Assembly: GCF_900182935.1 (NCBI RefSeq)
Contig: NZ_FXUE01000002.1
Span: 868,001-932,000, forward strand
Source of the DNA: Fibrobacter sp. UWB10
Lineage (GTDB): Bacteria; Fibrobacterota; Fibrobacteria; Fibrobacterales; Fibrobacteraceae
Direction: 5' to 3'
DNA length: 64,000 nucleotides
Shown: positions 1 to 64,000 of the stretch, piece by piece
How the letters are laid out: each line of letters starts with the position of its first letter
How positions within the stretch are numbered: the stretch's first letter is position 1
Translations under genes and position numbers: made by a program
The notes under the pieces: model-generated
The model's database searches: none
Told to the model about the DNA's origin: nothing
The model's input: the letters and a program-made list of their open reading frames with translations, nothing else

Positions 1-86
1 CGCGAAAGCCCGCGGGAAAACATTTGCTCAATATCGTCAAATTCCGAAGCAAAATCGTCAGGAGATGTCGTAAGCCACAATCGCAT
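1..86 (-). CDS. Possible N-terminal fragment of a gene running off the left edge
   Basis: An ATG at 86 opens a reverse-strand frame that stays open to the window edge (28 codons). The peptide is acidic (MRLWLTTSPDDF... EFDDIEQMF) and has no clear family signature. The N-terminus loosely recalls small heat-shock proteins, but that is a guess. The support is a TATATTTG element ending four bases before the ATG, the same arrangement seen before guaA, which would give a nearly leaderless transcript. No Shine-Dalgarno sequence is visible. The fragment is too short to name. Confidence 0.4.
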   Translation of the reverse strand, partial: MRLWLTTSPDDFASEFDDIEQMFSRGLS

Positions 87-90
87 GCAA

Positions 91-98
91 CAAATATA
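91..98 (-). promoter_or_regulatory. TAnnTTTG-type -10 element
   Basis: Reverse-strand TATATTTG lies just upstream of the ATG at 86. It matches the -7 element TAnnTTTG known from Bacteroidota. No convincing -35 is seen 17 bases upstream. Confidence 0.4.
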
Positions 99-159
99 AG
101 AAATGGACTGCCAAATTTTAATCGCCACACGGATTGTACTACGTACTAAAAGTGTGCAA

Positions 160-203
160 GGTTATGACGCAGCAGAAAACTTGTTTTCTGTTATGGCATA
201 ACC
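160..203. repeat. Nested palindrome (cruciform-like)
   Basis: An outer inverted repeat (GGTTATG / CATAACC) encloses an inner perfect hairpin with 8-base arms CAGAAAAC / GTTTTCTG and a TT loop. It is one of several hairpins packed between 160 and 489. No coding sequence is seen here. Confidence 0.6.
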
Positions 204-226
204 GTAGCCACGAACGCCAACGGCGT

Positions 227-309
227 TAAATGCTAGGTTCGGAAGTAGGCTTGCAAGCAATCCTGCTTCTCTCGCCTTACGCATTTATCGAAATCACTAA
301 CGTGATTTC
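227..309 (-). repeat. Hairpin repeat family A, copy 1
   Basis: Read on the minus strand this has an outer hairpin with arms GAAATCAC / GTGATTTC around GTTA, then the conserved text GATAAATGCGTAAGGCGA. A second hairpin centred on GCTTGC follows, then the conserved end CCTAGCATTTA. The copy at 30683-30766 has the same conserved blocks and nearly the same length (83 versus 84 bases). Its stem sequences differ but still pair. Confidence 0.75.
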
Positions 310-352
310 TGAAAGGATTATTTATGTATCAGGCGCGGCTCTTGATGTTGTT

Positions 353-367
353 GACGGCTACGCCGTC
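353..367. repeat. Short hairpin GACGGC-TAC-GCCGTC
   Basis: Perfect 6-base arms with a 3-base loop, lying between repeats A1 and B1. Its role is unknown. Confidence 0.5.
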
Positions 368-377
368 CGCGGCGTCA

Positions 378-418
378 CTCGGTCATAGAATCAAACAAGT
401 TTGATTCTGCGACACTCG
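378..418 (-). repeat. Variable-stem hairpin repeat family B, copy 1
   Basis: On the minus strand: CGAGTGTCGC, then a perfect 10-base-arm hairpin (arm AGAATCAAAC, loop TT), then ATGACCGAG. The total is 41 bases. Two further copies at 36288 and 36374 share both flanks but have unrelated stems. Confidence 0.8.
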
Positions 419-454
419 TTTAGCACGCTATGCTTGGACATAATAACTCCCAAT

Positions 455-489
455 GGCATTCCTCCCCAGGAATGCCTAGTTTTTTTTTA
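455..489 (+). terminator. Rho-independent terminator
   Basis: Arms GGCATTCC / GGAATGCC with a 6-base loop are followed by TAG and a run of T on the plus strand. No plus-strand gene precedes it in the window, so either a short RNA from the 100-450 region ends here or it is a relic. Confidence 0.6.
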
Positions 490-518
490 TTTAAAATTTT
501 ACAGTTTGAAAGTGATGG

Positions 519-1550
519 TTATTCAACCATTACACAACGGACAGAAAAACCATGGATTTTAAGTGTTTTCGTTACAGGATTTGCCGTCGAATAAAAGTCT
601 TGCCAAGAAGCCTTTGACATCTGAGCCCCATTCAAAGATTGTTCTTCTGGATAATGCCAATACGTACCTTCTTGAAGACTAGTAAAGCTATGGTTCCAAT
701 TATATCCTGCACCAACAAGGCTAAAGCCACTATCATTACTACCGCCAAAGCCGTATGCAGAACGAGTTCCCTTTACTCCATCCTTATTGTTATCAGCGTG
801 CACGGCAATATAGTAGTCGTTATAAGTCAGCAGTCTCCAGCCATCAGGGCAAATTCCCTGGTGATTGGGTTTGATTAAATCAGCGCAACTTTCAGTGTTG
901 CATCGACTCGGCAACTGCATCATTTCGGCCCACTGGTATAAACCACCGTAGTTATTGCAATTAGCCGTGTCATTTTTGTAGCAATACTTTTCAATTTTAG
1001 AATCATCTTCTTGATCTTCAAAGCCCCAAACAAATTCACCTATATCTAAATTCTCAGCCATCACCTTGATAGAGGCAGCCTTACCAGCAGTGTCCTTACC
1101 ATCAATTTGGATGTAATAATATTCGCGGCTGTTTCGCGGATCAACAAACTTGATATAATCACCTGCACGCCAAAGAATCCCTTTAAAAGCAACAGTTCGA
1201 TCATAAGAACTACTGCTCAATTCTTCCTCTTCACTACTGCTCGAAGCAACAACACTCGAAGAAGACTGCTTTACATCTTCGCTGCTGCTCGACTTCGGCG
1301 TGGCGCTGGAAGAAGACTCATTCACAACGCTGCTGCTAGAATCTTCTTTTTTGACTGAAGAACTGCTCTTGTCGCCATCAACGGAGCTAGAAGAATTCTT
1401 GGTTGCTGCCGAGGAGCTAGATTCCTTCGTCATTTCCACCGAAGAAGAGGATTCCTCGCTCGGGTCCGGAGCAGGCGCAGAACTGCTAGATTCATCGCCG
1501 CAAGCAACAAACAAAACCGCAGAAAGCAACAATGCAACAAAATATTTCAC
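519..1550 (-). CDS. FISUMP-domain lipoprotein
   Basis: A predicted lipoprotein of 343 residues. A lipoprotein signal peptide ends in LFVAC (Cys17). A low-complexity linker follows to about residue 118, with repeated SSSS blocks separated by charged residues. The C-terminal FISUMP domain (about 120-343) shows the usual landmarks: MAENL, CYKND...NC, YGGLYQWAEMM, GICPDGWRLLT and a final GFSVRCV. The start is GTG at 1550, chosen because CGGAGG sits seven bases upstream and the signal peptide begins there. FISUMP function is not established; a surface-exposed role anchored by lipid is inferred. It closely resembles the protein at 10286-11494. Confidence 0.9.
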   Translation of the reverse strand: MKYFVALLLSAVLFVACGDESSSSAPAPDPSEESSSSVEMTKESSSSAATKNSSSSVDGDKSSSSVKKEDSSSSVVNESSSSATPKSSSSEDVKQSSSSVVASSSSEEEELSSSSYDRTVAFKGILWRAGDYIKFVDPRNSREYYYIQIDGKDTAGKAASIKVMAENLDIGEFVWGFEDQEDDSKIEKYCYKNDTANCNNYGGLYQWAEMMQLPSRCNTESCADLIKPNHQGICPDGWRLLTYNDYYIAVHADNNKDGVKGTRSAYGFGGSNDSGFSLVGAGYNWNHSFTSLQEGTYWHYPEEQSLNGAQMSKASWQDFYSTANPVTKTLKIHGFSVRCVMVE

Positions 1551-2075
1551 AGAAAACCTCCGATAACCTCATGAATTCGGGCAGAATGTAGCATTTTCTC
1601 GGCGGAGAATGCTGATGCTGACCTTCGTCAGCATGACAACAGGCGGAGAATGCCGGGGCGTTGCGGGGCGGCGAGCGCCCGCAGAGGGGGTGCTGGAAGA
1701 CCCGGCGGAGAATGCTGATGGCCGAAGCGAATGTTTTTAGCAAGCGAACGATTCACGGGTTTTTCCGTCTGTGAGCAATAAGCCCCAAGCGTTAAGCGAG
1801 GGCGATTGCGAGAGAGAGGCTGTAAAGCCGAACAGTCTGTCATTGAGCGGGTAAAGACATCGTGAAGGCCATTGCTTGATTTATAGCCGGGGCTGCAAGC
1901 AGGGGGATTCCTCCCCCTTTAGTACTCAGATTTACGCATTTTTTCAAAAAATGTATGTTCATTCCCCTTTAATCTTTATATTTTTCATCTTGGATTTTTC
2001 GCTTTTGGCTCCAAATGGGCCGAAAGTGCACTTAAATCAGATTTTTTCGAAAAAACCTAAAAATTGGAGACACAC
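1551..2075. other. Intergenic region with short repeats upstream of nifJ
   Basis: About 525 bases separate the divergent FISUMP and nifJ genes. The 12-base text GGCGGAGAATGC occurs three times (1601, 1642, 1704). A hairpin ATGCTGA / TCAGCAT with loop CCTTCG lies at 1615-1634 and is a shortened form of the dispersed GTCAT...AAGG repeat seen elsewhere. Another hairpin, AGGGGGA / TCCCCCT, lies at 1901-1918. I see no convincing gene and no clear promoter for nifJ. Confidence 0.6.
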
Positions 2076-5000
2076 ATGGCAAAAAAGATGATTGCGTGTG
2101 ATGGTAACGAGGCCACCGCTAGCGTAGCGTTTGCTGTTAGCGAAGTTGCGGCTATCTACCCGATTACACCGTCTAGTCCTATGGCTGAGCACGCCGACAA
2201 CTGGAGTGCTGCAGGCAAGAAGAATATTTGGGGACAGGTTCCCCGCGTGTTTGAAATGCAGTCCGAAGGTGGCGCTGCCGGTACCGTTCACGGTGCTCTG
2301 CAGGCCGGTGCCCTCACCACGACCTTCACCGCTTCCCAGGGTCTTCTGTTGATGATCCCGAACATGTACAAGATTGCGGGCGAACTGACCCCCACGGTCT
2401 TCCATGTGACTGCTCGTGCCCTTGCCATGCAGGGCCTTTCTATTTTCGGTGACCACTCCGACGTGATGGCTTGCCGCCAGACCGGCTTTGCCATGCTCGC
2501 CTCCAGCTGCGTGCAGGAATGCCAGGATCTCGCTCTCGTGGCCCACGCATCCACTCTCGAAAGCCGCGTTCCGTTCATGCACTTCTTCGACGGTTTCCGC
2601 ACCTCCCACGAAGTGATGAAGATCGAAGCTCTCGAAGACGGCGTTATCCGTAACGTCATCGACGAAAAGTACGTGAAGGCTTGCCGCGAACGCTGCCTCA
2701 CCCCGGACCGCCCGACCATGCGCGGTACCGCCCAGAACCCGGACGTCTACTTCCAGGGCCGCGAAACGGTGAACCCGTTCTACCTGAAGGTTCCGGAAAT
2801 TGTCCAGAAGTACATGGACAAGGTCGCAAGCTACACTGGCCGTCAGTACCACATCGTGGACTACGTCGGTGCACCCGACGCCGAACGCGTGATCATTTCC
2901 ATGGGTTCTTCGACCTGCACCATCGGTGACACCGTCAAGTACCTCAACTCCAAGGGCGAAAAGGTCGGTCTCGTGAACATCCGCCTGTACCGCCCGTTCC
3001 CGATGGAAGCCGTCGTTGCAGCCCTCCCGAAGACCGTCAAGAAGATTGCCGTCCTCGACCGCTGCAAGGAACCGGGTTCCGCTGGCGAACCGCTCTTCCA
3101 GGATGCCCTGACCGCTATCTCCGAAGCCGTGATGGCCGGCAAGATAGCTATGCCGAAGATGATCGGCGGCCGCTACGGTCTCTCTTCCAAGGAATTCACC
3201 CCGGCCATGGTCAAGGCCATTTACGACGAACTTGCCAAGGCCGACCCGAAGGCACGCTTCACCGTCGGTATCAACGATGACGTCTGCCACACGAGCCTCA
3301 CCATCGACCCGAACTTCAAGCTGGAAAGCGACTTCTTCCAGGCCATGTTCTTCGGTCTGGGTTCCGACGGTACCGTGGGTGCCAACAAGAACTCCATCAA
3401 GATTATCGGTAACGAAACCGACAACTACGCACAGGGCTACTTCGTTTACGACTCCAAGAAGTCCGGCTCCATGACCACCTCTCACCTCCGCTTCGGTAAG
3501 AGCATCATCGACGCCCCGTACCTGATTGGCGAAAACGAAGCCGACTTCGTGGCATGCCACCACACTCCGCACCTGGAATCCGTGAACATGCTGAAGTACG
3601 CGAAGGATGGCGCTACCTTCCTCGTGAATACCCCGCACTCCGCCGACACCGTGTGGGATACATTCCCGCGTCCGGTACAGGAAGAAATCATCAAGAAGCA
3701 CCTCAAGGTGTATGTGATCGACGCCTACGCCGTTGCCGCGAAGACCGGCATGGGCCGCCGCATCAACACCGTGATGCAGACCTGCTTCTTCTCTAAGCTC
3801 GGTAACGTGCTCGATGCCGAAACCGCCATCAAGTACATCAAGAAGTACGCCGAAAAGACCTACGCCAAGAAGGGTCAGGAAGTGGTCCAGAAGAACTGGG
3901 ACGCTATCGACGCCTCTCTTGCTAACCTGTTCGAAGTCAAGGTTCCGGCCACTGTCACCAGCACGAAGGAATTCCGCGCTCCGATCCACGGCGACGCTCC
4001 GAAGTTCGTGAACGAAGTCACCGCAGAAATCATCAAGGGCAACGGCGAGCTCCTCCCTGTTTCCAAGATGCCTTGCGACGGCGTGTTCCCGACCGCTACC
4101 ACCAAGTACGAAAAGCGCGACCTCGCCCTCAACATCCCGTCCTGGAATCCGGACGCTTGCGTGCAGTGCGGCAAGTGCGCCATGGTCTGCCCGCATGCAG
4201 CCATCCGCGTGAAGGTTGTGGACGAATCCGCCGTGAAGAACGCTCCGGAAGGCTTCAAGTTCACTCCGGCCAAGGGCTTCAAACTCGAAGGTTCCGACAA
4301 GCCGGTATTCGCGATTTCCGTGTCCAGCTACGACTGTACGGGTTGCGGCGTTTGTACGCAGGCCTGTATCGGTAAGGACAAGGCCGACGAAACCAAGAAG
4401 GCCATCAACATGGTGCCGCAGGAACCCATCAAGGTCCAGGAAGGCAAGTGCTGGGACTTCTTCGTCGATCTCCCGGAATTCGACCGCACCAAGGTCAACA
4501 AGAACCTCGTCAAGCAGGCCATGCTCCTCGAACCTCTGTTCGAATTCTCCGGCTCCTGCGCAGGCTGCGGCGAAACCGCTTACGTGCGTCTCGTTTCTCA
4601 GCTGTTCGGTGACCGCATGGTCGTTGCCAACGCTACGGGTTGCTCCTCCATTTACGGCGGTAACCTCCCGACCACTCCGTGGGCAAAGAACAAGGAAGGC
4701 CGCGGTCCCGCTTGGGCCAACAGCCTCTTCGAAGACAACGCAGAATTCGGTCTCGGTATGCGTCTCGCTATCACGAAGCATGCCAAGCAGGCTCTCAGCC
4801 TCCTCGAAGCCGTGAACGTTCCTGCCGAACTCAAGGAAAAGCTCACGACCCAAAAACAGGACGACGAAGCCGGCATCAAGGCCCAGCGTGAAAACGTTGC
4901 CGCCCTTAAGGCTGCTCTCGCCGGTGCAACCGACGAAGCATCCGTCAGCCTCCGCGACGAATTCGCCGACTACCTCGTGAAGAAGTCCGTGTGGATCTTC

Positions 5001-5645
5001 GGTGGTGACGGTTGGGCATACGACATCGGTTACGGTGGTCTCGACCACGTGATGGCCACGGGCGAAAACGTGAACATCTGCGTCCTCGATACCGAAGTGT
5101 ACTCCAACACCGGTGGACAGGCTTCCAAGGCCACGAACCGTGGCGCAGTCGCCCTCTTCGCTGCCGCTGGTAAGCGCGCCGGCAAGAAGGACCTCGGCCT
5201 TATCGCCATGAGCTACAAGAACGTTTACGTTGGCCGTATCGCCCTCGGCGCAAACGATGCTCAGGCCCTCAAGGTTCTTCAGGAAGCAGAAGCACACAAT
5301 GGTCCGTCTCTGATCATCTGCTACTGCCCCTGCATCAACCACGGTTTCGATCTCAACAGCCAGCTTCAGCACCAGAAGATGGCTGTGGATTCCGGTTACT
5401 GGACTCTGCTCCGCTACAACCCGGCTCTCGCCGCCGAAGGAAAGGCTCCGCTTATCCTCGACTCCAAGAAGCCGACGATCCCGGTTGCAGAATACATCTA
5501 CACCGAAAACCGCTACAAGCAGCTCACCCGTAGCAATCCGGAAGTGGCCAAGAAGCTCGCCGACGACCTCCAGAAGGAAGTCGATGCACGCTATGCATTC
5601 TACGATGCCATGAGCAAGGATACCGAAGGGCTGATCAGCCTGTAA
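2076..5645 (+). CDS. nifJ: Pyruvate:ferredoxin (flavodoxin) oxidoreductase
   Basis: Cytoplasmic 1,189-residue single-chain PFOR that oxidatively decarboxylates pyruvate to acetyl-CoA, reducing ferredoxin. The length is typical. The N-terminal pyrimidine-binding domain starts with YPITPSSPMAEHAD. Two ferredoxin-type 4Fe-4S clusters are visible near residues 690-770 (CVQCGKCAMVCPHAA and CTGCGVCTQAC). The proximal-cluster Cys pair is at GSCAGCGETAY. The TPP motif region GGDGWAYDIGYGGLDH is near residue 980. The start is ATG at 2076, because GGAGA lies five bases upstream; an in-frame TTG at 2064 is less likely. Codon use is strongly biased, as in highly expressed genes. The last 624 coding bases are duplicated at 12635-13353. 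Confidence 0.97.
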   Translation: MAKKMIACDGNEATASVAFAVSEVAAIYPITPSSPMAEHADNWSAAGKKNIWGQVPRVFEMQSEGGAAGTVHGALQAGALTTTFTASQGLLLMIPNMYKIAGELTPTVFHVTARALAMQGLSIFGDHSDVMACRQTGFAMLASSCVQECQDLALVAHASTLESRVPFMHFFDGFRTSHEVMKIEALEDGVIRNVIDEKYVKACRERCLTPDRPTMRGTAQNPDVYFQGRETVNPFYLKVPEIVQKYMDKVASYTGRQYHIVDYVGAPDAERVIISMGSSTCTIGDTVKYLNSKGEKVGLVNIRLYRPFPMEAVVAALPKTVKKIAVLDRCKEPGSAGEPLFQDALTAISEAVMAGKIAMPKMIGGRYGLSSKEFTPAMVKAIYDELAKADPKARFTVGINDDVCHTSLTIDPNFKLESDFFQAMFFGLGSDGTVGANKNSIKIIGNETDNYAQGYFVYDSKKSGSMTTSHLRFGKSIIDAPYLIGENEADFVACHHTPHLESVNMLKYAKDGATFLVNTPHSADTVWDTFPRPVQEEIIKKHLKVYVIDAYAVAAKTGMGRRINTVMQTCFFSKLGNVLDAETAIKYIKKYAEKTYAKKGQEVVQKNWDAIDASLANLFEVKVPATVTSTKEFRAPIHGDAPKFVNEVTAEIIKGNGELLPVSKMPCDGVFPTATTKYEKRDLALNIPSWNPDACVQCGKCAMVCPHAAIRVKVVDESAVKNAPEGFKFTPAKGFKLEGSDKPVFAISVSSYDCTGCGVCTQACIGKDKADETKKAINMVPQEPIKVQEGKCWDFFVDLPEFDRTKVNKNLVKQAMLLEPLFEFSGSCAGCGETAYVRLVSQLFGDRMVVANATGCSSIYGGNLPTTPWAKNKEGRGPAWANSLFEDNAEFGLGMRLAITKHAKQALSLLEAVNVPAELKEKLTTQKQDDEAGIKAQRENVAALKAALAGATDEASVSLRDEFADYLVKKSVWIFGGDGWAYDIGYGGLDHVMATGENVNICVLDTEVYSNTGGQASKATNRGAVALFAAAGKRAGKKDLGLIAMSYKNVYVGRIALGANDAQALKVLQEAEAHNGPSLIICYCPCINHGFDLNSQLQHQKMAVDSGYWTLLRYNPALAAEGKAPLILDSKKPTIPVAEYIYTENRYKQLTRSNPEVAKKLADDLQKEVDARYAFYDAMSKDTEGLISL

Positions 5646-5698
5646 TCGGAAGTGTCATCCTGAGCGGAACGCCGCAAGGCGTGAAGTCGAAGGATCTC
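5022..5698 (+). repeat. Source copy of the nifJ 3'-end duplication
   Basis: This 677-base segment covers the end of nifJ and 53 bases after its stop codon. It is repeated in direct orientation at 12635-13406, so the two copies flank the intervening island of about 7 kb. Both copies stop matching right after the same GATCTC. Confidence 0.9.
5653..5697 (+). repeat. Dispersed palindromic (REP-like) repeat
   Basis: GTCATCCTGAGCG...GAAGGATCT, the widespread intergenic palindrome type found between genes in many bacteria. Here it directly follows the nifJ stop codon and includes an inner GCCGCAAGGC hairpin. The same element is at 13361-13405. Confidence 0.75.
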
Positions 5699-5703
5699 AC
5701 ACA

Positions 5704-5738
5704 AAAGACGAGTGATGAACAATCACCCGTCTTTTTTT
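5704..5738 (+). terminator. Terminator of nifJ
   Basis: Hairpin AAAGACG.GTGAT / ATCAC.CGTCTTT followed by a T run. Confidence 0.8.
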
Positions 5739-5787
5739 GTGATGCCAACCGATTACAAGCAGTCTTTTCTCTAAATCCGAAATGACC

Positions 5788-5799
5788 TGGGCGTTCCCC
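5788..5799 (+). repeat. TGGGCGTTCCCC motif, copy 1
   Basis: The same core (GGGCGTTCCC) recurs at 7099-7111 in direct orientation and at 12621-12632 inverted, where it abuts the second nifJ 3' copy. See the finding on island edges. Confidence 0.5.
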
Positions 5800-5818
5800 G
5801 GCCCGGCCCATCTAGACA

Positions 5819-5855
5819 ATTTCCCAAATTTTATATATTTTTATTTTTGGGAAAT
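5819..5855. promoter_or_regulatory. Operator-like inverted repeat before the ATPase gene
   Basis: Perfect 10-base arms ATTTCCCAAA / TTTGGGAAAT are separated by 17 AT-rich bases that contain TATATT (5834-5839), a plausible -10. The right arm ends 20 bases before the ATG at 5876. This layout suits a dimeric repressor site straddling the promoter; that is inference. Confidence 0.55.
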
Positions 5856-5875
5856 AGAAATTCGGGAGTCAACAA

Positions 5876-7075
5876 ATGAAACTGATTGAAAGAACAGAGT
5901 ATTTGGACACATTGAAAAATGTCAGGGGTACACCCGACATCAAGGTGATAACCGGAATCCGTCGTTCCGGCAAATCAAAATTATTAGAATCCTTTGCAGA
6001 ATGGATTGCAAAAAATGATAAAAAGGCAAACATCATCAAGATCAACTTCAACTTGACGAAGTTTGAAAAATTACAGAACTATTCCGCACTCGAAGAATAT
6101 GCAGAACAGGCGTACAAGCCTAAAAAGACAAACTATCTGTTCATCGACGAAGTTCAACTTTGCGACTCGTTCGAAAAGGCTTTGAACAGCCTGCACGCCA
6201 CGGAAAAATTCGACATCTATGTAACCGGCTCAAATGCATTCCTGCTTAGTAGCGATCTGGCAACGCTCTTTACGGGTAGAACTTTTGAGATACCCGTCTT
6301 CCCGTTTTCGTTTGCGGAATACACAAAATACTACAAGCCGAAAAAAATGGAAGACTCGTTCGAATCCTACCTTAAAGAAGGGGGGATGGCGGGTTCCTTC
6401 TTATACAAGACTGAAAGCGAAAAGTTCCGTTATGTGAACGAAGATGTTTTCAACACGTTGGTTATCCGCGACATCGTCAAAAAATACAAGATTCGGAACA
6501 AGGTCTTTCTTGAAAAACTGATTGACTTTTTGATGGACAATGTCGGCAACATCACCTCCATCCGAAATGTCGCCAAGACAATCAGCACCACAGGCGACAA
6601 GACGAACCATAAAACCATAGGTTCTTACATCGATTATTTATGCAAGGCATTCGCCTTCTACAAAATCCGAAGATTCAACATTCGCGGAAAAAGATACTTG
6701 ACCACGGAAGACAAATACTACTTGAGCGACCATTCGTTCCGCTACGCAAGACTCGGGACCCGCAACATGGACTACGGCCACGTGTACGAAAACATGGTTG
6801 CCATGGAATTACTTCGAAGGGGTTACCAACTTTACGTCGGAGTCCTATACAAGAAAGAAATCGACTTTGTAGCAATGAAACATGACGAAAAGCTGTATAT
6901 CCAGGTATCGGACAACATCTCGGACAAGAAGACTTTTGAAAGGGAAACGGCCCCGCTGCTCGGAATAAAAGACGCATACCCCAAAATGCTCATCGCGAGA
7001 ACAAACCACGAAACGACCCAGTACGAAGGAATCAGAATCGTCGATGTCTCAAGATGGCTTCTTGGCATGGATTAG
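5876..7075 (+). CDS. AAA-type ATPase with C-terminal DUF4143-like domain
   Basis: 399 residues. The N-terminal P-loop domain has Walker A GIRRSGKSKLL (about residues 27-37), Walker B YLFIDEV (about 88-94) and a sensor-like VTGSNA. The C-terminal half fits the DUF4143 family, with a nuclease-like end (YENMVAMELLRRGY, then EIDFVAMK). Members are common in accessory regions and their role is unknown. GGGAG lies seven bases before the ATG at 5876. The A-rich codon use is unlike that of nifJ, which suggests acquired DNA. An inverted repeat covers its promoter region. Confidence 0.85.
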   Translation: MKLIERTEYLDTLKNVRGTPDIKVITGIRRSGKSKLLESFAEWIAKNDKKANIIKINFNLTKFEKLQNYSALEEYAEQAYKPKKTNYLFIDEVQLCDSFEKALNSLHATEKFDIYVTGSNAFLLSSDLATLFTGRTFEIPVFPFSFAEYTKYYKPKKMEDSFESYLKEGGMAGSFLYKTESEKFRYVNEDVFNTLVIRDIVKKYKIRNKVFLEKLIDFLMDNVGNITSIRNVAKTISTTGDKTNHKTIGSYIDYLCKAFAFYKIRRFNIRGKRYLTTEDKYYLSDHSFRYARLGTRNMDYGHVYENMVAMELLRRGYQLYVGVLYKKEIDFVAMKHDEKLYIQVSDNISDKKTFERETAPLLGIKDAYPKMLIARTNHETTQYEGIRIVDVSRWLLGMD

Positions 7076-7300
7076 CCCCCAACGGATTAAGCCCTCCCTT
7101 GGGCGTTCCCCGGCCAGGTCCCTGAGCCTGCCGAAGGGCCGGGGCGGGTGCTGCTCGCCTCTCGTCACCCCGGACCTGATCCGGGGTCGGCTCATCGAGC
7201 CGCTACGCGTCTCGCCACCGCACAGCGGTGCGACGCCCCCTAACGCAGAAACAATGTGAAATGTGTAGTGTGGGGTGTGGGATGATTGTTTATCGGCGGG
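7076..7300. other. Repeat-rich spacer at the end of the ATPase gene
   Basis: It contains a second TTGGGCGTTCCCC motif (7099-7111). A dispersed-repeat piece CCTGAGCCTGCCGAAGG follows at about 7121-7137. Next comes a CCCCGGA / TCCGGGG hairpin with loop CCTGA near 7167-7186, which is the common GTCACCCCGGA...TCCGGGGTC repeat. No gene is seen. Confidence 0.55.
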
Positions 7301-7339
7301 TTAGTCCGAGTCCTTGACGCAACGAACAGAAAAATCAAT
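7301..7339 (-). pseudogene. C-terminal remnant of a FISUMP gene
   Basis: The reverse strand reads IDFSVRCVKDSD then TAA, which matches the conserved FISUMP C-terminus (GFSVRCVKD). Nothing upstream in that frame belongs to the domain. It overlaps the end of a small LEPR-motif gene in another reading frame, so a deletion probably fused a micro-gene to the tail of a lost FISUMP gene. Confidence 0.6.
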
Positions 7340-7436
7340 CGGAGACAGCAGCATCTTCAGCCGTGGCACTAAGCATGAATCTCGGTTCAAGAGGTTCAAC
7401 ACTATAGTTATTAGAAATCTTTCCTTTTTTCGACAT
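7335..7436 (-). CDS. Micro-gene with LEPR motif, copy 1 (33 residues)
   Basis: ATG at 7436 is preceded by AGAGGAA at a good distance. The peptide starts MSKKGKISNN and contains VEPLEPRFMLSA. The LEPR-x-x-L/M pattern resembles the LEPR-XLL motif found at the start of very large surface proteins, but here the frame stops at 33 residues. It lies 68 bases downstream of the FISUMP gene at 7505-8773. The end is probably altered by the deletion that left the FISUMP remnant. Two related micro-genes lie at 8841 and 10175. Confidence 0.5.
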   Translation of the reverse strand: MSKKGKISNNYSVEPLEPRFMLSATAEDAAVSD

Positions 7437-7504
7437 AATGAATTCCTCTAGAGTTTCTTAATTAACAGATGTGTGATATTTCAAAGGCCTTGCAAACCAC
7501 GACT

Positions 7505-8773
7505 TTAATAATTTTTTACACAACGAACAGAGACTCCATATTTTTTGGGATTAGCTGCATCAAACGTAGAGTATTTTGAAATGCCACCTCCCATGCTTTT
7601 ATTTTCTACAGGCTCGGTTTCCCTTGGAAAACCATAATACCCCCCCCCTCCAATATTATCAAAAAAAGAATCTCCATTTTCCTCAAAGCATCTATATCCC
7701 GCAGCAATAAAACTAAATCCAGAGGTATTGTACCCAAAACTAATCGAATACGAGACCTCCGACGCAAGCGTACTCATTCGATCTTCAATATAAGTGCTTC
7801 CGCCTGTCGCATAAGATACGGCGAGCATTTCCAGCTTAGTAATCAAGTGCCAACCGCTCGGGCAAATTCCCTGGTGGAACCCATCATGGTCGGGATCTAT
7901 CTGGTCGGCACAACTCTTGCTATTGCACTCATACGGCAACGCCATCATTTCGGCCCACTGGTAGAGTCCGCCCCACCAGTCGTTACAATATTCAACGCTA
8001 TCGTTATAGCAATACATTTCAACCTTGGTATCATCGTCCTGTTCATTTGCACCGAGCGTTATCTTTTCATGATATTTTAGGTTTTGCGCAAAAACTGTAA
8101 AAGTGATTTTAGGAACGCTGTCCGGGCCGTACTTGTTCGTTATTTCAATGGTCGCATACTTCGTTCCATCACGAGTGTCTTCATATTCACCATAAGACAA
8201 GTTATAACCCAATGGACTCGGCAGGGGTTCATAGCCTCGGCTACTGCTGCTGCGGGCGACGGAACTAGATGAGGGAGGAAGATAAACGACCCACACACCA
8301 TCTACACATTTGGCGAATTCATCTCCTATTTTTTTCTTTAAGCCTTCTTTTGGGCAAGGTCCCCCCATTACATCTTTAGAACTAGAAGAAGATACGGAAA
8401 TTTCACTCGAAGATGAACTAACTGACGAACTGGACTTATCCTTACTACTGCTAGAAGATTCACCCGACTTCACAGAACTTGAGCTCTTGGAGTCGGACGA
8501 GTTCTTTGTTTCTTTTGCGGAACTACTGGACACTTCGGCGGGCTCGGAACCCTTGACACTACTGGAAGACTTGTCTTTTTCCGTAGATTCATTTCCTGAC
8601 GACTTCTTGTCAACAGAAGATGATGACTCATCCAAATCAGAAGTTTCTACCGATGAACTGGAAGTACCGGTTTCGTCGCCACTCGCCGACGAAGAGTCAT
8701 CGCAGGCGGAAAGGGCGAAGAATGCCGCGAGCACCGCCACCCACAAGAAACCAAGACCCTTGACACACTTCAT
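7505..8773 (-). CDS. FISUMP-domain lipoprotein (array member 1)
   Basis: A predicted lipoprotein of 422 residues. The signal peptide ends ALSAC (Cys24). A poly-Ser linker runs to about residue 140. A Cys-pair module follows (CPKEGLKKKIG...AKCVDGVWV), then a second short Ser stretch, then the FISUMP domain (MYCYND, GGLYQWAEMM, GICPSGWHLIT, GVSVRCVKN). The ATG at 8773 was chosen because GGAG sits upstream and the signal peptide starts there; an in-frame TTG at 8851 would add 26 residues but overlaps the upstream micro-gene. The first 80 or so bases, plus sequence before the start, are nearly identical to array member 2. Confidence 0.88.
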   Translation of the reverse strand: MKCVKGLGFLWVAVLAAFFALSACDDSSSASGDETGTSSSSVETSDLDESSSSVDKKSSGNESTEKDKSSSSVKGSEPAEVSSSSAKETKNSSDSKSSSSVKSGESSSSSKDKSSSSVSSSSSEISVSSSSSKDVMGGPCPKEGLKKKIGDEFAKCVDGVWVVYLPPSSSSVARSSSSRGYEPLPSPLGYNLSYGEYEDTRDGTKYATIEITNKYGPDSVPKITFTVFAQNLKYHEKITLGANEQDDDTKVEMYCYNDSVEYCNDWWGGLYQWAEMMALPYECNSKSCADQIDPDHDGFHQGICPSGWHLITKLEMLAVSYATGGSTYIEDRMSTLASEVSYSISFGYNTSGFSFIAAGYRCFEENGDSFFDNIGGGGYYGFPRETEPVENKSMGGGISKYSTFDAANPKKYGVSVRCVKNY

Positions 8774-8873
8774 ACCATTATCTCCTGTAAAAATTTTCAC
8801 CACCCACAAACCAAGCAATGTGAAATATGGAATGTGGAATTTATACCGCAAAATCCATCATCAGACGAGGCTC
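8689..8873 (-). repeat. Homogenised 5' cassette, copy 1
   Basis: About 185 bases spanning the micro-gene C-terminus, the 67-base spacer, the ribosome site and the signal-peptide codons. They differ at only a few positions from 10020-10206. Sequence on both sides diverges sharply. Confidence 0.85.
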
Positions 8874-8930
8874 AAGTGCCTCTATTTTGTAATTGTTTAG
8901 ATTCTTGTCGTTCGGATTTTTCTTAGCCAT
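8841..8930 (-). CDS. Micro-gene with LEPR motif, copy 2 (29 residues)
   Basis: ATG at 8930 has GGAG seven bases upstream. The peptide begins MAKKNPND and ends KIEALEPRLMMDFAV. It is basic at the N-terminus and has no export signal. It sits 31 bases after the stop of the FISUMP gene at 8962 and 67 bases before the start of the FISUMP gene at 8773. Copy 3 has the same length range and an almost identical C-terminal half. It may be a leader peptide, a free micro-protein or a truncated surface-protein start. Confidence 0.6.
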   Translation of the reverse strand: MAKKNPNDKNLNNYKIEALEPRLMMDFAV

Positions 8931-8961
8931 GAGTCTGCTCCGTTCTTTATTTTTCTTGTTT

Positions 8962-10107
8962 TTACCTTAAAAAAGTATCGCCTTCGTCTTGTACACATCG
9001 AATACTCATAAAACCATACTTTCTTGCCGAACTTACTGTGAAATCATCAATAGTAAAATCAACTACTCCGCCATTACTCTCAGACTTTTCGTAGGGGATC
9101 CAAAAACTGGACACTTTATTATAAGGGTATTCATCACCGCTTGGTAGCACGGACATTCCATAAGGATTATTTCCTCTCTTCTTTTCCCATACTGCATGAG
9201 ATAGTAGAGAATAACTCATATTTAATCCGTTTGTGTAGGCAAAGTGCTTCCATTCGGTTTCCGTCATCACGTGCCAACCCGTCGGGCATACCCCCTGAAC
9301 TTTTTTGCTAAGGTCAATGTTGCACTTGGGGTTATCTGCAACACCAACGCTGTCACACACCTTGGGGAGTCCCATCGCCTCGCTCCAGGTGTAACGGGCA
9401 CCAAAGTAGTTGTCGCAATACCAGGGGTCATCCTTGTAGCAGCGTTTTTCGACCTTGCTGTCATCAAATACTGTCGTGGTGCTGTCAATCATTATTTCTG
9501 CGTAATTCAGGTTCTGAGCCATTACGGTAAAACTGTCTATTACAGTTCCACCATTCTGCTGGAACTTTTCATAATATTTGGTTGTCTTGTAAACATTGTT
9601 ATCACGCAAATCTTCGTACGTGCCGTATGCTTTAAACTCCGACCCAAATACGCTATCCATATTCGGGTAAACCTTGGGTTTCACATATTCACCAATGGAA
9701 TCTTGATTCCATTGGCCATTTTTGCAACTATTGTAATAGATTTTACCGGCAAGAACAATCGATGAGGTATCACCGTCTTCACAAAGTTTGAACACAAATT
9801 CAGAGCTGCTACTTTCTCCCTTCTGCGACGAGCTACTGTTTTTTGTGTTTTCTTTTTTTGATGACGAACTATTTGATTTGGCATCGCTTGAAGAATCTTT
9901 ACTCTGATTATCAGAAGATTCAATCTTTTTATCAGAGCTACTTGATTCGTCATCACAATCCTTACAGACCGAAGATGAAGAATCAACCGCCGCACTTTCA
10001 TCCGGTCCGTTGCTAGAGGCCGACGATGAGTCATCGCAACCGGAAAGGGCGAAGAACGCCGCGAGCACCGCCACCCACAAGAAACCAAGACCCTTGACAC
10101 ACTTCAT
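8962..10107 (-). CDS. FISUMP-domain lipoprotein (array member 2)
   Basis: A predicted lipoprotein of 381 residues with signal peptide ending ALSGC (Cys24). A Ser-rich linker extends to about residue 105 and is less regular than in its neighbours. A single Cys-pair module (KLCEDGD...NSCKNGQW) precedes the FISUMP domain (MAQNLNY, KRCYKDDPWYCDNYFGARYTWSEAMGL, GVCPTGWHVMT, SIRCV). The start at 10107 is set by GGAG and the signal peptide, as in member 1. The mature part is clearly different from member 1 although the leaders are near identical. Confidence 0.88.
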   Translation of the reverse strand: MKCVKGLGFLWVAVLAAFFALSGCDDSSSASSNGPDESAAVDSSSSVCKDCDDESSSSDKKIESSDNQSKDSSSDAKSNSSSSKKENTKNSSSSQKGESSSSEFVFKLCEDGDTSSIVLAGKIYYNSCKNGQWNQDSIGEYVKPKVYPNMDSVFGSEFKAYGTYEDLRDNNVYKTTKYYEKFQQNGGTVIDSFTVMAQNLNYAEIMIDSTTTVFDDSKVEKRCYKDDPWYCDNYFGARYTWSEAMGLPKVCDSVGVADNPKCNIDLSKKVQGVCPTGWHVMTETEWKHFAYTNGLNMSYSLLSHAVWEKKRGNNPYGMSVLPSGDEYPYNKVSSFWIPYEKSESNGGVVDFTIDDFTVSSARKYGFMSIRCVQDEGDTFLR

Positions 10108-10206
10108 ACCATTATCTCCTGTAAAAATTTTCACCACCCACAAACCAAGCAATGTAAAATATGGAATGTGGAATTTATACCGCAAAATCCATCATCAGAC
10201 GAGGTT
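10020..10206 (-). repeat. Homogenised 5' cassette, copy 2
   Basis: Partner of 8689-8873. It includes the shared end of the LEPR micro-gene, the 67-base spacer and the signal-peptide region. Confidence 0.85.
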
Positions 10207-10261
10207 CAAGCTGTTCGATTTTGAAATTGTTCATTCCGCGATTGTATTTTTTCTTAGCCAT
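10175..10261 (-). CDS. Micro-gene with LEPR motif, copy 3 (28 residues)
   Basis: ATG at 10261 is preceded by AAGGA. The peptide begins MAKKKYNR and ends KIEQLEPRLMMDFAV. It lies 24 bases after the stop of the FISUMP gene at 10286 and 67 bases before the next FISUMP start. The last 30 or so bases of the gene belong to the homogenised cassette. The first half differs from copy 2 but keeps the MAKK start and the Asn-rich, basic character. Confidence 0.6.
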   Translation of the reverse strand: MAKKKYNRGMNNFKIEQLEPRLMMDFAV

Positions 10262-10285
10262 ATGTCATCCTTTTTAACAGAACCG

Positions 10286-11494
10286 TTAGTCTACTTTTAC
10301 GCACCGAACTGAGAATCCATGCGTTTTGTATGTATCCTGCGTACTGTTTGATTTCGAACTTCTTGTTTGAAGCCCAACAAAAGAAGCAATATTATTATCA
10401 TTAGAACGACCTTCTTCCGGATAGTGCCAATAAGCAGACTCTTCTATATTTCTAAATTCATAGTTCCAATTATATCCAGCACCAATCAGTCCATATCCAC
10501 TATAATTAAAGCCACCAAAGCCCATGCTCCGAATATCGGCAACACCATTTCTATTTCCATTTGCATGCACAACGACATACATATCATCATAAGTTAAAAG
10601 TCTCCATCCATCTGGGCAAATTCCCTGATGGTTTGGCTTAATAGAGTCAGCACAACTCTTGGTGTTGCATTCGCTCGGCAACTTCATCATTTCCGCCCAT
10701 TGATAGAGTCCGCCATACTCTTCGCATTTCATTGTATCATTGTCATAACAATACCGCTCAATCTTGGAATCATCATTTTGATCCTTATTGCCGTCGACCA
10801 TTTCGCCGACATTTAGATTTTCCGCCATGACAGTTACAGAGGCAGCTTTACCATCCTGATTTTTACCATTGATTGTCAGATAATAGTAGGATCGTCCCTC
10901 ATATGTAAACTTTTTGTACGCCCCAGCATGCATACTATCAGCCCCTAATGCTCGATTGCAGAAAGCATACCCAGGCGTGCATAATCTGGAAGAGTCAACT
11001 TCAAAAACGGAACTACTGGATTTAGGCAAGACAGAACTTGAACTAGACTGTTTCACAGAAGAACTGCTACTTTGCATTTCACTCGAAGACGAACTCACCG
11101 ATGAACTAGAGTTGTCCTTGTTGCTGCTGGATGAGTCATCGGACTTCACAGAACTTGAACTCTTGGAGTCAGATGAATTCTTTGTTTCTTTCGCGGAACT
11201 ACTCGACTTAGCGTTACTACTCGATGACTGGTCTTTTTCCATATTTTCGTCACTAGACCCATTCGACTCCGCTGACTCCGGAGCCTGTCCTGAACTTGTC
11301 GAAGGACTCAGGGTGACACTCGAATCAGACGACTCTACAGACGAACTGGAAACACTTGTTTCATCGGAACTTGCCGACGACGAGTCGTCGCAAGCCGAAA
11401 GGGCGAAGAGTGCCGCGAACAAGAAGATGGTTAGAGATTGCTTCCCCTGAAACAAGTTCAGGGTCGCAATGACACGCTGGAAAGACTTTTTCAT
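10286..11494 (-). CDS. FISUMP-domain lipoprotein (array member 3), with in-frame repeat insertions
   Basis: A predicted lipoprotein of 402 residues. The signal peptide is unusually long and ends FALSAC (Cys35). Residues 8-20 (VIATLNLFQGKQS) are encoded by a dispersed GTCATTGCGA...GAAGCAATC palindrome. A second repeat in the linker encodes VTLSPSTSSGQAPE. The Ser-rich linker ends near residue 165 and the FISUMP domain follows (MAENLNVGE, RYCYDND, YGGLYQWAEMM, GICPDGWRLLT, GFSVRCV). The domain is close to that of the gene at 519-1550. GGGAT precedes the ATG. It is the first gene of the reverse-strand array. Confidence 0.88.
   Translation of the reverse strand: MKKSFQRVIATLNLFQGKQSLTIFLFAALFALSACDDSSSASSDETSVSSSSVESSDSSVTLSPSTSSGQAPESAESNGSSDENMEKDQSSSSNAKSSSSAKETKNSSDSKSSSSVKSDDSSSSNKDNSSSSVSSSSSEMQSSSSSVKQSSSSSVLPKSSSSVFEVDSSRLCTPGYAFCNRALGADSMHAGAYKKFTYEGRSYYYLTINGKNQDGKAASVTVMAENLNVGEMVDGNKDQNDDSKIERYCYDNDTMKCEEYGGLYQWAEMMKLPSECNTKSCADSIKPNHQGICPDGWRLLTYDDMYVVVHANGNRNGVADIRSMGFGGFNYSGYGLIGAGYNWNYEFRNIEESAYWHYPEEGRSNDNNIASFVGLQTRSSKSNSTQDTYKTHGFSVRCVKVD
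11281..11317 (-). repeat. Dispersed repeat inside coding sequence (linker)
   Basis: On the minus strand it reads GTCACCCTGAGTCCTTCGAC and continues AAGTTCAGGACAGGCTC, a common intergenic palindrome. It is translated in frame within the Ser-rich linker of the FISUMP gene. Confidence 0.8.
11436..11473 (-). repeat. Dispersed repeat inside coding sequence (signal peptide)
   Basis: On the minus strand: GTCATTGCGA, a hairpin CCCTGAAC / GTTTCAGGG, then GAAGCAATC. It is translated in frame inside the signal peptide of the FISUMP gene, displacing its N-terminal region. Confidence 0.8.
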
Positions 11495-11709
11495 AAAAAC
11501 ATCCCCGTCTATAGTTTATCCTGTTAAATATAGGTAATGCCCCTGCCAAAGTCCATACCTCCCCCATTGTAAAATTTAGGAAACAAGACAAGAGTCCAGA
11601 ATAACGCAGAAAAACAACTTTTTTCAAGGTTTTCCGTCATTATGGTAGATTTGGCGAATTATACGCGGGCTATTTTCGAATTTATGAAAAAGGATTATCT
11701 CACCAAAGC

Positions 11710-11738
11710 TTGCACAAACGGATAGAAAAATATATATT
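11710..11738 (+). promoter_or_regulatory. Promoter of the mntA-hepT-like pair
   Basis: TTGCAC (11710-11715), a 17-base spacer, then TATATT (11733-11738), 22 bases before the ATG at 11761. Confidence 0.6.
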
Positions 11739-11760
11739 GGTAATGTAATAAGGGATAAAT

Positions 11761-12039
11761 ATGGTATTTGCCGAAAACATACTACGGATATTCCGTGAAA
11801 ACAAACTTCTTGCGAAGTATCGCCTGAAGGATGTCTTTGTATTCGGTTCGTCTGTCCGGACTGCAACACCCAACGACATTGACCTGTTAGTTCGTGATTA
11901 CCAGGACTACAATGATCTGTTGTCCTTGCGGAAGGAACTTTCCGAAAAGACCGGCAAGTCCGTGGATGTCGTCATAGAGAAGTTTGCAAACCCCATTATC
12001 CTGTATCGAGCAAACAAGGAGTCCATCCGTGTCGAATGA
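11761..12039 (+). CDS. MntA-like nucleotidyltransferase antitoxin
   Basis: 92 residues with the minimal nucleotidyltransferase core: GSSVRTATPNDIDLLV (about 29-44) supplies the G-S and D-x-D motif that binds metal and nucleotide. In the MntA/HepT systems this protein neutralises the HEPN toxin by adding AMP to its active-site Tyr. AAGGGAT lies just upstream of the ATG. Its end overlaps the beginning of the HEPN gene, as is usual for these pairs. The partner looks frameshifted, so the pair may no longer work as a toxin-antitoxin system. Confidence 0.85.
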   Translation: MVFAENILRIFRENKLLAKYRLKDVFVFGSSVRTATPNDIDLLVRDYQDYNDLLSLRKELSEKTGKSVDVVIEKFANPIILYRANKESIRVE

Positions 12040-12470
12040 CCCCAGGAACGACCTTTTCCATTTGTTGGGGATGCTCGAGGTCCCTGCTGAAAATTCAGAA
12101 ATATACACAGGACATTCATTCCACCGAAGAACTTCTTGAGAAAGAAGATCAAATGGTATTCAATGCGTGTCTGACCTTGCTTGCAAACATAGGCGAATCC
12201 ATCAACAAACTCTCGGACACAGCCAAAGCAGGAATTGCAAGTGAAAATATTCAGGCAATCCGCGGAATGCGAAATAGGATTGTCCACGATTATGCTGGGC
12301 TTGACTCGTTTATCGTTTACAACACTATAAAGAATGACCTTGACCCGCTAAAGGATACCTTTGTGAAAATCATTCATGAAGGTCTAGTAAACAAGTCCTT
12401 TGACGAAGGTGAATTTGAAGCGGCGAAAAGCTCCGGCTTTTACAAGTTCATTGATTTCAATATATTTTAA
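12036..12470 (+). CDS. HepT-like HEPN ribonuclease toxin, apparently frameshifted near its start
   Basis: From about residue 18 on, the frame starting at 12036 is a good HEPN/DUF86 domain: KIQKYTQDIHSTEELLEKED, then NIGESINKLSD, then RNRIVHDY, which keeps the R-x4-H-x-Y catalytic motif. The first 18 residues look wrong for the family. A better N-terminus (SNDPRNDLFHLLGMLE) is read from GTG at 12029 in another frame, overlapping the antitoxin stop. A one-base shift between about 12072 and 12092 would join the two. Possibilities are an inactivating mutation, a sequencing error or a true alternative start. Confidence 0.75.
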   Translation: MTPGTTFSICWGCSRSLLKIQKYTQDIHSTEELLEKEDQMVFNACLTLLANIGESINKLSDTAKAGIASENIQAIRGMRNRIVHDYAGLDSFIVYNTIKNDLDPLKDTFVKIIHEGLVNKSFDEGEFEAAKSSGFYKFIDFNIF

Positions 12471-12604
12471 GGCCTGCTTCACCGTCCCGTCGTTTTGCGT
12501 TAGGGATAGTGACCCCTTGGGGACAAGACCCGCGTAGCGGGGCTTGGTTTTAGGCGGCGGGTGGCAAGCGAAGCGATGGCGGCCGCCCCTAAAATATAGT
12601 CCGA

Positions 12605-12632
12605 CCGCACATATATGTGCGGGAACGCCCAA
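12605..12632. repeat. 18-base palindrome overlapping an inverted GGGAACGCCCAA motif
   Basis: CCGCACATA / TATGTGCGG is a perfect palindrome (12605-12622). It runs directly into GGGAACGCCCAA (12621-12632), the inverse of the motif at 5788 and 7099. The nifJ duplicate begins three bases later. Confidence 0.6.
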
Positions 12633-12634
12633 GA

Positions 12635-13353
12635 GACATCGGTTACGGTGGTCTCGACCACGCCGTGAGCCGTAGGCGACTCGTCATAACGAGTCGTCGG
12701 AGGCGAGAGTGAGCGCCGACCGGAGTGCCACGCAAGAATCTAGCGCGAACGGTCATCATAGGGCCACCGGTGAAAACGTGAACATCTGCGTCCTCGATAC
12801 CGAAGTGTATTCCAACACCGGTGGACAGGCATCCAAGGCCACGAACCGTGGCGCAGTCGCCCTCTTCGCTGCCGCTGGCAAGCGCGCTGGCAAGAAGGAC
12901 CTCGGCCTTATCGCCATGAGCTACAAGAACGTTTACGTGGGCCGTATCGCCCTCGGCGCAAACGACGCTCAGGCCCTAAAGGTTCTCCAGGAAGCAGAAG
13001 CACACAATGGTCCGTCTCTGATCATCTGCTACTGCCCCTGCATCAACCACGGTTTCGATCTCAACAGCCAGCTTCAGCACCAGAAGATGGCTGTGGATTC
13101 CGGTTACTGGACTCTGCTCCGTTACAATCCGGCTCTCGCCGCCGAAGGAAAGGCTCCGCTTATCCTCGACTCCAAGAAGCCGACGATCCCGGTCGCAGAA
13201 TACATCTACACCGAAAACCGCTACAAGCAGCTCACCCGTAACAATCCGGAAGTGGCCAAGAAGCTCGCCGACGACCTCCAGAAGGAAGTTGATGCACGCT
13301 ATGCATTCTACGATGCGATGAGCAAGGACACCGAAGGGTTGATCAGCCTGTAA
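12635..13353 (+). pseudogene. nifJ: Truncated 3' copy of nifJ
   Basis: It encodes the last ~200 residues of the PFOR, ending at the same stop codon as the intact gene. Only the C-terminal part is present, so it cannot be a working enzyme. Between 12663 and 12771 the frame is broken by about 105 extra bases. From 12772 to the stop I count 18 base differences from the intact gene. Seventeen are synonymous and one changes Ser to Asn. That pattern indicates that this copy evolved in a functional gene before it was cut off. Confidence 0.9.
12663..12771. mobile_element. Small inserted element within the nifJ fragment
   Basis: Compared with the intact gene, about 109 bases replace four (TGAT). The insert has a hairpin GACTCGT / ACGAGTC (loop CATA), the text GCCGTAGGCG (also found between the B repeats at 36350) and an end GGTCAT that recalls the ATGACC end of family B. 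It encodes nothing and looks like a small non-autonomous palindromic insertion. No target duplication is evident. Confidence 0.6.
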
Positions 13354-13418
13354 TCGGAAGTGTCATCCTGAGCGGAACGCCGCAAGGCGTGAAGTCGAAG
13401 GATCTCCCCTTTACGAAA

Positions 13419-13453
13419 AGGCTCCCGTTCGAAAGAACGGGGCCTTTTTTTTT
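13419..13453 (+). terminator. Terminator after the nifJ fragment
   Basis: AGGC(T)CCCGTTC / GAACGGGGCCT with a GAAA loop, then nine T. It may be the original nifJ terminator. Confidence 0.85.
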
Positions 13454-13484
13454 GCATTTTTTCATCTTTTTTCGCCAATATCCC

Positions 13485-13515
13485 TTGACAAGCGCGAATA
13501 AACTTTTTATATTTG
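13485..13515 (+). promoter_or_regulatory. Promoter of tRNA-Asp
   Basis: TTGACA (13485-13490), a 17-base spacer, then TATATTTG (13508-13515), 41 bases before the tRNA. Confidence 0.8.
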
Positions 13516-13555
13516 GCTCAGTTCGGTTAGGAAACTGACCAAACGAAAAACCACT

Positions 13556-13631
13556 GGGGTGGTAGCTCAATTTTGGTTAGAGCACCGGCCTGTCACGCCG
13601 GAGGTTGCGAGTTCAAGCCTCGTCTATCCCG
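13556..13631 (+). tRNA. tRNA-Asp (anticodon GTC)
   Basis: A full cloverleaf can be folded: acceptor GGGGTGG / CTATCCC, D stem GCTC / GAGC, anticodon stem CCGGC / GCCGG with loop CTGTCAC, T arm GCGAG-TTCAAGC-CTCGT and discriminator G. The CCA end is not encoded. It lies 150 bases from the right edge of the nifJ-flanked island. Confidence 0.96.
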
Positions 13632-13633
13632 CG

Positions 13634-13663
13634 AAAAAAGACTCTCGATTCGAGGGTCTTTTT
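13634..13663 (+). terminator. Terminator of tRNA-Asp
   Basis: AAAAAGAC.CTCG / CGAG.GTCTTTTT with an ATT loop, directly after the tRNA. Confidence 0.85.
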
Positions 13664-13750
13664 CGTTTACGCCCCTATTTTATTTCGTTTATTTTACCCC
13701 TCCTAAATTCAATGTAAAAATTCTATAATTTATTTTGTTCAGGAGGATCT

Positions 13751-16393
13751 ATGCGCAAAGTCTTACGCAAGAACAAATCTCTACGCCATTACCTGCAAGC
13801 CGCAATTGCATGCGCAACTCTTTTTATCGGAATCAACGTTGTCACTTCGTGCAGCGGCTACGGTTCCGAATACAACAACAATAACCAATCTAACTGGTAT
13901 GACGACGACGATGAATCGTCTTCGAGCTACGCCAAATCGAGTTCCTCGAGCTACGGAAAATCAAGCTCTTCTAGCAACAAGTCTTCCAGTTCTTCAAGCC
14001 GTTACAGTAGCTCTAGCGAAAAATCGTCTAGCAGCAGCTACATCGACACCACAACCGTGAAAACAGTCACCGATCTAGCGGATTCCTGCTCCGACGGCGA
14101 AGAGAAAACGGTATCGGCAGATTCCAGCGTTTACCGCTGCGTTTACAGCACTTGGTTTAAGATACTCAAGAATATTCCCGATTGCACTAAAAAGAACGAA
14201 GCCGAAACCTTCTACAAGAACGACCCGTACGTTTGCATAAACAGCAACTGGAGAGTCATTTCCGAAATCGAAGCCAAGTTAGGCGTGTGCACCAAGGCCC
14301 TTTCGGGCACAACCAAGTCAACCGATAATAAAAACTACGTTTGCGACAGCACAAAGTGGCGACTCACGACCATTTCCGAAGTCAAGGGCGAATGCACCTC
14401 TGCCAAGAACGGAACAACAACATCTTACAACGACACAAACTTCATTTGCCGCGGCACCACCTGGCAAAAACTGACCCAGATCGAGCAGGATTCGGGCGTT
14501 TGCAGCAAGGACCGCTTTGGCGAAGTTCTACGCGTGAAGCCCTTATATTCCAACAGGGATACAACATACTACAAGTGCAACGAATACGAATGGACCACCA
14601 CCACCGCAGCCGAAGACATTATCGGGAAATGCGACAGCACTAAAACAGCAGACTCCATTTATATAGTATCGAGCGTCAAATACGTGTGCGATAACGGGAC
14701 CTGGCGCGCACCAACCTCAATGGAAATTTCTTACGGCTTCTGCAACGCCAAAAACCAGGACTCTATCAAAAAATCGGGCAGCACGAAATACATCTGCGAC
14801 AAGGGCACATGGCGCATTACGAACGCCGAGGAATACTATGGAGCCTGCACTGACGCGCTCCAGGATACCACATATTCTTATGACAGCAAACTCTACGCCT
14901 GCATCAACAAAAAATGGACCGTTCTCCCAGAACCGCCCCTTAGCACCCTCGCCTACTGCACCAAGAAAAACCAAGGGTCCAAGACCAAAACGACAAGCCC
15001 TAAGGCCTATTACATCTGCGACAACTACCAATGGCAAAAGATCGACTCGCTATCATACACAATCGGAATGTGCAACAAGGACAGCGTTGGCGTTAGAAAG
15101 TCGAATTACGAATGTAGGGACAAATCAGGTACGTACCAGTGGGTTAAACTCACAATTGCGGAACAATTAGGAGCAGAATGCACCGCTCTAAACGATGGCG
15201 AACTCATCCAAGGTTACGTTTGTGACAGCACCAAATGGAGACTGCAAACTACTAGAGAAAAAAATATCGGCGAAACATGCTCTCACAGTAAAATTGGCAC
15301 AAGAGCAGATTATGCAGGAGAAAGCTATACATGCCAAGCTAAAGGCTGGGTTTCTGCTACCGAAGAAATGAACTCTATGGGAGCCTGCTCCGACGAAGGG
15401 CGCATTCTTAAAAACACCTCTATGACAAAAGTCTGCTACCTAGGGAACTGGGTCCAACTCAAAAACATCACTATCGATACAACCAGAGATTGCATGAAAG
15501 ATAGTACTATCGGACTGTACAACGACATGATTTACTTTTGTCCGTGGGCCCTTAACAAATGGCGAGCCGTCGGTCCTGTCGGCATGGAAGTCGGTTACGC
15601 CTGCACCCAGAAAAACACCGGAAAGACTGTATTATCCAAGGATTCAATCTATTACACCTGTAGAAAAAGCGGTTCCTTTGATAGCTATTGGGATACCAAA
15701 CAACTTCGTGAAATCCTTGGCGGATGCAGCGGCGAAAGAACCGTAGATGTTGTTGGACAGAAATACAAGTGCACTGGAGAAAATATCTGGACCCCGATCT
15801 ACGGAGAAATGACAGATTCAAGAGGCAAATCAAAAAGCTACAAAACGCTCAAAGTAGGCAAACAGCTTTGGATTGCCGAAAACCTGAATTATGAATCGGC
15901 CAATAGTTGGTGCTATAATAACCAAAGCGATAATTGCGACGAATTCGGAAGACTATACACATGGAACAATATCAGCGACGCCTGCCCCACAGGATGGCAT
16001 GTTCCGAGTGTAAACGATTTCTGGACTTACACGCAACATCCTCTATCCCCTTCAATAACATCAAATGTGTCTTGGCAAGAAGGCGCACCAACATCGTCTT
16101 ACTCCAGTGCCTATCCTAGAATCGAAGGACTCGAAATCAAAGCTGCTGGCATGATGAACGCTTCTGGAGGTTTTGAATTTATAAATCGTGTTGGAGGAAT
16201 ATGGTTCTCAGATGAATCTGCCGCAGGAAATGTTTACGTTGAAGCCTATGGATACTCAAACAACCAATCTTGGACAAGCAATACACCCTCGGACCAGTTT
16301 ACAACCATAGGTTCAGGCGATAAGCACCCCTCAGCATTCCGAGTTTCAAAGTCTTACGCATTCCCCATCCGCTGCGTAAAAGACTTGAAATAA
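13751..16393 (+). CDS. FISUMP lipoprotein with about 16 Cys-pair repeats
   Basis: A predicted lipoprotein of 880 residues. A long signal peptide ends VVTSC (Cys34). A short Asn/Ser-rich linker follows to about residue 100. Then come about 16 tandem modules of 30-45 residues, each with the pattern C-T/S-x(n)-Y-x-C-x(n)-W and often ending in a Glu-rich spacer plus GxC. The FISUMP domain occupies the last ~190 residues (IAENLNYE, WCYNNQSDNCDEFGRLYTW, CPTGWHVPS, FPIRCVKD). AGGAGG lies five bases before the ATG. Disulfide-stabilised small repeats on the cell surface are the likely architecture; the ligand is unknown. Confidence 0.9.
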   Translation: MRKVLRKNKSLRHYLQAAIACATLFIGINVVTSCSGYGSEYNNNNQSNWYDDDDESSSSYAKSSSSSYGKSSSSSNKSSSSSSRYSSSSEKSSSSSYIDTTTVKTVTDLADSCSDGEEKTVSADSSVYRCVYSTWFKILKNIPDCTKKNEAETFYKNDPYVCINSNWRVISEIEAKLGVCTKALSGTTKSTDNKNYVCDSTKWRLTTISEVKGECTSAKNGTTTSYNDTNFICRGTTWQKLTQIEQDSGVCSKDRFGEVLRVKPLYSNRDTTYYKCNEYEWTTTTAAEDIIGKCDSTKTADSIYIVSSVKYVCDNGTWRAPTSMEISYGFCNAKNQDSIKKSGSTKYICDKGTWRITNAEEYYGACTDALQDTTYSYDSKLYACINKKWTVLPEPPLSTLAYCTKKNQGSKTKTTSPKAYYICDNYQWQKIDSLSYTIGMCNKDSVGVRKSNYECRDKSGTYQWVKLTIAEQLGAECTALNDGELIQGYVCDSTKWRLQTTREKNIGETCSHSKIGTRADYAGESYTCQAKGWVSATEEMNSMGACSDEGRILKNTSMTKVCYLGNWVQLKNITIDTTRDCMKDSTIGLYNDMIYFCPWALNKWRAVGPVGMEVGYACTQKNTGKTVLSKDSIYYTCRKSGSFDSYWDTKQLREILGGCSGERTVDVVGQKYKCTGENIWTPIYGEMTDSRGKSKSYKTLKVGKQLWIAENLNYESANSWCYNNQSDNCDEFGRLYTWNNISDACPTGWHVPSVNDFWTYTQHPLSPSITSNVSWQEGAPTSSYSSAYPRIEGLEIKAAGMMNASGGFEFINRVGGIWFSDESAAGNVYVEAYGYSNNQSWTSNTPSDQFTTIGSGDKHPSAFRVSKSYAFPIRCVKDLK

Positions 16394-16403
16394 AGCCCAC
16401 AGA

Positions 16404-16429
16404 AAAAGCACCCTTTTGAGGGTGCTTTT
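16404..16429. terminator. Bidirectional terminator between convergent genes
   Basis: AAAAGCACCC / GGGTGCTTTT with a 6-base loop. It serves the FISUMP gene on plus and the pyrophosphorylase gene on minus. Confidence 0.85.
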
Positions 16430-16454
16430 AAAATTTTGAACCAAAGCCAAACGA

Positions 16455-17378
16455 CTATTCGTGAACAATCACGTTGTCCAGCGTCTTTCCTTCGACCTTG
16501 ACGCCATCCCACAAGACAGCGTTGCTGATAGTGCTGTTTTCAACGACACAGCCATCGCCAACCGACACATTCGGACCGATGGTGCTGTTCGAAATCTTAG
16601 CGCCATTGCCAATATAGCACGGAGCAATCACCTTGACGCCCGGAACATTGACCGAGGCGGAGTTGTCGCAACGAGTCAGTACGTGGGCATTAGTTTCGAG
16701 AAGCGTTTCAGCAAGGCCGCAGTCCAGCCACTTTTGTACCGGAGCCGTACGGAACCTGCAGCCCTTTTCGAGCATCATTTCGAGAGCATCGGTCAGCTGG
16801 AATTCGTTCTTGGTGCGGATATCATTGTCCATCAAGAACTTGAGGCACTGCTTGAGCACCTTGGTGTCCTTAATGTAGTAGATACCCACAATGGCTTCGT
16901 CAGACACAAATTCTTGCGGCTTTTCGACCAGGCGCGTAATGCGGCCATCGGCTTCGGTCACAGCAACGCCAAAACGGCGCGGGTCTTCTACCTTGAACGT
17001 GTAGAGGATATTTTCGTCTACATTATGGAGAATCGAAAGATCCGCTTCAAAAAGGGTATCACCAAGAATAATGAGAACAGGTTCATCGTCGTCCACGTAT
17101 GGCAGTGCGAGGCTAATTGCTTCGCCCAGTCCCTGCGGGTTGGACTGCACCACAGCGCGAGTTTTACCCCAGGCAGGACGCTTGGTCAAAAAATTGTCTA
17201 CAGCTTCGGCCTTGTAGCCGGTAATAAAAATCGTTTCCGTGGGCTTCAAGCTCAAGGAATCTTCAACAATCCAATCTAAAATCGTCTTACCAGCAACAGG
17301 CAGCAAGCACTTCGGCACATTCTCAGTGTAAGGCCGCAGACGCAGTCCGTTTCCAGCGACGGGCAGAACAATCTTCAT
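16455..17378 (-). CDS. NDP-sugar pyrophosphorylase (nucleotidyltransferase)
   Basis: 307 residues. The N-terminal Rossmann-like domain opens with VLPVAGNGLRLRPYTENVPKCLLPVAGKT split by the family's G-x-G-x-R-L...P-K signature; ILGDTLFEAD carries the metal-binding Asp. Residues ~245-307 form hexapeptide repeats (IGNGAKISNSTIGPNVSVGDG), typical of a left-handed beta helix. The enzyme probably activates a sugar 1-phosphate (glucose-1-phosphate type) for cell-envelope polysaccharide; the exact sugar and nucleotide cannot be told. The ATG at 17378 is preferred to a TTG nine bases upstream because GAGGAA is then well placed. Confidence 0.88.
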   Translation of the reverse strand: MKIVLPVAGNGLRLRPYTENVPKCLLPVAGKTILDWIVEDSLSLKPTETIFITGYKAEAVDNFLTKRPAWGKTRAVVQSNPQGLGEAISLALPYVDDDEPVLIILGDTLFEADLSILHNVDENILYTFKVEDPRRFGVAVTEADGRITRLVEKPQEFVSDEAIVGIYYIKDTKVLKQCLKFLMDNDIRTKNEFQLTDALEMMLEKGCRFRTAPVQKWLDCGLAETLLETNAHVLTRCDNSASVNVPGVKVIAPCYIGNGAKISNSTIGPNVSVGDGCVVENSTISNAVLWDGVKVEGKTLDNVIVHE

Positions 17379-17475
17379 TAAATCCAATTCCTCAAAAACA
17401 AAACTTTACACTCGCAATATAGCATTTTATATGGAGAGAGAGTATCTGAAAATAATAATATTGTTGTAATAAAAG

Positions 17476-17503
17476 AAAACCGCCTCGGGGTGAGACGGTT
17501 TTT
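17476..17503 (-). terminator. Terminator of tRNA-Lys
   Basis: AACCG.CTC / GAG.CGGTT, with T-rich sequence following on the minus strand. Confidence 0.8.
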
Positions 17504-17505
17504 CG

Positions 17506-17578
<73 letters not shown>

Positions 17579-17600
17579 ATAGTCGCTTAGGACGCGCACA

Positions 17601-17629
17601 ATAATAGAATTAAAATGGTCCGCTGTCAA
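17601..17629 (-). promoter_or_regulatory. Promoter of tRNA-Lys
   Basis: On the minus strand TTGACA (17629-17624), a 17-base spacer, TATTAT (17606-17601). Confidence 0.8.
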
Positions 17630-17688
17630 GGGGTGAAAACGCATTTTTTCAAAAAATTTCTAATTCTAAGCACTAAGCTCTAGGTTCT

Positions 17689-18600
17689 ATGTTCTATATT
17701 ATGGCCATGAGCCTGAATTCAAACCGCATGGATGCCTATTTGGCATTTTTGGGAGTGGAACGGAATCTTTCGCCCGCCACCATCCAGAGCTATCAGGAAG
17801 ACTTGCGGCATTTTGTAGCTTGGCTCGACGAAATTAACCTAGACCTTAAGGATTTGACGCCCGAAAAGCTGGACGAATTCCTGACGCTCACCGCCGGACA
17901 AGAGGAATACTCCCCCACATCGATCGCAAGGCATTTTTCAAGCCTGCGCGGGTTCCTCAAGTACATGCAGAATCAGGGCGAGTACGACTACAGCACCGAA
18001 TCGATGCTTGAACGCCCAAAGCTCGGGCATTACCTGCCGCAATACCTGACCCGCGAAGAAATCGACAGCGTGTTCGAGAGCGCCGCAAACGGCAAGAACC
18101 CGCTGCGCGACACCGCCCTATTCGAGCTCATGTACAGCGCCGGACTCCGTATTTCGGAAACACTGAACATCAAGCTAGCCCAGCTCGACCTGGACAACGA
18201 ATGGCTCACGCCCATTGGCAAGGGCAACAAACAGCGCTTGGTACCGCTCGGAAGCAAGGCAAAAGAAAACTTGAAAGCTTGGATAGAACTCGGACGCCCG
18301 CTCACCCACCCGACCACAGACAACATAATTCTCAATTCTCGAGGCAAGCCCATGACTCGCATGGGGGCTTGGAAAATCGTACAGCAGCATACCATGCATC
18401 TCTCAAAACAGGTCTCACCGCATACATTCCGGCACAGTTTTGCAACGCACTGCCTTGAAGCGGGCATGGACCTACGTGTTTTGCAGGAACTCCTCGGGCA
18501 TGCCGATATCAGCACCACACAGATTTACACGCATATCGACAAGGAATTCATTAAGCAGGAACACCGCGCTTACCATCCCAGAGAATTAGCCGGGAAATAA
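17689..18600 (+). CDS. Tyrosine recombinase of the XerC/XerD type
   Basis: 303 residues, the usual Xer length. The N-terminal SAM-like DNA-binding domain (YLAFLGVERNLSPATIQSYQEDL) is followed by the catalytic domain. Catalytic residues visible are Arg in SAGLRISE (~153), Lys in GKGNKQR (~179), HTFRHSFATH (~243), LGHADISTTQIYTH (~268) and the nucleophile Tyr within that stretch. It most likely resolves chromosome dimers at dif. No element-specific extension is present, so a phage-type integrase is less likely. No Shine-Dalgarno is visible. Starts at 17701 or 17707 fit the family about as well as 17689. Confidence 0.9.
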   Translation: MFYIMAMSLNSNRMDAYLAFLGVERNLSPATIQSYQEDLRHFVAWLDEINLDLKDLTPEKLDEFLTLTAGQEEYSPTSIARHFSSLRGFLKYMQNQGEYDYSTESMLERPKLGHYLPQYLTREEIDSVFESAANGKNPLRDTALFELMYSAGLRISETLNIKLAQLDLDNEWLTPIGKGNKQRLVPLGSKAKENLKAWIELGRPLTHPTTDNIILNSRGKPMTRMGAWKIVQQHTMHLSKQVSPHTFRHSFATHCLEAGMDLRVLQELLGHADISTTQIYTHIDKEFIKQEHRAYHPRELAGK

Positions 18601-18654
18601 ACAACCGCACGGTCTGCAAACAGACAAATTCTTTCCATCGGCCTATACCCTGAT

Positions 18655-18685
18655 TTGACGCCTCCCTAAATTCTAGGTATATTTG
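18655..18685 (+). promoter_or_regulatory. Promoter of the Cys-rich lipoprotein gene
   Basis: TTGACG (18655-18660), a 17-base spacer, TATATTTG (18678-18685), 25 bases before the ATG. Confidence 0.75.
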
Positions 18686-18709
18686 GACAAAATATAAAAA
18701 GAGGCTAAA

Positions 18710-20365
18710 ATGAAAAAGCTGTCACTCCTTTTGTTTCCGGCTCTGACTGTCGCCGCATTCTTTGCAGCCTGTAGCGACAAAGATTCCAGCAGCAGCGACA
18801 AGAAAAAAGAGCCTGTTACCGAAGTCAACTCGATTTACGAACTTGGCCTTTGCGGTGAAGAAAACGAAGGCGATACCGTTTACGCTAAAGAACAAAATGC
18901 AGAATATTTCTGCGACGGAGAAAACTGGGCACCAGTAGCCTCCGATGATGACAAAAGTTCTTCGAGTGCCGAAAAAGGAGCAAAGTCCTCTTCTAGCAGT
19001 AAAAAAACAAGCTCAAAAAGCAGTTCCTCTAAGGCTTCCGAAGAAGATCTCAAGAATTTTGCCAAGCTCTGTGAAGCCTCAGGCGGTAAAGAGAAAGACG
19101 GCGTTTGCACCTGTAGCGAAGAAGTTTGCGACATCGGTTCCGTATGTAACACCGTGACCAAGAAATGCGCCAACCAAATTACAAGCGACGAAAGCGAATG
19201 CGATGAAAGCTACAAAAGCACTTGCTCCAACAGTCCCGTGGGCATCGGTATTGTCAAGGAATGCGTGAAGGGCGTTCTCGTGAACCGCTCGTGCGCTACA
19301 CTCTCTTGCAACGAAGAGGGTACAGACTGCGGCGAATGCCTCGACGACGTGCAGACCTGTACCGAAGACAAGAAATTCCACGCAACAGTCACCCGCTGCG
19401 AAAAGGGCAAGAAGGTGACCGAAAGCTGCGGCGATAAATCCTGCGACCCGCGCGACAACGGTTGCGGCGAGTGCACGAACTACGAACACACCTGCACCAA
19501 CGATGAAGCCGGAAAGGGAACTGTCTACGAATGCGTCGCCGGCGAAGCCAAGAAGGCCGTTTCCATATGCGGCAACAAGTCATGCCGTACCGACAAGGCC
19601 ATCTGCGGCGAATGCCTTAACGGCGAACTGAGGTGCGACAACGACATCAACAACAACGCCATCATGTATAGGTGCGTCGACGGGCAATGGGAAAGGCTCC
19701 ACAACAAGTTCGACCCGCTCGACAAGGATTATTACAAATGTCCCGTCGCTTGTAGAGAAGGCACCGATCCACAGAAGATGGAAATCGAATGCGACATAGA
19801 CCAATGTTCTGATTGTGATCCATGCTGGGGTGAGCCAATGCTGGGAGCTCCCTCCAATCCAAATCCCTGCTACGATGAGAAACGTTGCAAACAAATTCTC
19901 AAGGATGAAGACCCCGCCTACCCTCCGTTCAGGGATTTCGAAACGAAAAATAAATGGAAGGCCCTGATTCCCGAAGAAAAAATGGCTGTGAAGACCGTTA
20001 CAGGATACAACTGGAAAGACTATACCCACACTGACGTTAATGACCGAGTGGGGCCTTTCGAGTTTGACCTTACAAACGAGACGCGCCGCGTATCGTGCAA
20101 CGCCTTGGGAACCTACTTCGGCAAATGCCACAACACCCTGCAGACCTGCATTAACAAGGCTTATCACACTGGGGGATTCATGGTGGTCTGCGCTAACGGT
20201 GAACTTATCGACGAAGAGAAGGAAGGAGACGGAATCGCTTGCAATTGCGAAATAACAACTAACAACGCCGAGGGATGTTGTTACACCAGAAGTGCCTGCT
20301 TCAAGCAAACCAACTGGTCTAGGGACCGCTGCGCTAAGCCACAGAGCACCGCTGCCGACGAATAA
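18710..20365 (+). CDS. Cysteine-rich Ser-linker lipoprotein
   Basis: A predicted lipoprotein of 551 residues. The signal peptide ends FFAAC (Cys21). It carries one Cys-pair module near 45-80 (LCGEENEGDTVYAKEQ...YFCDGENW), as in the FISUMP proteins, then a Ser linker (~85-110). Cys-rich repeats follow to about residue 400, about 50 residues each, with the pattern C-G-E-C...C...D...C...G...C. The C-terminal part has several more Cys but no FISUMP domain and no enzyme motif that I recognise. GAGG lies before the ATG. Surface exposure with many disulfides is inferred. Confidence 0.85.
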   Translation: MKKLSLLLFPALTVAAFFAACSDKDSSSSDKKKEPVTEVNSIYELGLCGEENEGDTVYAKEQNAEYFCDGENWAPVASDDDKSSSSAEKGAKSSSSSKKTSSKSSSSKASEEDLKNFAKLCEASGGKEKDGVCTCSEEVCDIGSVCNTVTKKCANQITSDESECDESYKSTCSNSPVGIGIVKECVKGVLVNRSCATLSCNEEGTDCGECLDDVQTCTEDKKFHATVTRCEKGKKVTESCGDKSCDPRDNGCGECTNYEHTCTNDEAGKGTVYECVAGEAKKAVSICGNKSCRTDKAICGECLNGELRCDNDINNNAIMYRCVDGQWERLHNKFDPLDKDYYKCPVACREGTDPQKMEIECDIDQCSDCDPCWGEPMLGAPSNPNPCYDEKRCKQILKDEDPAYPPFRDFETKNKWKALIPEEKMAVKTVTGYNWKDYTHTDVNDRVGPFEFDLTNETRRVSCNALGTYFGKCHNTLQTCINKAYHTGGFMVVCANGELIDEEKEGDGIACNCEITTNNAEGCCYTRSACFKQTNWSRDRCAKPQSTAADE

Positions 20366-20387
20366 TTTCAAAGCCAAAACAAGCAGA

Positions 20388-20411
20388 AAGGAACCGCAAG
20401 GTTCCTTTTTG
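20388..20411 (+). terminator. Rho-independent terminator
   Basis: AAAGGAACC / GGTTCCTTTTT with a GCAA tetraloop. Confidence 0.88.
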
Positions 20412-20494
20412 GCATATTGACGTATTGTCCACGATAAACGGCGCCGCCCTGGGAATTTATCCCTAAAGGGAATATATGTTTATAATGGATAACT

Positions 20495-21758
20495 ATGACT
20501 TCTCGAATTTTAAAAATTGTCACTCTTGCGCTTTTATACGCATTTACGGGTGTATTTGCCGGCCCCGGCCTTGCCGACGGTGCGGCAAAGTTCGTCGGCA
20601 ACATTCCGGTTGATGGCGAAGTCCCGTCTGATTTCGCGAAATACTGGAACCAGATTACCCCTGAATACGAATGCCTGTGGGTCCAAATCGAAGTGACTCG
20701 TGGCGAATTCGACTTTTCCAAGTGCGACGCGATTTACAACTGGGCAAAAGAGAACGGAGTCCTATTCAAGTTCAACACACTCGTACGGGGCTCACGCTAC
20801 CCAGGTTGGGTCAGTCAACTTAATGTTGAAGAAACCAAGGATGCCATTACCGCCTGGTTTGATGCTGTCGCGGAGCATTACCCCGACCTAGAAATGATCG
20901 ATGTGGTAACCGAGGCTGGCCGATCAGCGACAAACCAGTACCACTCTGGATTCGGTAGAGGCAATCTCTTTATCGATGCCCTAGGCGGTGACAACGATGG
21001 CGACTACAATTTCGTCACTACAGCCTTCAAGATGGCTCGCGAGCGCTGGCCCAAGGCGATCCTCATTTACAACGACTACAATACGTTCCAATGGCAAAGA
21101 GATGTCGGAATAAATCTTATCAATACCATCAAAAAGAACGGTGCGCCAGTCGACGGCTACGGAATGCAAGGACATGATTTAATGGCTACGGGCTCCAGCC
21201 CGACAAACTGTCTCAACTTCAATATCCTAAAAAAATACCTACAAGAAATTATAGACAGTACGCAGATTCCATTGTTCATTACCGAATACGATATTGCGAC
21301 TTTGGACGATGAAATTCAGAAAAGATGCTATTCAGAACAAATCCCCCTCTTCATGGAAGAGGAGCATATTGCTGGCATTACCCTTTGGGGCTATATCTAC
21401 GGCAAGACATGGGCATCTTGCAACGCAAGGGAACAAGGGTGTTCCGGCATTATCAGGGATGGCATAGACCGCCCGGCAATGACCTGGCTCAAGGAGTATT
21501 TCAATTTTCAGGAAGATACCACCGCAAGGGATTCGACTATCGCGGATTCCACGATTTCAATCGGCAGCAGCCTCCACCTGCAAGCGAATACCCTCCAGGC
21601 ATACGACGTGTTTGACCTGAACGGGGTCCGCCTTGGCCGCCTGCGCGCCTACACCATGGACGAGGCCGTTTCCGTGCTCCAGAATACCAGCGACATCAAG
21701 GTCCAAGGCATCTACATGCTCCGCTCCGTCAAGAACGGCTCAGTAAAGCAAGTGCGGA

Positions 21759-21769
<11 letters not shown>
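20495..21769 (+). CDS. GH10 family protein (xylanase-like), with altered active-site positions
   Basis: 424 residues. A signal peptide (~1-22) is followed by a GH10 (beta/alpha)8 domain (~25-345) and a basic C-terminal domain (~355-424) ending VKQVRIAR, of the type found on Fibrobacter secreted enzymes. GH10 landmarks include DGYGMQGHD, ITEYD (the nucleophile Glu, ~264) and GITLWGYIYGKTW. The acid/base motif reads DVVTEAG (~135-141) rather than DVVNEA, so the Asn that normally precedes the acid/base Glu is Thr. The usual HTLVWHSQ segment reads NTLVRGSRYPGW. It should hydrolyse or bind xylan-type beta-1,4 glycans, but activity is uncertain. Confidence 0.88.
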
Positions 21770-22912
<1,143 letters not shown>

Positions 22913-22940
22913 TTAAAAAGCCCAATATATTTAAATTTTA

Positions 22941-22966
22941 AGGGTTCCCGCAAAAGGGAACCCTTT
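22941..22966 (+). terminator. Terminator of leuB
   Basis: AGGGTTCCC / GGGAACCCT with a 6-base loop, ending ten bases before the next start codon. Confidence 0.8.
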
Positions 22967-22975
22967 ATCAAAAAA

Positions 22976-23668
22976 ATGAGAATACTCCTATACGCAATAG
23001 CACTTTTGATTTTGGCAGGATGCTCTATGCACCCTCCTAGCTCTACTGCGTTTATGGAAGCCTTGGAACAAAGCTATGACGGAAACAATTCGTCGAGTTA
23101 TTCTGTTAAAGTTCAACACATTAAATATAGTCATTCCGCCGATGAATGGGACTTGCCGGTTGGATTCGAAAAGAGTACCGCCGTTTCGCCAGGCTATGTT
23201 GTAGGCTGGGGCTTGCTTCCGTCTCCATATTTTCATGCCGGCGGTGGCAACAAGTACATAGCCATAAAAGGCTGGGTTTCAACCATCTGGCTCGCTGCTT
23301 TTACCGCCCTTTATGCCGATGACGAAGATAACAGTTCCGAAGCCACCGAAAGCGATTCCGACGATGAAGAAACTCTCGATGAGTTGACTTTATTTGTATT
23401 CGAGCTGTTTTCAGGAGGATTCTCATTTATTCAACAACTCCCCATCGGCGATCACCTGCGCATTGGCGTTGAAGAATACATTTCACGCAACTTCTGGATT
23501 GCGCACCTGACCCAAGAAGATTTCTCTAATGTTGAATGCGGCATTGGTCCGTATATCAGCTTTAGAACTCGACAACACCGATTTGCTGTAGAAAGCCATT
23601 TTGGACTCATCGATTTTTCGGATAAAAAACGCTGGACAATCGGCTTGACTTACACTTATACAAAATAA
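22976..23668 (+). CDS. Lipoprotein of unknown function
   Basis: 230 residues with a lipoprotein signal peptide ending LILAGC (Cys16). The middle has an acidic stretch (EDNSSEATESDSDDEETLDE, about 120-139). The last ~70 residues alternate polar and hydrophobic positions (FAVESHFGLIDF, WTIGLTYTYTK), as in outer-membrane strands. I do not recognise a family. No clear Shine-Dalgarno is present and the start follows the leuB terminator by nine bases. The Nudix gene starts five bases after its stop, so the two are probably co-transcribed. Confidence 0.7.
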   Translation: MRILLYAIALLILAGCSMHPPSSTAFMEALEQSYDGNNSSSYSVKVQHIKYSHSADEWDLPVGFEKSTAVSPGYVVGWGLLPSPYFHAGGGNKYIAIKGWVSTIWLAAFTALYADDEDNSSEATESDSDDEETLDELTLFVFELFSGGFSFIQQLPIGDHLRIGVEEYISRNFWIAHLTQEDFSNVECGIGPYISFRTRQHRFAVESHFGLIDFSDKKRWTIGLTYTYTK

Positions 23669-23672
23669 AATT

Positions 23673-24167
23673 ATGCTCAACACCACCCTCTGCTACATCG
23701 AACAAGACGGCAAGTACCTGCTGCTCCACCGCGTCAAGAAAAAGAACGACATCAACAAAGACAAGTGGATTGGCATTGGCGGCAAGTTCGAGGAATGGGA
23801 ATCTCCCGAGGACTGTATCAAGCGCGAAGCACTTGAAGAAACGGGCCTCACGCTGATTCGCCCCAAATACAGAGGGATAGTCACCTTCATTAGCGACGGC
23901 ATGGATCAAACGGAATTCATGCACCTGTTTACAGCAACCGAATTCACCGGTGAACTCAAAGAATGCGACGAAGGCACGCTCGAATGGGTCCCCAAGGAAA
24001 ACGTGGCAAAACTCCCCCACTGGGATGGCGACTTGATTTTCCTGGCGTTACTCGAACGCGGAGAGCCGTTCTTTTCGCTCAAACTAACCTATAAAGGCAG
24101 CACCTTGACCGAAGCGTTGCTAAACGAAGAACCCGTGACTGTGAGCGGGGTCACACAAGGAAAATGA
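23673..24167 (+). CDS. Nudix hydrolase (MutT/8-oxo-dGTP diphosphatase type)
   Basis: 164 residues. The Nudix box lies at about 36-58 (GKFEEWESPEDCIKREALEE then TGL) and has all catalytic positions of G-x5-E-x7-R-E-x2-E-E-x-G. The N-terminus (LNTTLCYIEQDGKYLLLHRVKKKNDIN, shown here only as a description of the first strand and loop) resembles the subgroup annotated as 8-oxo-dGTP diphosphatase. The likely role is cleaning damaged nucleotides, but substrate cannot be fixed from sequence. It starts five bases after the preceding lipoprotein gene. Confidence 0.88.
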   Translation: MLNTTLCYIEQDGKYLLLHRVKKKNDINKDKWIGIGGKFEEWESPEDCIKREALEETGLTLIRPKYRGIVTFISDGMDQTEFMHLFTATEFTGELKECDEGTLEWVPKENVAKLPHWDGDLIFLALLERGEPFFSLKLTYKGSTLTEALLNEEPVTVSGVTQGK

Positions 24168-24310
24168 CCCTCTTAAAAAAATGGGTCAAAATGCCCCAAT
24201 TTAGGGCAAATTAAGTATGTAAGTCCTTGTGAAAAAATATTTTACGTGATTGTATTAAACTATTAACGTAAAAAGAACTATCTTTATTAATACTCCAAAC
24301 CAACCCCTAG

Positions 24311-24348
24311 CACCGCCAGCGACTTAATCAAAGGCGGTGTATTTTTTT
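24311..24348 (+). terminator. Rho-independent terminator
   Basis: CACCGCC / GGCGGTG with a 15-base loop and a T run. It is placed to end the leuB-side genes before the convergent gene at 24358. Confidence 0.65.
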
Positions 24349-24357
24349 ACCCAGCAA

Positions 24358-24870
24358 TTACCACTTGGCTAGAGCATTAGTGATAATCAGATTTTGGAGT
24401 TTTTCAATGGCTCGGGCCTGACCATGACGGTCTTCAGTCTCGTTCGCCTGAACGTCGTAGGTGCCTTCAGCACTGAGCGACTTAGATTCGTAAATGACCT
24501 TTTCCTTCACGTTATCAAAGAACTTGACACTCACGCGAATGGTCACACGGTAAGTTTCGACATCGCTATTGCTTGTATAGTTTTCAGGCTTGTTCGTGTA
24601 GCTCAAAAGAGTCATCTCGAAGTCTGCCGAGGCATCGCCGGTAACAAGGCGCACACCGCCCGCATTCTTGCGAAACATTTCGACAACGCCCTCGCGAATA
24701 TTGTTTGCAAGCACCGGATCAAGCGTTTTGTCGTCAACTTCATGAATCTTGACCGTTTTGATGTGACTCGGAAGCGTAGACGCCGTAAAGCTATAACAGC
24801 CAGACAAGAGGCATGCCACAAAAGCCACCAAGACCAAATACATCAAACGAGACAGATTCTTTGAAAGCAT
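24358..24870 (-). CDS. LptE-like outer-membrane lipoprotein
   Basis: 170 residues. The signal peptide ends LLSGC (Cys25), followed by YSFTASTLPSHIKTVKI, the usual opening of LptE/RlpB-family proteins. LANNIREGVVEMF and the alternating strands VTIRVSVKFFD fit this fold. LptE plugs LptD during lipopolysaccharide export to the outer membrane. Sequence conservation in the family is low, so the assignment rests on length, lipobox and the N-terminal pattern. No strong Shine-Dalgarno is seen; Met10 is an alternative start. Confidence 0.75.
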   Translation of the reverse strand: MLSKNLSRLMYLVLVAFVACLLSGCYSFTASTLPSHIKTVKIHEVDDKTLDPVLANNIREGVVEMFRKNAGGVRLVTGDASADFEMTLLSYTNKPENYTSNSDVETYRVTIRVSVKFFDNVKEKVIYESKSLSAEGTYDVQANETEDRHGQARAIEKLQNLIITNALAKW

Positions 24871-24881
24871 ACTGCAAATTT

Positions 24882-24910
24882 AAAAAAAACACTCCCAGAG
24901 GGAGTGTCTT
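24882..24910 (-). terminator. Terminator of the esterase gene
   Basis: ACACTCCC / GGGAGTGT with a 3-base loop, followed by T on the minus strand. Confidence 0.85.
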
Positions 24911-24933
24911 TTAGGCAACAATTAGGCTAAATC

Positions 24934-26079
24934 TTAGAGCGATGTCTTGAACGTCCTAGAACCGACCTTCACAATGTACACGCCCTTAGCTCCGGTATAG
25001 ACCTTCCGAGCGTTTGCGGTACCGCGGGTAGTACGAACAAGATGGCCGAGGCTGTTGAACACCATAATGGACTTGCCTTCCGCATTGGAAACCATAATGC
25101 CGTTGTCAGAAGACTTGTAGACAGAGACCGATGCCATGCTAGCATCTAAGGCCAAAGCTTCAGTACCTTCACTAGAAGACGACTGCTTTTGAGCTTCGCT
25201 GCTAGAAGACTTCGGAGATTCAGACGAGGAAGAGGCAACGACGCTAGAAGAAGATTCCGGTTCAGGCTTATCACTGATAAGGCCATTCACGTCCCATTGC
25301 TTCACGAAGTTCCAGATATCCGAAACATCAGCCTTGGAGGGGCTATGCTGACGACCCTCGAGCTTCAGGTGCTTCACATAGATGCCGTTTTCGCACGGGC
25401 CCCAGGTGTAAAGCGTAGCCCTGTTCTCGCTGTTCGGGTGATTGCTCTTGACTTCCGCCTGAGACGGGCACTTGAACTGGTCGCGGTAGCTCTTCAGGTT
25501 GTTTTCGAGACCATCATAGCCCACCACGTTGTCGCTGGTTCCGTGAGTATGGAAAATAGGCACCGGACGCTGAGCCGTGCCGGCTCCCATCATCAGGTAG
25601 CCGGAGCAGGGAGCAAAGGCAGCGATCTTGTCGGCAATCTTACCCATGGCATGGTAGCTGAGCATGCCACCCATGGAGAAGCCCGACATGTACACGCGCT
25701 TTTTGTCGATCTTGTAGTCGTTGGCCAACTGGTCGATAATCTGCGTAATCCATTTGGTATCCTGGTCACCGCTGATATCCCAGGTGCCGTAACCCGTTGC
25801 GCCCTTGGGATAGGCTACAACAAAGCCCGCCGTATCGGCAACGGCTTCCCAGTGGGTATTGGACTGCTGATAATTGGGATCCTGGTCCATGCCGTGGAAC
25901 GACATGAGCAACGGACTATTGTCGGCGATACCGGACGGAGCATAGACGTAGACATCTCGGCCCGAAACAGACACCTTTTTATAGTCATTGATGGATTTTC
26001 CACCACCGCCTCCGCCCCAGCCGCCCCATTGAGCAAAAGACATCGACGCTGCTGCCAAAATTGGTAACAAGTATTTCAT
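24934..26079 (-). CDS. Secreted CE1-like esterase (acetylxylan/feruloyl esterase type)
   Basis: 381 residues. A signal peptide ends near SMSFAQ (16). A Gly/Trp-rich stretch precedes an alpha/beta-hydrolase domain (~30-265). The nucleophile is Ser135 in GFSMGG; the catalytic His is probably in GRQHSP near 243. The oxyanion-side motif LLMSFHGMDQD is present. A Ser linker follows, then a basic C-terminal domain (VYIVKVGSRTFKTSL) as on other secreted enzymes here. The family includes feruloyl and acetylxylan esterases and PHB depolymerase-like LpqC proteins; substrate is uncertain, but a hemicellulose side-chain ester is likely in this organism. Confidence 0.85.
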   Translation of the reverse strand: MKYLLPILAAASMSFAQWGGWGGGGGGKSINDYKKVSVSGRDVYVYAPSGIADNSPLLMSFHGMDQDPNYQQSNTHWEAVADTAGFVVAYPKGATGYGTWDISGDQDTKWITQIIDQLANDYKIDKKRVYMSGFSMGGMLSYHAMGKIADKIAAFAPCSGYLMMGAGTAQRPVPIFHTHGTSDNVVGYDGLENNLKSYRDQFKCPSQAEVKSNHPNSENRATLYTWGPCENGIYVKHLKLEGRQHSPSKADVSDIWNFVKQWDVNGLISDKPEPESSSSVVASSSSESPKSSSSEAQKQSSSSEGTEALALDASMASVSVYKSSDNGIMVSNAEGKSIMVFNSLGHLVRTTRGTANARKVYTGAKGVYIVKVGSRTFKTSL

Positions 26080-26250
26080 TTTTCACTCCCTATGTATATA
26101 ATACCTAGGGATAATATATACCGAAAAAATAGGATTAAAATATTCCACGATTCAATTGTGTTGTTGCAAAAGACAACACAGAAAAATAATTTGCACTCCT
26201 TTTTTCTGCATTTTGAAATTCGAATTTCGAAATCAGAATCCCGAATTAAC

Positions 26251-26258
26251 TATCTTTT
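26251..26258 (+). promoter_or_regulatory. TATCTTTT element upstream of serS
   Basis: It resembles the TATCTTTG elements before leuB and guaA, 31 bases before the serS ATG. Confidence 0.4.
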
Positions 26259-26289
26259 CCGCGTAAAATTTTTCCAACCGAGGCATAAA

Positions 26290-27576
26290 ATGCTTGACAT
26301 TAAGAAAATCCGCGAAAATCCGGAATATTATATTGCTGAAACCGAAAAGAAATATACGACCGTAAGCCTTCGTGACGTGCTGGCTGTCGATAACGAACGC
26401 CGCCCGCTCCTCACCGAAGTCGAACGCCTCAAGAGCGAACGCAACGCTCAGTCCAAGCGCATTGGCGAACTCAAGAAGAAGGGCGAAAACGCTGACGAAG
26501 CTCAGGCCGCCACGCGTGAACTCGGCAACAAGATCGACGAACTTGACAAGAAGCTCAAGGACCTCGACTACAAGCAGACCGAAATGCTCATGCACGTGCC
26601 GAACATCGCTCCGCGTTCTCCGGAAGGCAAGGACAGCTCGGACAACGTTGTTGAAAAAGACGGCCCGATTCCCGCCGACTACTACACCAAGAACGATGAC
26701 TTCGCCCGCGTGGACCACAAGACCCTCGGCGAACGCCTCGGCATTTTTGACTTTGAACGCGGCGCCAAGATTTCTGGTTCCGGCTTCCCGGTTTACCGCG
26801 GCTGGGGCTCTCGCCTCGAACGCGCCCTCATCCAGTTCTTCCTCGATGAACACATGAAGAACGGCTTCGAAGAATTCACGCCGCCGTACCTGGTGACCCG
26901 CAATACCATGCGCGGCACGGGCCAGCTCCCGAAGTTCGAAGAAGACATGTACCGCTGCGACAAGGACGACGACCTGTTCCTCATCCCGACTGCAGAAGTG
27001 CCTCTGACCAACCTCTACTCCGGCGAAGTGATTCCGGAATCTGAACTTCCGAAGCGCATTTGCGCCTACTCTGCTTGCTTCCGCCGCGAAGCTGGTAGCT
27101 ACGGCAAGGACACTCGCGGTCTTCTCCGCTTGCACCAGTTCAACAAGGTTGAAATGGTTTACTTCGCTCATCCGGATCGTAGCTACGAAGACCACGAAGA
27201 ACTCACCCGCTTCGGTGAAATGCTTTTGGAAAAGCTCGGCCTCCCCTACCACCGCTTGGCACTCTGCAAGGGTGACCTCGGTTTCGGTGCCGCCAAGTGC
27301 TACGACCTCGAAGTTTATGCTCCGGTCGAAAAGAAGTGGCTTGAAGTCAGCTCCTGCTCCAACTTCGAAGACTACCAGGCTCGCCGCGCAAATATCAAGA
27401 CCAAAATCGGCGGCAAGAACGTTTACGTTCATACGCTGAATGGTTCTGGCCTTGCTACCCCGCGCGTGATGGTCGGTATCTGCGACAACTACCAGCAGAA
27501 AGATGGCTCGCTCAAGATTCCTGAAGTGCTGCGTCCGTACATGGGTGGCATGGAAGTGATTGAACCGAAGAAGTAA
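26290..27576 (+). CDS. serS: Seryl-tRNA synthetase
   Basis: 428 residues, normal length. It charges tRNA-Ser with serine. The N-terminal coiled-coil arm (~25-100, rich in Lys/Glu/Ala) binds the tRNA. Class II motif 2 is FRREAGSYGKDTRGLLRLHQ and motif 3 is the C-terminal GSGLATPRVMVGICDN with PEVLRPYMGG. The start is ATG at 26290 (MLDIKKIRENPEYY, the conserved N-terminus), with GAGG upstream; a frame open from 26092 adds unrelated residues. Codon use is strongly biased. Confidence 0.97.
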   Translation: MLDIKKIRENPEYYIAETEKKYTTVSLRDVLAVDNERRPLLTEVERLKSERNAQSKRIGELKKKGENADEAQAATRELGNKIDELDKKLKDLDYKQTEMLMHVPNIAPRSPEGKDSSDNVVEKDGPIPADYYTKNDDFARVDHKTLGERLGIFDFERGAKISGSGFPVYRGWGSRLERALIQFFLDEHMKNGFEEFTPPYLVTRNTMRGTGQLPKFEEDMYRCDKDDDLFLIPTAEVPLTNLYSGEVIPESELPKRICAYSACFRREAGSYGKDTRGLLRLHQFNKVEMVYFAHPDRSYEDHEELTRFGEMLLEKLGLPYHRLALCKGDLGFGAAKCYDLEVYAPVEKKWLEVSSCSNFEDYQARRANIKTKIGGKNVYVHTLNGSGLATPRVMVGICDNYQQKDGSLKIPEVLRPYMGGMEVIEPKK

Positions 27577-27619
27577 TCGAAAAAGTTATTTTACTAAAAA
27601 ACAAACTTTATTAAAGTAG

Positions 27620-27657
27620 TTTTACATAGTAAAATTTTTCAATACACTCGTATTGAA
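27620..27657. repeat. Two adjacent hairpins after serS
   Basis: TTTTAC-ATA-GTAAAA (27620-27634), then TTCAATAC-ACTC-GTATTGAA (27638-27657). The first recalls the outer hairpin of repeat A2 (TTTTAC-GTTA-GTAAAA). Confidence 0.6.
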
Positions 27658-27674
27658 GGCTAAATACAAAGTAT

Positions 27675-27712
27675 ATGGTTATGGCTTGCAGTGCCATAAC
27701 CATTTTATTATC
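27675..27712 (+). terminator. Terminator of serS
   Basis: ATGGTTATGGC / GCCATAACCAT with a 7-base loop and a T-rich tail. Confidence 0.75.
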
Positions 27713-27755
27713 TTTTGCTTAAAATCCCCCCAACCTCTCTCCAAAGGAGAATTGT

Positions 27756-29105
27756 ATGAACATTAAGCTTATCTCTGTCGTCTCCGCGCTCGCAGTGTCT
27801 GCTGCAGTCGCTCAGGACTATGATGACGAATACGAAACTTCTTCTACCGAAAGTGTTCAGGAAGAAGCCCCTGCCGCTCCGGCACCGGAACCGGCCCCTG
27901 CTCCGGCAGCAGAAACCTCTTCTACCACCAGCTTCGAAGCTCCTGCCGCTTCTGAAAGTGTTCCGACACCGTCTGCTGCAGGTTTCAAAGTTCTTCACGG
28001 CAACGCATACAACCTGCAGGGCAACGAACTCGGCGCCTCCACGATCGGTGGCGACATGAACGCCGTCTATAAGATGTACGGCCGCAAGCTTATCTACATC
28101 GAACCGTCTGGCGAAGAAGCTGATCTCGCACTCAGCTCTGGCGCTATGACTTACCTGGTTGCTTTCGACAACAACATTTCTCGTGATCCGCTGCCGGCTG
28201 GCATTTCTCACCCGGATGATCCGTATGTTGCCATGGGCCTGTTCACCGCTGGTATCGCAACTCCGGCCTTCGGTGTCGCAGTCGACATCGCAATCGATAA
28301 GGCTTGGCAGTCCGACGAAGAAAAAATCGGCAACACCAAGAACACCGAAGATCGCTCCGTCACTGAAGCTGGCGACTACATCAACGTGAAGTTCGGTGCC
28401 CCGCTCGGTGCATTCGACATTACTGCAAACGTCTACTGGCTCACCTTCAGACAGGAAGTCGATGTTGAAACCAACGACGATGGTGCCAAGACCGAAAATG
28501 ATCCGGACTACTGGGATCTCGGTGCTAGCGTGACCCTCTCTAACGGTCCTTCCGCAACGAACTTTGCCTGGTCTACTGGCCTCGACTTCTTGCGTCAAAA
28601 GAGTGACCGTCGCCAGAAGGCCGGTCCGAACACCGTTGAAACCACCAACAACGATGCATTCCTCTTCATCCAGCCGCGCTTCAACTTCGCGCTCCCGGTA
28701 TTTGTTGCTGAAAACGCTCAGGTGTTCGTTGGCTTGAATACTCGCTTGCCGATCTTCATTTTCGACGAAATCGAAAACGGCGACAACAGCACAAACGTCT
28801 ACGACTTCGGTCTCTTCTCTACTCCGAACCTGCTTGCTGAAATGACCCTCGGCGAACACTGGATCCTCTTCGGTGGTGCAGCCTTCGAATGGAAGGTCAT
28901 TGACTACCATACCGAATCTGAAGAATCTGGAGCCAACTATGATGACACCTCCGTCATTTCGATGCGTACCAACACGACTAACGCTAATGCCGGTCTCCGC
29001 TTCAGCTACGACCACTTGGTCATCGAAGCATCCATTGCTGACAACCTGGGCACTGCCGCATGGAGTGGCCTCGTTGGCAACCTCGGCATCTTCTTCATGT
29101 TCTAA
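27756..29105 (+). CDS. Abundant outer-membrane beta-barrel-like protein
   Basis: 449 residues. The signal peptide ends near SAAVAQ (20). An acidic then Pro/Ala-rich stretch (~22-75, EAPAAPAPEPAPAPAAE) may span periplasm or peptidoglycan. The rest alternates hydrophobic and polar residues and ends in a strand with terminal Phe (LGIFFMF), typical of a beta-barrel. AAAGGAG is well placed and codon use is highly biased, so it is probably abundant. I do not recognise a named family. The Pro/Ala linker recurs in the unrelated barrel protein at 31775. Confidence 0.8.
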   Translation: MNIKLISVVSALAVSAAVAQDYDDEYETSSTESVQEEAPAAPAPEPAPAPAAETSSTTSFEAPAASESVPTPSAAGFKVLHGNAYNLQGNELGASTIGGDMNAVYKMYGRKLIYIEPSGEEADLALSSGAMTYLVAFDNNISRDPLPAGISHPDDPYVAMGLFTAGIATPAFGVAVDIAIDKAWQSDEEKIGNTKNTEDRSVTEAGDYINVKFGAPLGAFDITANVYWLTFRQEVDVETNDDGAKTENDPDYWDLGASVTLSNGPSATNFAWSTGLDFLRQKSDRRQKAGPNTVETTNNDAFLFIQPRFNFALPVFVAENAQVFVGLNTRLPIFIFDEIENGDNSTNVYDFGLFSTPNLLAEMTLGEHWILFGGAAFEWKVIDYHTESEESGANYDDTSVISMRTNTTNANAGLRFSYDHLVIEASIADNLGTAAWSGLVGNLGIFFMF

Positions 29106-29124
29106 GTACGTCTAGAACGGATTT

Positions 29125-29164
29125 AAGGCGAACCTTTGAAAATAAAAGGTTCGCCTTTTTTTAT
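29125..29164 (+). terminator. Rho-independent terminator
   Basis: AAGGCGAACCTTT / AAAAGGTTCGCCTT followed by T. Confidence 0.9.
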
Positions 29165-29174
29165 TTTTCTCGAC

Positions 29175-30419
29175 ATGGTTTTAAATATTATTTGGCTCGT
29201 TTTCTTCTTTGGCGCATTTGTCGCCTGTATGGTCCAGTGGATTGCTTTTGGCGACTCTGGAATTTTCAACAAAGCCATTCTCGGTGCCTTCGATATGTCC
29301 AAGACCGCATTCGAAATCGCCATCGGTCTTACCGGCATTCTTTCGCTCTGGCTTGGCATCATGAAGATTGGTGAAAAAGCGGGCGCAGTCCAAATTCTCG
29401 CAAAGATTGTTTCGCCACTGTTCAGCAGGCTCTTCCCCGAGATTCCGAAGAACCACCCTGTGATTGGCACCATGCTCATGAATATCAGTGCCAACATGCT
29501 CGGACTCGATAACGCCGCCACCCCCATGGGTCTGCAAGCCATGAAGCAGTTGCAAGAAATCAATCCGAACGAAGACAAGTCCGTCGCAAGCAATTCCCAG
29601 ATTATGTTCCTTGTGCTGAACGCCAGCGGCCTTACGCTGATTCCGGTGAGCATTATGACTTACCGCGCCCAAATGGGAGCCGCAAACCCAAGCGATGTGT
29701 TCTTGCCGCTCTTGCTTTCAACATTCTTTAGCACTTTGGCCGGTATTTTCGCACTCAGTTTCTTCCAGAAAGTAAAGCTCAAAGACCCTGTCACAGTGGC
29801 CTGGCTCGCCGGACTTTCGGCCTGCGTTATTTCGATTATGGTGTACTTCAGCCACCTGAGCGCCGAAGCTATTGGCACCACCAGCCTTTTGATTAGCGGA
29901 ATTGCCTTATTTGGAATTATTGTCGCCTTCCTTGGACTTGCCGTGTACAAGAAGGTGCAAGCCTACGAAGCCTTTGTCGAAGGCGCTAAAGACGGATTCC
30001 ACACCGCCGTCATGATTATTCCGAACTTGGTTGCCATTCTTGTGGGCGTGGCCGTATTCCGTGCAAGCGGAGCAATGGATTTGTTACTGAACGGAGTCTC
30101 TTGGATTTTGGGTCTTTGCGGCGTCGGTAACGATATCGTGCCCGCACTCCCCACCGCCATCATGAAACCTTTGAGCGGTAGCGGTGCCCGCGGCATGATG
30201 ATTGATGCCATGAAGACTCTTGGACCGGATAGTTTCGCTGGTCGCCTGAGTTGCATGTTCCAGGGTGCAGCAGATACGACGTTCTACATTATCGCCGTTT
30301 ACTTTGGATCAGTTGGAGTTAAAAAGACTCGCCATGCAGTCACATGCGCTTTAATTGCTGATGCTGCAGGCGTGATTGCCGCAATCGCAATCGCCTACCT
30401 GTTCTTCCCACCTAATTAG
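29175..30419 (+). CDS. SpmA-SpmB fusion, nucleoside-recognition (GATE) membrane protein
   Basis: 414 residues with about ten membrane segments. The N-terminal ~200 residues match spore maturation protein A (GLTGILSLWLGIMKIGEKAG, NMLGLDNAATPMGLQAM). The C-terminal part matches SpmB (PALPTAIMKPLSGSGARGMM, FQGAADTTFYIIAVYFGSVG). In Bacillus the two halves are separate genes needed for spore core dehydration; fused forms occur in many non-sporulating bacteria, where the role is unknown. The ATG at 29175 is chosen because upstream frame sequence lies inside the preceding terminator. No clear Shine-Dalgarno is seen. Confidence 0.88.
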   Translation: MVLNIIWLVFFFGAFVACMVQWIAFGDSGIFNKAILGAFDMSKTAFEIAIGLTGILSLWLGIMKIGEKAGAVQILAKIVSPLFSRLFPEIPKNHPVIGTMLMNISANMLGLDNAATPMGLQAMKQLQEINPNEDKSVASNSQIMFLVLNASGLTLIPVSIMTYRAQMGAANPSDVFLPLLLSTFFSTLAGIFALSFFQKVKLKDPVTVAWLAGLSACVISIMVYFSHLSAEAIGTTSLLISGIALFGIIVAFLGLAVYKKVQAYEAFVEGAKDGFHTAVMIIPNLVAILVGVAVFRASGAMDLLLNGVSWILGLCGVGNDIVPALPTAIMKPLSGSGARGMMIDAMKTLGPDSFAGRLSCMFQGAADTTFYIIAVYFGSVGVKKTRHAVTCALIADAAGVIAAIAIAYLFFPPN

Positions 30420-30461
30420 ACTTGAGGACGGTGCTACGCACCTACAGACGAGAGACGAAAG

Positions 30462-30493
30462 AAAATGAAGAAAGAAAATTCTTCATTTTTTTA
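30462..30493 (+). terminator. Terminator of the SpmAB gene
   Basis: AATGAAGAA / TTCTTCATT followed by T. Confidence 0.75.
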
Positions 30494-30682
30494 TGTTCTA
30501 GCTTGAACAACAACAAACAGAGTATCGTATAGCAAGAATCTTTATACACCATACGGATTCGATATACGAAACTAAACAAGAGCCTTTGTTTTAGTTGAGT
30601 TAAGTTCTATGAACTAAAAACTAACGTTTTTTCAAGGCTTTTTTATAAAAAAAATTTTTATTGATAAGTATTTTATCAAACA

Positions 30683-30766
30683 GATTTTACGTTAGTAAAA
30701 TCCGATAAATGCGTAAGGCGAATGCTGCAGGTCTGCTTGCAGACCTATAACTGAGCCTAGCATTTA
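30683..30766 (+). repeat. Hairpin repeat family A, copy 2
   Basis: Outer hairpin GATTTTAC-GTTA-GTAAAATC, the conserved GATAAATGCGTAAGGCGA, inner hairpin GGTCTGC-TT-GCAGACC and the conserved end CCTAGCATTTA. Compared with copy 1, three positions in each outer arm changed and all three pairs are preserved. Confidence 0.75.
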
Positions 30767-30799
30767 GTACTTTAGTTCATCCGTGTGACAATAAAAAAA

Positions 30800-31771
30800 T
30801 TAGCCTTTCGCTTGAGCTATAAGCAGGGCAAGATAGCCAGCATAGATAGCTAAGAGAATAGCGCCGGCAATGCGGTTCAAACGACCATCGCCTTTACGCC
30901 TAAAGCCAAGCACAATCAAGGCAACCGTCAAAGCAGTCATTAAAGGCATGTCACGATACGTGACAGCCTTTTCAATTTCATCCATCGGAGAAATGGTTGC
31001 TGCAAGGCCAACTACCGCAAGCGTATTGAACAAATTCGAGCCAATGATATTGCCAAGAGCCAAATCATTTTCGCCCTTACGGGCCGCGGCAATAGAACTA
31101 GCAAGTTCCGGCAACGACGTACCAATAGCAACAATCGTAAGACCAATCAAAAGATCGCTCACACCAAGCGTACGGGCAATTTCAACAGCGCCCCAAACAA
31201 GGGCTCGTGAACTAGCAACCAGCAGAGCAAGTCCCAGAACAAGCCACAAAATAGACTTGCCCAGCGAAGCCTGGTTTCCAGCAGATTCATCTTCAGCAGA
31301 ATTTGAAGCCTCGGCTTTCGCTTTCTTCAATTCACGCCAAATGCTGTAACCCATTACAAGCGCAAAGACGACCAGCAAAAGCACGCCATTCCAGCGCACC
31401 ACGCTTCCATCCCACACAAGCACAATTGAAAGTATCGACACCGCAATCAAAATCGGCAAATCACCGCGAATCACGGAGCGCTGCATTAGAATCGGAGAAA
31501 TCAAAGCCGTAGCGCCAAGAATCAAGGCTATGTTTGCAATGTTGCTACCGTAGGCGTTACCAAGCGCAAGCTCGGGATTCCCTTGGGAGGCCGATATAGC
31601 AGAAACCGTAAGCTCCGGAGCAGAGGTTCCAAAGCCTACGATTACCATTCCTATGAGGAGTGTTGACATGCCGCAATATTCGGCGATACCAACAGCTCCA
31701 TCCACAAATTTATCTGCACTCCAAACGAGAACAGCTAAGCCAACAATTACAGCAACAATTGCAAGAATCAT
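30800..31771 (-). CDS. Ca2+/Na+ antiporter (CaCA family, YrbG-like)
   Basis: 323 residues with about ten membrane segments arranged as two inverted halves. The two alpha repeats are GFGTSAPELTVSAISASQGN and AIGTSLPELASSIAAARKG, with following GNAYGSNIANIALILG and GNIIGSNLFNTLAVVG; these hold the ion-binding Glu and Asn/Asp. It probably exports Ca2+ in exchange for Na+ or H+ across the inner membrane. It starts three bases after the stop of the outer-membrane protein gene and has no own ribosome site, so translation is likely coupled. Confidence 0.92.
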   Translation of the reverse strand: MILAIVAVIVGLAVLVWSADKFVDGAVGIAEYCGMSTLLIGMVIVGFGTSAPELTVSAISASQGNPELALGNAYGSNIANIALILGATALISPILMQRSVIRGDLPILIAVSILSIVLVWDGSVVRWNGVLLLVVFALVMGYSIWRELKKAKAEASNSAEDESAGNQASLGKSILWLVLGLALLVASSRALVWGAVEIARTLGVSDLLIGLTIVAIGTSLPELASSIAAARKGENDLALGNIIGSNLFNTLAVVGLAATISPMDEIEKAVTYRDMPLMTALTVALIVLGFRRKGDGRLNRIAGAILLAIYAGYLALLIAQAKG

Positions 31772-31774
31772 ATA

Positions 31775-32794
31775 TTAAAAAGGATAAACGGTAATTCCGA
31801 GATTGAGCGAAGACGCATCCAAGTTCAAGTTCATGTACTTAAGATGGCCGTCGTACAAGTCGGACACACCGAGGTTTGCAGAAACATCAAGCGAAAGATA
31901 GTCATTTGCAAGCACGGAGAAGCCGAAGACAAACGCACAATCGGCGCTAGTACGGTATTCATCCATCATGTCAATTCGACTAGTATGCTTTTCATCTTTA
32001 CTGTCGGTGTAAGAAATACGGAGCTTGTCATACAGCGGGATAGACATTTCGACACCGAGGTCGAAGTATATTCTCGAAGATGCAGCCTTAAAGGTGAACA
32101 AAACCGGGACATCGATTTTCTTTTGGCTGAATCTGAAGTTCGTCGGAACGTCATTAACATAATAAGATTCACTAGCCTTACTCTGTTCATAAAGAACGCC
32201 AAGCTTGATACCCATCGTATATTGGTTCAGCGGAATAATCGACATGATACCCGCTCTCCAGCTTAAGCCACTGTACTGGTCGCCATCCCAATCGTTACCC
32301 GACAACTGGTAAGCGCCAACAGAGCCGTGAGCACCGACTTTAAGTTTCATCGGATAAAGGCCCCTAAGTTCATCCATAGTGACCGTATCCTTACCTTCAC
32401 GCTGAGCAACATAAACAGTACGAACAGGAACACCATCATCACGGGTGTAGACCGTTTCGTAAAGAACCGCATTTCTTGCATCACGGAACTGTTCAACAGC
32501 CCTTGCGGAGGCAGCCGTTCTATCGGCGTCCGAATCGGCATTACGAACGGCCTTCGGAGCAACAACCACGGCAGGTTCTTCAACTGTGCTTACGGGAGCT
32601 GCTGCAGGAGCGGCTTGTTCAACAGGGGCTTCTGCAACGGGTGCAGCCTGTTCAGCAGGAGCAGCAGTTTCGGCTCCACGAACTGCAACAGGAGCAGATT
32701 CTTCAGCAGGCGCAGCGGCAGGGGCCGCATCCTGAGCGAAAGACATTGCCGAAAAGGCGAGAACGGTGAGAATACCAGTAAGTTTACGATTCAT
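31775..32794 (-). CDS. Outer-membrane beta-barrel-like protein with Ala/Pro-rich N-terminal region
   Basis: 339 residues. The signal peptide ends SAMSFAQ (~21). An Ala/Pro/Glu-rich low-complexity region (~22-85) is followed by a short helical segment (DRTAASARAVEQFRDARNA). A barrel-like domain (~145-339) has alternating strands (LKVGAHGSVGAYQLSG, LDLGVEM-type strands) and a final Phe (GITVYPF). GGAGG precedes the ATG; TATAAT lies at 32826-32821. It is co-transcribed with the Ca2+/Na+ antiporter gene. The function is unknown. Confidence 0.8.
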   Translation of the reverse strand: MNRKLTGILTVLAFSAMSFAQDAAPAAAPAEESAPVAVRGAETAAPAEQAAPVAEAPVEQAAPAAAPVSTVEEPAVVVAPKAVRNADSDADRTAASARAVEQFRDARNAVLYETVYTRDDGVPVRTVYVAQREGKDTVTMDELRGLYPMKLKVGAHGSVGAYQLSGNDWDGDQYSGLSWRAGIMSIIPLNQYTMGIKLGVLYEQSKASESYYVNDVPTNFRFSQKKIDVPVLFTFKAASSRIYFDLGVEMSIPLYDKLRISYTDSKDEKHTSRIDMMDEYRTSADCAFVFGFSVLANDYLSLDVSANLGVSDLYDGHLKYMNLNLDASSLNLGITVYPF

Positions 32795-32956
32795 ATTGAG
32801 CCTCCATTTTCTTGAAGTTTATTATAGCATATTTTTTTATTAAAAGAGCTGTTTAAAGGCCAAAAACAGGACAAAATCGTATCATTGAGCGATAAAATGA
32901 AAAATGAAGGCTACAGATAATCCTTGTTAATTATTCATTTTATCTAAATTTATAGC

Positions 32957-34423
32957 ATGAATCTGAATATTGTTTCCTCTGAAAATCTCAAAAACGTCGA
33001 CAATAAGGCATACGCCCTCTTTTTTGTCAAGCAATCTATCCAGTTTTCCACGGTTCTCTCCCCTGAAGGCGAAGAACAGGTAGAAGCAATTCTGAAGGGC
33101 ATGAATGACGGTCCCTTCGAAGATCTTGAATACTTAGAAATTGATGGTTGCAACACCTTCTTTGTAAATGCAGCCAAGGAACGCGGCCTTTCTGCCCTCG
33201 ACCACCTGCGCATGGCCGCCTACCGCCTAGCCAAGCGCGCCATGAAAAAGCAGGTTCCCTGCGTGAGCCTGTTCCTAGCCGATGCCGCCGATGAACAGTT
33301 CAAAGCCATTTTGCATGGTCTGCATTACGCCGACTACAAGTTTGACGCCTACAAGAGCAAGCAAAAGCCGAACTTCCAGGTGACCTACGAAATCGTCGCT
33401 GGCGAGCACGTCAAGGATTTCAAGAAGATTGCCGAAGACGTGGCCGTGGAACAGAAGGCTGTGACGCTTGCCAAGAACTTGATCAACACAAGCGCATCGG
33501 ACCTCTACCCCGCCGAATTCGTGGAACGCGCAAAGACCATTGCCAAGTACACCGAAGGCTTGAGCATCAAGGTTCGCAACATGAAGCAGCTCGAAAAGGA
33601 AGGCTTCATGGGCCACGTGACTGTTGGCAAAGGCAGCTCTCACGAGCCGCACATGATTACGCTCGAATACAAGCCTGCAAAGCGCACCTCCAAGGACCAC
33701 TTGGTGATTGTCGGCAAGGGCCTCACTTTTGATACGGGCGGCCTCTGCCTGAAACCGCCTAAATCCATGCCCGAAATGATTAGCGACATGAGTGGTGCCG
33801 CGACCGCGCTCGCCGCCATTCAGGCTATCGCCACACTCAAACTCCCAATTCGCGTGAGCGCCGTCTGCTGCCTCGCCGAAAATGCAATCGGCAATCAGTC
33901 GGTTCTCCCGGGTGATATCTTTACCGCCAAGAACGGCAAGACCGTCATGGTCGACAACACCGACGCCGAAGGCCGTCTGGTTCTCAGCGACGGACTTGCC
34001 GAAGCCGGCGAAATCGGCGCAACGCACATCGTGGACCTCGCCACCCTTACGGGCGCCATGGTCCGCGCCCTCGGCTACGCTGTCACTGGATTCTTCAGCA
34101 ATGACGACGACCTTGGCCTCAAGGTGATTAACTGCGGCGAAGCCTGCTGCGAAAAATTCTGGAGCATGCCGCTCGAAGAAGAATACGCCGATGCCCTCAA
34201 GGACAAGTTCGCCGACCTCAAGAATACGGGAAGTGACGCAGGCGCAATCTCTGCCGCCCTGTTCCTCCAGGAATTCGTGCCCGAAAATACCGCTTGGACG
34301 CACTGGGACATCGCCGGCACGGCATTCGTGACCAAGGCCTGGAAGTACACCGAATACGGCGCAACCGGATTTGGCGTGCAGACCTTGATTCAACTTGCCC
34401 GCGAAATGAGTTGCGCTGAGTAA
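32957..34423 (+). CDS. pepA: Leucyl aminopeptidase (M17)
   Basis: 488 residues, normal for M17. It removes N-terminal residues from peptides in the cytoplasm using two metal ions. Metal and active-site motifs are complete: GKGLTFDTGGLCLKPPKSM (~253, Lys and Asp), SDMSGAA, NTDAEGRLVLSDGL (~334, Asp/Glu/Arg) and DLATLTGAMVRALG. The N-terminal half is the variable macro-like domain. The start has no strong Shine-Dalgarno. It is followed 20 bases later by guaA. Confidence 0.95.
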   Translation: MNLNIVSSENLKNVDNKAYALFFVKQSIQFSTVLSPEGEEQVEAILKGMNDGPFEDLEYLEIDGCNTFFVNAAKERGLSALDHLRMAAYRLAKRAMKKQVPCVSLFLADAADEQFKAILHGLHYADYKFDAYKSKQKPNFQVTYEIVAGEHVKDFKKIAEDVAVEQKAVTLAKNLINTSASDLYPAEFVERAKTIAKYTEGLSIKVRNMKQLEKEGFMGHVTVGKGSSHEPHMITLEYKPAKRTSKDHLVIVGKGLTFDTGGLCLKPPKSMPEMISDMSGAATALAAIQAIATLKLPIRVSAVCCLAENAIGNQSVLPGDIFTAKNGKTVMVDNTDAEGRLVLSDGLAEAGEIGATHIVDLATLTGAMVRALGYAVTGFFSNDDDLGLKVINCGEACCEKFWSMPLEEEYADALKDKFADLKNTGSDAGAISAALFLQEFVPENTAWTHWDIAGTAFVTKAWKYTEYGATGFGVQTLIQLAREMSCAE

Positions 34424-34428
34424 ATTTC

Positions 34429-34436
34429 TATCTTTG
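34429..34436 (+). promoter_or_regulatory. TATCTTTG element just before guaA
   Basis: It ends seven bases before the guaA ATG, so a transcript from it would be almost leaderless. No Shine-Dalgarno is visible in the gap. Confidence 0.5.
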
Positions 34437-34443
34437 GAATTGT

Positions 34444-36279
34444 ATGAAAAACGTTGATACGATTGCCGTTTTGGACTTTGGCGGGCAGTATGCCCACCTG
34501 ATTGCTAACCGTGTGCGCCGCTTGGGCGTGTTTACCGAAATCCACTCCCCTGCCGCCTCGGTCTCTGAACTGGAAGGCGTGAAGGGAATCATCTACAGTG
34601 GCGGCCCTTCCAGCGTGTACGCGGCCGACGCCCCGGAATACAATCCCGAAATTTTGGACCTCCCGGTGCCGAAGCTTGGCATCTGCTACGGTCACCAGCT
34701 CATCGCCCAGCAGTTGGGCGGTCACGTGGAACCGGGCAAGGTCAAGGAATACGGCATCGCCGACCTTATCGTGGGCGACGAGAAGTGCCCGATTTTGAAG
34801 GACCTCCCGAAGGCCTCCCCCATGTGGATGAGCCACGGCGACCAAGTCACCAAGCTCCCCGAGGGCTACAAGATTGTGGCCAGCACCAAGGACTGCGAAA
34901 TCGCCGCCGTCGCCTTCGACAGCGACAAGCCCGAACGCCAGATTTTCGGCATCCAGTTCCACCCGGAAGTCACACACAGCAAGTTCGGCATGAAGTTGCT
35001 CGAAAACTTCATCGACTTCACGGGCGCCAAGAAAACTTGGAACATGAAGAGCTACCTACCGCTCATCACGCAGAGAATCAAGGACCAGGTCAAGGACCGC
35101 AAGGTCTTCTTGCTCGTGTCTGGCGGCGTAGACTCCACCGTAGCATTCGTTCTTTTGAACCGCGTGCTCGGACCGGAAAAGGTCCTCGGCCTGCATGTGG
35201 ATAACGGCATGATGCGCCTCGGCGAATCCCAGAAGATTATGGACTTCCTCACGAAGGAAGGCATGAACAACCTCAAGGTCCGCGACGCCAGCGAACACTT
35301 CCTTGAAAAGCTCAAAGGCGTGACTGCGCCGGAAACCAAGCGCGGCATCATCGGTAAGGAATTCCTGACGGTGAAGGACGAGGAAATGGCGAAACTCAAC
35401 CTCGATCCGAACCAGTGGATGATGGCGCAGGGCACCATCTACCCCGACACCATCGAAAGCGGCGGCACCAAGAACGCCGACAAGATCAAGACGCACCACA
35501 ACCGCGTCCAGGAAGTCTTGGACCTCATGGAAAAGGGACTCGTGCTCGAACCGCTGGCCGACCTGTACAAGGACGAAGTCCGTGCCCTCGGTGAAGAGCT
35601 CGGCATTCCGCACAACCTCGTGTGGCGTCACCCGTTCCCGGGTCCGGGCCTCGGCGTTCGTCTGCTCTGCAGCGAAGGCAAGCTCTCCGATGACATGGTC
35701 AAGTTCGAAGACGTGAAGGACACCGCAGGCAACAGCCTCGCCGACTACCTGAAGGCAAACAACATTGCAGGCCGCATGCTCCCCATCAAGAGCGTGGGCG
35801 TGCAGGGCGATGGCCGTACTTACGCACAGCCGTTCCTCATCACCACTCCGGGCCTTAGCTGGAAGGATTGCGAAAAGTTCTCTACTGAACTTGCCAACCG
35901 TTTCAAGGCAATCAACCGCGTCATCTACCAGATTGGTAGCGTCGCCGATGAAGATCCGAAGCTCGTTGAACAGTACGCCACCCGCGAAAACTTCGATACG
36001 CTCCGCAAGTTCGACAACATTTGTACTGAATTCTTGCAGGCAAATGATTTGTACGAAAAGATCTGGCAGATGCCGGTCGTGCTCGTGCCGCTCCGCACGG
36101 CAAACAAGCCCTGCATTGTGATGCGCCCGGTGAACTCCACCGAAGCCATGACCGCAAACTTCGCCGAAATCGACCAGGGAATGCTCGCCGGACTCTGGCG
36201 CAAGTTCGAAGCCGAAGGCGCAGGCAGCCTGTGGTACGACGTGACCCACAAGCCGCCCGGAACTATCGAGTGGGAGTAG
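34444..36279 (+). CDS. guaA: GMP synthase (glutamine-hydrolysing)
   Basis: 611 residues. It converts XMP to GMP using glutamine. The class I glutaminase domain (~8-200) has the nucleophile Cys in LGICYGHQ (~81) and the His in IQFHPEVTH. The ATP pyrophosphatase domain has the P-loop SGGVDST (~224). The C-terminal dimerisation domain ends KPPGTIEWE. It is about 85 residues longer than the E. coli enzyme; extra sequence lies in the synthetase part between the P-loop and dimerisation regions (for example LLCSEGKLSDDMVKFEDVKD), so it belongs to a long-form subgroup. Two B hairpin repeats follow its stop codon. Confidence 0.96.
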   Translation: MKNVDTIAVLDFGGQYAHLIANRVRRLGVFTEIHSPAASVSELEGVKGIIYSGGPSSVYAADAPEYNPEILDLPVPKLGICYGHQLIAQQLGGHVEPGKVKEYGIADLIVGDEKCPILKDLPKASPMWMSHGDQVTKLPEGYKIVASTKDCEIAAVAFDSDKPERQIFGIQFHPEVTHSKFGMKLLENFIDFTGAKKTWNMKSYLPLITQRIKDQVKDRKVFLLVSGGVDSTVAFVLLNRVLGPEKVLGLHVDNGMMRLGESQKIMDFLTKEGMNNLKVRDASEHFLEKLKGVTAPETKRGIIGKEFLTVKDEEMAKLNLDPNQWMMAQGTIYPDTIESGGTKNADKIKTHHNRVQEVLDLMEKGLVLEPLADLYKDEVRALGEELGIPHNLVWRHPFPGPGLGVRLLCSEGKLSDDMVKFEDVKDTAGNSLADYLKANNIAGRMLPIKSVGVQGDGRTYAQPFLITTPGLSWKDCEKFSTELANRFKAINRVIYQIGSVADEDPKLVEQYATRENFDTLRKFDNICTEFLQANDLYEKIWQMPVVLVPLRTANKPCIVMRPVNSTEAMTANFAEIDQGMLAGLWRKFEAEGAGSLWYDVTHKPPGTIEWE

Positions 36280-36287
36280 CGCGGAGC

Positions 36288-36328
36288 CGAGTGTCGCAAA
36301 AATGAGCTTGCTCATTTTTATGACCGAG
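36288..36328 (+). repeat. Variable-stem hairpin repeat family B, copy 2
   Basis: CGAGTGTCGC, a perfect 10-base-arm hairpin (arm AAAAATGAGC, loop TT), ATGACCGAG: 41 bases, the same length and flanks as copy 1. Confidence 0.8.
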
Positions 36329-36373
36329 GCGAACAAGCAGACGCTGAAGCCGTAGGCGTAAGCGTCAATAAGG

Positions 36374-36412
36374 CGAGTGTCGCGACAAAAAATTGCTTTT
36401 GTCATGACCGAG
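36374..36412 (+). repeat. Variable-stem hairpin repeat family B, copy 3
   Basis: CGAGTGTCGC, a hairpin with arms GACAAAA / TTTTGTC, ATGACCGAG: 39 bases. Loss of one GC from a GACAAAAGC / GCTTTTGTC stem would explain the two missing bases. It lies 45 bases after copy 2, within the guaA-DUF436 gap. Confidence 0.75.
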
Positions 36413-36461
36413 CCGCGCGAACACGCGCTTGAACAAAGTGAAAGCGCAATGGGAGTAAGAC

Positions 36462-37043
36462 ATGGCTGGTATTACATACGAAATAGACGACAAGAACCTT
36501 GTCGAACAAATTCGTAACGACGCACAAAACGCCGCGAAGGAAGTTGTCGAAAAGGCCCGCCTCACGGCAGGCAATATCGTGGTTATCGGTTGCAGCACGA
36601 GTTCCACTCTCGGAAACGACATCGGTAGCCATTCTGTGCCCGAAGTTGGCAAGGCCATTTTCGAGGGCTTGCAGTCTGTATTCAAACCACTCGGCATCTA
36701 CATTGCTGCGCAGTGCTGCGAGCACCTAAACCGTGCCATCATCATTGAGCGCGCGGCCGTGCCGAACGCCGAAATTGTGAACGTAGTTCCGCAACCCAAG
36801 GCCGGGGGCTCGTTCGCCACCGCCTGCTACGGAGCATTCGAGCATCCCGTTGCCCTCGAGCATATCAAGGCAGACGCAGGCCTCGACATCGGCGGCACGC
36901 TTATCGGCATGCACCTGAAAGAAGTCGCCGTTCCCCTGCACATGCAGCAAACTCATGTCGGCAAGGCAATCCTGATTGCGGCCCGCACCCGCCCAAAATT
37001 CATTGGCGGCGAACGCGCCCACTACGACGAAACAATGAAATAG
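36462..37043 (+). CDS. DUF436 (TIGR01440, YwlG-like) family protein
   Basis: 193 residues covering the whole family. Recognisable stretches are VIGCSTSSTLG, GIYIAAQCCEHLNRAI, VPQPKAGGSFAT and DIGGTLIGMHLKEVAVP. The function is not established; conserved Cys and Glu in QCCEHLNRA suggest an active site. GGGAG precedes the ATG. It may be read through from guaA across the two B repeats, as no terminator is seen between them. Confidence 0.9.
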   Translation: MAGITYEIDDKNLVEQIRNDAQNAAKEVVEKARLTAGNIVVIGCSTSSTLGNDIGSHSVPEVGKAIFEGLQSVFKPLGIYIAAQCCEHLNRAIIIERAAVPNAEIVNVVPQPKAGGSFATACYGAFEHPVALEHIKADAGLDIGGTLIGMHLKEVAVPLHMQQTHVGKAILIAARTRPKFIGGERAHYDETMK

Positions 37044-37083
37044 AAATTCAAATATTCCAATTTGGAGTAAGAAAATTGTAATA

Positions 37084-37118
37084 AAAAGGGACTTTTTTCA
37101 AGGAAAAGCCCCTTTTTT
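37084..37118 (+). terminator. Rho-independent terminator
   Basis: AAAAGGG.CTTTT / AAAAG.CCCTTTT followed by T. Confidence 0.8.
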
Positions 37119-37157
37119 CGTCTCGTTTAGTTAAATTGAGTTCGAGATAAGGAGAAA

Positions 37158-38894
37158 ATGTTTGTTATGCAAGAAGGTCCCGACTTAAATCGTGGTAACA
37201 TAAATCTTGAAAAAACAGACCCCATTACAGGCCTAGATACTACGGCTTGGTTCTTTTCACAAACCCAAAGAGACCCAAACTTCTACCCGCTTCATAAATC
37301 CACCATTACGTTCTTTAACGTAATGAACTTCAAGACGATTAACCAAAGATTTTCTTACCCGGGCGGAAACGCCTACCTGTGCAAGTTTAGGGACGAACTC
37401 AGGCGCATTTTTGAAGGTGAAAACGTATTACGAGCCGGCGCAGACCATCTTGTAGTCATCAGCCTAAATCTCGCTATCGAAGATATAGCCGACAGAATCA
37501 AAGAATTAAACCTGGTAATGGGACGCTTCGAAGGCGGACTTAGAAATCAGATCAAGGCGGGCATCTACGTTTCCGACGGCTCACCGCAAAAGCCCATCGT
37601 GATGATGGACCGAGCATCCCTAGCCTGTCGCGAGGTTCACGGCATTTTCAATAAAGAATACGCCGTTTTTGATGATGCCCTCAAGATTAAGCTAGAAGAA
37701 AAGCAATATGTGCTGGACCATTTTGAAGAAGCTTTCGAAAAAGGCTACTTCCATGTCTATTACCAGCCCGTGGTTCGCGCCCTTACCGGAAAGGTATGCG
37801 GATACGAAGCCCTCGCCCGCTGGATTGACCCCGTAAAAGGAATGATTTCCCCCTTAATCTTCATCGATGTTCTTGAGAAAGTCCACCTGATCCACAAGTT
37901 AGACGCCTACATTATCGAACAAGCATGCAAGGACCTTCGTGACGACATCGATAGCGGATACGCCTACCAGCCCATTTCGGTCAACCTTTCTAGACTTGAC
38001 TTTGAATTAAGCGACATCAAGAGCGTCATTGACAGGGTCGTTGCCAAGTACAACGTTCCCAAGGAATACCTGGTGTTGGAAGTCACCGAAAGCGCTTTTG
38101 CCTCGGATCAGAAAAGCCTTGGTGAGACAATCAAGGAATTCCGTGATGACGGATACCAGGTATGGCTAGACGACTTCGGTTCCGGATTCAGTTCGTTCAA
38201 CAACCTGCAGATCTACGATTTTGATTTCCTCAAAATCGACATGAATTTCTTGCGCACATTCGACCAGAACCCGAAGTCAAGGGTGATTATCGCCTCGATT
38301 GTCGATATGGCGAAAAAACTCGGCATCCATACGCTTGCCGAAGGGGTCGAAACCGAGGAACAGTACGAATTCCTGAAGCGTATCGGCTGCGAACTCATTC
38401 AAGGTTACTATTTCTACAAACCCATTCCGCTTGAAGATTACCACACAAAGCGTGCGGAGCTCTGCAGTTTCGAAACAAACGAGAGCCCTGAAGAACGCCA
38501 TTACTTTGACGAAATTGGCCGCATCAACTTCCTGGACAACACACCGCTCCGCGAACACAAGCTCGAAATTGCAAGCGATATCCCGATTGCCATTATTGAA
38601 GGTGAAAACCGTAAATACAGATTTATTTTCGTGAACAACGCCTTCAAGAAAGTGATGAGGACATTCGGAGCCGATACCACAGACGAAGTTCTCAACCGTT
38701 TACACAAAAACGACCCAGGAATCCTTCGTAAACGTTATGAAGGACTCATTCATTCAGAAGAAACACACGAAATTGTCGAATTCTTCGAAGATTTCGGTGA
38801 CGTTAAAATTGTAAGCAAAGCTCGTTTCTTGACCCGAATGGGCGACAAAATTGCCTACGCGTTCGTCATTAAGGTCTTGTCAGCGAAAAAATAG
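37158..38894 (+). CDS. EAL-domain protein with degenerate GGDEF (c-di-GMP phosphodiesterase type)
   Basis: 578 residues. The N-terminal part (~20-185) looks like a GGDEF domain but the active site reads RAGADHLVV, so it should not make c-di-GMP. The EAL domain (~195-435) keeps the catalytic set: YEALAR (~214), NLSRLDF, LEVTES, DDFGSGFSS (~338), LKIDMNFLR (~355), GVETEEQ (~396) and IQGYYF. It probably degrades c-di-GMP. A C-terminal PAS-like domain (~470-578) may sense a signal. No membrane segment is present. AGGAG precedes the ATG. Confidence 0.9.
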   Translation: MFVMQEGPDLNRGNINLEKTDPITGLDTTAWFFSQTQRDPNFYPLHKSTITFFNVMNFKTINQRFSYPGGNAYLCKFRDELRRIFEGENVLRAGADHLVVISLNLAIEDIADRIKELNLVMGRFEGGLRNQIKAGIYVSDGSPQKPIVMMDRASLACREVHGIFNKEYAVFDDALKIKLEEKQYVLDHFEEAFEKGYFHVYYQPVVRALTGKVCGYEALARWIDPVKGMISPLIFIDVLEKVHLIHKLDAYIIEQACKDLRDDIDSGYAYQPISVNLSRLDFELSDIKSVIDRVVAKYNVPKEYLVLEVTESAFASDQKSLGETIKEFRDDGYQVWLDDFGSGFSSFNNLQIYDFDFLKIDMNFLRTFDQNPKSRVIIASIVDMAKKLGIHTLAEGVETEEQYEFLKRIGCELIQGYYFYKPIPLEDYHTKRAELCSFETNESPEERHYFDEIGRINFLDNTPLREHKLEIASDIPIAIIEGENRKYRFIFVNNAFKKVMRTFGADTTDEVLNRLHKNDPGILRKRYEGLIHSEETHEIVEFFEDFGDVKIVSKARFLTRMGDKIAYAFVIKVLSAKK

Positions 38895-38954
38895 AGCAAA
38901 AAAACGCACAAACTATAAAAATGTGCAAAATTTTTCACTTTTTTTTGGGGAAAA

Positions 38955-38982
38955 TTTACTTTTTTCCGAAAAATTTTATAAT
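38955..38982 (+). promoter_or_regulatory. Likely promoter of the small acidic gene
   Basis: TTTACT (38955-38960), a 16-base spacer, TATAAT (38977-38982), in an AT-rich gap. Confidence 0.5.
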
Positions 38983-39025
38983 ATAGCGTTAAAGAATACG
39001 AAAACGCCTTTACCAAGGAGAAAAT

Positions 39026-39232
39026 ATGGCTGGAAAGAAGAGCAAGAACGCGCTGGATGACGATCCGATTATTCCGAACGACGACCTCGAAATGGAAGAA
39101 GCTTCCATCTTCGAAGAAGAGGACGACGATTCCGAAGACAAGGGTATCGACGAAATCCTCGGCGGTGCAACTCTTGGCCGTGCTGCAGGTGACCTCGACG
39201 GCTGGGGCAGCTCCGAATATGAGGACAACTAA
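39026..39232 (+). CDS. Small acidic protein of unknown function
   Basis: 68 residues. A short basic start (MAGKKSK) is followed by a very acidic body (EMEEASIFEEEDDDSEDKG) and a Gly-rich end (LGGATLGRAAGDLDGWG). No signal peptide or known domain is seen. AAGGAG is well placed and codons match those of highly expressed genes, so it is likely real and abundant. The pgpA start codon lies seven bases after its stop and lacks a strong ribosome site, which suggests translational coupling. Confidence 0.75.
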   Translation: MAGKKSKNALDDDPIIPNDDLEMEEASIFEEEDDDSEDKGIDEILGGATLGRAAGDLDGWGSSEYEDN

Positions 39233-39238
39233 TTTCTC

Positions 39239-39838
39239 GTGAACCGCGAGGAACTTAAAGAGAAATACGGCAAAAAGCGTGTACCCCGTGAGTGGCGGGG
39301 TACTGATTTGTTGTCTACTCTCATAACAACCTTTTTTGGCTCGGGCATGTCGCCCAAAGCTCCTGGAACCATGGGAAGTTTGGCCGCTACTATTGTCGCC
39401 TACCCCATGGCTATTTTTGCAGCAAAAGAACCTCTTGGACAAACCGACTATATGGTCGGAAGTGTTAATTTCGGTTGGTGTTTTAATTTATTCTTTATCT
39501 GTGCGGCACTTATCGTTTTCTTCGGTGCAATTCCGTTCGTGAACAAAGCGATGAAAGATACCGCCACCGAAGACCCCGGCTGGATTGTGATTGACGAAGT
39601 CTGCGGAATATTCATGGCTCTCGCGTTCATTCCAACGGAATTTATTCTCGCTCAGCCTTGGATTCTCGCCATCGCATTTGCCCTATTCCGCTTTTTCGAT
39701 ATCCTGAAACCGCTCGGCATCCACCGATTTGAAAAGTTCCCCAAAGCATGGGGCGTAATGGCCGATGACTTGCTCGGCGGTCTCTACGCAGGAATCGTTC
39801 TCTATCTTGGATTAGTGCTTGTCGTCGCGCTTACTTAA
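39239..39838 (+). CDS. pgpA: Phosphatidylglycerophosphatase A
   Basis: 199 residues with about four membrane segments. It removes the phosphate from phosphatidylglycerol phosphate in the inner membrane. The family motif FFGSGMSPKAPGTMGSLAA is present near 33-51 and EDPGWIVIDEVCG (~114-126) holds the acidic catalytic residues. The start is GTG at 39239, directly after the small acidic gene; ~30 hydrophilic residues precede the conserved domain. Confidence 0.9.
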   Translation: MNREELKEKYGKKRVPREWRGTDLLSTLITTFFGSGMSPKAPGTMGSLAATIVAYPMAIFAAKEPLGQTDYMVGSVNFGWCFNLFFICAALIVFFGAIPFVNKAMKDTATEDPGWIVIDEVCGIFMALAFIPTEFILAQPWILAIAFALFRFFDILKPLGIHRFEKFPKAWGVMADDLLGGLYAGIVLYLGLVLVVALT

Positions 39839-39906
39839 TTCGACGATTTTTTCGTTTTTATACGATTTTAGGCGATAATTGGGGGTGTAAAATGTTTACA
39901 TTTTTC

Positions 39907-39914
39907 TATCTTTA
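39907..39914 (+). promoter_or_regulatory. TATCTTTA element just before the activase gene
   Basis: It ends eight bases before the ATG at 39923, as at guaA. A TGTAAA-ATG-TTTACA hairpin with following T lies just upstream (39886-39905) and may end pgpA transcription. Confidence 0.45.
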
Positions 39915-39922
39915 CGCCCACT

Positions 39923-42900
39923 ATGAGCAATTTGAAGAACGATTTATGGGTCGGCGTGGACGTAGGTTCCACCACCGTGAAGATTGCGGTCGTCGATCCA
40001 GAGACCAATAAACTTTTGCATTATACTTACCAGCGCCACAACGCTATGCAGGCACAGAAGGTTTTCGAAGTGCTGCGCGAGGCGCATGGACTTTTCCCCG
40101 ATAAGAATTTCAGGGTCGCTTTCTGCGGTAGCGGCGGTCAGCCGTTTGCCGAAGCCACTCACGCCTTCTTTGTACAAGAAGTGGTGGCAAATGCCCTTGC
40201 TGTACGTGCAACTTACCCGGAATCTAGGGTTGCCATCGAACTCGGTGGACAAGATGCAAAGGTAGTGTTCTTCGAAAAGGACAAGACCACCGGCAAACTC
40301 ATCGCCTCGGACATGCGCATGAACGGCGTGTGCGCCGGCGGTACGGGTGCATTTATTGACCAGGTGGCCGAACTTCTGCGCATCAAGACCGAAGCCTTCG
40401 AAGGCTTCGCAAAGCGCGGTCAGAAGGTTTACGAAATTTCGGGCCGTTGCGGCGTGTTCGCCAAGACCGACATCCAGCCGATGCTGAACAACGGCATCGC
40501 CAAGGAAGACATCGCACTTTCCAGCTTCCATGCCATTGCCAAGCAGACCATCGGTGGCCTTGCTCAGGGTATGGAAATCAAGCCGCCTGTGATTTTCGAA
40601 GGTGGCCCGCTGACCTTTAACCCGACTCTCGTGCGTGCGTTCAAGGAACGTTTGGGTATTAATGACGAGCAGGCTATTGTGCCGGAACATTCCGAAGTGC
40701 TTGTGGCCATGGGTGCAGCCCTTTCCTTGGGTTCCATGTTCGCCGACCAGGAATGCTTCTACCGCAAGGATGGCTCTCTCGACGCCCTCATCCACTTTAA
40801 CGAAACCCGCCAGGCCGAAAACAAGGCCAAGGCCGCTGCCGACTTGTTCTTCAAAAACGAAGCCGAATACAAGATGTTCCTCGAAGAACACAAGATGGCC
40901 GGCAACCACTACCCGCAGCCCGTATCGGGCTCTACGCTCAACGTGTATCTGGGTATCGACGCAGGCTCTACCACCACGAAGTTCGTGCTCATGGACGAAC
41001 AAGAAAACATCGTGGACGGTTTCTACGCAAGCAACAACGGCGAACCGCTGCAGGTGCTCAAGAACGCCTTGAATGAACTTTCGGACCGCTACGAAGAATA
41101 TGGCTGCAAGCTCAACATTTTGGGCGTAGGTACCACAGGTTACGGCGAACAGCTGTTCGCTAAGGCCGTGCATGCCGACTTCCACACGGTGGAAACGGTC
41201 GCTCACGCCAACGCCGCTCAGAAGATTTGCCCAGACGTAAGCTTTATCCTCGACATTGGTGGCCAGGACATGAAGGCCATCTCCGTGCAGGACGGCGTGG
41301 TGACGGGTATCATTTTGAACGAAGCCTGCTCCTCGGGTTGCGGATCCTTTATCGAAACTTATGCCCGCTCGCTCGGCATTCCGATGGAAAAGATTGCTGA
41401 ACTCGCCTTCAACGCTAAGAGCCCCTCGCAGTTGGGTTCCCGTTGCACGGTGTTCATGAACAGTTCCATCATCACCGAACAGCGCGACGGTAAGCAGCCT
41501 GAAGACATTATTGCAGGTATCTGCCGCTCCATTATCAACAACGTGTTTACGAAGGTGATTCGTATCCGTAACCTGAATACCCTCGGCAAGAAGGTCGTGG
41601 TGCAGGGCGGTACATTCAAGAACAACGCGGTGCTCCGCGCCTTCGAACAGTACACCGGCCTCAAGCCTATCCGTCCGGAACGTCCGGGCGAAATGGGCGC
41701 TATCGGTATTGCCCTCCTTACCAAGAAGTTCATGGAAGAAAAGCGCAAGACCGAACCGGAACTCAAGACCAAGTTCATCGGTCTTGAAGCCATGAAGACC
41801 TTCAGCTGGCACAACCAGCCGGGCCAGCTCTGCCAGTACTGCACCAACCATTGCTCTCGTACCATCGTGACCTTTAGCGACGGCCAGAGCTTCGTGACGG
41901 GTAACCGTTGCGAACGCGGCGAAGTCACAGCCGACCCGAACGATCCGAAGACCAAGGCTCTCATTGCCGAAATCAACAAGAAGATGCAGTCCGTGCCCGA
42001 CATGATCAAGCGCACGAACCAGCTCCTGGTCAAGGACTACGCTCCGGCCAAACTCGTTGAAAACAACGGCAAGACCATCGGTATTCCGCGTGCTCTCGAA
42101 TTCTGGGCATCGCTCCCCTACTGGAAGGCCTTCTTTACAAGCCTTGGTTACACCGTCGTGGTGAGCCGCCAGAGTGACTACAAGATGTTCGAAGCCGGCC
42201 TCCATAGCGTGCCTTCTGACACGGTGTGCTTCCCGGCAAAGCTTGTGCACGGCCACGTGCTTAGCCTCATTGAAAAGAAGGTCGACCGAATCTTCTTCCC
42301 GATGATGGTTGCTGTGCCAAGTGACCACACCAAGTTCACGGCAACGTCTGTTTGCCCGGTGGTGCAGGCCTACCCGAACGTGTGTAAGAACACCGACGAA
42401 CCTGAAAAGAATTACGGCATTCCGATGGACCAGCCGATTTTCCACTGGTTCAACGCCAAGCTCCGTCGTAGCCAGACCATTGACTGGTTCCACGAACACT
42501 GGAAGCTCGACAAGAAGCTTTTGGACAAGGCAGTGACCGAAGGTGAAAAGGCTCTCAACAGCTACCGCACCACGCTCCTTGAAGAAGGCCAGAAGATTTT
42601 GGACGATGTACGCGCAAAGAACTCTTTTGCCGTGGTGATTGCAGGCCGCCCGTACCATGCGGACACGCTCATCAACCACAACATCGCAAGCCACTTTACC
42701 GCCATGGGCATTCCGGTGCTTACCACCGAATCGCTCCCGGGCGTTTACGACCAGGATGTACCGAGCCACACCCGTATCGAAATCAAGAACACCTTCCACT
42801 TGCGCATGATCGGTGCGACCATGATTGCGGCGAAGGATCCGAACATCGAACTTGCGCAGATCGTAAGCTTCGGTTGCGGACATGACTCGATTTTGACCGA

Positions 42901-44356
42901 CGAAATGATGCGCATGCTGCACCTTGATTCCAACAAGGAAATGCTCATGCTGAAGCTCGACGAAGGCGATGCCCGCGGCCCCGTGGGAATCCGTATCAAG
43001 AGCTTTATCGAAACCGTGAAGGCCCGCCGTGCAGCGAACCTGCCCGACAAGCCGGAAAGCAACGAACCGCTGTTCCATACACCGTTCTTGCCCGAAGACA
43101 AGACCCGCCGCCGCATTCTGACGCCGAACCTCTCCCCCGCCTTCTCCGTACTCGCCAGCGAATACATGAAGCGCGAAGGATTCATCGCCGAATACCTGCC
43201 GGTCGCCGACAAGAAGGCAATCGAACTCGGCAAGAAGTACGTGCATAACGACATCTGCTTCCCCTGCCAGGTGAACATTGGCGAAGCCCTCCATTGGCTC
43301 GTCGATCACCCCGAAGTTCCGCAGAACCAAGTTTCCATGTGCCTTGCCAAGAACTGCGAAAACTGCCGCGCCGTGCAGTACGCAGTACTCGCCCGTAAGG
43401 CTTTGGATGAAGCGGGATTCAAGGATGTGACCATCATTACGACCGGTGTCGACTACAAGGGCATGCACCCGGGCTTCCAGCTGGGTCTCGACTTCCGCCT
43501 CCACATGCTTTGGGGCCTCGTGACCATGGATGCCATCGAAATCATGTATCGTGCAGTCCGCCCGTACGAAGTACATGAAGGCGACACCCAGAAGGTTTAC
43601 AACGAATGGATGCCGAAGGTAATCGGCGTTGCAGGCCACCTTTCTACCACACAGCTTGTACGCCCCTCCAAGCTCATCGAAGTATTCGAACAGTGCATCG
43701 ATGCATTCAACGCTATCGAAATCACTGAAGAACGCAAGAAGGGTATCCGCAAGCCGCGCGTTGCCGTGCTCGGTGAAATTCTCATGAACTACCACCCGAG
43801 TGCCAACGGCTTCGTCGAAGATTACCTGATGAAGAACGGCATGGAAGTCTACCTGCCAGGCATGACGGACTTCTTCCGTGTGGACGAAGTTGTTCGAGCC
43901 GAAAAGATCAAACGCGGATTCTCGGCAAACCCGATTATGGACCGCGTGGAAGGCGGCGTGACGGCCAAGGTCTATACGCATGCCGTCGAAACCGCTCGCA
44001 AGTCCATGCAGAAGTTCAAGCTGTACGAACACCATGCCGACTGCGTGGAACTCAAGGACTATGTTTCCGACATCATCGACCCGACCTACAACACTGGCGA
44101 AGGTTGGTTGATTCCGGGCGAAATCCTGTACAACTCGCAGCATGGTATCAACAGCTACATCATCTTGCAGCCGTTCGCCTGCCTTGCAAACCACATCAGT
44201 GGCCGCGGCCTCACCAAGGCCGTCAAGGAACGTTGCCCGCATATCCAGATTCTGAGTCTCGACTACGATCCGGATACGAGCTTCGCGAACATCGAAAACC
44301 GTCTGCAGATGCTCATCATCAACGCACGTGAACTAGAAAAAGCAAATCAAGCCTAA
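39923..44356 (+). CDS. Giant acyl-CoA dehydratase activase (double BadF/HgdC ATPase + DUF2229 + HgdB-like)
   Basis: 1,477 residues in one chain. Two ASKHA ATPase domains of the 2-hydroxyglutaryl-CoA dehydratase activator type are present: VGVDVGSTTVKIAVVD (~10) and LGIDAGSTTTKFVLMD (~342). The second keeps ACSSGCGSFIE, the cluster-binding region; the first has GVCAGGTGAFID. A four-Cys stretch QLCQYCTNHC...NRCERGE lies at ~635-665. DUF2229 starts near 718 (GIPRALEFWASLPYW) and an HgdB-like region with NDICFPCQVN near 1110 follows. Such proteins are thought to activate radical dehydratases by ATP-driven electron transfer, but the partner is not in this window. Confidence 0.9.
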   Translation: MSNLKNDLWVGVDVGSTTVKIAVVDPETNKLLHYTYQRHNAMQAQKVFEVLREAHGLFPDKNFRVAFCGSGGQPFAEATHAFFVQEVVANALAVRATYPESRVAIELGGQDAKVVFFEKDKTTGKLIASDMRMNGVCAGGTGAFIDQVAELLRIKTEAFEGFAKRGQKVYEISGRCGVFAKTDIQPMLNNGIAKEDIALSSFHAIAKQTIGGLAQGMEIKPPVIFEGGPLTFNPTLVRAFKERLGINDEQAIVPEHSEVLVAMGAALSLGSMFADQECFYRKDGSLDALIHFNETRQAENKAKAAADLFFKNEAEYKMFLEEHKMAGNHYPQPVSGSTLNVYLGIDAGSTTTKFVLMDEQENIVDGFYASNNGEPLQVLKNALNELSDRYEEYGCKLNILGVGTTGYGEQLFAKAVHADFHTVETVAHANAAQKICPDVSFILDIGGQDMKAISVQDGVVTGIILNEACSSGCGSFIETYARSLGIPMEKIAELAFNAKSPSQLGSRCTVFMNSSIITEQRDGKQPEDIIAGICRSIINNVFTKVIRIRNLNTLGKKVVVQGGTFKNNAVLRAFEQYTGLKPIRPERPGEMGAIGIALLTKKFMEEKRKTEPELKTKFIGLEAMKTFSWHNQPGQLCQYCTNHCSRTIVTFSDGQSFVTGNRCERGEVTADPNDPKTKALIAEINKKMQSVPDMIKRTNQLLVKDYAPAKLVENNGKTIGIPRALEFWASLPYWKAFFTSLGYTVVVSRQSDYKMFEAGLHSVPSDTVCFPAKLVHGHVLSLIEKKVDRIFFPMMVAVPSDHTKFTATSVCPVVQAYPNVCKNTDEPEKNYGIPMDQPIFHWFNAKLRRSQTIDWFHEHWKLDKKLLDKAVTEGEKALNSYRTTLLEEGQKILDDVRAKNSFAVVIAGRPYHADTLINHNIASHFTAMGIPVLTTESLPGVYDQDVPSHTRIEIKNTFHLRMIGATMIAAKDPNIELAQIVSFGCGHDSILTDEMMRMLHLDSNKEMLMLKLDEGDARGPVGIRIKSFIETVKARRAANLPDKPESNEPLFHTPFLPEDKTRRRILTPNLSPAFSVLASEYMKREGFIAEYLPVADKKAIELGKKYVHNDICFPCQVNIGEALHWLVDHPEVPQNQVSMCLAKNCENCRAVQYAVLARKALDEAGFKDVTIITTGVDYKGMHPGFQLGLDFRLHMLWGLVTMDAIEIMYRAVRPYEVHEGDTQKVYNEWMPKVIGVAGHLSTTQLVRPSKLIEVFEQCIDAFNAIEITEERKKGIRKPRVAVLGEILMNYHPSANGFVEDYLMKNGMEVYLPGMTDFFRVDEVVRAEKIKRGFSANPIMDRVEGGVTAKVYTHAVETARKSMQKFKLYEHHADCVELKDYVSDIIDPTYNTGEGWLIPGEILYNSQHGINSYIILQPFACLANHISGRGLTKAVKERCPHIQILSLDYDPDTSFANIENRLQMLIINARELEKANQA

Positions 44357-44373
44357 CCCCAATTATATAATAC

Positions 44374-45969
44374 ATGCTCAACGTCTCTAATGTCAGTCTT
44401 CAATACGGTAGCCGCGTTCTCTTCAAAGAAGTGAACCTTTCCTTCAAGCGCGGCAACTGCTACGGAGTCATCGGTGCGAACGGCGCCGGAAAGTCCACGT
44501 TCCTGAAAATCCTTTCGGGCGAACTCGAACCCAACACAGGTGAAGTCACTAAGGACCCAGGCGAACGTATCGCGGTCTTGAAGCAGGACCACTTCGCCTA
44601 CGAACAGAACACCGTTCTCGAAACCGTCATGATGGGCTTCCCCGAACTCTATGAGCTCGGCAAGAAGCGCGACGAACTCTATGCGCTCCCCGAAATGACC
44701 GAAGAACAGGGCATGCAGGCCATGGAAATCGAGACACGCTTTGGCGAAATCGGTGGATACGAAGCCGATTCCAACGCAGCCGTGCTCCTGAAGGGCTTGG
44801 GCATTCCCGAAGAATTGCACTACAGCCTGATGGCAGACCTCGATGGTGGCCAGAAGATCCGTGTGCTCCTCGCCCAGGCTCTGTTTGGCAACCCGGACAT
44901 TCTGTTGCTTGACGAACCGACGAACCACTTGGATTTGGAAACCGTCGGCTGGCTCGAAGACTACCTCGAACGCTTTGAAAACATCGTCATCGTGGTGAGC
45001 CATGACCGTCACTTCTTGAACGCAGTCTGTACCCACACTTGCGATATCGACTACGGCAAGATTAACATTTACGGTGGTAACTACGAATTCTGGTACGCAG
45101 CAAGCCAGCTCGCCCAGAAGCAGCGCAAGGATCAGAACCGCCGCGCCGAAGAAAAAATTGAAGAATTGAAGGCGTTCATCCGTCGCTTTGCTTCTAACGC
45201 CGCAAAGGCCAAGCAGGCCACTAGCCGTAAGAAGCTTTTGGACAAGATGACTGTCGAAGAAATGCCGGCCTCTAGCCGTAAGTTCCCGTGGGTCAACTTC
45301 AAGATGGACCGCGAACCGGGTAAGATTGTGCTCGAAGTCAAGAACGCCACCATTGACGGCGGTGACGGCATCATTTGCAAGGGCCTCGACTTCAGCCTGA
45401 ACAGCGGCGACAAGGTGGCCCTGGTCGGTGAATACGACACCCTCAAGACCGCATTCTTCCAGCTCATTGCCGAAGAAACCAAGTGCCCGGAAGGCGTGCT
45501 CAAGTGGGGCAACACCATTAGCTACAGCTACTTCCCGAAGAACAACGACGCCTACTTCGGCACGGACCTTTCCCTCGTGGATTGGCTGCGCCAATACAGC
45601 AAGGAACAGGACGAAACGTTCATCCGCGGATTCCTCGGCCGTATGCTCTTTACCGGCGAAGAAGCCCTCAAAAGCGCCAACGTTCTTTCCGGTGGTGAAA
45701 AGGTGCGCTGCATGCTCTCTAAGATGATGCTTGCAAACGCAAACTGCTTGCTCCTCGACGAACCGACCGCACACCTCGACTTGGAAGCCATCACAGCCCT
45801 CAACAACGGCCTCACCGCTTTCCAGGGCCCGATTATCTTCTGCTCGCAGGACCACGAATTCGTGCAGACGGTTGCAAACCGCGTGCTTGAACTCACGCCG
45901 AACGGAGTGCTCGATCGCAGCATTACCTTCGACGAATGGCTCGAAAGCAAGAAGACCAAGAAGAAGTAG
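44374..45969 (+). CDS. ABC-F family ATPase (YbiT-like)
   Basis: 531 residues with two ATPase domains and no membrane part, typical of ABC-F proteins that act on ribosomes. Domain 1 has Walker A GANGAGKST (~35), signature DLDGGQK and LLLDEPTNHLDLE. The linker (~245-300, Lys/Arg-rich) is the ABC-F insertion. In domain 2 Walker A is degenerate (VGEYDTLKTAFFQ), while the signature VLSGGEK and LLLDEPTAHLDLE are intact. It starts 18 bases after the activase stop codon. Confidence 0.92.
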   Translation: MLNVSNVSLQYGSRVLFKEVNLSFKRGNCYGVIGANGAGKSTFLKILSGELEPNTGEVTKDPGERIAVLKQDHFAYEQNTVLETVMMGFPELYELGKKRDELYALPEMTEEQGMQAMEIETRFGEIGGYEADSNAAVLLKGLGIPEELHYSLMADLDGGQKIRVLLAQALFGNPDILLLDEPTNHLDLETVGWLEDYLERFENIVIVVSHDRHFLNAVCTHTCDIDYGKINIYGGNYEFWYAASQLAQKQRKDQNRRAEEKIEELKAFIRRFASNAAKAKQATSRKKLLDKMTVEEMPASSRKFPWVNFKMDREPGKIVLEVKNATIDGGDGIICKGLDFSLNSGDKVALVGEYDTLKTAFFQLIAEETKCPEGVLKWGNTISYSYFPKNNDAYFGTDLSLVDWLRQYSKEQDETFIRGFLGRMLFTGEEALKSANVLSGGEKVRCMLSKMMLANANCLLLDEPTAHLDLEAITALNNGLTAFQGPIIFCSQDHEFVQTVANRVLELTPNGVLDRSITFDEWLESKKTKKK

Positions 45970-45988
45970 TCTATAAAGTTTAGACCAC

Positions 45989-46019
45989 AAAAAGTCCCGC
46001 TTGATGAGCGGGACTTTTT
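45989..46019. terminator. Bidirectional terminator between convergent genes
   Basis: AAAAAGTCCCGC / GCGGGACTTTTT with a 7-base loop. Confidence 0.9.
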
Positions 46020-46048
46020 AATTTTGCAGAGCTGTTGTCTTAATTCAA

Positions 46049-48904
46049 TTATCGCGTCACAATCACACGGTTTGCAAACAGGACCTTCTTTCCGTTATCG
46101 ACGCGCACGAAGTAACTCCCCTTCGCCTTCACCAGATCTTTGACCGGAATCGTCACAGAACTGCTGTAATAGCGACTAGAAAGTTTCTTGCCACGCATGT
46201 CGAACACACTTACGCGGGCAACGCTTGCATTCAGGCGGAGTTCCAAATTTCCGTGGCTATAGCCGACAGAAGCGTCAGCCACCGTTTTCGCAGCCGGAGC
46301 GACCTTAGTCGTGCCGTCCGAATTAGACGTACCCATTTTCCAATTGCTCGGCACGCGAGCAGCGATGCCGCGACCCGCCGTACTCATGTACACCACGCCG
46401 TAGGTATTCATGTCGCCCATCACGAATTCGCCGTTGGCAAGTCCGCCGTATTCGTGACCGTCGTCATTGACGCGAGTCCAGGTTTTACCCTTATCGTCAG
46501 AGCCGAACACACCCGTCACGTTACCGACAGTTGCAAACACATAAATCGCCGGATAGCCGCCCTTTTCCTTGGGAGCGCCGTAGCCCACGGCTTCGCAGTA
46601 ACCGACACCAGCAACAGCCGCCCAAGTGGCACCGCCATCAGTCGAATGCAACAGCTTACCGCTGACAGCCTTGCCATTAGACGGATCCTGGATAGCGACA
46701 GGCAGCCACAAGTCGCCTTCGAAGCCAGGAATTGCGCGGAACTTCTTGAAAGCGCTTTCACCCGGCGTGCTGATTGCCTTGAAACTTGCGCCCGCATCGG
46801 AGCTCTTGTAGAACTTGCCGTCAGCCTTGGTATAGGCATAGAACACATCGTCATTTTCGGGATCGCCCACCACATAAGCAGAATTGTCGATACCCGAAAC
46901 CTTTTCCCAGGTCGTTCCGTTGTAATTGCGGTAGACATCGGTCGTTCCTTCCATCGGAACCCAGATAGTGTAAGTACCTTTTGCCGAAAGAGCTACCGTG
47001 CCCTTAGCGGCCTTTTCGTCAGGTCCTGTATAAGTTTCTACCGTCCAAGTCTTACCCGAGTCAAGCGAATACTGCACCGGGGCAATGGGAATTGCATTGT
47101 ACAGGCCTTCATAGGCACGCTTGTCAGCCACCTTTGCAAGCTTACCGCTCTTGGGAGCGTAAGCGAGGCCCTGCGTCGTGCCCAGCGATACATTAGAGCC
47201 GCCCACATTCGTCTGGTGCCTAAAGGCGGGATATTTTGCGATGTCATCGTGACGGAATCCGTCGTAGTCGCCGATAATCGAAACCATCGGTCCGCCCGGA
47301 ATACTCACTACTTCGAAAGGCACCGTTTCTTCGACACCATGCGCCGAGAAATGCCACACCTGGTTCATGGTGAGTTGCGGTTCTTCCCAAGAATTCTCCG
47401 CTTCCTTGTACACATAATCGCTCAGGTTGTCGCAGCGGAAAATACCGTTACCCGAAGTCACAAAGACGCGGTTGTTGTCGAACGGATCCATGGCAACGCT
47501 ACCGGACCAGTGAATAGAACCGTTATGCATCCAGCCAATTCCATTGGCATCCATCTGCTTGGTCGTCGGATACACACCGCCTTCCATCCAGTAATACTTG
47601 AAGCTTGCAATCCAGGTTTTGCCGCCATCGGTCGTGTGGTAAATGTTAGTACCCCACTGGTCGCTCCACTTGCCGCTGGTGTCACTTGTAGCCGTGTACC
47701 AGAACTGCGGGCCACGATAGCCTTCGGTGGTCACCACCATTTCGTTTGCATTTTTCGGATTGATGGCTATGCCACCATAAGGAGCTATGTAGGGGTAATA
47801 TTCTTCGCAAGTCTTGCCGGTGCCGCCTGCGGCTTCGCAGTCGACCATGCCTTTCACGTCCACCTTGTCGTACTTGGCATCGCCACCTTCGTCCAAGAAG
47901 TTTTCAGGAGAAACGTCGGACCAAGTCGCCGAAGCCACATCATACTGCAACACGACACCGCGACCAAAGCCGTCGTAAATCATACCCCAGCCTTCGTCCC
48001 ACATCATGGAATGCGGACCCGCGCCATCGGCAAAAGTCACCGTCATCTTCGAGCCATCACCCGAAACTACCGCACGCTGCGGCATCAAGCGCACCATGCT
48101 CCCGCCGGCCGTGCGGCGCAACGAATCGGGAATCGGCAAAGCCTTCCAACTTGCACCGCCGTCGGTCGAGGTGAACACGTTTTCAAACGTGCCCTTGGCC
48201 GTCGTCCCTTCGCGCAAGAATCCGGCGTAAAGCACCTTGGAACTGCCCGGAGCGTACTGCACAAAGCTGAACCCCGAACCATTCCAAGTCGTATCGCTCC
48301 CGGCGGCCTTTGTCCACGCATCCACATGGCTCCAGCTAGAACCGTTGTCCGTCGATTTCCAAAGGCCCTTGTTCTTGGAACCGTAGAACATAATTTTGGA
48401 ATCGTTCGGGTCGACCGCCAAGGCTTCGCCGTTTCCGCGGCCCATACCGTTGCCGTGTGCACCAAAGCGCGCCACCTTGGTGCCCTTGGTCCCGTCTTCG
48501 TCCCAGGTGTAAATCACTTCCCAGGATTCACCCTTGTCGCTACTGCGGAGAAACGCCGTACGGCCGCTATTCCAGTAACTGGTTCCCGCCACCATATAAA
48601 CGACGCCCGATTCCTGCGGGTCAACGGCAATGGCCTCGATTCCCAAAAGGCCGCGCTCGGAAACATCGACCCAGTCCATCATCGATTCCCAGCGGGCAGT
48701 CGATTCATTCCAGCGGTACGCGCCGCCTACGTCGGTACGGGCGTAGAACAGCCCCTTGTCTACCGGAGAGGCTATCACGGCGGAGACGAATCCGCCCCCG
48801 CCCATGCTCACGTTGCTCCAATTGAAATCTGCCGTGGCCGCCTGCGAAAGAGCGGCAGCCGCCATCATAGTCAAAACAGTCTGTTTTGCGCCAAATTTTT
48901 TCAT
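46049..48904 (-). CDS. GH74 xyloglucanase-like secreted enzyme
   Basis: 951 residues. A signal peptide (~1-25, MMAAAALSQAATA) is followed by two seven-bladed beta-propellers of the GH74 type (~28-830), with repeated STDGGATW / SSDKGESWE Asp-box-like blades. The N-terminal motif GLFYARTDVGGAYRW holds one catalytic Asp. The C-terminal ~80 residues are a basic domain ending FANRVIVTR, as on the GH10 and CE1 proteins. It should cut xyloglucan backbones. The ATG at 48904 is preferred to 48910 because GGGA is then correctly spaced. The second catalytic Asp could not be placed by eye. Confidence 0.9.
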   Translation of the reverse strand: MKKFGAKQTVLTMMAAAALSQAATADFNWSNVSMGGGGFVSAVIASPVDKGLFYARTDVGGAYRWNESTARWESMMDWVDVSERGLLGIEAIAVDPQESGVVYMVAGTSYWNSGRTAFLRSSDKGESWEVIYTWDEDGTKGTKVARFGAHGNGMGRGNGEALAVDPNDSKIMFYGSKNKGLWKSTDNGSSWSHVDAWTKAAGSDTTWNGSGFSFVQYAPGSSKVLYAGFLREGTTAKGTFENVFTSTDGGASWKALPIPDSLRRTAGGSMVRLMPQRAVVSGDGSKMTVTFADGAGPHSMMWDEGWGMIYDGFGRGVVLQYDVASATWSDVSPENFLDEGGDAKYDKVDVKGMVDCEAAGGTGKTCEEYYPYIAPYGGIAINPKNANEMVVTTEGYRGPQFWYTATSDTSGKWSDQWGTNIYHTTDGGKTWIASFKYYWMEGGVYPTTKQMDANGIGWMHNGSIHWSGSVAMDPFDNNRVFVTSGNGIFRCDNLSDYVYKEAENSWEEPQLTMNQVWHFSAHGVEETVPFEVVSIPGGPMVSIIGDYDGFRHDDIAKYPAFRHQTNVGGSNVSLGTTQGLAYAPKSGKLAKVADKRAYEGLYNAIPIAPVQYSLDSGKTWTVETYTGPDEKAAKGTVALSAKGTYTIWVPMEGTTDVYRNYNGTTWEKVSGIDNSAYVVGDPENDDVFYAYTKADGKFYKSSDAGASFKAISTPGESAFKKFRAIPGFEGDLWLPVAIQDPSNGKAVSGKLLHSTDGGATWAAVAGVGYCEAVGYGAPKEKGGYPAIYVFATVGNVTGVFGSDDKGKTWTRVNDDGHEYGGLANGEFVMGDMNTYGVVYMSTAGRGIAARVPSNWKMGTSNSDGTTKVAPAAKTVADASVGYSHGNLELRLNASVARVSVFDMRGKKLSSRYYSSSVTIPVKDLVKAKGSYFVRVDNGKKVLFANRVIVTR

Positions 48905-49043
48905 AATCATCCCAAAACACTATTGGGCACCACGCCCAAATAACCAAGCTATAAAATACCTTCAGCAGCCCCGAAACACGCAAATTTTTCGCACACACCC
49001 CAAATATCCGTTTTGAACTTTTCAACACCCCAATTTTTGAAAC

Positions 49044-49070
49044 AAAAAATCCCGCTCAACGAGCGGGATT
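49044..49070 (-). terminator. Terminator of the giant repeat-protein gene
   Basis: AATCCCGCTC / GAGCGGGATT with an AAC loop, T run on the minus strand. Confidence 0.88.
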
Positions 49071-49150
49071 CTTCAAATTCATTTTCAAGAAAAATCGAAA
49101 TTTTGAAGGAAGCGAGCAGAACAAAGCTATGCGACGCCTACTTCAAAATT

Positions 49151-52100
49151 TTACTTTCTCTTGCGGCGCTTCTTGGCCTTACCCTTAGCCGGGGCAGCGT
49201 CTTCCTTCGGATCATCCTTCACTTCTTCCTTCTTTTCGGCCTTCTTGGTTTCGCCACCGCGGAGGTCCTTCATCTTGAAGGAAACGTTGACTTCAGCAGT
49301 CGTCACCTGAGAGGCGAGGCCAGCCGGGTCACGGACCTTGAAGCTGAATTCATCGAGGCCAGAGAAGCCCTTGTTCGGCATGTAGGTGAAGGAACCGTCG
49401 CGTTCGTTCAGGTTGATCTTACCGTTGCGCGGCTTCTGCACGAGCTGCACAGACACCGGCTTTTCACCATCGGCATCCGTCACGCCAGACATCAGACCTT
49501 CGGCGGCGCTAACCTTGAGTTCTTCGCCTTCCTGAGTCATGTAAGTCTGCGGGTTGGCTACCGGCGGATCATTCACAGCAATCACCGTGAAGAGAGCGGT
49601 CTTAGAAGCCTTAGCGCCATCCGGGTCGGTCACCGTGAAGGTGATACGTTCCGGCTTACCGTTCCAGTTTTCGTGCGGCTGAGCAACAGTTGCGGTCTTC
49701 TTGAACTTGTCATACTTGACAGTCAGGTACTTGTTGCCAGTGAAGGTCCACTTGAGTTCATCGAAGCGGTTATCCTTATCGCGAGCAAACTGATCGAGCT
49801 TGATCACGGCCACGACACCGTTGTTGTCGTCTTCCTTGATCGTGTGGTCAGGAATATCGCGCATAATCGGAGCGGCATTCACATGCTTCACAACGAACTT
49901 CACCATTGCCTTGTCAGAACCACCAGCCGGGTCCTTAGCGGTAAAGATGAGGGTTTCGTCACCGAACCAGTCAGCCTTCTTCGGCTTCACGATAGCTTCG
50001 CGGTTACCGTTGATCTGGACAGCGAGGTTCTTAGCACCAGACACGCCCCAACGGATTTCGCTAACCTTATGGTCAGGATCAGTTACATAGTTGTCGAGCT
50101 TGATCGGCTTGAAGGTAGTGCCCTGCAGGGTTTCCTGGCCAGGAATTTCCTTCACGATCGGCGGGTCGTTCACGGGCTTCACCGTGTACTTCACCTGGAT
50201 AGAGGCGCTTTCGCCAGCCGGGTCAAACACGTTCACAGTCACGATTTCCATACCGTTCCAGTACGGGTTCGGAGTTTCAGCATGGAGAACACCCTTTTCA
50301 TCGATAGAGAAGTTCATTTCATGCTTCACAGCCGGGCCGTTTCTGCCAGCCTTCTTACCCTTAAGAGCCGGGACTTCGTTATCGAGAGTCCAAACAAGTT
50401 CTTCGAGGCTGTTATCCGGATCGTTTACAACCTTGCTGAAGTCGAACGGAGCAAATGTCTTCTTTTCTTCGATTACGAACGGCTGAACCGGCTTGAGGGT
50501 CGGCGGGTCGTTCACAGCGACAACTTCGAAGGTTGCCTGCGTAGAAGCGGTAGCACCTGCGATATCCTTCACCGTGAAGGTGAGGGTTTCCTTACCGAAC
50601 CAGTTCGGGTTCGGAGTCAAGATCTGGGCACGGCTACCCTTGATATCAACCTTAAGGTCCTTATTGCCGGTAACGGTCCAGTGGAGTTCATTGGGCTTGT
50701 TATCCGGGTCTTCGGCAGCCTTGGAGAGATCAACAATTTCGAAGCGTTCCTTTTCCTTGATTCTCTGGCCAGCAATGTGCTTCACGACCGGCGGGTCGTT
50801 GACCGGAGTCACTTCGAAGGTAATCTGCTGAGAAGCGCGAGCTCCTTCAGGGTCAAACACGTCAATCTTGATCTTTTCGGTACCGCTCCAGAACTTGTCC
50901 GGAGTAGAAACGATGAGTTCCTTCTTGGCGTTGACAGAAGCCTTGAGGGCGCGAGCCGGAGAGACTTCAATCTTCAAAGCGGAGAGCGGATGATCCGGGT
51001 CAGAGATATACTGAGAGAGATCGATCGGCTTGAAGCGTTCCTTTTCCTGGATGCTCTGGATAGCAATCGGCTTGATTTCCGGAGCGTCGTTCACGGATTC
51101 AACCTTGAAGTTAACCGTCTTGGAGTCGGAAGCACCTTCCGGGTCCTTCACGGTGAAGGTCACGTTGCGTTCACCATTCCAGTACTTGTTATCAATCTTC
51201 ACGCGAGCAATGTTACGGCTATCAATTTCAATCTGGAATTCGTCAACCGGAGCAGGTGCCGGTTCTTCAGCCTTTTCTTCCTTGCCCTTCTTGCTCTTCT
51301 TAGCGGGCTTCTTAACCGGCTTCGGAGCAGGAGCAGCACCCACCTTGGCAACCTTGACGGACCAAGTGAGTTCAGAGAGCTTGTGGTCAGGATCGTTCAC
51401 GAACTTGTTCAGGTCGATTTCCTTGAACTGACCCTTTTCCTTGATCTTCTGGTCAGGAATATTCTTGAGCACCGGAGCGTCGTTCACAGAAGTGATTTCG
51501 AAGGTCACAGTCTGAGAAGTTTCTGCACCATCCGGGTCCTTCACAATGAGAACCATGGTTTCCGGAGCGCACCAGAAGTTCTTATCCGGAGCGGTAACAG
51601 TAAGCACGCGGCTCGGAGAAATTTCAGCCTTGAGCTGGCGGTTGCCAGAAACGGTCCACTTGAGTTCGCTCGGCTTGTTATCCGGGTCTTTCACGTATTC
51701 GTCAAGCTTGATCTGCTTGAAGAGTTCCTTTTCCTTAACCTTCTGGTCAGGAATCTTCTTGGCGATAACAGGAGGATCGTTCACGCGAGACACTTCGAAG
51801 AGCATCTTGTGGTTGGCAGAAGCACCTTCCGGGTCAGTCACGGTGAAGGTCACCGTTTCCTTGCCGTTCCACTGAGCGTCAGGCACAGACACCTTCACGG
51901 TGTTGTCCTTGAGCATGTTCACCTTCAGGAACTTGTTGCCAGAGACAGACCACTTGAGCTGAGAAGCCTTGTGATCCGGGTCAGAAGCAAGGTTCGAAAG
52001 ATCGATAGTCTTGAACACGCCGTTTTCGCGGATGGATTCACCCTTCGGGGCGTTAGCAGAAATAACCGGCGGGTCGTTGATAGAGCGAACTTCGTAATGA

Positions 52101-55100
52101 GCGGTCTTGGAAGCCTTGGCACCTTCCGGGTCAGTCACCGTGAAGGTAATGTCGGCAGCACCGTTCCAGTACTTGTCCGGAATAGCAATCGTAGCAACGT
52201 GGTTGTTGTCCACCTTAACAGTCAAGCCAGGCTTGGTGCTAGCCGGTTCTGCAGTCGGAGCAGCCTTCTTGCCCTTCGGAGCCGGAGCAGCGTTAGACTT
52301 GGCCTTCACATCGAAGGTCCACTTGAGTTCGCTGTTCTTGTGGTCCGGGTCCTTAACGAGATCGTCAAGCTTGATCTGCTGGAACTGTCTCTTTTCGTCG
52401 ATGGACTGATCCTTGAGTTCGCGAACGAACTGCGGAGCATCGTTCACCGATTCAACCGTGAAGGTCACGGAGCGGCTATCAGTTGCGCCTTCCGGGTCAG
52501 AAACCGTGAACTTGACGGTTTCAGAACCATGCCAGTTCGGGTTAGGCGGAATCACAGACACATTGTGGCTTGCGTCCATAGCAACCTTGAGTTCCTTGGC
52601 ACCTTCAATCTTCCACTTGAGCTTAGCCTTCGGGTGGTCGAGGTCTTCCACATAGTTGTCGAGAGCGATAGACTTGAAGCTACCCTTTTCCTTGATGGTC
52701 TGGTTAGCAATATCCTTCATGACCGGCGGGTCGTTGATAGACAGCACAGAGTAAGTAGCAGTAGCCTTGGCAGAAGCACCTTCCGGGTCGGTCACGGTGA
52801 AGGTCAAAGTTTCCTTACCGTTCCACATCGGGCTCGGAGCCTTGACAGAAACATTACCGTCGTTATCGATATTAACCTTGAGGTCCTTGTTGCCAGTGAC
52901 TTCGATCTTGAGACGAGCATAAGAGTGATCCGGATCCTTCACGAGCTGCTTCAGGTTGAAGGGCTTGAAGGTTTCCTTTTCCTTAACGTTCTGATCATCA
53001 ATCTTGCCGATGGTCGGAGCATCGTTCACGGACTGGACGGTAAAGGTTGCAGTGCAATGAGCCTTGCCGCCTTCCGGGTCTTCCACGCGGAAGGTGATTT
53101 CTTCAGAACCGTTCCAGTACTTGTCCGGAATCACGATCTTAGCCATGCGCTGGCCGTCGACCGTAACCTTGAGCTTCGGGGTATAACCCTTCGGAGCACC
53201 CTTAGCCGGCTTCACGTCAAAGTTCCAGGTGAGCTGATCAGGCTTGTGGTCAGCATCCTTAACGATGTCGTTCAGGTTAATGATTGCAAATTCACGCTTT
53301 TCCGGAATGCTCTGGTCCTTGATGGGCTTCACGAATTCCGGAATATCGTTCACAGATTCAACCTTGAAGGTCACCGTACGCTTGTCAGAAGCGCCTTCCG
53401 GGTCAGTCACCGTGAAAGTGATCTTTTCAGTACCGTTCCAGTACTTGTTCGGAGTGGTGATCGTAGCAACATGCTTCGGGTCGATAACAACCTTCAGGTC
53501 CTTGTTGCCGGACACAGTCCACTTGAGCTTGGAGAGGTCGTGGTCTTCGTCAGATGCGAACTTGTCGAGTTCGATCGGCTTGAATTCGCCCTTTTCCTTG
53601 ATGGTCTGGTTAGCAATATCCTTCATGACCGGCGGGTCGTTGATGGACTTGACAGTGAACACAGCGTCAGACTTAGCAGAAGCGCCTTCCGGGTCGGTCA
53701 CCGTGAAGGTCACCTTTTCAGAACCGTTCCAGTTCTTGGTCGGCTTCTTGATTGTTGCAACACCGTTGGCGTCGATATCAATCTTGAGCTGCTTGTTGCC
53801 AGAAACAGTCCACTTGAGGCTCTTGAAGGAGTGATCCGGGTCAGAAGCGAGATCAGCAAGCTTGATGGAAGCGAATTCCTGCTTTTCTTCGATCATCTGG
53901 TCAGGAATCTTCTTGAGAGTCGGAACGTCGTTCACAGACTGCACCGTGAAGAGAGCCTTAGAGGTTGCCTTAGCGCCTTCAGGGTCAGTGACCGTAAAGA
54001 TGATTTCGTCTGCACCATTCCAGTACTTGTTCGGAATCTTGATGTTAGCCACATGCTGAGCATCGATTTCAACCGTGAGGCCAGCGTTCTTGCCGTTAGC
54101 AGACTTCACGTCGACAGTGAACTGAAGGTCAGAAAGCTTGTTATCGAGGTCGCGAACCATTTCACCGAGCTTGATCGGCTTAAACTGTTCCTTTTCCTTG
54201 ATGGTCTGCGGAGCAATCTGCTTCGTGAATTCCGGCACGTCGTTCACGGATTCAACCGTGTAAGCAACGGTACGTTCATCGGTTGCACCTTCCGGGTCAG
54301 TGACCTTGATGGTGAGGGTTTCAGAACCGTTCCACTGCGGAGACGGCGGAGTCACCTTCATCACGCGGTTTTCAAGAGATACCTTGAGTTCGCGGTTACC
54401 CGTAACAGTCCACTTGAGCTTATCCTTAGAGTGGTCAAGGTCTTCGACATACTTGTCAAGTTCGACCGGCTTGAAGGAGCCCTTTTCCTTGATGGTCTGT
54501 TCAGCAATATCCTTCATGGACGGAGGGTCGTTGATAGACTTAATGGAAAGCTTGAACTGAGTGGAAGCCTTGCCACCTTCAGGGTCAGTAGCAGTAAGGG
54601 TAATGGTTTCAGAACCGTTCCAGAGTTCGGACGGAGTCTTGAAAGAAATTTCGCGAGTCTTGTTATTCAGGTTAACCTTGATGTCCTTGTTACCTGCGAT
54701 GTCGATCTTCAACTGGGAGAGATCGTGGTCGGCATCGGAGAGATAGTCATCAAGCATGACAGAAGAGAATTCATTCTTTTCTTCGATAGTCTGGTCCGGA
54801 ATCTTCTTGAACACAGGAATATCGTTAATAGACTTGACAGTCAGAGTCACCTGCTGCTTAGCGGTTGCGCCTTCCGGGTCAGACACCGTGAAGGTCACGA
54901 CAGCAGAACCATTCCAGCTCGGGTCCGGAATTTCAATAGAAGCAACGTGAGAGTCGTCGATGTTTACAGACAAAGTACCGGACTGCGGTTCCTTGCCCTG
55001 GTGCTTCACATCGGCTTCCCAAGAAAGTTCAGAATTCTTGTGGTCAGCATCCTTCACGTATTCATCGAGCTTGATCTTTGCGAAGGTCTTCTTTTCGTCG

Positions 55101-56416
55101 ATGGTCTGGTTCGGAATCTGCTTCACGAGCTGCGGCACATCGTTCACGGAGTTCACCGAGAAGCTGTTTTCGGATTCAGCGCAAGCGCCGGCCGGGTCGC
55201 AAACCTTGAACTTGATGGATTCAGAACCGTTCCACATTTTGTTCGGAATCTTGATGGTAGCGGTCTTACCAGCAATGTTCACAGCAAGATCCTTGTTGCC
55301 AGAAACCGTCCATTTAAGTTGTTCGAAAGGATGGTCGGGATCCTTGACCAGCTTGTCCAGTTCGATCGGCTTGAATTCCTGCTTTTCTTCGATCGTCTGA
55401 TCAGAAACTTCCTTGATGAATTCAGGAGCATCGTTCACAGACTTGACGGTGAACTTGGCCGTTGCCTTGGCAGATGCACCAGCAGGGTCAGTTGCCGTGA
55501 AGGTCACGGTTTCAGAGCCATTCCAGAATTCGTTCGGGATCTTGATGTTTGCAGAACCGTACTTGTCGATGTCGAACTTGAGGTCCTTGTTGCCCGAAAT
55601 GCTCCACTTGAGTTTCATGACATCGTCATCAACGTCTGTCACGTAATCAGTGAGGCTAATGGATTCGAATTCGTTCTTTTCTTCGATGGTCTGGTCCGGA
55701 ATCTTCTTGAGAACCGGAGCATCGTTGATGGGCTTTACCACGAAGTTTGCGGTCGTAGAGGCGCTAGCATATTCGCCGTCAGTAGCCGTAAACTTAATCT
55801 TTGCAGAGCCGTACCAGTTCTGGTCCGGGATAATCACGGAAGCGACGCGGTTCGGATCGATTTCCACATTCAGGTCGCCTTCAGCTTGATCCTTGCCCAC
55901 CGGTTGGATGTCAAATTCCCAAAGGATCTGGTTCTTCGGATGGTCAGGGTCAGTCACGAAATCGTCGAGCTTGATCTTCGTGAAGGACTTACCTTCATCA
56001 ATGTTCTGATCAGGAATCTGCTTGACTTCGGGCGGATTGTTCACGGATTCCACGTTGAAGTTCACGGTTTCAGAACCAACGGCACCCTTGGAGTCAGTGG
56101 CCATGAACGTGATGTCTTCGGAGCCGTTCCAATACTTGCTCGGAATTTCGATCGTTGCAATACGCTCGGGAGAAATAGAAACCTTGAGCTGCTTGTTGCC
56201 GGAAACCGACCATTTCAGCTTTTCAGGCTTATCCATATCATCGGATACATACTTATCCAACTTAATCGGGGCGAACTTTCCACCTTCGTTAATGGATTCA
56301 CCCGGAATTCCCATAACTGAAGGAGCGCTATTTTCAGCCTCCTGAGCAACACCCACAGATGCAAGCATTCCGGCTGACGCCAGCAGGGTCGCTACAGACC
56401 AATTTATTCGTTTCAT
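49151..56416 (-). CDS. Giant secreted tandem-repeat protein (cadherin/Ig-like repeats)
   Basis: 2,421 residues. The signal peptide ends near ASVGVAQ (25). About 23 tandem repeats of roughly 100 residues follow. Each runs VKSVNDxPxxKxIPDQTIxEKxxF, then xxIxLDxxVxDxDH, then LKWTVSGNKxL, then PxKxWNGSExVTFTVTDPEGA. This matches bacterial cadherin-like or Ig-like repeats rich in Asp-Asn and probably calcium-binding. Two repeats carry Lys/Pro/Ala-rich inserts (PAPKPVKKPAKKSKKGKEE). The last repeats are more divergent (NPRNGKINLNERDGSFTYMP). The protein ends in a very basic tail (KGKAKKRRKRK). Codon use is highly biased. A filament or adhesin on the surface is likely; no enzyme or anchoring domain is seen. 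Confidence 0.92.
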   Translation of the reverse strand: MKRINWSVATLLASAGMLASVGVAQEAENSAPSVMGIPGESINEGGKFAPIKLDKYVSDDMDKPEKLKWSVSGNKQLKVSISPERIATIEIPSKYWNGSEDITFMATDSKGAVGSETVNFNVESVNNPPEVKQIPDQNIDEGKSFTKIKLDDFVTDPDHPKNQILWEFDIQPVGKDQAEGDLNVEIDPNRVASVIIPDQNWYGSAKIKFTATDGEYASASTTANFVVKPINDAPVLKKIPDQTIEEKNEFESISLTDYVTDVDDDVMKLKWSISGNKDLKFDIDKYGSANIKIPNEFWNGSETVTFTATDPAGASAKATAKFTVKSVNDAPEFIKEVSDQTIEEKQEFKPIELDKLVKDPDHPFEQLKWTVSGNKDLAVNIAGKTATIKIPNKMWNGSESIKFKVCDPAGACAESENSFSVNSVNDVPQLVKQIPNQTIDEKKTFAKIKLDEYVKDADHKNSELSWEADVKHQGKEPQSGTLSVNIDDSHVASIEIPDPSWNGSAVVTFTVSDPEGATAKQQVTLTVKSINDIPVFKKIPDQTIEEKNEFSSVMLDDYLSDADHDLSQLKIDIAGNKDIKVNLNNKTREISFKTPSELWNGSETITLTATDPEGGKASTQFKLSIKSINDPPSMKDIAEQTIKEKGSFKPVELDKYVEDLDHSKDKLKWTVTGNRELKVSLENRVMKVTPPSPQWNGSETLTIKVTDPEGATDERTVAYTVESVNDVPEFTKQIAPQTIKEKEQFKPIKLGEMVRDLDNKLSDLQFTVDVKSANGKNAGLTVEIDAQHVANIKIPNKYWNGADEIIFTVTDPEGAKATSKALFTVQSVNDVPTLKKIPDQMIEEKQEFASIKLADLASDPDHSFKSLKWTVSGNKQLKIDIDANGVATIKKPTKNWNGSEKVTFTVTDPEGASAKSDAVFTVKSINDPPVMKDIANQTIKEKGEFKPIELDKFASDEDHDLSKLKWTVSGNKDLKVVIDPKHVATITTPNKYWNGTEKITFTVTDPEGASDKRTVTFKVESVNDIPEFVKPIKDQSIPEKREFAIINLNDIVKDADHKPDQLTWNFDVKPAKGAPKGYTPKLKVTVDGQRMAKIVIPDKYWNGSEEITFRVEDPEGGKAHCTATFTVQSVNDAPTIGKIDDQNVKEKETFKPFNLKQLVKDPDHSYARLKIEVTGNKDLKVNIDNDGNVSVKAPSPMWNGKETLTFTVTDPEGASAKATATYSVLSINDPPVMKDIANQTIKEKGSFKSIALDNYVEDLDHPKAKLKWKIEGAKELKVAMDASHNVSVIPPNPNWHGSETVKFTVSDPEGATDSRSVTFTVESVNDAPQFVRELKDQSIDEKRQFQQIKLDDLVKDPDHKNSELKWTFDVKAKSNAAPAPKGKKAAPTAEPASTKPGLTVKVDNNHVATIAIPDKYWNGAADITFTVTDPEGAKASKTAHYEVRSINDPPVISANAPKGESIRENGVFKTIDLSNLASDPDHKASQLKWSVSGNKFLKVNMLKDNTVKVSVPDAQWNGKETVTFTVTDPEGASANHKMLFEVSRVNDPPVIAKKIPDQKVKEKELFKQIKLDEYVKDPDNKPSELKWTVSGNRQLKAEISPSRVLTVTAPDKNFWCAPETMVLIVKDPDGAETSQTVTFEITSVNDAPVLKNIPDQKIKEKGQFKEIDLNKFVNDPDHKLSELTWSVKVAKVGAAPAPKPVKKPAKKSKKGKEEKAEEPAPAPVDEFQIEIDSRNIARVKIDNKYWNGERNVTFTVKDPEGASDSKTVNFKVESVNDAPEIKPIAIQSIQEKERFKPIDLSQYISDPDHPLSALKIEVSPARALKASVNAKKELIVSTPDKFWSGTEKIKIDVFDPEGARASQQITFEVTPVNDPPVVKHIAGQRIKEKERFEIVDLSKAAEDPDNKPNELHWTVTGNKDLKVDIKGSRAQILTPNPNWFGKETLTFTVKDIAGATASTQATFEVVAVNDPPTLKPVQPFVIEEKKTFAPFDFSKVVNDPDNSLEELVWTLDNEVPALKGKKAGRNGPAVKHEMNFSIDEKGVLHAETPNPYWNGMEIVTVNVFDPAGESASIQVKYTVKPVNDPPIVKEIPGQETLQGTTFKPIKLDNYVTDPDHKVSEIRWGVSGAKNLAVQINGNREAIVKPKKADWFGDETLIFTAKDPAGGSDKAMVKFVVKHVNAAPIMRDIPDHTIKEDDNNGVVAVIKLDQFARDKDNRFDELKWTFTGNKYLTVKYDKFKKTATVAQPHENWNGKPERITFTVTDPDGAKASKTALFTVIAVNDPPVANPQTYMTQEGEELKVSAAEGLMSGVTDADGEKPVSVQLVQKPRNGKINLNERDGSFTYMPNKGFSGLDEFSFKVRDPAGLASQVTTAEVNVSFKMKDLRGGETKKAEKKEEVKDDPKEDAAPAKGKAKKRRKRK

Positions 56417-56838
56417 TTATGATCTCCCATAAATTTCTTCTTCCAATTACACACTTTTGCTTTCACAAAAATCGTACCGCCCCCGCTAGTCCGGGCGCGA
56501 TTTTACGAGGTCAAATATAATGTTTTTGACAGCTGCATACCGCTATTTTGCTAAAAAAAGGCATTTTTTTTTGTTTGCAAAAATTGACAAAAGTCTCACT
56601 TTTTTTCGCTAAATCGTTGATAGTCAATGAGTTACGAACAGGGATTCATTTTTTTTATTTGTTCGAAAAAGAACGCTTTTTTTGAGGATTTCGGAGGAAA
56701 AAGCACTTTTTACAAAAAATTTACATTCAACCGGAACAAAAAGTTCCGAAAGCATTCGTTTTCACGCCTTTGTCCGCTGACAGGGGGTTGACAAAAAAGT
56801 ATCTTTGCCCTAAACAACAAACAAAAACAGGTAAAACA
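56417..56838. other. AT-rich divergent promoter region
   Basis: 422 bases between the giant repeat-protein gene (minus) and the gene at 56839 (plus). It has long T and A runs, a GGAAC-AAAAA-GTTCC hairpin near 56732-56746 and the promoter at 56777-56807. No gene is seen. Confidence 0.55.
56777..56807 (+). promoter_or_regulatory. Promoter of the gene at 56839
   Basis: CTGACA (56777-56782), a 17-base spacer, TATCTTTG (56800-56807). Confidence 0.6.
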
Positions 56839-57249
56839 ATGAAATTCGTATTCCTTTGCGACGCCAACTACCTCAAGGGTGACATGGTCAACTTCGTGAA
56901 CAACTTCCCCACCAACCACGAACTGGTGACCATGACTAGCGACGAACTGCTCCAGACCAAGTCCATTTTCGAAGGCACGTTTGCCGTGCTCGCCGAACGC
57001 ACCACTTGGCAGAAGAACTTCAGCCTGTTCCGCTACTTTGGCCTGCTTCCGCTTTTGGAAGTGCTCCCGCTGGGCATCGTGAGCCGTTCTCGCCGTAGCG
57101 AACCGCTGAAGGGCCGCACCCAGAACCGCAATCAGGAAATCTACTTCAACCCGAGCGCTTCTGCCGAAGAACTCTATCTTCAGGTCGACAAGTTCGTGGC
57201 TGCTCCGCCTGCAGGTTTCACCTACCCGCGTGGCACTCAGAAGGCCTAA
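56839..57249 (+). CDS. Protein of unknown function, 136 residues
   Basis: The ATG at 56839 has AGG upstream and begins MKFVFLCDANYLKGDMVNF. The body contains SIFEGTFAVLAERTTWQKN, LLPLLEVLPLGIVSRSRRS and a C-terminal helix EELYLQVDKFV. There is no signal peptide. The hydrophobic middle is too short for a clear membrane span. Biased codons suggest good expression. I recognise no family. It is followed ten bases later by the M23 peptidase gene, so they may share an mRNA. Confidence 0.8.
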   Translation: MKFVFLCDANYLKGDMVNFVNNFPTNHELVTMTSDELLQTKSIFEGTFAVLAERTTWQKNFSLFRYFGLLPLLEVLPLGIVSRSRRSEPLKGRTQNRNQEIYFNPSASAEELYLQVDKFVAAPPAGFTYPRGTQKA

Positions 57250-57259
57250 TTAGGGGACA

Positions 57260-58795
57260 ATGCAGCACAAGGTCTTAAATGACCTGTACAGGCAGGGCGG
57301 AATCACCTTTTTTGCTTTTCCGGGCGAAAACGAGATTCCGCTTGAACCCTTGCAGAACCTTGCGCTGGCGCTAAACGCCGGCGCTCGTTTTTTGGTTATT
57401 GACTTTTCAGGAAAAAATATCCTGAAAGGAAACTCCCCCATTTCTGCAAGCGATCTTTTCGAAAAGCCTCTTTCGCAAGAAACACTGAACGAACTCGGTT
57501 CCGATACGAATAGCTGGACTATTACAGGAACCAGGTGTTTCCCGCAAAACGACGATCAATTCAGGTGCCTGTACCATAACCTGCAACAAATCAAGAAATC
57601 GATTTCGCAAATCGTCGCCGTTCTGCCCTTGGAAATTAGCGACCAAGAGGCCTATTACGCAAAGCTTGTTTCTAGGCTTATCGTAATCGACGGTGAGAGT
57701 GCTCACGAAGCGTCAGCTTATTTGGAAGACCTTCCGCACTTCAACAAATCAAACTTGCTTTGGCTATTCCCGCAAAAGCCAGACAAGAAGAAATTTTACC
57801 ACGCCTACAGGGCGGTTCGTCGCAGCCATTCGTTCTACAAAGAAATTCGAAATTGCGACTGGAAAAAAGATCCCGAAACATTCGCCAAGATTATCGAGAA
57901 TCTGCACAAGTTTTCAATTCTTGAAAAGAATCCGCTTGACGGCACTTCAAAAGTTTTCAGGACGCTTTTCCCGCTTCTGTTCTTACTCATGATTGCGCTG
58001 CCGTTTTTCTTTGTGACAAAAACGGAACCAGGCATTTCGAATACGCGAGACCGCATTCACGAACGCGACAAACTTTCGATTGCGCCGTCATTTGAATACA
58101 CCTTTGACGGCAAGGAATCAATGCAGCGTATTTCACGCTATGCCATCGGTCGTTTTAACGCATTGATTACCAACGACAAGATGATTCAGCAATATGTCAA
58201 GGTCACGCTCGAAGAAAACGGCTACCCCGCTAACGCTTGGGAAAACAACAGCAAGAACATTCCGCCCGTAGGAACCGCCATCAAGTTTTCAAGACCTGAC
58301 TTTTTTGAAAAGTCTGCAAGCGATTCCATTGGCGCCGCTTGGAAATACTGGACATCGATCGTATCGGACAGCGTCGCCTACCTTACAGAATTTTACCACG
58401 CCCAAGCCACCGCAAAGTACAGACAACATAACGGCATCGACTTGGCATCGCGTCAGGGCGCCCGCATACTCGCCCCGTTCGCAGCCAAGGCATGGACCGC
58501 TCGCGACGAACGCGGCGGCATTGTGATTGGGCTTGTACGCCAAAAAGACGTAGTCATCTTTATGCACTGCGACCAGTTGCTTTATTTGGACGGCCAAGAA
58601 GTGATGGCCGGCGACCCCATTGCAACAGTCGGCCTTACAGGTCACACCACGGGCCCGCATGCACACATCGTTACAGGGCTTATCGACAGGAATGGCGACA
58701 AGCGTATCGGCAACGTTCGGTACAAAGTAATAGACCCGATTAAGTGGTTCTACATGTTCAAGCCAACAGCAGATGCAGTAAGAAACCGGCAATAA
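57260..58795 (+). CDS. M23 family peptidase-like membrane protein
   Basis: 511 residues. A cytoplasmic N-terminal domain (~1-230) of unknown type is followed by one membrane span (LFPLLFLLMIALPFFFV, ~234-250) and a periplasmic C-terminal M23 (LytM) domain. The zinc motif appears as HNGIDLAS (~390) and PHAHIVTG (~465), with MHCDQL between. This matches murein endopeptidases, though the usual final H-x-H reads HAH. A role in cell-wall cutting or activation of amidases is inferred. Large cytoplasmic domains are unusual in this family. Confidence 0.85.
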   Translation: MQHKVLNDLYRQGGITFFAFPGENEIPLEPLQNLALALNAGARFLVIDFSGKNILKGNSPISASDLFEKPLSQETLNELGSDTNSWTITGTRCFPQNDDQFRCLYHNLQQIKKSISQIVAVLPLEISDQEAYYAKLVSRLIVIDGESAHEASAYLEDLPHFNKSNLLWLFPQKPDKKKFYHAYRAVRRSHSFYKEIRNCDWKKDPETFAKIIENLHKFSILEKNPLDGTSKVFRTLFPLLFLLMIALPFFFVTKTEPGISNTRDRIHERDKLSIAPSFEYTFDGKESMQRISRYAIGRFNALITNDKMIQQYVKVTLEENGYPANAWENNSKNIPPVGTAIKFSRPDFFEKSASDSIGAAWKYWTSIVSDSVAYLTEFYHAQATAKYRQHNGIDLASRQGARILAPFAAKAWTARDERGGIVIGLVRQKDVVIFMHCDQLLYLDGQEVMAGDPIATVGLTGHTTGPHAHIVTGLIDRNGDKRIGNVRYKVIDPIKWFYMFKPTADAVRNRQ

Positions 58796-58995
58796 AAACT
58801 CGTTGTAAAACGAACAACATTGCGGCAAAAGTGATAGCGGTCACAACGCGACCTAAAAAGTGTTCTCTAAGCGTTTTTTTCGGCCCGATGTAAGCGAATA
58901 GTTACATACTTGGGCTCGCCAAAAACCCCACAATTAAATAACTTTTATTTTGGAATTAGGGATAAGGTATCAACAAAGAAAAAAGGAAAAAAAAG

Positions 58996-59445
58996 ATGAA
59001 GTTACGTGTATTGGCCCTTGCTACCATGACCGCTGCCCTTCTTACCGGTTGCTCCGGTGTCGTTAAACCCACTGTAGAAGTCGCCAATCACGATTCCGCT
59101 CACAATATCCCCGCCATTGATGAGATGATCATCGCTTACAAGACGGATTACATCAACAAGTGCTACCTCCCAGTTGCCAAGAAGCATCCGCCTGAAAACC
59201 AGTGCCAATCTGAACTTTTCCAGATGCTCGAACGTAGCTACCACCTGGATTACAACCAGAATCACGTTGCAATGGCCTCTAACAAGTTGCTGTTCAAGGA
59301 CATAGATGCAAAGATCATCGAAATGTCCCGCAACGATCCTGAAGTTCGCAACGCCATTCGCGCAGCCGCTTTCACAAGCACCAGCGAAATGCTCAGCTAC
59401 TATCACGAAAAATACCAGTTCGACACCCAGGTTGAACAGTACTAG
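58996..59445 (+). CDS. Small lipoprotein of unknown function
   Basis: 149 residues with a signal peptide ending LLTGC (Cys19). The mature part is mostly helical, with two Cys (NKCYLP, ENQCQSE) that could pair and a Tyr-rich stretch (RSYHLDYNQNH). No known domain is recognised. AAAAAGG precedes the ATG. It stands alone between the peptidase gene and leuC, with its own terminator. Confidence 0.8.
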   Translation: MKLRVLALATMTAALLTGCSGVVKPTVEVANHDSAHNIPAIDEMIIAYKTDYINKCYLPVAKKHPPENQCQSELFQMLERSYHLDYNQNHVAMASNKLLFKDIDAKIIEMSRNDPEVRNAIRAAAFTSTSEMLSYYHEKYQFDTQVEQY

Positions 59446-59473
59446 GAAGATTGAATTTTATTCTTCGGTAAAC

Positions 59474-59504
59474 AAAAGTCCTGCAGTCATTCTGCGGGAC
59501 TTTT
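59474..59504 (+). terminator. Terminator of the small lipoprotein gene
   Basis: AAAAGTCC.GCAG / CTGC.GGACTTTT, 5-base loop. Confidence 0.85.
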
Positions 59505-59573
59505 ACTATATTTACGCCGCAATTAATCAGCCTTGGAGAACAAATCGAAAAGGCATAAAAAAGAGACAAAATC

Positions 59574-60983
59574 ATGGGAAAATCACTCTATCAGAAGATT
59601 TTTGAAAGCCACACGGTAGCAAAGCTCCCGAGCGGCCAGTGCCAGCTCTTTATCGGGCTCCACCTCTGCCACGAAGTCACGAGCCCGCAGGCTTTTGCGC
59701 AGCTCCGCGAAGAAGGCCAGAAGGTGCTGTTCCCCGAACGCACGTTCGCCACGGTGGACCACATCATTCCGACCACGTTCCCGGAACGCAACCGCCCGCT
59801 CAAGGACGGCATTTCCGAAGAGATGTTCTCCCACATTGAAAATAACACCAAGAACAACGGCATCAAGTTCTTTGGCCCCGCTACCGCCGAACAGGGCGTG
59901 ATCCACATCGTGGGCCCCGAAGAAGGCGTGACCCAGCCGGGCATGACTGTTGCCTGCGGTGACTCCCACACGGCAACGCACGGAGCCTTCGGTGCTATCG
60001 CATTCGGTATCGGTACAAGCCAGGTGGCCGACGTTTTGGCCACCCAGACGCTCGCCATGAGCCCGCTCAAGACTCGCCGCATCAAGTTCACCGGCAAGCT
60101 CAAGCCGGGTGTGACCGCCAAGGACGTTGCCCTCGCCTACATCGCCAAGCTCGGCGTGAATGGTGGCGTTGGCTACGCTTACGAATTTGCAGGCCCGGTC
60201 ATCGAAGAAATGGGCATGGAAGGCCGTATGACGGTCTGCAACATGGCTATCGAAGGCGGCGCCCGCGTCGGTTACTGCAACCCCGACGAAAAGACGTTCG
60301 AATACCTCAAGGGACGTCCGTACGCCCCGAAGGCCGACAAGTGGGACGAAGCCGTTGCTTACTGGAAGTCCGTTGCTACAGACGCCGACGCCCAGTTTGA
60401 CGACGAAGTCGAAATCAACTGCGACAACCTGGAACCCATGGTCACCTGGGGTATCACTCCGGCTCAGGCCATTCCGCTGAACGGAAACATGCCGAAGATT
60501 GACGAATTTACCGGCAGCGAAAAGAAGGTCATCTCCGAAGCCTACGAATACATGGGCTGGGAAGAAGGTTCCAAAATGATTGGCCGCCCCATCGACATCG
60601 CATTCGTGGGTAGCTGCACCAACGGCCGCCTCAGCGACTTGCAGGCCGCCGCCGAAATCATCAAGGGCCACAAGGTCGCCCCGACCGTCAAGATGTGGGT
60701 CGTTCCTGGCTCCATGAAGATTAAGGTGGAAGCCGAAGCTCTCGGCCTCGACAAGATCTTTAAGGAAGCCGGTGCCGAATGGCGCGAAGCGGGCTGCTCG
60801 CTCTGCCTCGCCATGAACCCGGATAAGCTCAAGGGCCGCCAGGTGAGCGCAAGCTCCAGCAACCGTAACTTCAAGGGCCGTCAGGGCAGCCCGTCGGGCC
60901 GCACCATCCTCATGAGCCCCGCCATGGTGGCCGCCGCCGCCATCGAAGGCTGTGTCACCGACGTCCGCAAGTACATCAAGTAA
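59574..60983 (+). CDS. leuC: 3-isopropylmalate dehydratase, large subunit
   Basis: 469 residues. With LeuD it isomerises 2- to 3-isopropylmalate in leucine synthesis. Aconitase-family motifs are visible: [15 protein letters not shown] near the N-terminus, [15 protein letters not shown] (~123-137) and the cluster Cys in [12 protein letters not shown] (~345) and [12 protein letters not shown] (~405). [19 protein letters not shown] closes the domain. It is followed 19 bases later by leuD, with which it forms an operon. TATATTTA at 59507-59514 may be its -10. Confidence 0.97.
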
Positions 60984-61002
60984 CGCTAAGGAGATTTAAA
61001 AA

Positions 61003-61605
61003 ATGAATTCTATCGACATTGTTAAAGGTTCCGGCGTTCCTGTACGCGGCAACGACATCGACACTGACCGTATCATCCCGGCACGCTTCCTCAAGTGCGT
61101 CACCTTCGAAGGCCTCGGCGACAACGCCTTTGCCGACGATATCGCTGGCCTCGCCGCCCAGGGCAAGGTTCACCCGTTCCGCGATCCGGCCTACAAGAAC
61201 GGCTCCATTCTCGTCTCGAACCAGAACTTCGGTTGCGGTTCCAGCCGCGAACACGCCCCGCAGGCACTCAAGCGCTGGGGCATCCGTGCCATCATCGCCG
61301 AAAGCTACTCCGAAATCTTCTTCGGTAACTGCGTCGCCATTGGCGTGCCCTGCTACAAGGTAGACCACGCTACGGCCGACAAGATCCTCGCCTGGATCGA
61401 AGCCAACCCGAGTGCAGAACTTGTCACGAGCACCGAAAGCCGTACGCTCAAGATGGGTGACGAAACCATCCAGCTTACGCTCGCCGACGGCCCCCGCGGT
61501 CAGTTCCTCGACGGTTCCTGGCACGCCCGTTCCGCCCTCATGGCCAACGCCGACAAGGTGCAGGAACTCGCCAGCAAGCTGCCGTATATGAACTTTCTGA
61601 AGTAG
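61003..61605 (+). CDS. leuD: 3-isopropylmalate dehydratase, small subunit
   Basis: 200 residues, the usual length. It forms the swivel domain of the LeuCD enzyme. The motif NDIDTDRIIPARFLK is near the start and NQNFGCGSSREHAPQALK (~75-92) carries the substrate-binding Ser and Arg. AAGGAG lies before the ATG. It forms an operon with leuC. Confidence 0.96.
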   Translation: MNSIDIVKGSGVPVRGNDIDTDRIIPARFLKCVTFEGLGDNAFADDIAGLAAQGKVHPFRDPAYKNGSILVSNQNFGCGSSREHAPQALKRWGIRAIIAESYSEIFFGNCVAIGVPCYKVDHATADKILAWIEANPSAELVTSTESRTLKMGDETIQLTLADGPRGQFLDGSWHARSALMANADKVQELASKLPYMNFLK

Positions 61606-61617
61606 TCTGTAGGAATT

Positions 61618-61643
61618 GTCATTGCGAGCGTAGCGAAGCAATC
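61618..61643 (+). repeat. Dispersed palindromic repeat GTCATTGCGAGCG...GAAGCAATC
   Basis: The same repeat type that is inserted in frame in the FISUMP gene at 11436-11473, here in an ordinary intergenic place after leuD. Confidence 0.75.
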
Positions 61644-61657
61644 ACCTACCCGATATT

Positions 61658-61691
61658 GTCATCCTGGAGCCACGTAGCGGCGATAGGATCC
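61658..61691 (+). repeat. Dispersed palindromic repeat GTCATCCTGG...AGGATCC
   Basis: A degenerate relative of the repeat after nifJ (5653-5697). Confidence 0.6.
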
Positions 61692-61702
61692 ACAGGCAAT
61701 TC

Positions 61703-61739
61703 AAAAACGTCCAGGTTAAAAGCCTGGGCGTTTTTTTTC
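61703..61739 (+). terminator. Terminator of leuCD
   Basis: AAAACG.CCAGG / CCTGG.CGTTTT followed by T. Confidence 0.85.
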
Positions 61740-61812
61740 TAGAATTTTTCTTTTTTTTAATTCGGACAGACTGAATCTATCCATTTTATTGCCATCGCTG
61801 GCGGTTGTAGGC

Positions 61813-62718
61813 CTAGTCCTTTAGACAACGAACGCTAAACCCGTAGTACTTGCGGTCGTCGCCCAGGTACGCATCGTCGCCGCCGTAGTACAAGTACATG
61901 CGGTACGCGTAGCTGCTATAGTACTCCGTAGAACTCCAGAAGTACGCGTCGTTGCCCTCGTCGTCGTAAACCCCATCGTTGATCCTGTAGCCAGCAGGCA
62001 ACGCCGAAAACGAGAACGCATCCGTGCCGTTGCCATTACTATTCCACCCGGACCACCCGGACGTGGACTTGAGCTTTGTACCGGTAACCGATTGTCCGCC
62101 GACAGCATTGAACAAAGTTTCCCATTCGGCCTTACTCGGCAGGTGCCAGCCCTCGGGGCATACGCCGCGCACAGGGTACGTCGGTGAGCATGTTTTTTTG
62201 TAGCCGCAACCCTTGCCGTTTGCAGACCATGTTCCCGCACTGTCCATCGCAGCAGCCCAGGTGTAAAGGCGACCGTACTTGGTGCAGTTGGAGTCTGCGT
62301 CGTTATAGCAATAGCTGCCTGCCGTTTCGTAGTTCATGTTCTCCGCCATCCACACCTGATTGCCGATTTCTACGGTCTTGTAAGTCTGGCCGTCGCGAGA
62401 ATCCTTCATGGAGCCAACAATCACATCAGCAGAATCGGCAAGCTCAGCGACCTTGTCCGATGATGACGAAACCGTTTTTTGACTGCTACTTGATTTTGCA
62501 ACTATGCTTGACGAGGACTTCGCGGAACTGCTACTGGAACCCCTCCCTTTGGTCGAGGATGACGACGAAGGAACACTGCTTGAAGAAGCAATCTTCACAC
62601 TGCTACTGGATTTAGACGAAATATCGTCATCATTCGAATTATTAGCCGAAATTGACGAATCACTACCGCAAGCGGTAAAAAACAGAGCAAACAAAAAAAT
62701 GAACAAAGTTTTTTTCAT
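61813..62718 (-). CDS. FISUMP-domain lipoprotein
   Basis: A predicted lipoprotein of 301 residues. The signal peptide ends FFTAC (Cys17). The Ser-rich linker is short (~18-105). The FISUMP domain (~115-301) is close to the family consensus: MKDSRDGQTYKTVEIGNQVW, MAENMNYET, CYNDADSNCTKYGRLYTWAAAMD, GVCPEGWHLPS, FSALPAGYR, YFWSSTEY and GFSVRCLKD. This is a more canonical form than the array members at 7-11 kb. The ATG at 62718 begins the signal peptide; an upstream extension of the frame overlaps a dispersed repeat and is unlikely. No LEPR micro-gene is adjacent. Confidence 0.9.
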   Translation of the reverse strand: MKKTLFIFLFALFFTACGSDSSISANNSNDDDISSKSSSSVKIASSSSVPSSSSSTKGRGSSSSSAKSSSSIVAKSSSSQKTVSSSSDKVAELADSADVIVGSMKDSRDGQTYKTVEIGNQVWMAENMNYETAGSYCYNDADSNCTKYGRLYTWAAAMDSAGTWSANGKGCGYKKTCSPTYPVRGVCPEGWHLPSKAEWETLFNAVGGQSVTGTKLKSTSGWSGWNSNGNGTDAFSFSALPAGYRINDGVYDDEGNDAYFWSSTEYYSSYAYRMYLYYGGDDAYLGDDRKYYGFSVRCLKD

Positions 62719-62804
62719 AACAGTAAATATAACACATTTCCGGGTTTTAGGGCAGAGCCCTAGGCAAAAGGGTAGCGGAAGACTTGGCTGAATGACGTGG
62801 GTCT

Positions 62805-62836
62805 GGATCCTTCGCCGTTTCACGCCTCAGGATGAC
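62805..62836 (-). repeat. Dispersed palindromic repeat GTCATCCTGAGGCG...GAAGGATCC
   Basis: The reverse orientation of the repeat type after nifJ, between the divergent FISUMP and transpeptidase-like genes. Confidence 0.7.
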
Positions 62837-62927
62837 GATGAAGCCAAGGCTGCAGCAAGGGGAAGGCTTTCCCCTCCTCTATTCAAAAAAACTATATTCG
62901 TTCACAAAGAATTTCCGCGGAAACAAG

Positions 62928-63452
62928 ATGACAATCAATCGAATACTCCTCCTACTTTTGCTAACATTTCTTTTGTTTTCTTGTACATCGGAAAAGGAAT
63001 CCCCCAAAGCCATGCTCTCCTCACCCATCGATAACATTCTCGTAGAAAAGGCGAAGCGCCAAATGCACTTGCGCAACGGCGAGACAGTTGTCAAGACGTA
63101 CAGAATTTCATTGGGTAAGAATCCAGTCGGAGCAAAAGTCAAATCCGGCGACAACAAGACGCCCGAAGGCAACTACACCATCGAGAAACACAATCCCAAA
63201 AGCATTTTTCATTTATCGCTGAAGGTTTCGTACCCGAACGCAGAGCAAATCAAGGCCGCGAAAGAAGGCAACTACGAGCCCGGCGGCGACATCATGATTC
63301 ATGGCTTCCCGAACAAGATTCCGGCATTTCTCTTTAAATTTTGGCACAGGTGGAAAGACTGGACCGCCGGCTGCATCGCCGTCACCAACGACGAAATCGA
63401 AGAAATTTACGCCGCCGTCAAAGACGGCACGCCAATAACCATCAAGCCTTAG
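62928..63452 (+). CDS. L,D-transpeptidase (YkuD)-like lipoprotein
   Basis: 174 residues. The signal peptide ends LLFSC (Cys19). The YkuD domain covers ~35-174: RISLGKNPVGAKVKSGDNKTPEGNY is the typical start, IMIHGFPN supplies the His, and WTAGCIAVTNDEI contains the catalytic Cys in the usual G-C-I/V position (Arg after the Cys is replaced by Ala). Such enzymes cross-link peptidoglycan or attach proteins to it, or act as amidases. The ATG at 62928 is set by the signal peptide; no strong Shine-Dalgarno is seen. Confidence 0.88.
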   Translation: MTINRILLLLLLTFLLFSCTSEKESPKAMLSSPIDNILVEKAKRQMHLRNGETVVKTYRISLGKNPVGAKVKSGDNKTPEGNYTIEKHNPKSIFHLSLKVSYPNAEQIKAAKEGNYEPGGDIMIHGFPNKIPAFLFKFWHRWKDWTAGCIAVTNDEIEEIYAAVKDGTPITIKP

Positions 63453-63474
63453 AATTCACGTACATGCTCAAATA

Positions 63475-63511
63475 TTAGCGATTTTCGCTTAAATTCTATC
63501 AAAATCGCCAA
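63475..63511. repeat. Imperfect hairpin
   Basis: TTAGCGATTTT / AAAATCGCCAA around 15 bases. It may be a weak end signal for the transpeptidase gene, but there is no T run. Confidence 0.4.
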
Positions 63512-63558
63512 TATATTAGCAGTTTTCACCCTAAACTTCAAAAACATAGATTTCTTAC

Positions 63559-63600
63559 TTGACCATTCATTTAACATTTTGTATATTACAAAATGTTAAA
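63559..63600 (+). promoter_or_regulatory. Promoter overlapped by a 31-base operator-like palindrome
   Basis: TTGACC (63559-63564), a 17-base spacer, TATATT (63582-63587). A perfect inverted repeat, arms TTTAACATTTTGTA / TACAAAATGTTAAA with three bases between them, covers 63570-63600, so it spans spacer, -10 and probable start site. A repressor bound here would block transcription. Confidence 0.7.
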
Positions 63601-63611
63601 CGGAGGCGTTT

Positions 63612-64000
63612 ATGGAAAATCCATTTGTCTTGCAACCATACAAAAATGCAGAACTTTTTTGCGACCGCGAAAAAGAAACAAAGGAAATCATTGACGATTT
63701 ACTGAACGGAGTCAACGTCACGTTGATTTCCCCAAGACGCTATGGGAAAACGGGACTGATTTACCACGTCTTCGAAGAAATCGCTCGAACTCGTCCATCC
63801 ATCACGCTTTGCTACTGCGACATTTACTCGGCCGACAGTCTCGATGGATTCATCAAGCTTTTATCGGAATCAATCATAGCAAGCACAAAGACCGAGTCCC
63901 TCATCAAAAAATTCTTTTCGGCTTTGAGTGGGATCCGTCCTTTGGTTTCTTACGATCCGATTTCAGGGGCTCCACAAGTAAGTATCTCATATCAAAATGA
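63612..64000 (+). CDS. AAA-type ATPase, 3' end beyond the window
   Basis: The first 129 residues are present. GGAGG lies six bases before the ATG. Walker A is SPRRYGKTGLI (~39-49), preceded by a short N-terminus FVLQPYKNAELFCDRE typical of stand-alone predicted ATPases related to the archaeal AAA group. The Walker B region is not yet reached. Substrate and role are unknown. It has a strong operator-like palindrome at its promoter, like the other ATPase gene at 5876. Confidence 0.8.
   Translation, partial: MENPFVLQPYKNAELFCDREKETKEIIDDLLNGVNVTLISPRRYGKTGLIYHVFEEIARTRPSITLCYCDIYSADSLDGFIKLLSESIIASTKTESLIKKFFSALSGIRPLVSYDPISGAPQVSISYQN

Follow-up and report, generated by a model that had tools for sequence, protein, structure and literature searches.

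Pairing of FISUMP lipoprotein genes with LEPR-XLL gene starts suggests exchangeable surface protein cassettes in Fibrobacter

INTRODUCTION

Fibrobacter is a gut bacterium that carries dozens of FISUMP genes, for which we know of no established role. As its name suggests, the LEPR-XLL motif is known as a feature of very long proteins. In Neisseria, the pil system varies the cell surface by gene conversion. The vls system of Borrelia likewise generates surface variation by gene conversion (PMC11499132), and in polymorphic toxin systems standalone cassettes replace an existing part by recombination (PMC3482391). The FISUMP (Fib_succ_major) domain is itself a substrate of diversity-generating retroelements (PMC4159848), and 54 FISUMP copies have been reported in F. 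succinogenes S85 (PMC4704652). Here, we describe an array in Fibrobacter sp. UWB10 in which FISUMP lipoprotein genes alternate with short LEPR frames, and we compare it with these systems.

RESULTS

The window (64,000 nt of contig NZ_FXUE01000002.1) contains three minus-strand frames of 33, 29, and 28 codons, each located after a FISUMP gene, as stated in the original prediction. All three exceed the cut-off of the NCBIfam LEPR-XLL profile (NF012209, 17 bits), and all three neighboring lipoprotein genes exceed that of the FISUMP profile (TIGR02145, 41.65 bits). The features of the locus are as follows.

5876-7075, plus strand: AAA_14/DUF4143 ATPase gene in the flank (PF13173, PF13635), a locus marker outside the cassettes
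7301-7337, minus strand: FISUMP 3' remnant, DFSVRCVKDSD and stop, in a frame different from that of micro-ORF 1
7335-7436, minus strand: LEPR micro-ORF 1, 33 aa, MSKKGKISNNYSVEPLEPRFMLSATAEDAAVSD and stop; LEPR-XLL, 24.4 bits
7505-8773, minus strand: FISUMP lipoprotein gene of cassette 3 (MKCVKGLGFLWVAVLAAFFALSAC...); TIGR02145, 70.7 bits
8774-8840, minus strand: class A spacer, 67 nt, from micro-ORF 2 to FISUMP 3, with near-identical copies in other Fibrobacter genomes
8841-8930, minus strand: LEPR micro-ORF 2, class A joint, 29 aa, MAKKNPNDKNLNNYKIEALEPRLMMDFAV and stop; LEPR-XLL, 18.6 bits
8865-9678, minus strand: tract common to cassette 2 and the FISUMP-LEPR start at the head of the giant L009:3111-17669 in the same genome, 814 nt, 96.1% identical
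8962-10107, minus strand: FISUMP lipoprotein gene of cassette 2; TIGR02145, 74.7 bits; PF09603, 43.4 bits
10108-10174, minus strand: class A spacer, 67 nt, from micro-ORF 3 to FISUMP 2
10175-10261, minus strand: LEPR micro-ORF 3, class A joint, 28 aa, MAKKKYNRGMNNFKIEQLEPRLMMDFAV and stop; LEPR-XLL, 19.3 bits
10286-11494, minus strand: first FISUMP lipoprotein gene in the array; signal peptide unlike the others (MKKSFQRVIATLNLFQGKQSLTIFLFAALFALSAC); TIGR02145, 58.6 bits

With frames of only 28 to 33 aa, there is no very long protein behind the motif in the window. The predicted distance of 67 nt from micro-gene to the following FISUMP ATG is right in both intact cases and recurs elsewhere (in 14 units of class A, counting both in the window, with another at 66 nt), and the FISUMP remnant said to end the array is present as FSVRCVKDSD. 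The two class A copies of the window are approximately 97% identical over some 180 nt, from the LEPR motif to the FISUMP signal peptide, and unrelated beyond it.

The three micro-genes had been taken to be of one kind, which holds for micro-genes 2 and 3 and fails for micro-gene 1. Micro-genes 2 and 3 have a common spacer and a common, recurrent tail (MDFAV and stop), and the 5' part of micro-ORF 2 is near-identical to the beginning of a 4852-aa giant on contig C3 of the same genome. On the best reading, both are cassette joints: the 5' end of a giant LEPR gene has become detached and is closed by the tail of the next unit. In micro-gene 1, giant-like codons follow LEPR and run into a FISUMP 3' end; it is best read as a deletion scar, different in kind from the other two. 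Comparable fusions of LEPR to a FISUMP tail are found at L045, L092, L102, L097, and L213, and a remnant-like FISUMP end also precedes the LEPR-less spacers of L060 and L179.

The LEPR start occurs eight to nine times in the window's genome, which also has 87 FISUMP domain matches, and a search across the genus located it in 43 of 80 Fibrobacter genomes. We analyzed 113 LEPR starts from 38 of these genomes; upstream FISUMP genes, identified by profile, could be sought for 107, and in all but one (106/107) a FISUMP stop codon lay 12 to 237 bp upstream (median, 54 bp). Profile searches have thus shown that a predicted FISUMP gene almost always directly precedes the LEPR start in Fibrobacter; because the start recurs in both genome and genus with this neighbor, the pattern in the window is not a matter of chance.

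Of these starts, 31 lead into a giant protein, and in many others the frame ends a few codons past LEPR. These short frames usually carry one of three recurring tails, with the C-termini MDFAV, MDA, and MAAVE, which are found across species and together make up 43 units; random tails, as expected of stubs ending by chance, are thereby ruled out. The class A spacer has near-identical copies among Fibrobacter genomes. The pattern also turns up inside long contigs, one of them the single contig that makes up a genome from another genus.

The link to LEPR-XLL giants proved closer than had been proposed. Three paralogous giants of 4852 to 5050 aa (L009, L010, and L011) are encoded in the window's genome, each directly behind a FISUMP gene and opened by the same kind of 5' end; RTX repeats were detected in the single giant scanned. 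The suggestion that the micro-genes are seeds of surface proteins therefore came nearest in its surface protein link; however, the direction appears mostly to be the reverse, with ends detached from giants rather than seeds of them. Giants truncated at many lengths, together with the LEPR-to-FISUMP-tail fusions, indicate that giant bodies get lost; an identical 146-aa truncation recurs in several genomes. Two near-complete genomes, G040 and G045, have 10 to 11 short LEPR starts each, and no giant C-terminus was detected in either.

Evidence for exchange came from close pairs, in which the FISUMP 3' end and the LEPR start are both at least 90% identical. Unrelated tails (<60%) follow in 13 of 15 such pairs, including giant-versus-micro-gene pairs. 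The reverse also occurs: across genomes, the tails of class A units show 98% identity, but their upstream cassettes 54 to 60%. The tracts common to uncut pairs extend over 524 to 1181 nt at 93 to 99% identity, and upstream of them identity drops to 46 to 57% in most; where mapped, their 5' edges lie 37 to 121 residues past the lipobox Cys. Cassette 2 of the window and the head of the L009 giant, the only swapped pair found within one genome, have unrelated flanking DNA on both sides of their 814-nt tract.

At the PFOR-adjacent site, where the genomes compared are approximately 97% identical at PFOR, the arrays of G000, G003, G042, and G044 differ, and no array was detected at this site in G010, G039, and G045. 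The genome from another genus has the class A joint in common, with a 1.49-kb flank that is 98.5% identical, versus 86.7% at PFOR; we count this as support for probable transfer. A LEPR start is also common to 39 pairs that do not have the FISUMP end in common, so the LEPR segment also recombines apart from FISUMP and the cassette is not a single rigid unit.

For an AlphaFold2 model of the FISUMP domain (mean pLDDT, 83), the best matches in the PDB were mostly C-type-lectin-like structures, with weak scores among the matches listed (E values of at least 0.024; query-normalized TM scores of at most 0.27), and a sequence search against the PDB gave no match. FISUMP may be a C-type-lectin-like ligand-binding domain.

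DISCUSSION

In this study, we have found that FISUMP genes and LEPR starts form a near-constant pair in Fibrobacter. We consider it probable that each micro-gene is the 5' end of a giant gene, now detached, and that it serves FISUMP cassettes as a 3' joint; recombination would exchange these cassettes between arrays and FISUMP-giant loci. Near-identical sequence before different continuations defines the cassette: it comprises the FISUMP domain, the short stretch between the genes, and some 22 codons from the beginning of the LEPR gene. On the 3' side it ends within or beside the LEPR codons; the 5' edges that were mapped fall in the Ser-rich linker after the lipoprotein signal peptide. Homologous recombination or gene conversion could act in either direction, and the giant surface protein would then be made with a different lipoprotein, which would diversify the cell surface. 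LEPR would be retained for its role as the coding start common to the giant genes rather than for any activity of the stub peptide. The array cassettes are unlikely to be silent, since they look like complete genes with a Shine-Dalgarno sequence and signal peptide. We have seen no instance of an array cassette with its class A upstream spacer directly before a giant; the route between array and giant is therefore indirect in these data. The stubs of G040 and G045 fit the joint idea less well, unless their giants were lost recently. As a tentative extension, there may be a genus-wide, continuing surface variation system in which the start codons of the giant gene serve as both coding sequence and crossover joint and cassettes cross species and genera.

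The micro-genes could instead be working small genes, whose basic LEPR peptides act with or control the adjacent FISUMP protein as a leader, secretion helper, or surface micro-protein. The defined C-termini recurrent across species would suit such peptides, as would the 10 to 11 copies kept by G045 and G040 with no giant detected; however, the class A tails form the beginning of a single recurrent module downstream and are thus conserved as DNA rather than by convergence of peptide ends. A Shine-Dalgarno sequence of at least 4 nt precedes 27 of 32 class A and B units, compared with 14% of random positions, but only 2 of 9 class C units. The substitution analysis called for by the original prediction did give a low nonsynonymous/synonymous ratio among micro-genes (0.13 to 0.14); giant starts are equally low (0.13) and exchange with giants confounds the comparison, so we do not count it as support. 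Moreover, 3 of 21 class A frames are broken (by a stop, a frameshift, or a lost start with LEPR changed to LGTR), two spacers lack LEPR entirely, and the breakage falls within the 10 to 26% expected without selection at 0.5 to 1% divergence. The leader peptide or secreted micro-protein of the original prediction thus has no clear positive support, and we regard a working peptide as unlikely.

It is also improbable that the stubs are passive relics, left when a few deletions truncated giants and then copied by tandem duplication of FISUMP genes, with no continuing exchange between arrays and giants. The truncated giants of many lengths, the identical truncation in several genomes, and the FISUMP-tail fusions, micro-gene 1 of the window among them, are what such a history would leave. 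Against it, near-identical FISUMP and LEPR modules are joined to unrelated tails in most close pairs, the giant/array pair within one genome is bounded by unrelated DNA on both sides, and one syntenic site holds different arrays; together, these observations suggest repeated exchange, for which deletion alone would be insufficient.

Breakpoints within or beside the LEPR codons and tandem arrays in a single orientation recall integron-like cassettes, with LEPR as the site-specific recombination site of an integrase. This is very unlikely, given that the joint DNA is variable (among 41 micro-genes, LEPR is encoded by 22 distinct 12-mers), that the base at which homology ends differs from pair to pair, and that the 5' edges spread over more than 80 residues. 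Finally, many arrays lie at contig ends, as repeats typically do, but chance open frames or assembly artifacts of repetitive DNA are hardly credible in view of the profile scores, the FISUMP adjacency across 38 genomes, and the recurrence inside long contigs, including that of the other genus.

The cassette reading accounts for free-standing LEPR stubs, which would otherwise be annotated as small genes or missed. Given the fixed order of FISUMP gene and LEPR giant and the exchange of FISUMP modules, we hypothesize that certain FISUMP lipoproteins stand in for one another as partners of giant surface proteins. What they would do there is speculative, with adhesion to plant fiber and escape from phages as two candidates. 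Lipoprotein-plus-stub shuffling between giant genes and storage arrays appears to take place; in agreement with the original prediction, we found no description of the fixed pairing or of cassette exchange in the literature searched.

The window lipoproteins are ordinary members of the FISUMP family (TIGR02145, PF09603), set apart from published accounts by the LEPR pairing and the exchange. By profile, the motif is that of LEPR-XLL (NF012209, LEPR-8K) and stands at the N terminus of giants in Fibrobacter too; however, many Fibrobacter copies are stubs of about 26 to 40 codons, each after a FISUMP gene. Diversity-generating retroelements act on the same family as a diversified surface domain, whereas Fibrobacter diversity would move as whole cassettes; such an element was rejected here, as reverse transcriptase (PF00078) had no match in the window's genome at an E value of ≤0.001. 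Unlike integrons, the cassette edges have no fixed site DNA, the LEPR codons varying synonymously and the breakpoints varying in position. Closer parallels are vls and pil, in which variable surface protein cassettes likewise stand in arrays and segments are shared with a second locus of the genome (here the single pair of cassette 2 and L009), although the Fibrobacter cassettes look complete, there are several giant loci, and exchange is read from sequence comparison. By analogy with polymorphic toxins, a part would be swapped from a standalone cassette while the remaining giant architecture is kept. For Fibrobacter, we imply neither a toxin nor an immunity gene; there, the variable part would be a lipoprotein gene of its own upstream of the giant, joined at the giant's start rather than at its end.

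RESULTS

Our data best support an exchangeable cassette, in which a FISUMP lipoprotein gene and the LEPR start behind it (the 5' codons with the LEPR-XLL motif, which open a giant surface protein or end as a stub) would form one unit and the micro-genes would be its 3' joint, separated from the giant gene. The three micro-ORFs of the original prediction were borne out, and each scores above the NCBIfam LEPR-XLL cut-off:

7335-7436, minus strand, micro-ORF 1
8841-8930, minus strand, micro-ORF 2
10175-10261, minus strand, micro-ORF 3

The claimed alternation with FISUMP also held, a gene passing TIGR02145/FISUMP lying directly before each micro-ORF, as did the 67-nt distance from micro-gene to next FISUMP gene in both intact cases and the FISUMP remnant at the array end (3' remnant, 7301-7337, behind micro-ORF 1). 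Beyond the array, positions 12754 to 13353 hold a second, partial copy (last 200 codons; 98.5% protein identity) of PFOR, the gene beside the array site. Partial PFOR copies are also present at the PFOR-adjacent site in genomes G010, G042, and G044.

With micro-ORF 2 as the query, the window's genome gave eight matches, three of which open frames of ~4,850 to 5,050 codons (giant loci L009, L010, and L011); the others are stubs resembling the window's micro-ORFs. The giants are paralogues of one another, each has a FISUMP gene directly upstream, and L009 carries RTX calcium-binding repeats (NCBIfam and Pfam).

An LEPR-start profile matched 43 of 80 Fibrobacter genomes, confirming that the start is present elsewhere, and most matched loci were then retrieved. 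Of the 113 LEPR starts analyzed, from 38 genomes, 107 were testable, the remaining six being cut by a contig end; in 106 of these 107, a profile made from FISUMP proteins detected a FISUMP gene 12 to 237 bp upstream, at a median distance of 54 bp. Because the loci were sought with the LEPR peptide, the FISUMP link is independent of their discovery. The pairing reaches other genera of the family: FISUMP genes precede the examined LEPR loci of G144 and G145, and apparently also the one of G146. LEPR proteins of two other families in the phylum are not behind FISUMP genes. At several giant loci (L070, L068, L138, L051, L067, and L073), a small LEPR-like ORF (ESLERRQMMDGA..., ~140 aa, or SIERLKPRFMVDAL..., ~40 aa) precedes the FISUMP gene, and the alternation therefore extends to these loci. 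No description of the pairing or the exchange was found in the literature covered (open-licence papers only).

The stub ends are nonrandom, with three recurrent tails:

Class A: MDFAV*, then a near-invariant spacer leading into FISUMP signal peptide MKCVKGLGFLWVAVLAA; inside arrays
Class B: MDA*
Class C: MAAVE* or MAAVK*; array end

Between genomes, identity is 98% in the class A tails but 54 to 60% in the upstream FISUMP and LEPR parts. A separate group, which includes micro-ORF 1, consists of an LEPR start and giant N-terminus, cut at many lengths or fused to a FISUMP 3' end (CTVVVLE or FSVRCLKD). The giant N-terminus is cut at exactly 146 aa in five genomes (L062, L089, L100, L109, and L122), and its start recurs in another genus (L230). 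After several class B stubs, the sequence AAAGAAAGCGACGGCGAATG...CCGCTAAGCGGACAGTAAAGGCCGAAGGCCG recurs in five genomes (L012, L013, and class B loci L044, L048, L057, and L059).

Shared modules have differing continuations: in 13 of 15 close pairs (FISUMP 3' end and LEPR start each at least 90% identical), the DNA after the motif is unrelated. For example, upstream identity is 99 to 100% in these comparisons of giants with stubs from other genomes: G079 (one giant) with G069 (one class A stub), G010 (giants) with G045 (class A stubs), and G017 (one giant) with G075 (one class B stub). The shared tract spans 524 to 1181 nt in pairs without a contig-end cut; upstream of it, identity drops to 46 to 57% in most pairs, at a point 37 to 121 residues past the lipobox cysteine where mappable. 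Window cassette 2 (FISUMP gene 8962-10107, minus strand) and the cassette heading giant L009 have 814 nt in common at 96% identity, and both flanks are unrelated. Arrays at the PFOR-adjacent site differ among G000, G003, G042, and G044, and none was seen there in G010, G039, and G045; the genomes compared are ~97% identical at PFOR.

The class A joint is also present in a genome of another genus, where a 1.49-kb flank of one locus matches a Fibrobacter locus at 98.5% identity, versus 86.7% at PFOR, a difference that indicates transfer between genera. An ATPase gene flanking FISUMP-LEPR loci (L213, 1558-3045; L089, 500-1986) is 98.5% identical between two genera, with PFOR at 86.7%.

DISCUSSION

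Recombination is probably the process behind the exchange, which may still be going on. The cassette reading has its weak points: only one exchanged pair lies inside a single genome, none of the giants among the analyzed loci was seen to have a class A cassette directly upstream, and no giant was detected in G040 and G045, yet many stubs are kept there.

Whether the stubs act as peptides was addressed by a frame survey anchored on the class A spacer, not on the LEPR motif. Of the 21 class A LEPR frames, three are broken and the other 18 intact; at two further spacers, no LEPR separates the spacer from the FISUMP gene before it. Pairwise spacer divergence has a median of 1.5% and a mean of 3%, and a selection-free simulation broke 10 to 26% of frames at 0.5 to 1% change per copy. 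The observed 14% falls within that range, so that no selection is shown by these small numbers. The predicted excess of synonymous change is present (nonsynonymous/synonymous ratio, 0.13 to 0.14), but giant starts give the same value; since giants and stubs exchange these segments, the ratio does not separate a peptide from a joint. Most class A and B units have a Shine-Dalgarno sequence, and these sequences belong to the shared cassette.

The AlphaFold2 model of FISUMP (mean pLDDT, 83) gave weak best PDB matches, mostly to C-type-lectin-like domains. Diversity-generating retroelements in human microbiomes are reported to include Fib_succ_major domains among their variable proteins (PMC4159848). 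The window's genome has no reverse transcriptase match, and such a retroelement is therefore ruled out as acting here; the exchange of cassettes may be of value for surface variation.

Follow-up and report, generated by a model that had tools for sequence, protein, structure and literature searches.

The closest described relatives of the elements considered here belong to the CGTC-tagged REP superfamily, whose members include in-frame copies within the genes for UvrA, UvrB and DNA ligase, according to the accessible text of Di Nocera et al. (2013, PMC3733652). Rickettsia palindromic elements (RPEs) are likewise palindromes that are translated in frame in conserved genes and tolerated there (PMC2229807, accessible portion). 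The earlier note on this DNA had named them as a precedent, which is fair inasmuch as in-frame insertion into protein genes is the shared trait (50 of 183 copies here); by description, with the sequences uncompared, the two are set apart, RPEs being rickettsial and 105–146 bp long, whereas the in-frame cores in Fibrobacter span 24–48 bp. A repeat forming part of one predicted signal peptide is described in the available part of Delihas (2007, PMC2759123), for Yersinia RU-2 (YPAL) in YPO1552. However, as presented there, RU-2 is one 168-bp element that contributes hydrophobic sequence at single loci, whereas the Fibrobacter elements are short, form the n-region or the start, and do so in numerous genes, recurrently among orthologues.

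Our searches of the open-access literature turned up no earlier account of such elements in the genus Fibrobacter or of the leader described below, nor of signal-peptide n-regions being replaced one after another by REPs; searches on the letters of the repeats gave mainly unrelated papers, as judged from titles and the starts of abstracts. In-frame REPs and RPEs are already known; what is new, to the extent of our searches, is that export signals have been rewritten repeatedly and that the leader is a mosaic.

Fibrobacter is a bacterium of the rumen. The window is the whole stretch of 64,000 nucleotides analysed here, taken from the 3.48-Mb genome of Fibrobacter sp. UWB10 (G000). Its relevant features are as follows.

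10286–11494, minus strand: Fib_succ_major (FISUMP) lipoprotein gene carrying both repeats (ORF, 402 aa; Pfam PF09603)
11426–11575, minus strand: shared leader of about 150 bp that joins a 5' region to the n-region and barely varies among 19 type-A copies
11558–11565, minus strand: G tract of the leader, G5AGG (from sequence)
11436–11473, minus strand: first palindromic repeat, signal-peptide n-region, GTCATTGCGA-[CCCTGAACTTGTTTCAGGG]-GAAGCAATC, encoding VIATLNLFQGKQS
11390–11434, minus strand: hydrophobic core and lipobox (LTIFLFAALFALSAC), not part of the repeat (from translation)
11256–11317, minus strand: second palindromic element, GTCACCCTGAG...GAATGGGTC, encoding the linker VTLSPSTSSGQAPESAESNG
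11288–11306, minus strand: nested hairpin TCCTTCGACAAGTTCAGGA inside the second element (from sequence)
61618–61643, plus strand: intergenic relative of the first repeat, centre GCGTAGC (from sequence)
61658–61690, plus strand: third repeat type, an intergenic GTCATCCTGG...AGGATC element adjoining the preceding repeat (from sequence)

The first-repeat family and the CGTC REPs

The family was searched for with the two-armed pattern CATTGCGAN{5,35}AAGCAATC, using the reversed pattern as a control. The forward pattern has 9 copies in the UWB10 genome, is found in 55 of 61 genus genomes and reaches a maximum of 76 copies in one genome, while its reversal has 0 matches in every one of the 61, and the family is therefore not due to chance. 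Allowing up to 3 mismatches, the first repeat itself occurs at 46 places in 25 of 80 genus genomes, and a stricter family pattern was found in 28 of 60 genomes sampled across the phylum, in 7 of 29 genera. We also observed, outside the genus, closely spaced inverted pairs resembling REP dimers (G102:C18:13278-13336 and G102:C121:8343-8401).

The architecture of the element was read from 183 distinct copies collected around matches in nine chosen genomes (eight relatives and UWB10 itself), with ORFs called by a home-made caller; many members of the genome set are metagenome assemblies. The triplet before CATTGCGA is CGT in 138 of the 183 copies and TGT in 41 (together 179), the stem base ATTGC/GCAAT is invariant, though the search pattern itself fixes both arms, and the stem is followed by C, then T or C (180/183), then A (116/183). 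Five fixed pairs are followed by a GA/GAA internal loop and a centre of very variable length. Pairing this centre end to end reveals little stem, but a stem emerges once a one-base asymmetry is allowed, and its covariation is directly visible: pair 12–18 is standard in 46 of 50 distinct 30-mers, compared to a best of 30 among 500 shuffles, and the 46 include GC (16), CG (13), AT (12) and TA (4). Judged by its sequence, the first repeat is a REP of the CGTC type with a co-varying, predicted hairpin centre.

Like the CGTC superfamily in the accessible text of PMC3733652, the Fibrobacter element has a CGTC or TGTC tag and an A–T stem base, may have a short CCA-like tail, includes some in-frame copies, and flanks no transposase (here, at nine Y1_Tnp loci). 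However, the four families described in that text have stems of 8–9 bp and loops of 4–5, and the variable centre and internal GA/GAA loop therefore place the Fibrobacter element outside families 1–4. The same text, as far as it is available, does not mention Fibrobacter, whose phylum is not among the five that it names, nor does it describe a recurrent use in signal peptides such as we find here. Assignment to the GTAG REPs associated with RAYTs requires a GTAG tag, whereas the tag here is CGTC or TGTC. Mobilization by a RAYT was considered and rejected: Y1_Tnp genes are present in 27 of 80 genomes, with one in UWB10, yet no first-repeat copies flank the nine loci examined (eight in relatives and the UWB10 locus), and the leader-bearing genomes G005, G030, G033, G049 and G057 have no Y1_Tnp. 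The description of the repeats as normally intergenic holds for the first-repeat family, with 131 of the 183 copies lying between genes.

The window gene, its leader and its linker

The product of the window gene matches PF09603 over residues 223–400 (E 7.7e-12), which corresponds to a C-terminal Fib_succ_major domain; we note in passing that this domain has been reported as a target of diversity-generating retroelements (PMC4159848, accessible part). At the other end, the translation presents a basic n-region, a hydrophobic core and a lipobox before Cys (MKKSFQR...GKQS-LTIFLFAALFALSA-C), as predicted for a lipoprotein signal peptide, and initiation at the upstream ATG would yield a product beginning MKKSFQRVIATLNLF.... 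Both palindromes lie in frame in this gene and encode VIATLNLFQGKQS and LSPSTSSGQAPE, as the earlier note had stated, and the first does recur at 61618, but with a different centre. The further suggestion, of an export signal rebuilt by a single insertion, does not fit this gene: neither the hydrophobic core nor the lipobox belongs to the repeat, which forms the right-hand end of a leader common to 26 genes.

Of 80 Fibrobacter genomes, 19 contain the 5' part of this leader, with 26 copies in all on differing lipoprotein bodies (reversed control 0); a genome collection of 84,980 species yielded the leader core in 14 stretches, Fibrobacter every time. Across the 19 type-A copies, some with single substitutions, positions −81 to +68 (counted from the ATG) are conserved at 0.94 or more, with sharp edges beyond which conservation is lower, declining gradually on the coding side. 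The remainder comprise four type-B copies, one hybrid joined at CATTGC and two deletions that open from an overlapping upstream ATG (MFYEEV...). Type A encodes VIATLNLFQGKQS, type B encodes PRSLSLPKGR and the deletion form MFYEEVLQS, such that the residues alter with the repeat, and in none of the 26 copies are the same residues encoded by other DNA. The type-B leaders (MKNFIAP.SLSLPKGRLITIF), one of which ends at a contig edge, carry another palindrome; their n-region is coded by this CCCTGAGCTTGCCGAAGGG element and is near-identical in all four (L058, L060, L063 and L042).

Comparing the window-gene copy with eight other copies region by region, we obtained identities of 97–99% for the 5' region and 97–100% for type-A n-regions, with 60% for the single type-B n-region. 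Outside the leader, identity is 34–98% further upstream, 74–92% in the h-region and 56–76% in the C-terminal domain. For four of these genome pairs, the EF-G-like gene offers a comparison: at its third codon positions, UWB10 is 75% identical to G030, 60% to G057, 53% to G049 and 49% to G043. The upstream stretch of the G043 copy is 98% identical to that of the window gene but its C-terminal domain only 59%, and the parts of these genes are therefore mosaic. The joining of a common leader to varied surface-protein bodies is a likeness, at the level of sequence, to sapA of Campylobacter fetus, reportedly a multigene family in which variable bodies follow a conserved 5' cassette.

Within the leader lie a promoter-like pair, TGGACT-17-TATATT, and the G tract, which is an unbroken G8–G10 in 23 of the other 25 copies, with two not scored. 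This variation in length among the leader loci (L039–L064) may constitute a slippage switch. A known RNA was rejected as an identity for the leader, since it has no Rfam match and its predicted fold is no better than that of shuffled sequences (z −0.19). Two neighboring FISUMP genes share a different leader of 224 nt (8674–8897 and 10008–10231, 92% identical) on different bodies, with the signal peptide MKCVKGLGFLWVAVLAAFFALSAC or SGC, and the sharing of leaders is therefore wider than the repeat-bearing type.

The linker of the window gene is Ser-rich, and the repeat within it is, as we read its sequence, a mosaic, the whole element spanning 11256–11317 around an inner hairpin. In the form originally proposed, this second repeat has no further copy in the UWB10 genome: the 12 exact CTTGTCGAAGG matches comprise the window gene itself, two elements related to the GTCATCCTGAG...GAAGGATC type and nine sites with no palindromic context. 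Nor is it a simple insertion, as orthologues and paralogues hold a shorter version of the element. Among the seven leader-bearing loci that have this linker, the long form is found in L046, L057 and L061, and a form shorter by 8 residues (LSGASAES) in L045, L047, L063 and L064, the window gene having 24 additional nucleotides with the extra nested hairpin. The short form can itself be read as a GTCACCCTGAG...TGGGTC element, and the linker was therefore probably repeat-derived before the nested hairpin arose.

In-frame copies and signal-peptide n-regions across the genus

Besides the 131 intergenic copies, the census holds 50 in frame in called ORFs and two at ORF edges; the 50 still include L225, a non-palindromic false positive. 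Copies removed by hand from earlier lists, because translation probably starts beyond the repeat or the ORF itself is questionable, are L185, L205, the first copy of L228, L233, L268, L275, L297, L331, L333, L344 and L347, while L179 is uncertain. As orthologues share some insertions (for example L296/L329, L293/L330 and L190/L302/L315), the independent events number fewer than 50. The orientation of the in-frame copies is biased, with the GTCATTGCG strand as the coding strand in 41 of 49. A frame-compatible length was rejected as a marker of insertion, since in-frame and intergenic copies do not differ in core length modulo 3.

Hosts confirmed by Pfam include UvrB, LigA (with the element inside the adenylation domain), MnmE, HemC, TrpC-TrpF, PriA, a DegT aminotransferase, YidC, an EF-G-like GTPase and a UvrA-like protein, among others. 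Two of the nine copies in UWB10 are in frame, namely those in the window gene and in an EF-G/ribosome-protection-like GTPase, where the loop peptide is SLRAEGEAI. Among 30 orthologues of the latter, the loop holds a first-type repeat in G000, G005 and G030, an element like GTCATCCTGAG...GAAGGATC in G079, G035 and G012, no recognizable repeat in G063, G003 and G049, and other or unclassified sequence in the rest.

Signal peptides were assigned by an automatic, hydrophobicity-based rule, requiring the repeat to lie within the first 35 codons directly before a hydrophobic core. By this rule, 9 of the 50 in-frame copies form an n-region, compared to 273 of 20000 random codons (1.4%, p about 2e-8), and L003, L277, L284 and L355 were recognized by eye where the rule had missed them. 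Examples include MRKFGMNS-VIASVAKQS-LLALFLSIALIAC, MNKMKKN-VIASVAKQS-FAALSIASLVFMTAC and MDCKN-VIARSEATKQS-IFHSSLFILPILAF. A Shine-Dalgarno-like sequence precedes the upstream ATG in L178, L192, L207, L229, L301, L354 and L355, and downstream starts are possible in some N-terminal cases (for example L229 and L233).

Orthologues with and without the repeat can be observed side by side in two exported proteins, and it is to these related genes that the rebuilding of an export signal by a repeat does apply. In a DUF1302 protein (30 orthologous loci) the mature part is conserved, but 12 of the 30 have an n-region made of the repeat: in full in G030, G072, G031, G049, G045, G051 and G001, as its 3' half with GTG, a possible start, in G012, G060, G033 and G037, and in degenerate form in G010. 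A simple repeat is found in G057 and others, nothing recognizable in, for example, G000, and G069 has an MIK start identical to that of G051, with the repeat absent. In an ExbB-like protein (30 loci), the n-region is a first-type repeat in G057, a GTCATCCTG-type element in G010, G037 and G020 or a remnant of one in G073 and G012, a simple repeat in G000, and ordinary, short and repeat-free in G049, G029 and G060. Some candidate start codons in these series fall within the repeat itself. Several genes, including L399 of UWB10, relatives of the ExbB-like protein and L353, also have N-terminal and linker segments (DERRETRDER) encoded by simple tandem GACGAGAGACGAGAG repeats.

Dozens of related species offer a natural before-and-after series of non-coding repeats turning into protein parts. 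The signal peptides show this most clearly, since their n-region is swapped while the remaining protein is conserved, and the old question of whether selfish repeats seed new protein sequence thereby becomes directly testable by export assays.

Origin of the repeat-derived export signals

Taken as a whole, we consider it probable that palindromes of the CGTC-REP kind inside genes are tolerated in frame, and that the n-region repeat of the window gene arrived with a leader spread or homogenized by recombination. CGTC-REP-like elements would be scattered through Fibrobacter genomes, the majority remaining between genes, and genic insertions would survive only if the frame is kept and the added 8–15 residues are harmless. 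Tolerant sites would include low-complexity linkers, surface loops and domain junctions, with n-regions foremost relative to chance. The basic core can be read through in three forward frames, of which two code for basic peptides (VIA..AKQS and SLRAKRS..KQS) that suit the needs of an n-region, and thus an element near the start of a gene for an exported protein can become or replace this region; one beside the start may even provide a TTG or GTG start codon. The repeat in the window gene would then not have been gained separately, but would close, on the right-hand side, a leader of promoter, 5'-UTR and n-region that was probably spread or homogenized among the lipoprotein genes of the genus. 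The repeat-derived parts are presumably translated and exported, and we infer tolerance rather than benefit for most copies.

A bolder reading, which we offer only tentatively, is that REP elements act as a standing supply of export-signal starts, repeatedly overwriting the start codon and n-region. One product would be the leader, a portable cassette of promoter, slipping G tract, 5'-UTR and REP-coded n-region that is moved by recombination and may switch surface lipoprotein genes on and off; this extension is equally tentative.

The leader and repeat might instead be conserved for a regulatory role of the DNA or RNA (promoter, G tract, or a hairpin after the start codon), the peptide being incidental. 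Near-invariance from −81 to +68 takes in synonymous sites and could reflect selection on regulation rather than spread, and both the promoter-like pair and the differing G-tract lengths would suit such a role, which we nevertheless consider unlikely: the fold and Rfam results give it no support, and in 7 of the 26 copies the repeat has been swapped for type B, hybridized or cut by a deletion while the 5' part is retained. Selection could also have acted on the peptide, if insertions were favored for altering export or translation initiation of surface proteins. The n-region excess, the recurrence of replacement at the same place in the DUF1302 and ExbB-like proteins, and the two basic forward frames all fit, but repeat-free orthologues possess ordinary short signal peptides, and N-termini accept changes in length, so that tolerance accounts for the excess equally well; we regard this adaptive origin as decidedly unlikely.

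It is very improbable, to our minds, that translation starts inside or after the repeat, leaving it wholly or partly 5'-UTR. This is the likely situation in L205, L233, L268, L275, L331 and L333, dropped by hand, and many NH2-terminal REPs were judged extragenic on this ground by Di Nocera and colleagues (PMC3733652, accessible text); in the window gene, a TTG within the repeat could likewise yield MFQGKQSLTIFLF. However, that TTG has no Shine-Dalgarno-like sequence, neither ATG nor GTG occurs between repeat and lipobox, and GACGGGGATG precedes the upstream ATG. A chance match or assembly artefact, for which we found no supporting point, is already refuted by the presence of the leader in 19 and of the repeat in 25 of 80 genomes, and by the recovery of the leader from Fibrobacter alone in the 84,980-species collection.

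Elsewhere in the window, a segment of 300 nt is duplicated with 97% identity (5054–5353 and 12762–13061), and identical GTCATCCTGAG...GAAGGATC elements accompany it at 5654–5696 and 13362–13404. The second copy lies beside the FISUMP genes, at 12709–13353, in what we take to resemble a C-terminal fragment of pyruvate:ferredoxin oxidoreductase.

Follow-up and report, generated by a model that had tools for sequence, protein, structure and literature searches.

A family of folded repeats with free helices, fixed mismatches and copies of the flanking sequence in Fibrobacter and distant bacteria

Hairpin repeats in the window

A GMP synthase gene (guaA-like) lies at 34444..36279 on the plus strand of the window, the whole stretch of 64,000 nucleotides of Fibrobacter sp. 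UWB10 analysed here, with Pfam matches to GATase (1.6e-40) and GMP_synt_C (1.9e-19). Its 3′ end borders copy 1 of a folded repeat, whose core (u-4 to d+5, 36284..36333, plus strand) scores 72.0 bits with covariance model R1 (E 3.4e-18). This core comprises a CGAG box (36288-36291) that starts 11 bases downstream of the guaA stop codon, counted from that codon's first base, P3 GTC (36293-36295), the P4 hairpin (36298-36319; inner segment AAAAATGAGCTTGCTCATTTTT, perfect 10-bp arms and the loop TT), P3′ GAC (36322-36324) and a second CGAG box (36325-36328). Its tandem neighbour 86 bases downstream, copy 2 (core 36370..36417, plus strand, R1 54.5 bits), has a shortened P4 at 36384-36403 (inner segment GACAAAAAATTGCTTTTGTC) with 7-bp arms and a 6-base loop; this copy is worn, and the core at the related site in another species (L012) is GACAAAAAGCTTGCTTTTTGTC. 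The spacer of the array (36334..36369, plus strand) carries a GACGC..GCGTC hairpin that is P5-like by its sequence, such a downstream hairpin being enriched in the family. A DUF436 gene (36462..37043, plus strand, Pfam 8.7e-71) lies downstream of the array. Copy 3 is on the minus strand (core 373..422, R1 64.7 bits), with CGAG boxes at 415-418 and 378-381 and a P4 at 387-408, whose inner segment AGAATCAAACTTGTTTGATTCT forms a perfect 10-bp stem. It is followed by a P5 hairpin, GACGGC-GTA-GCCGTC, at 353..367 on the same strand, identified from the sequence.

A sequence-only reading had described these three copies as 41-base repeats at 378-418 (minus), 36288-36328 and 36374-36412. The coordinates are correct, the flanks are exactly CGAGTGTCGC and ATGACCGAG, and the three inner segments, read directly, all pair, each with a different sequence. 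The 41-base units are present, but they are only the tip of an element of about 85 bases, which continues into inner loops, an outer stem and a further hairpin.

Two further copies, which bring the total in the window to five, were missed at first because their flanks differ. Copy 4 (233..278, minus strand, 53.5 bits with a second covariance model, R2, E 1.2e-13) has a P3 of GAA/TTC, an 18-base P4 and an outer stem of AAATGC (281-286) with GCATTT (228-233). Copy 5 (30715..30760, plus strand, R2 52.0 bits, E 3.3e-13) also has an 18-base P4, and its outer stem is AAATGC (30707-30712) with GCATTT (30760-30765). Just upstream of copies 5 and 4, at the same place, are the hairpins GATTTTAC-GTTA-GTAAAATC (30683-30702, plus) and GAAATCAC-GTTA-GTGATTTC (290-309, minus), which share the GTTA loop, differ in their arms and are followed by CGATAAATGCGTAAGG. 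A possible worn relative at 158..206 (plus strand) is uncertain, with 29.0 bits in R1 and no match in R2.

Free helices between fixed mismatched joints

The element, approximately 85 bases long, has the layout X - (Y)AAGN - CGAG-n-P3-GC-P4-AT-P3′-CGAG - N′YGAA - X′ - P5 hairpin - X, and its pairing runs on beyond the 41 bases first noted. The helices P1 (X/X′), P2, P3, P4 and P5 are free in sequence yet paired, with covariation at every level. What stays constant is a set of mismatches, CGAG against CGAG and GC against AT (G.T and C.A), together with a CTTG-type loop. In order, the outer stem P1 is followed by a joint, usually (Y)AAG, the pair u-1/d+1, the opposed CGAG boxes, a bulged base (most often T) and the three pairs of P3; inward of P3 come GC opposite AT, a P4 of 10 or 8 pairs and the loop. 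P5 is a second hairpin placed after the outer stem. Most copies have GTC/GAC as their P3, and the other types are GAT/ATC, GCA/TGC, GAA/TTC, GCT/AGC, GTT/AAC, GTA/TAC and GCC/GGC.

Many of the loci come from metagenome-assembled genomes. In 42 non-redundant copies, 96.4% of the pairs are formed, compared with 72.1% when the 3′ letters are shuffled and 30-46% when the strands are slid; the covariation of P3 and most of P4 is partly selected, since the collection patterns demanded P3 pairing and most of the P4 pairing. The outer pair, X′ and X are free of this selection. The outer pair beside CGAG is paired in all 42 copies of the modelled set A1, with five pair types, and the outer pair outside CGAG is paired in 96% of 78 copies, compared with 43% expected. 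The outer stem is present in 74% of 121 copies (22% after swapping upstream and downstream flanks between copies), and the P5 hairpin in 53% of the 121 (6% of shuffles). The non-Watson-Crick pairs of P4 are mostly purine-purine and cluster at two places, stem position 2 and the fifth pair counted from the loop. Since such mismatches are G.A on one strand only, the CGAG strand is probably the functional one.

For copy 1 of the window, RNA parameters give the predicted P2-P4 core and DNA parameters give P4 only, and under both the stability of the fold is no higher than that of shuffles. No Rfam 15 covariance model matched the element. The selection for the hairpin proposed in the sequence-only reading is borne out for the folded shape: selection on the fold is needed to explain why the CGAG/CGAG and GC/AT mismatches remain constant when the helices to either side of them covary.

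Stem diversity and exchange of whole cores

The 216 copies have 161 distinct P4 stems. Neither a common stem nor a failure of the inner segments to pair, each of which had been named as counter-evidence, was seen. As the earlier reading proposed, stems are unrelated between copies with pairing kept, and the elements depart from the conserved stems of ordinary REP elements.

The array downstream of the GMP synthase gene (36288/36374 in the window) indicates how stems come to differ. At its first site, within nearly identical flanks, the core is GTC/GACAAAAAGC.., GCT/GAAAACATGC.. or GTT/AGGGCTGC.., the last with an 8-pair stem, depending on the species. The same cores recur at the third site in other species, so the cores are exchanged as whole cassettes, and in this one well-sampled array such swapping of entire cores between neighbouring sites accounts for most of the stem differences between species. 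Compensatory changes in place were found in P4 (L010/L013) and in P5 (L249/L250). Near-identical copies are also dispersed with different flanks.

G.U accounts for 1.6% of P4 pairs, compared with 12.1% of those in intrinsic-terminator stems from the same genomes' sequence set, a control for which a stricter set of terminators replaced a looser first one. This low share fits pairing or copying at the DNA level. Together with an outer arm that is an inverted copy of host sequence, it lends some support to the alternative offered in the earlier reading, that a copying mechanism renews the stems.

Inverted and direct copies of the flanking sequence

The 36 strong copies of the UWB10 genome are intergenic by simple ORF calling. 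Among 138 non-redundant Fibrobacter copies, the orientation relative to the upstream and downstream neighbours is near random when genes are called as simple open frames (same/same 35, same/opposite 31, opposite/same 26, opposite/opposite 26), so that 26 of the 138 are antisense to both neighbours. Where the upstream gene is on the same strand, the CGAG box begins 4-15 bases downstream of the stop codon's first base in 23 of 73 copies; nothing comparable was found on the other side of the element among the 138.

In these stop-abutting copies, X, which forms the outer stem's 5′ arm, is made up of the last codons of the host gene with its stop codon, and X′, the arm on the 3′ side, pairs with it. 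The complementarity between X′ and the gene tail has a mean score of 11.9, compared with 7.7 ± 0.5 when partners are swapped (maximum of 300 swaps, 9.3). One example (L254) reads ..AACAAGGCATAA TAAGC-core-GCGA TATGCCT-hairpin-CAACGCATAAT. After P5, X recurs in direct orientation (score at least 7) in 48% of the 23 stop-abutting copies (9.5% of swaps) and in 36% of 92 other copies (8% of swaps), the latter partly from arrays. X′ and the second X are also present in single copies outside arrays (L207, L213, L254 and the tRNA cases below). At L207, X′ fits the present gene tail and not the relative's version, which suits copying and later tuning by selection alike. Instead of being copied, X′ could have been shaped by selection for pairing once the element was in place.

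Seven copies in candidate-phyla genomes touch the 5′ ends of seven different tRNA genes (Asp, Glu, Arg, Ala, Cys, Trp and Gly, called by ARAGORN), with the element antisense to the tRNA. Here X consists of the tRNA's own first bases, and the observed match is reached by 3 of 5040 rearrangements for the inverted copy and by 1 of 5040 for the direct copy (n = 7). Since this layout is the same as in Fibrobacter, the order X - core - X′ - hairpin - X is common across phyla. In a Peregrinibacteria genome, a copy follows a tRNA-Lys gene (L263, ~1402-1650), the 3′ end of which, CCCAGGTGGCCCACCA, is repeated beyond the element, and other copies in this genome are followed by sequences resembling tRNA 3′ ends (CCA).

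Element-free relatives were found for two sites, in L093 (compared with L017/L232) and in the window, which holds the ortholog of the L238 site. The gene stops at the same codon in both, so it was not altered by the element. Two other candidate empty sites (L008 and L258) were rejected, as the element is present further downstream behind another insertion, and no convincing precise empty site with a single CGAG box was found among 1.5 Mb of loci.

Distribution of the element and adjoining repeats

The pattern GAGTGTCGC-N(10-40)-ATGACCGAG has six exact matches in the 3.48-Mb UWB10 genome (G000) and none in the reversed control. The search of Fibrobacter genomes with the flanks, as the earlier reading had proposed, gave matches in 34 of 37 genomes of the genus, with controls at 0, and no match in 23 other Fibrobacterota. 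R1 finds 42 matches in the UWB10 genome, about 36 of them strong, and 10 to 98 per genome in all 37 Fibrobacter genomes searched, the high counts being lower bounds as the best 100 candidates per genome were scored; it finds none in the 23 Fibrobacterota relatives outside Fibrobacter. Elsewhere, R1 counts are 65 in a Spirochaetota genome, 10 in a Treponema, 6 in a Peregrinibacteria genome and 3 in the Oscillospiraceae. Among the matches listed in a scan of genome contigs, the hosts are Fibrobacter, and genuine hairpin copies outside Fibrobacter are present in Treponema (L059, L161), another Spirochaetota genome (L071, L117), an Oscillospiraceae (L080) and a Peregrinibacteria genome (L102). R2 finds copies in 2 of 247 Spirochaetota and in 11 of 286 genomes of the Peregrinibacteria phylum, two of which (L336, L337) look chance-like by eye. 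The taxonomic spread is patchy. Pattern matches in Streptomyces, Rhodococcus, Bosea and others lack the hairpin and were discarded as chance, and an association with viruses was rejected on one chance match in viral contigs. Fibrobacter-like copies in records labelled Clostridiales, Gastranaerophilales and Bacteroidetes (L051, L133, L155) may be binning errors. A literature search on Fibrobacter palindromes returned nothing specific.

Several other repeats adjoin the copies. A second family, TATACGAAACT - hairpin - TAGTTGAGTTA - hairpin, with fixed linkers and changeable stems, occurs at 30566-30622 of the window, at L001 (1557-1616), from 1591 onward at L008 and at other loci; at L001 it lies inside the loop of the P5 hairpin of a CGAG-box element. 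A third structured repeat, about 100 bases long and with varying stems (CTCTCGC ... GGCTCACAGA or GTTGCTCACAGA), is located between stop codon and core at L008 and L258 and downstream at L249. Repeats resembling dRS3/CGTC-type REPs, ATTCCCGC..GCGGGAATGACA, flank identical cores on both sides in two Fibrobacter genomes (L293-L298), and copies at L016, L043, L058 and L131 adjoin GTTTCACGTGAAAC / GTTCCACGTGAAAC palindromes resembling parS sites.

Search for a mobilising enzyme

Linkage with a REP-associated transposase, which had been put forward as a check, was not found, and a RAYT/Y1 enzyme was rejected as the mobiliser on the distribution and proximity of PF01797 and NF047646. Y1_Tnp matches are sporadic in about a third of Fibrobacter genomes; they are absent from most Fibrobacter genomes rich in copies and from the Spirochaetota genome with 65 copies, and 14 of the 16 Y1 loci searched have no copy of the element. 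The Y1_Tnp protein that was read in the UWB10 genome is an IS200-type TnpA, and with regard to an IS200/IS605 end or a derived MITE, the resident TnpA is absent from most Fibrobacter genomes with many copies. The RAYT family (NF047646) gave no match above cut-off in the Fibrobacter genomes searched. A reverse transcriptase was rejected on the absence of RVT_1 from the UWB10 genome and most of the genus, and no convincing neighbour gene common to Fibrobacter and the distant hosts was found. The mobilising enzyme may be a host function or one that is transiently present.

Comparison with known systems

Integron attC sites are recognised as folded single strands, with variable helices and fixed unpaired features, and lie just after stop codons. 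The present element shares the fold with sequence-variable helices, the fixed unpaired features and the placement after stop codons, and like attC it conserves its fold and not its sequence. In contrast to attC, its conserved boxes contain no GTT/AAC core sites, and there are no cassettes between copies.

As a short extragenic folded repeat, the element works like a REP, and the closest described kinds are the GTAG REPs and the CGTC REPs (PMC3733652, PMC8266576). GTAG-tagged REPs and BIMEs with RAYT/TnpAREP (PMC8266576, PMC3116915) are likewise short extragenic hairpins in many copies, with arrays, strand-specific features and mismatches inside the stem that matter for recognition. An extragenic palindrome in many copies is found here as well (36 strong ones in the UWB10 genome). 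The element differs in having no GTAG, GGAG or GTGG tetranucleotide 5′ of the hairpin (the consensus is AAGN-CGAG, its GAG part imposed by the search pattern, with no GTAG in the flanks), conserved boxes on both sides, stems that are not conserved within the family, inverted and direct target copies, no RAYT (Y1) gene flanked by copies and many host genomes without a Y1 enzyme. CGTC REPs (PMC3733652) have a terminal CGTC/TGTC tag, an 8-9-bp stem with AT in the first two positions and no known transposase; they resemble the element in occurring in some Spirochaetes and near gene ends and in having no known dedicated transposase. The element has no CGTC tag, its stem position 1 is G-C or A-T and position 2 is variable instead of AT, its stem diversity is far greater, and the X-X′-X layout is not seen in the parts of PMC3733652 consulted here. 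Since the tests of tag, stem conservation and enzyme fail, we do not file the element as a GTAG or CGTC REP. Tandem inversion duplications and template-switch rearrangements (term from PMC4689423; quasi-palindrome mutation, PMC3820800) share the direct - inverted - direct order with palindromes at the turns, and the X-X′-X geometry may be a tandem inversion duplication at a very small scale. Unlike in those rearrangements, the scale here is 8-12 bases, and the same structured core is at the first turn at many loci.

Discussion

The copies share one fold with fixed joints and free helices, exchange their cores as cassettes and carry the X-X′-X order. The dispersed near-identical copies with different flanks and the two filled/empty pairs suggest that the element is mobile, and target duplication, another mark of mobile elements, is present; recent transposition between strains was not seen. 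Recognition of the fold and movement are both read here from sequence comparison. We lean towards the interpretation that the repeats, each of about 85 bases, are mobile DNA of a REP-like, non-autonomous kind, that they act in the form of a folded single strand and that their insertion copies the target flank, probably by snap-back synthesis.

An alternative to mobile DNA is that of a structured RNA element, a 3′ UTR part transcribed with the upstream gene, in which the CGAG/CGAG tandem G.A and the UAA/GAN-like joints form a protein-binding or processing site and the stems covary for the RNA fold. The joints resemble RNA motifs, the core pairing is given by the RNA fold, a few G.U intermediates connect related sites (L010/L013, L009), and an mRNA function would likewise agree with the sense-strand abutment on stop codons. 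We nevertheless consider this reading unlikely, as the orientation is otherwise near random (26 of 138 copies run antisense to the genes on both sides), the tRNA-abutting copies of candidate-phyla genomes lie antisense to the tRNA, G.U pairs are far rarer than in terminators of the same genomes (1.6% vs 12.1%), Rfam has no match, and identical copies are dispersed among unrelated flanks.

The other readings stay at the DNA level. Ordinary REP elements with an unusual tag, moved by a past or present RAYT/Y1 transposase, would explain the extragenic position, tens of copies, hairpin with a CTTG-type loop, arrays and stem mismatches; the missing GTAG tag, the unconserved stems and the distribution of Y1 and RAYT described above speak against them, and duplication of X in the X-X′-X manner is not known from REP insertion; we regard this reading as improbable. 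A history of simple tandem duplication and gene conversion acting on an old repeat, which would make the X copies a by-product of array growth, draws on arrays with a 67-95-base period that have the gene tail within the unit, but X′ and the second X are also present in single copies (L207, L213, L254 and the tRNA cases), which makes it very improbable. Palindrome healing alone, in which template switching during replication perfects imperfect hairpins and stems drift without selection on the fold, agrees with near-perfect Watson-Crick arms, few G.U pairs and the dominance of two-sided changes. It would erase the CGAG/CGAG and GC/AT mismatches, yet these are fixed between covarying helices; entire cores, stem length included, replace one another at fixed sites, and the element is dispersed at unrelated sites. 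This explanation is disfavoured, and we give it hardly any weight.

For the mobile folded element, a plausible course of insertion would begin with a protein that recognises the fixed mismatched joints and not the stem sequence. The hairpin would be joined or copied to a 3′ end at X and then fold back, and snap-back DNA synthesis would copy X into X′; turning again at P5 and returning to the original template would yield the second X. Stems could drift because only pairing and joints would matter, and templated copying could renew the near-perfect Watson-Crick arms. Insertions would persist chiefly at the ends of genes, where the gene stays whole thanks to the copied X.

It is possible, and we propose it tentatively, that the repeats constitute a new class of hairpin recognised only by fold and fixed mismatches, with insertion copying 8-12 target bases, inverted and then direct, and no dedicated transposase, in Fibrobacterota, Spirochaetota and candidate-phyla bacteria. 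The palindromes first noted are one corner of this larger element family. Repeat finders based on conserved sequence would split a family held together by its joints into unrelated hairpins. How short palindromic repeats spread without an enzyme of their own is an open question, for example for the CGTC REPs (PMC3733652), and the inverted and direct target copies in many copies of the element offer a concrete, testable footprint of an insertion reaction. That this footprint recurs at Fibrobacter genes and at the tRNA genes of candidate phyla argues for a single mechanism in different phyla, and the observations together suggest a way of spreading for hairpin repeats that is so far undescribed.
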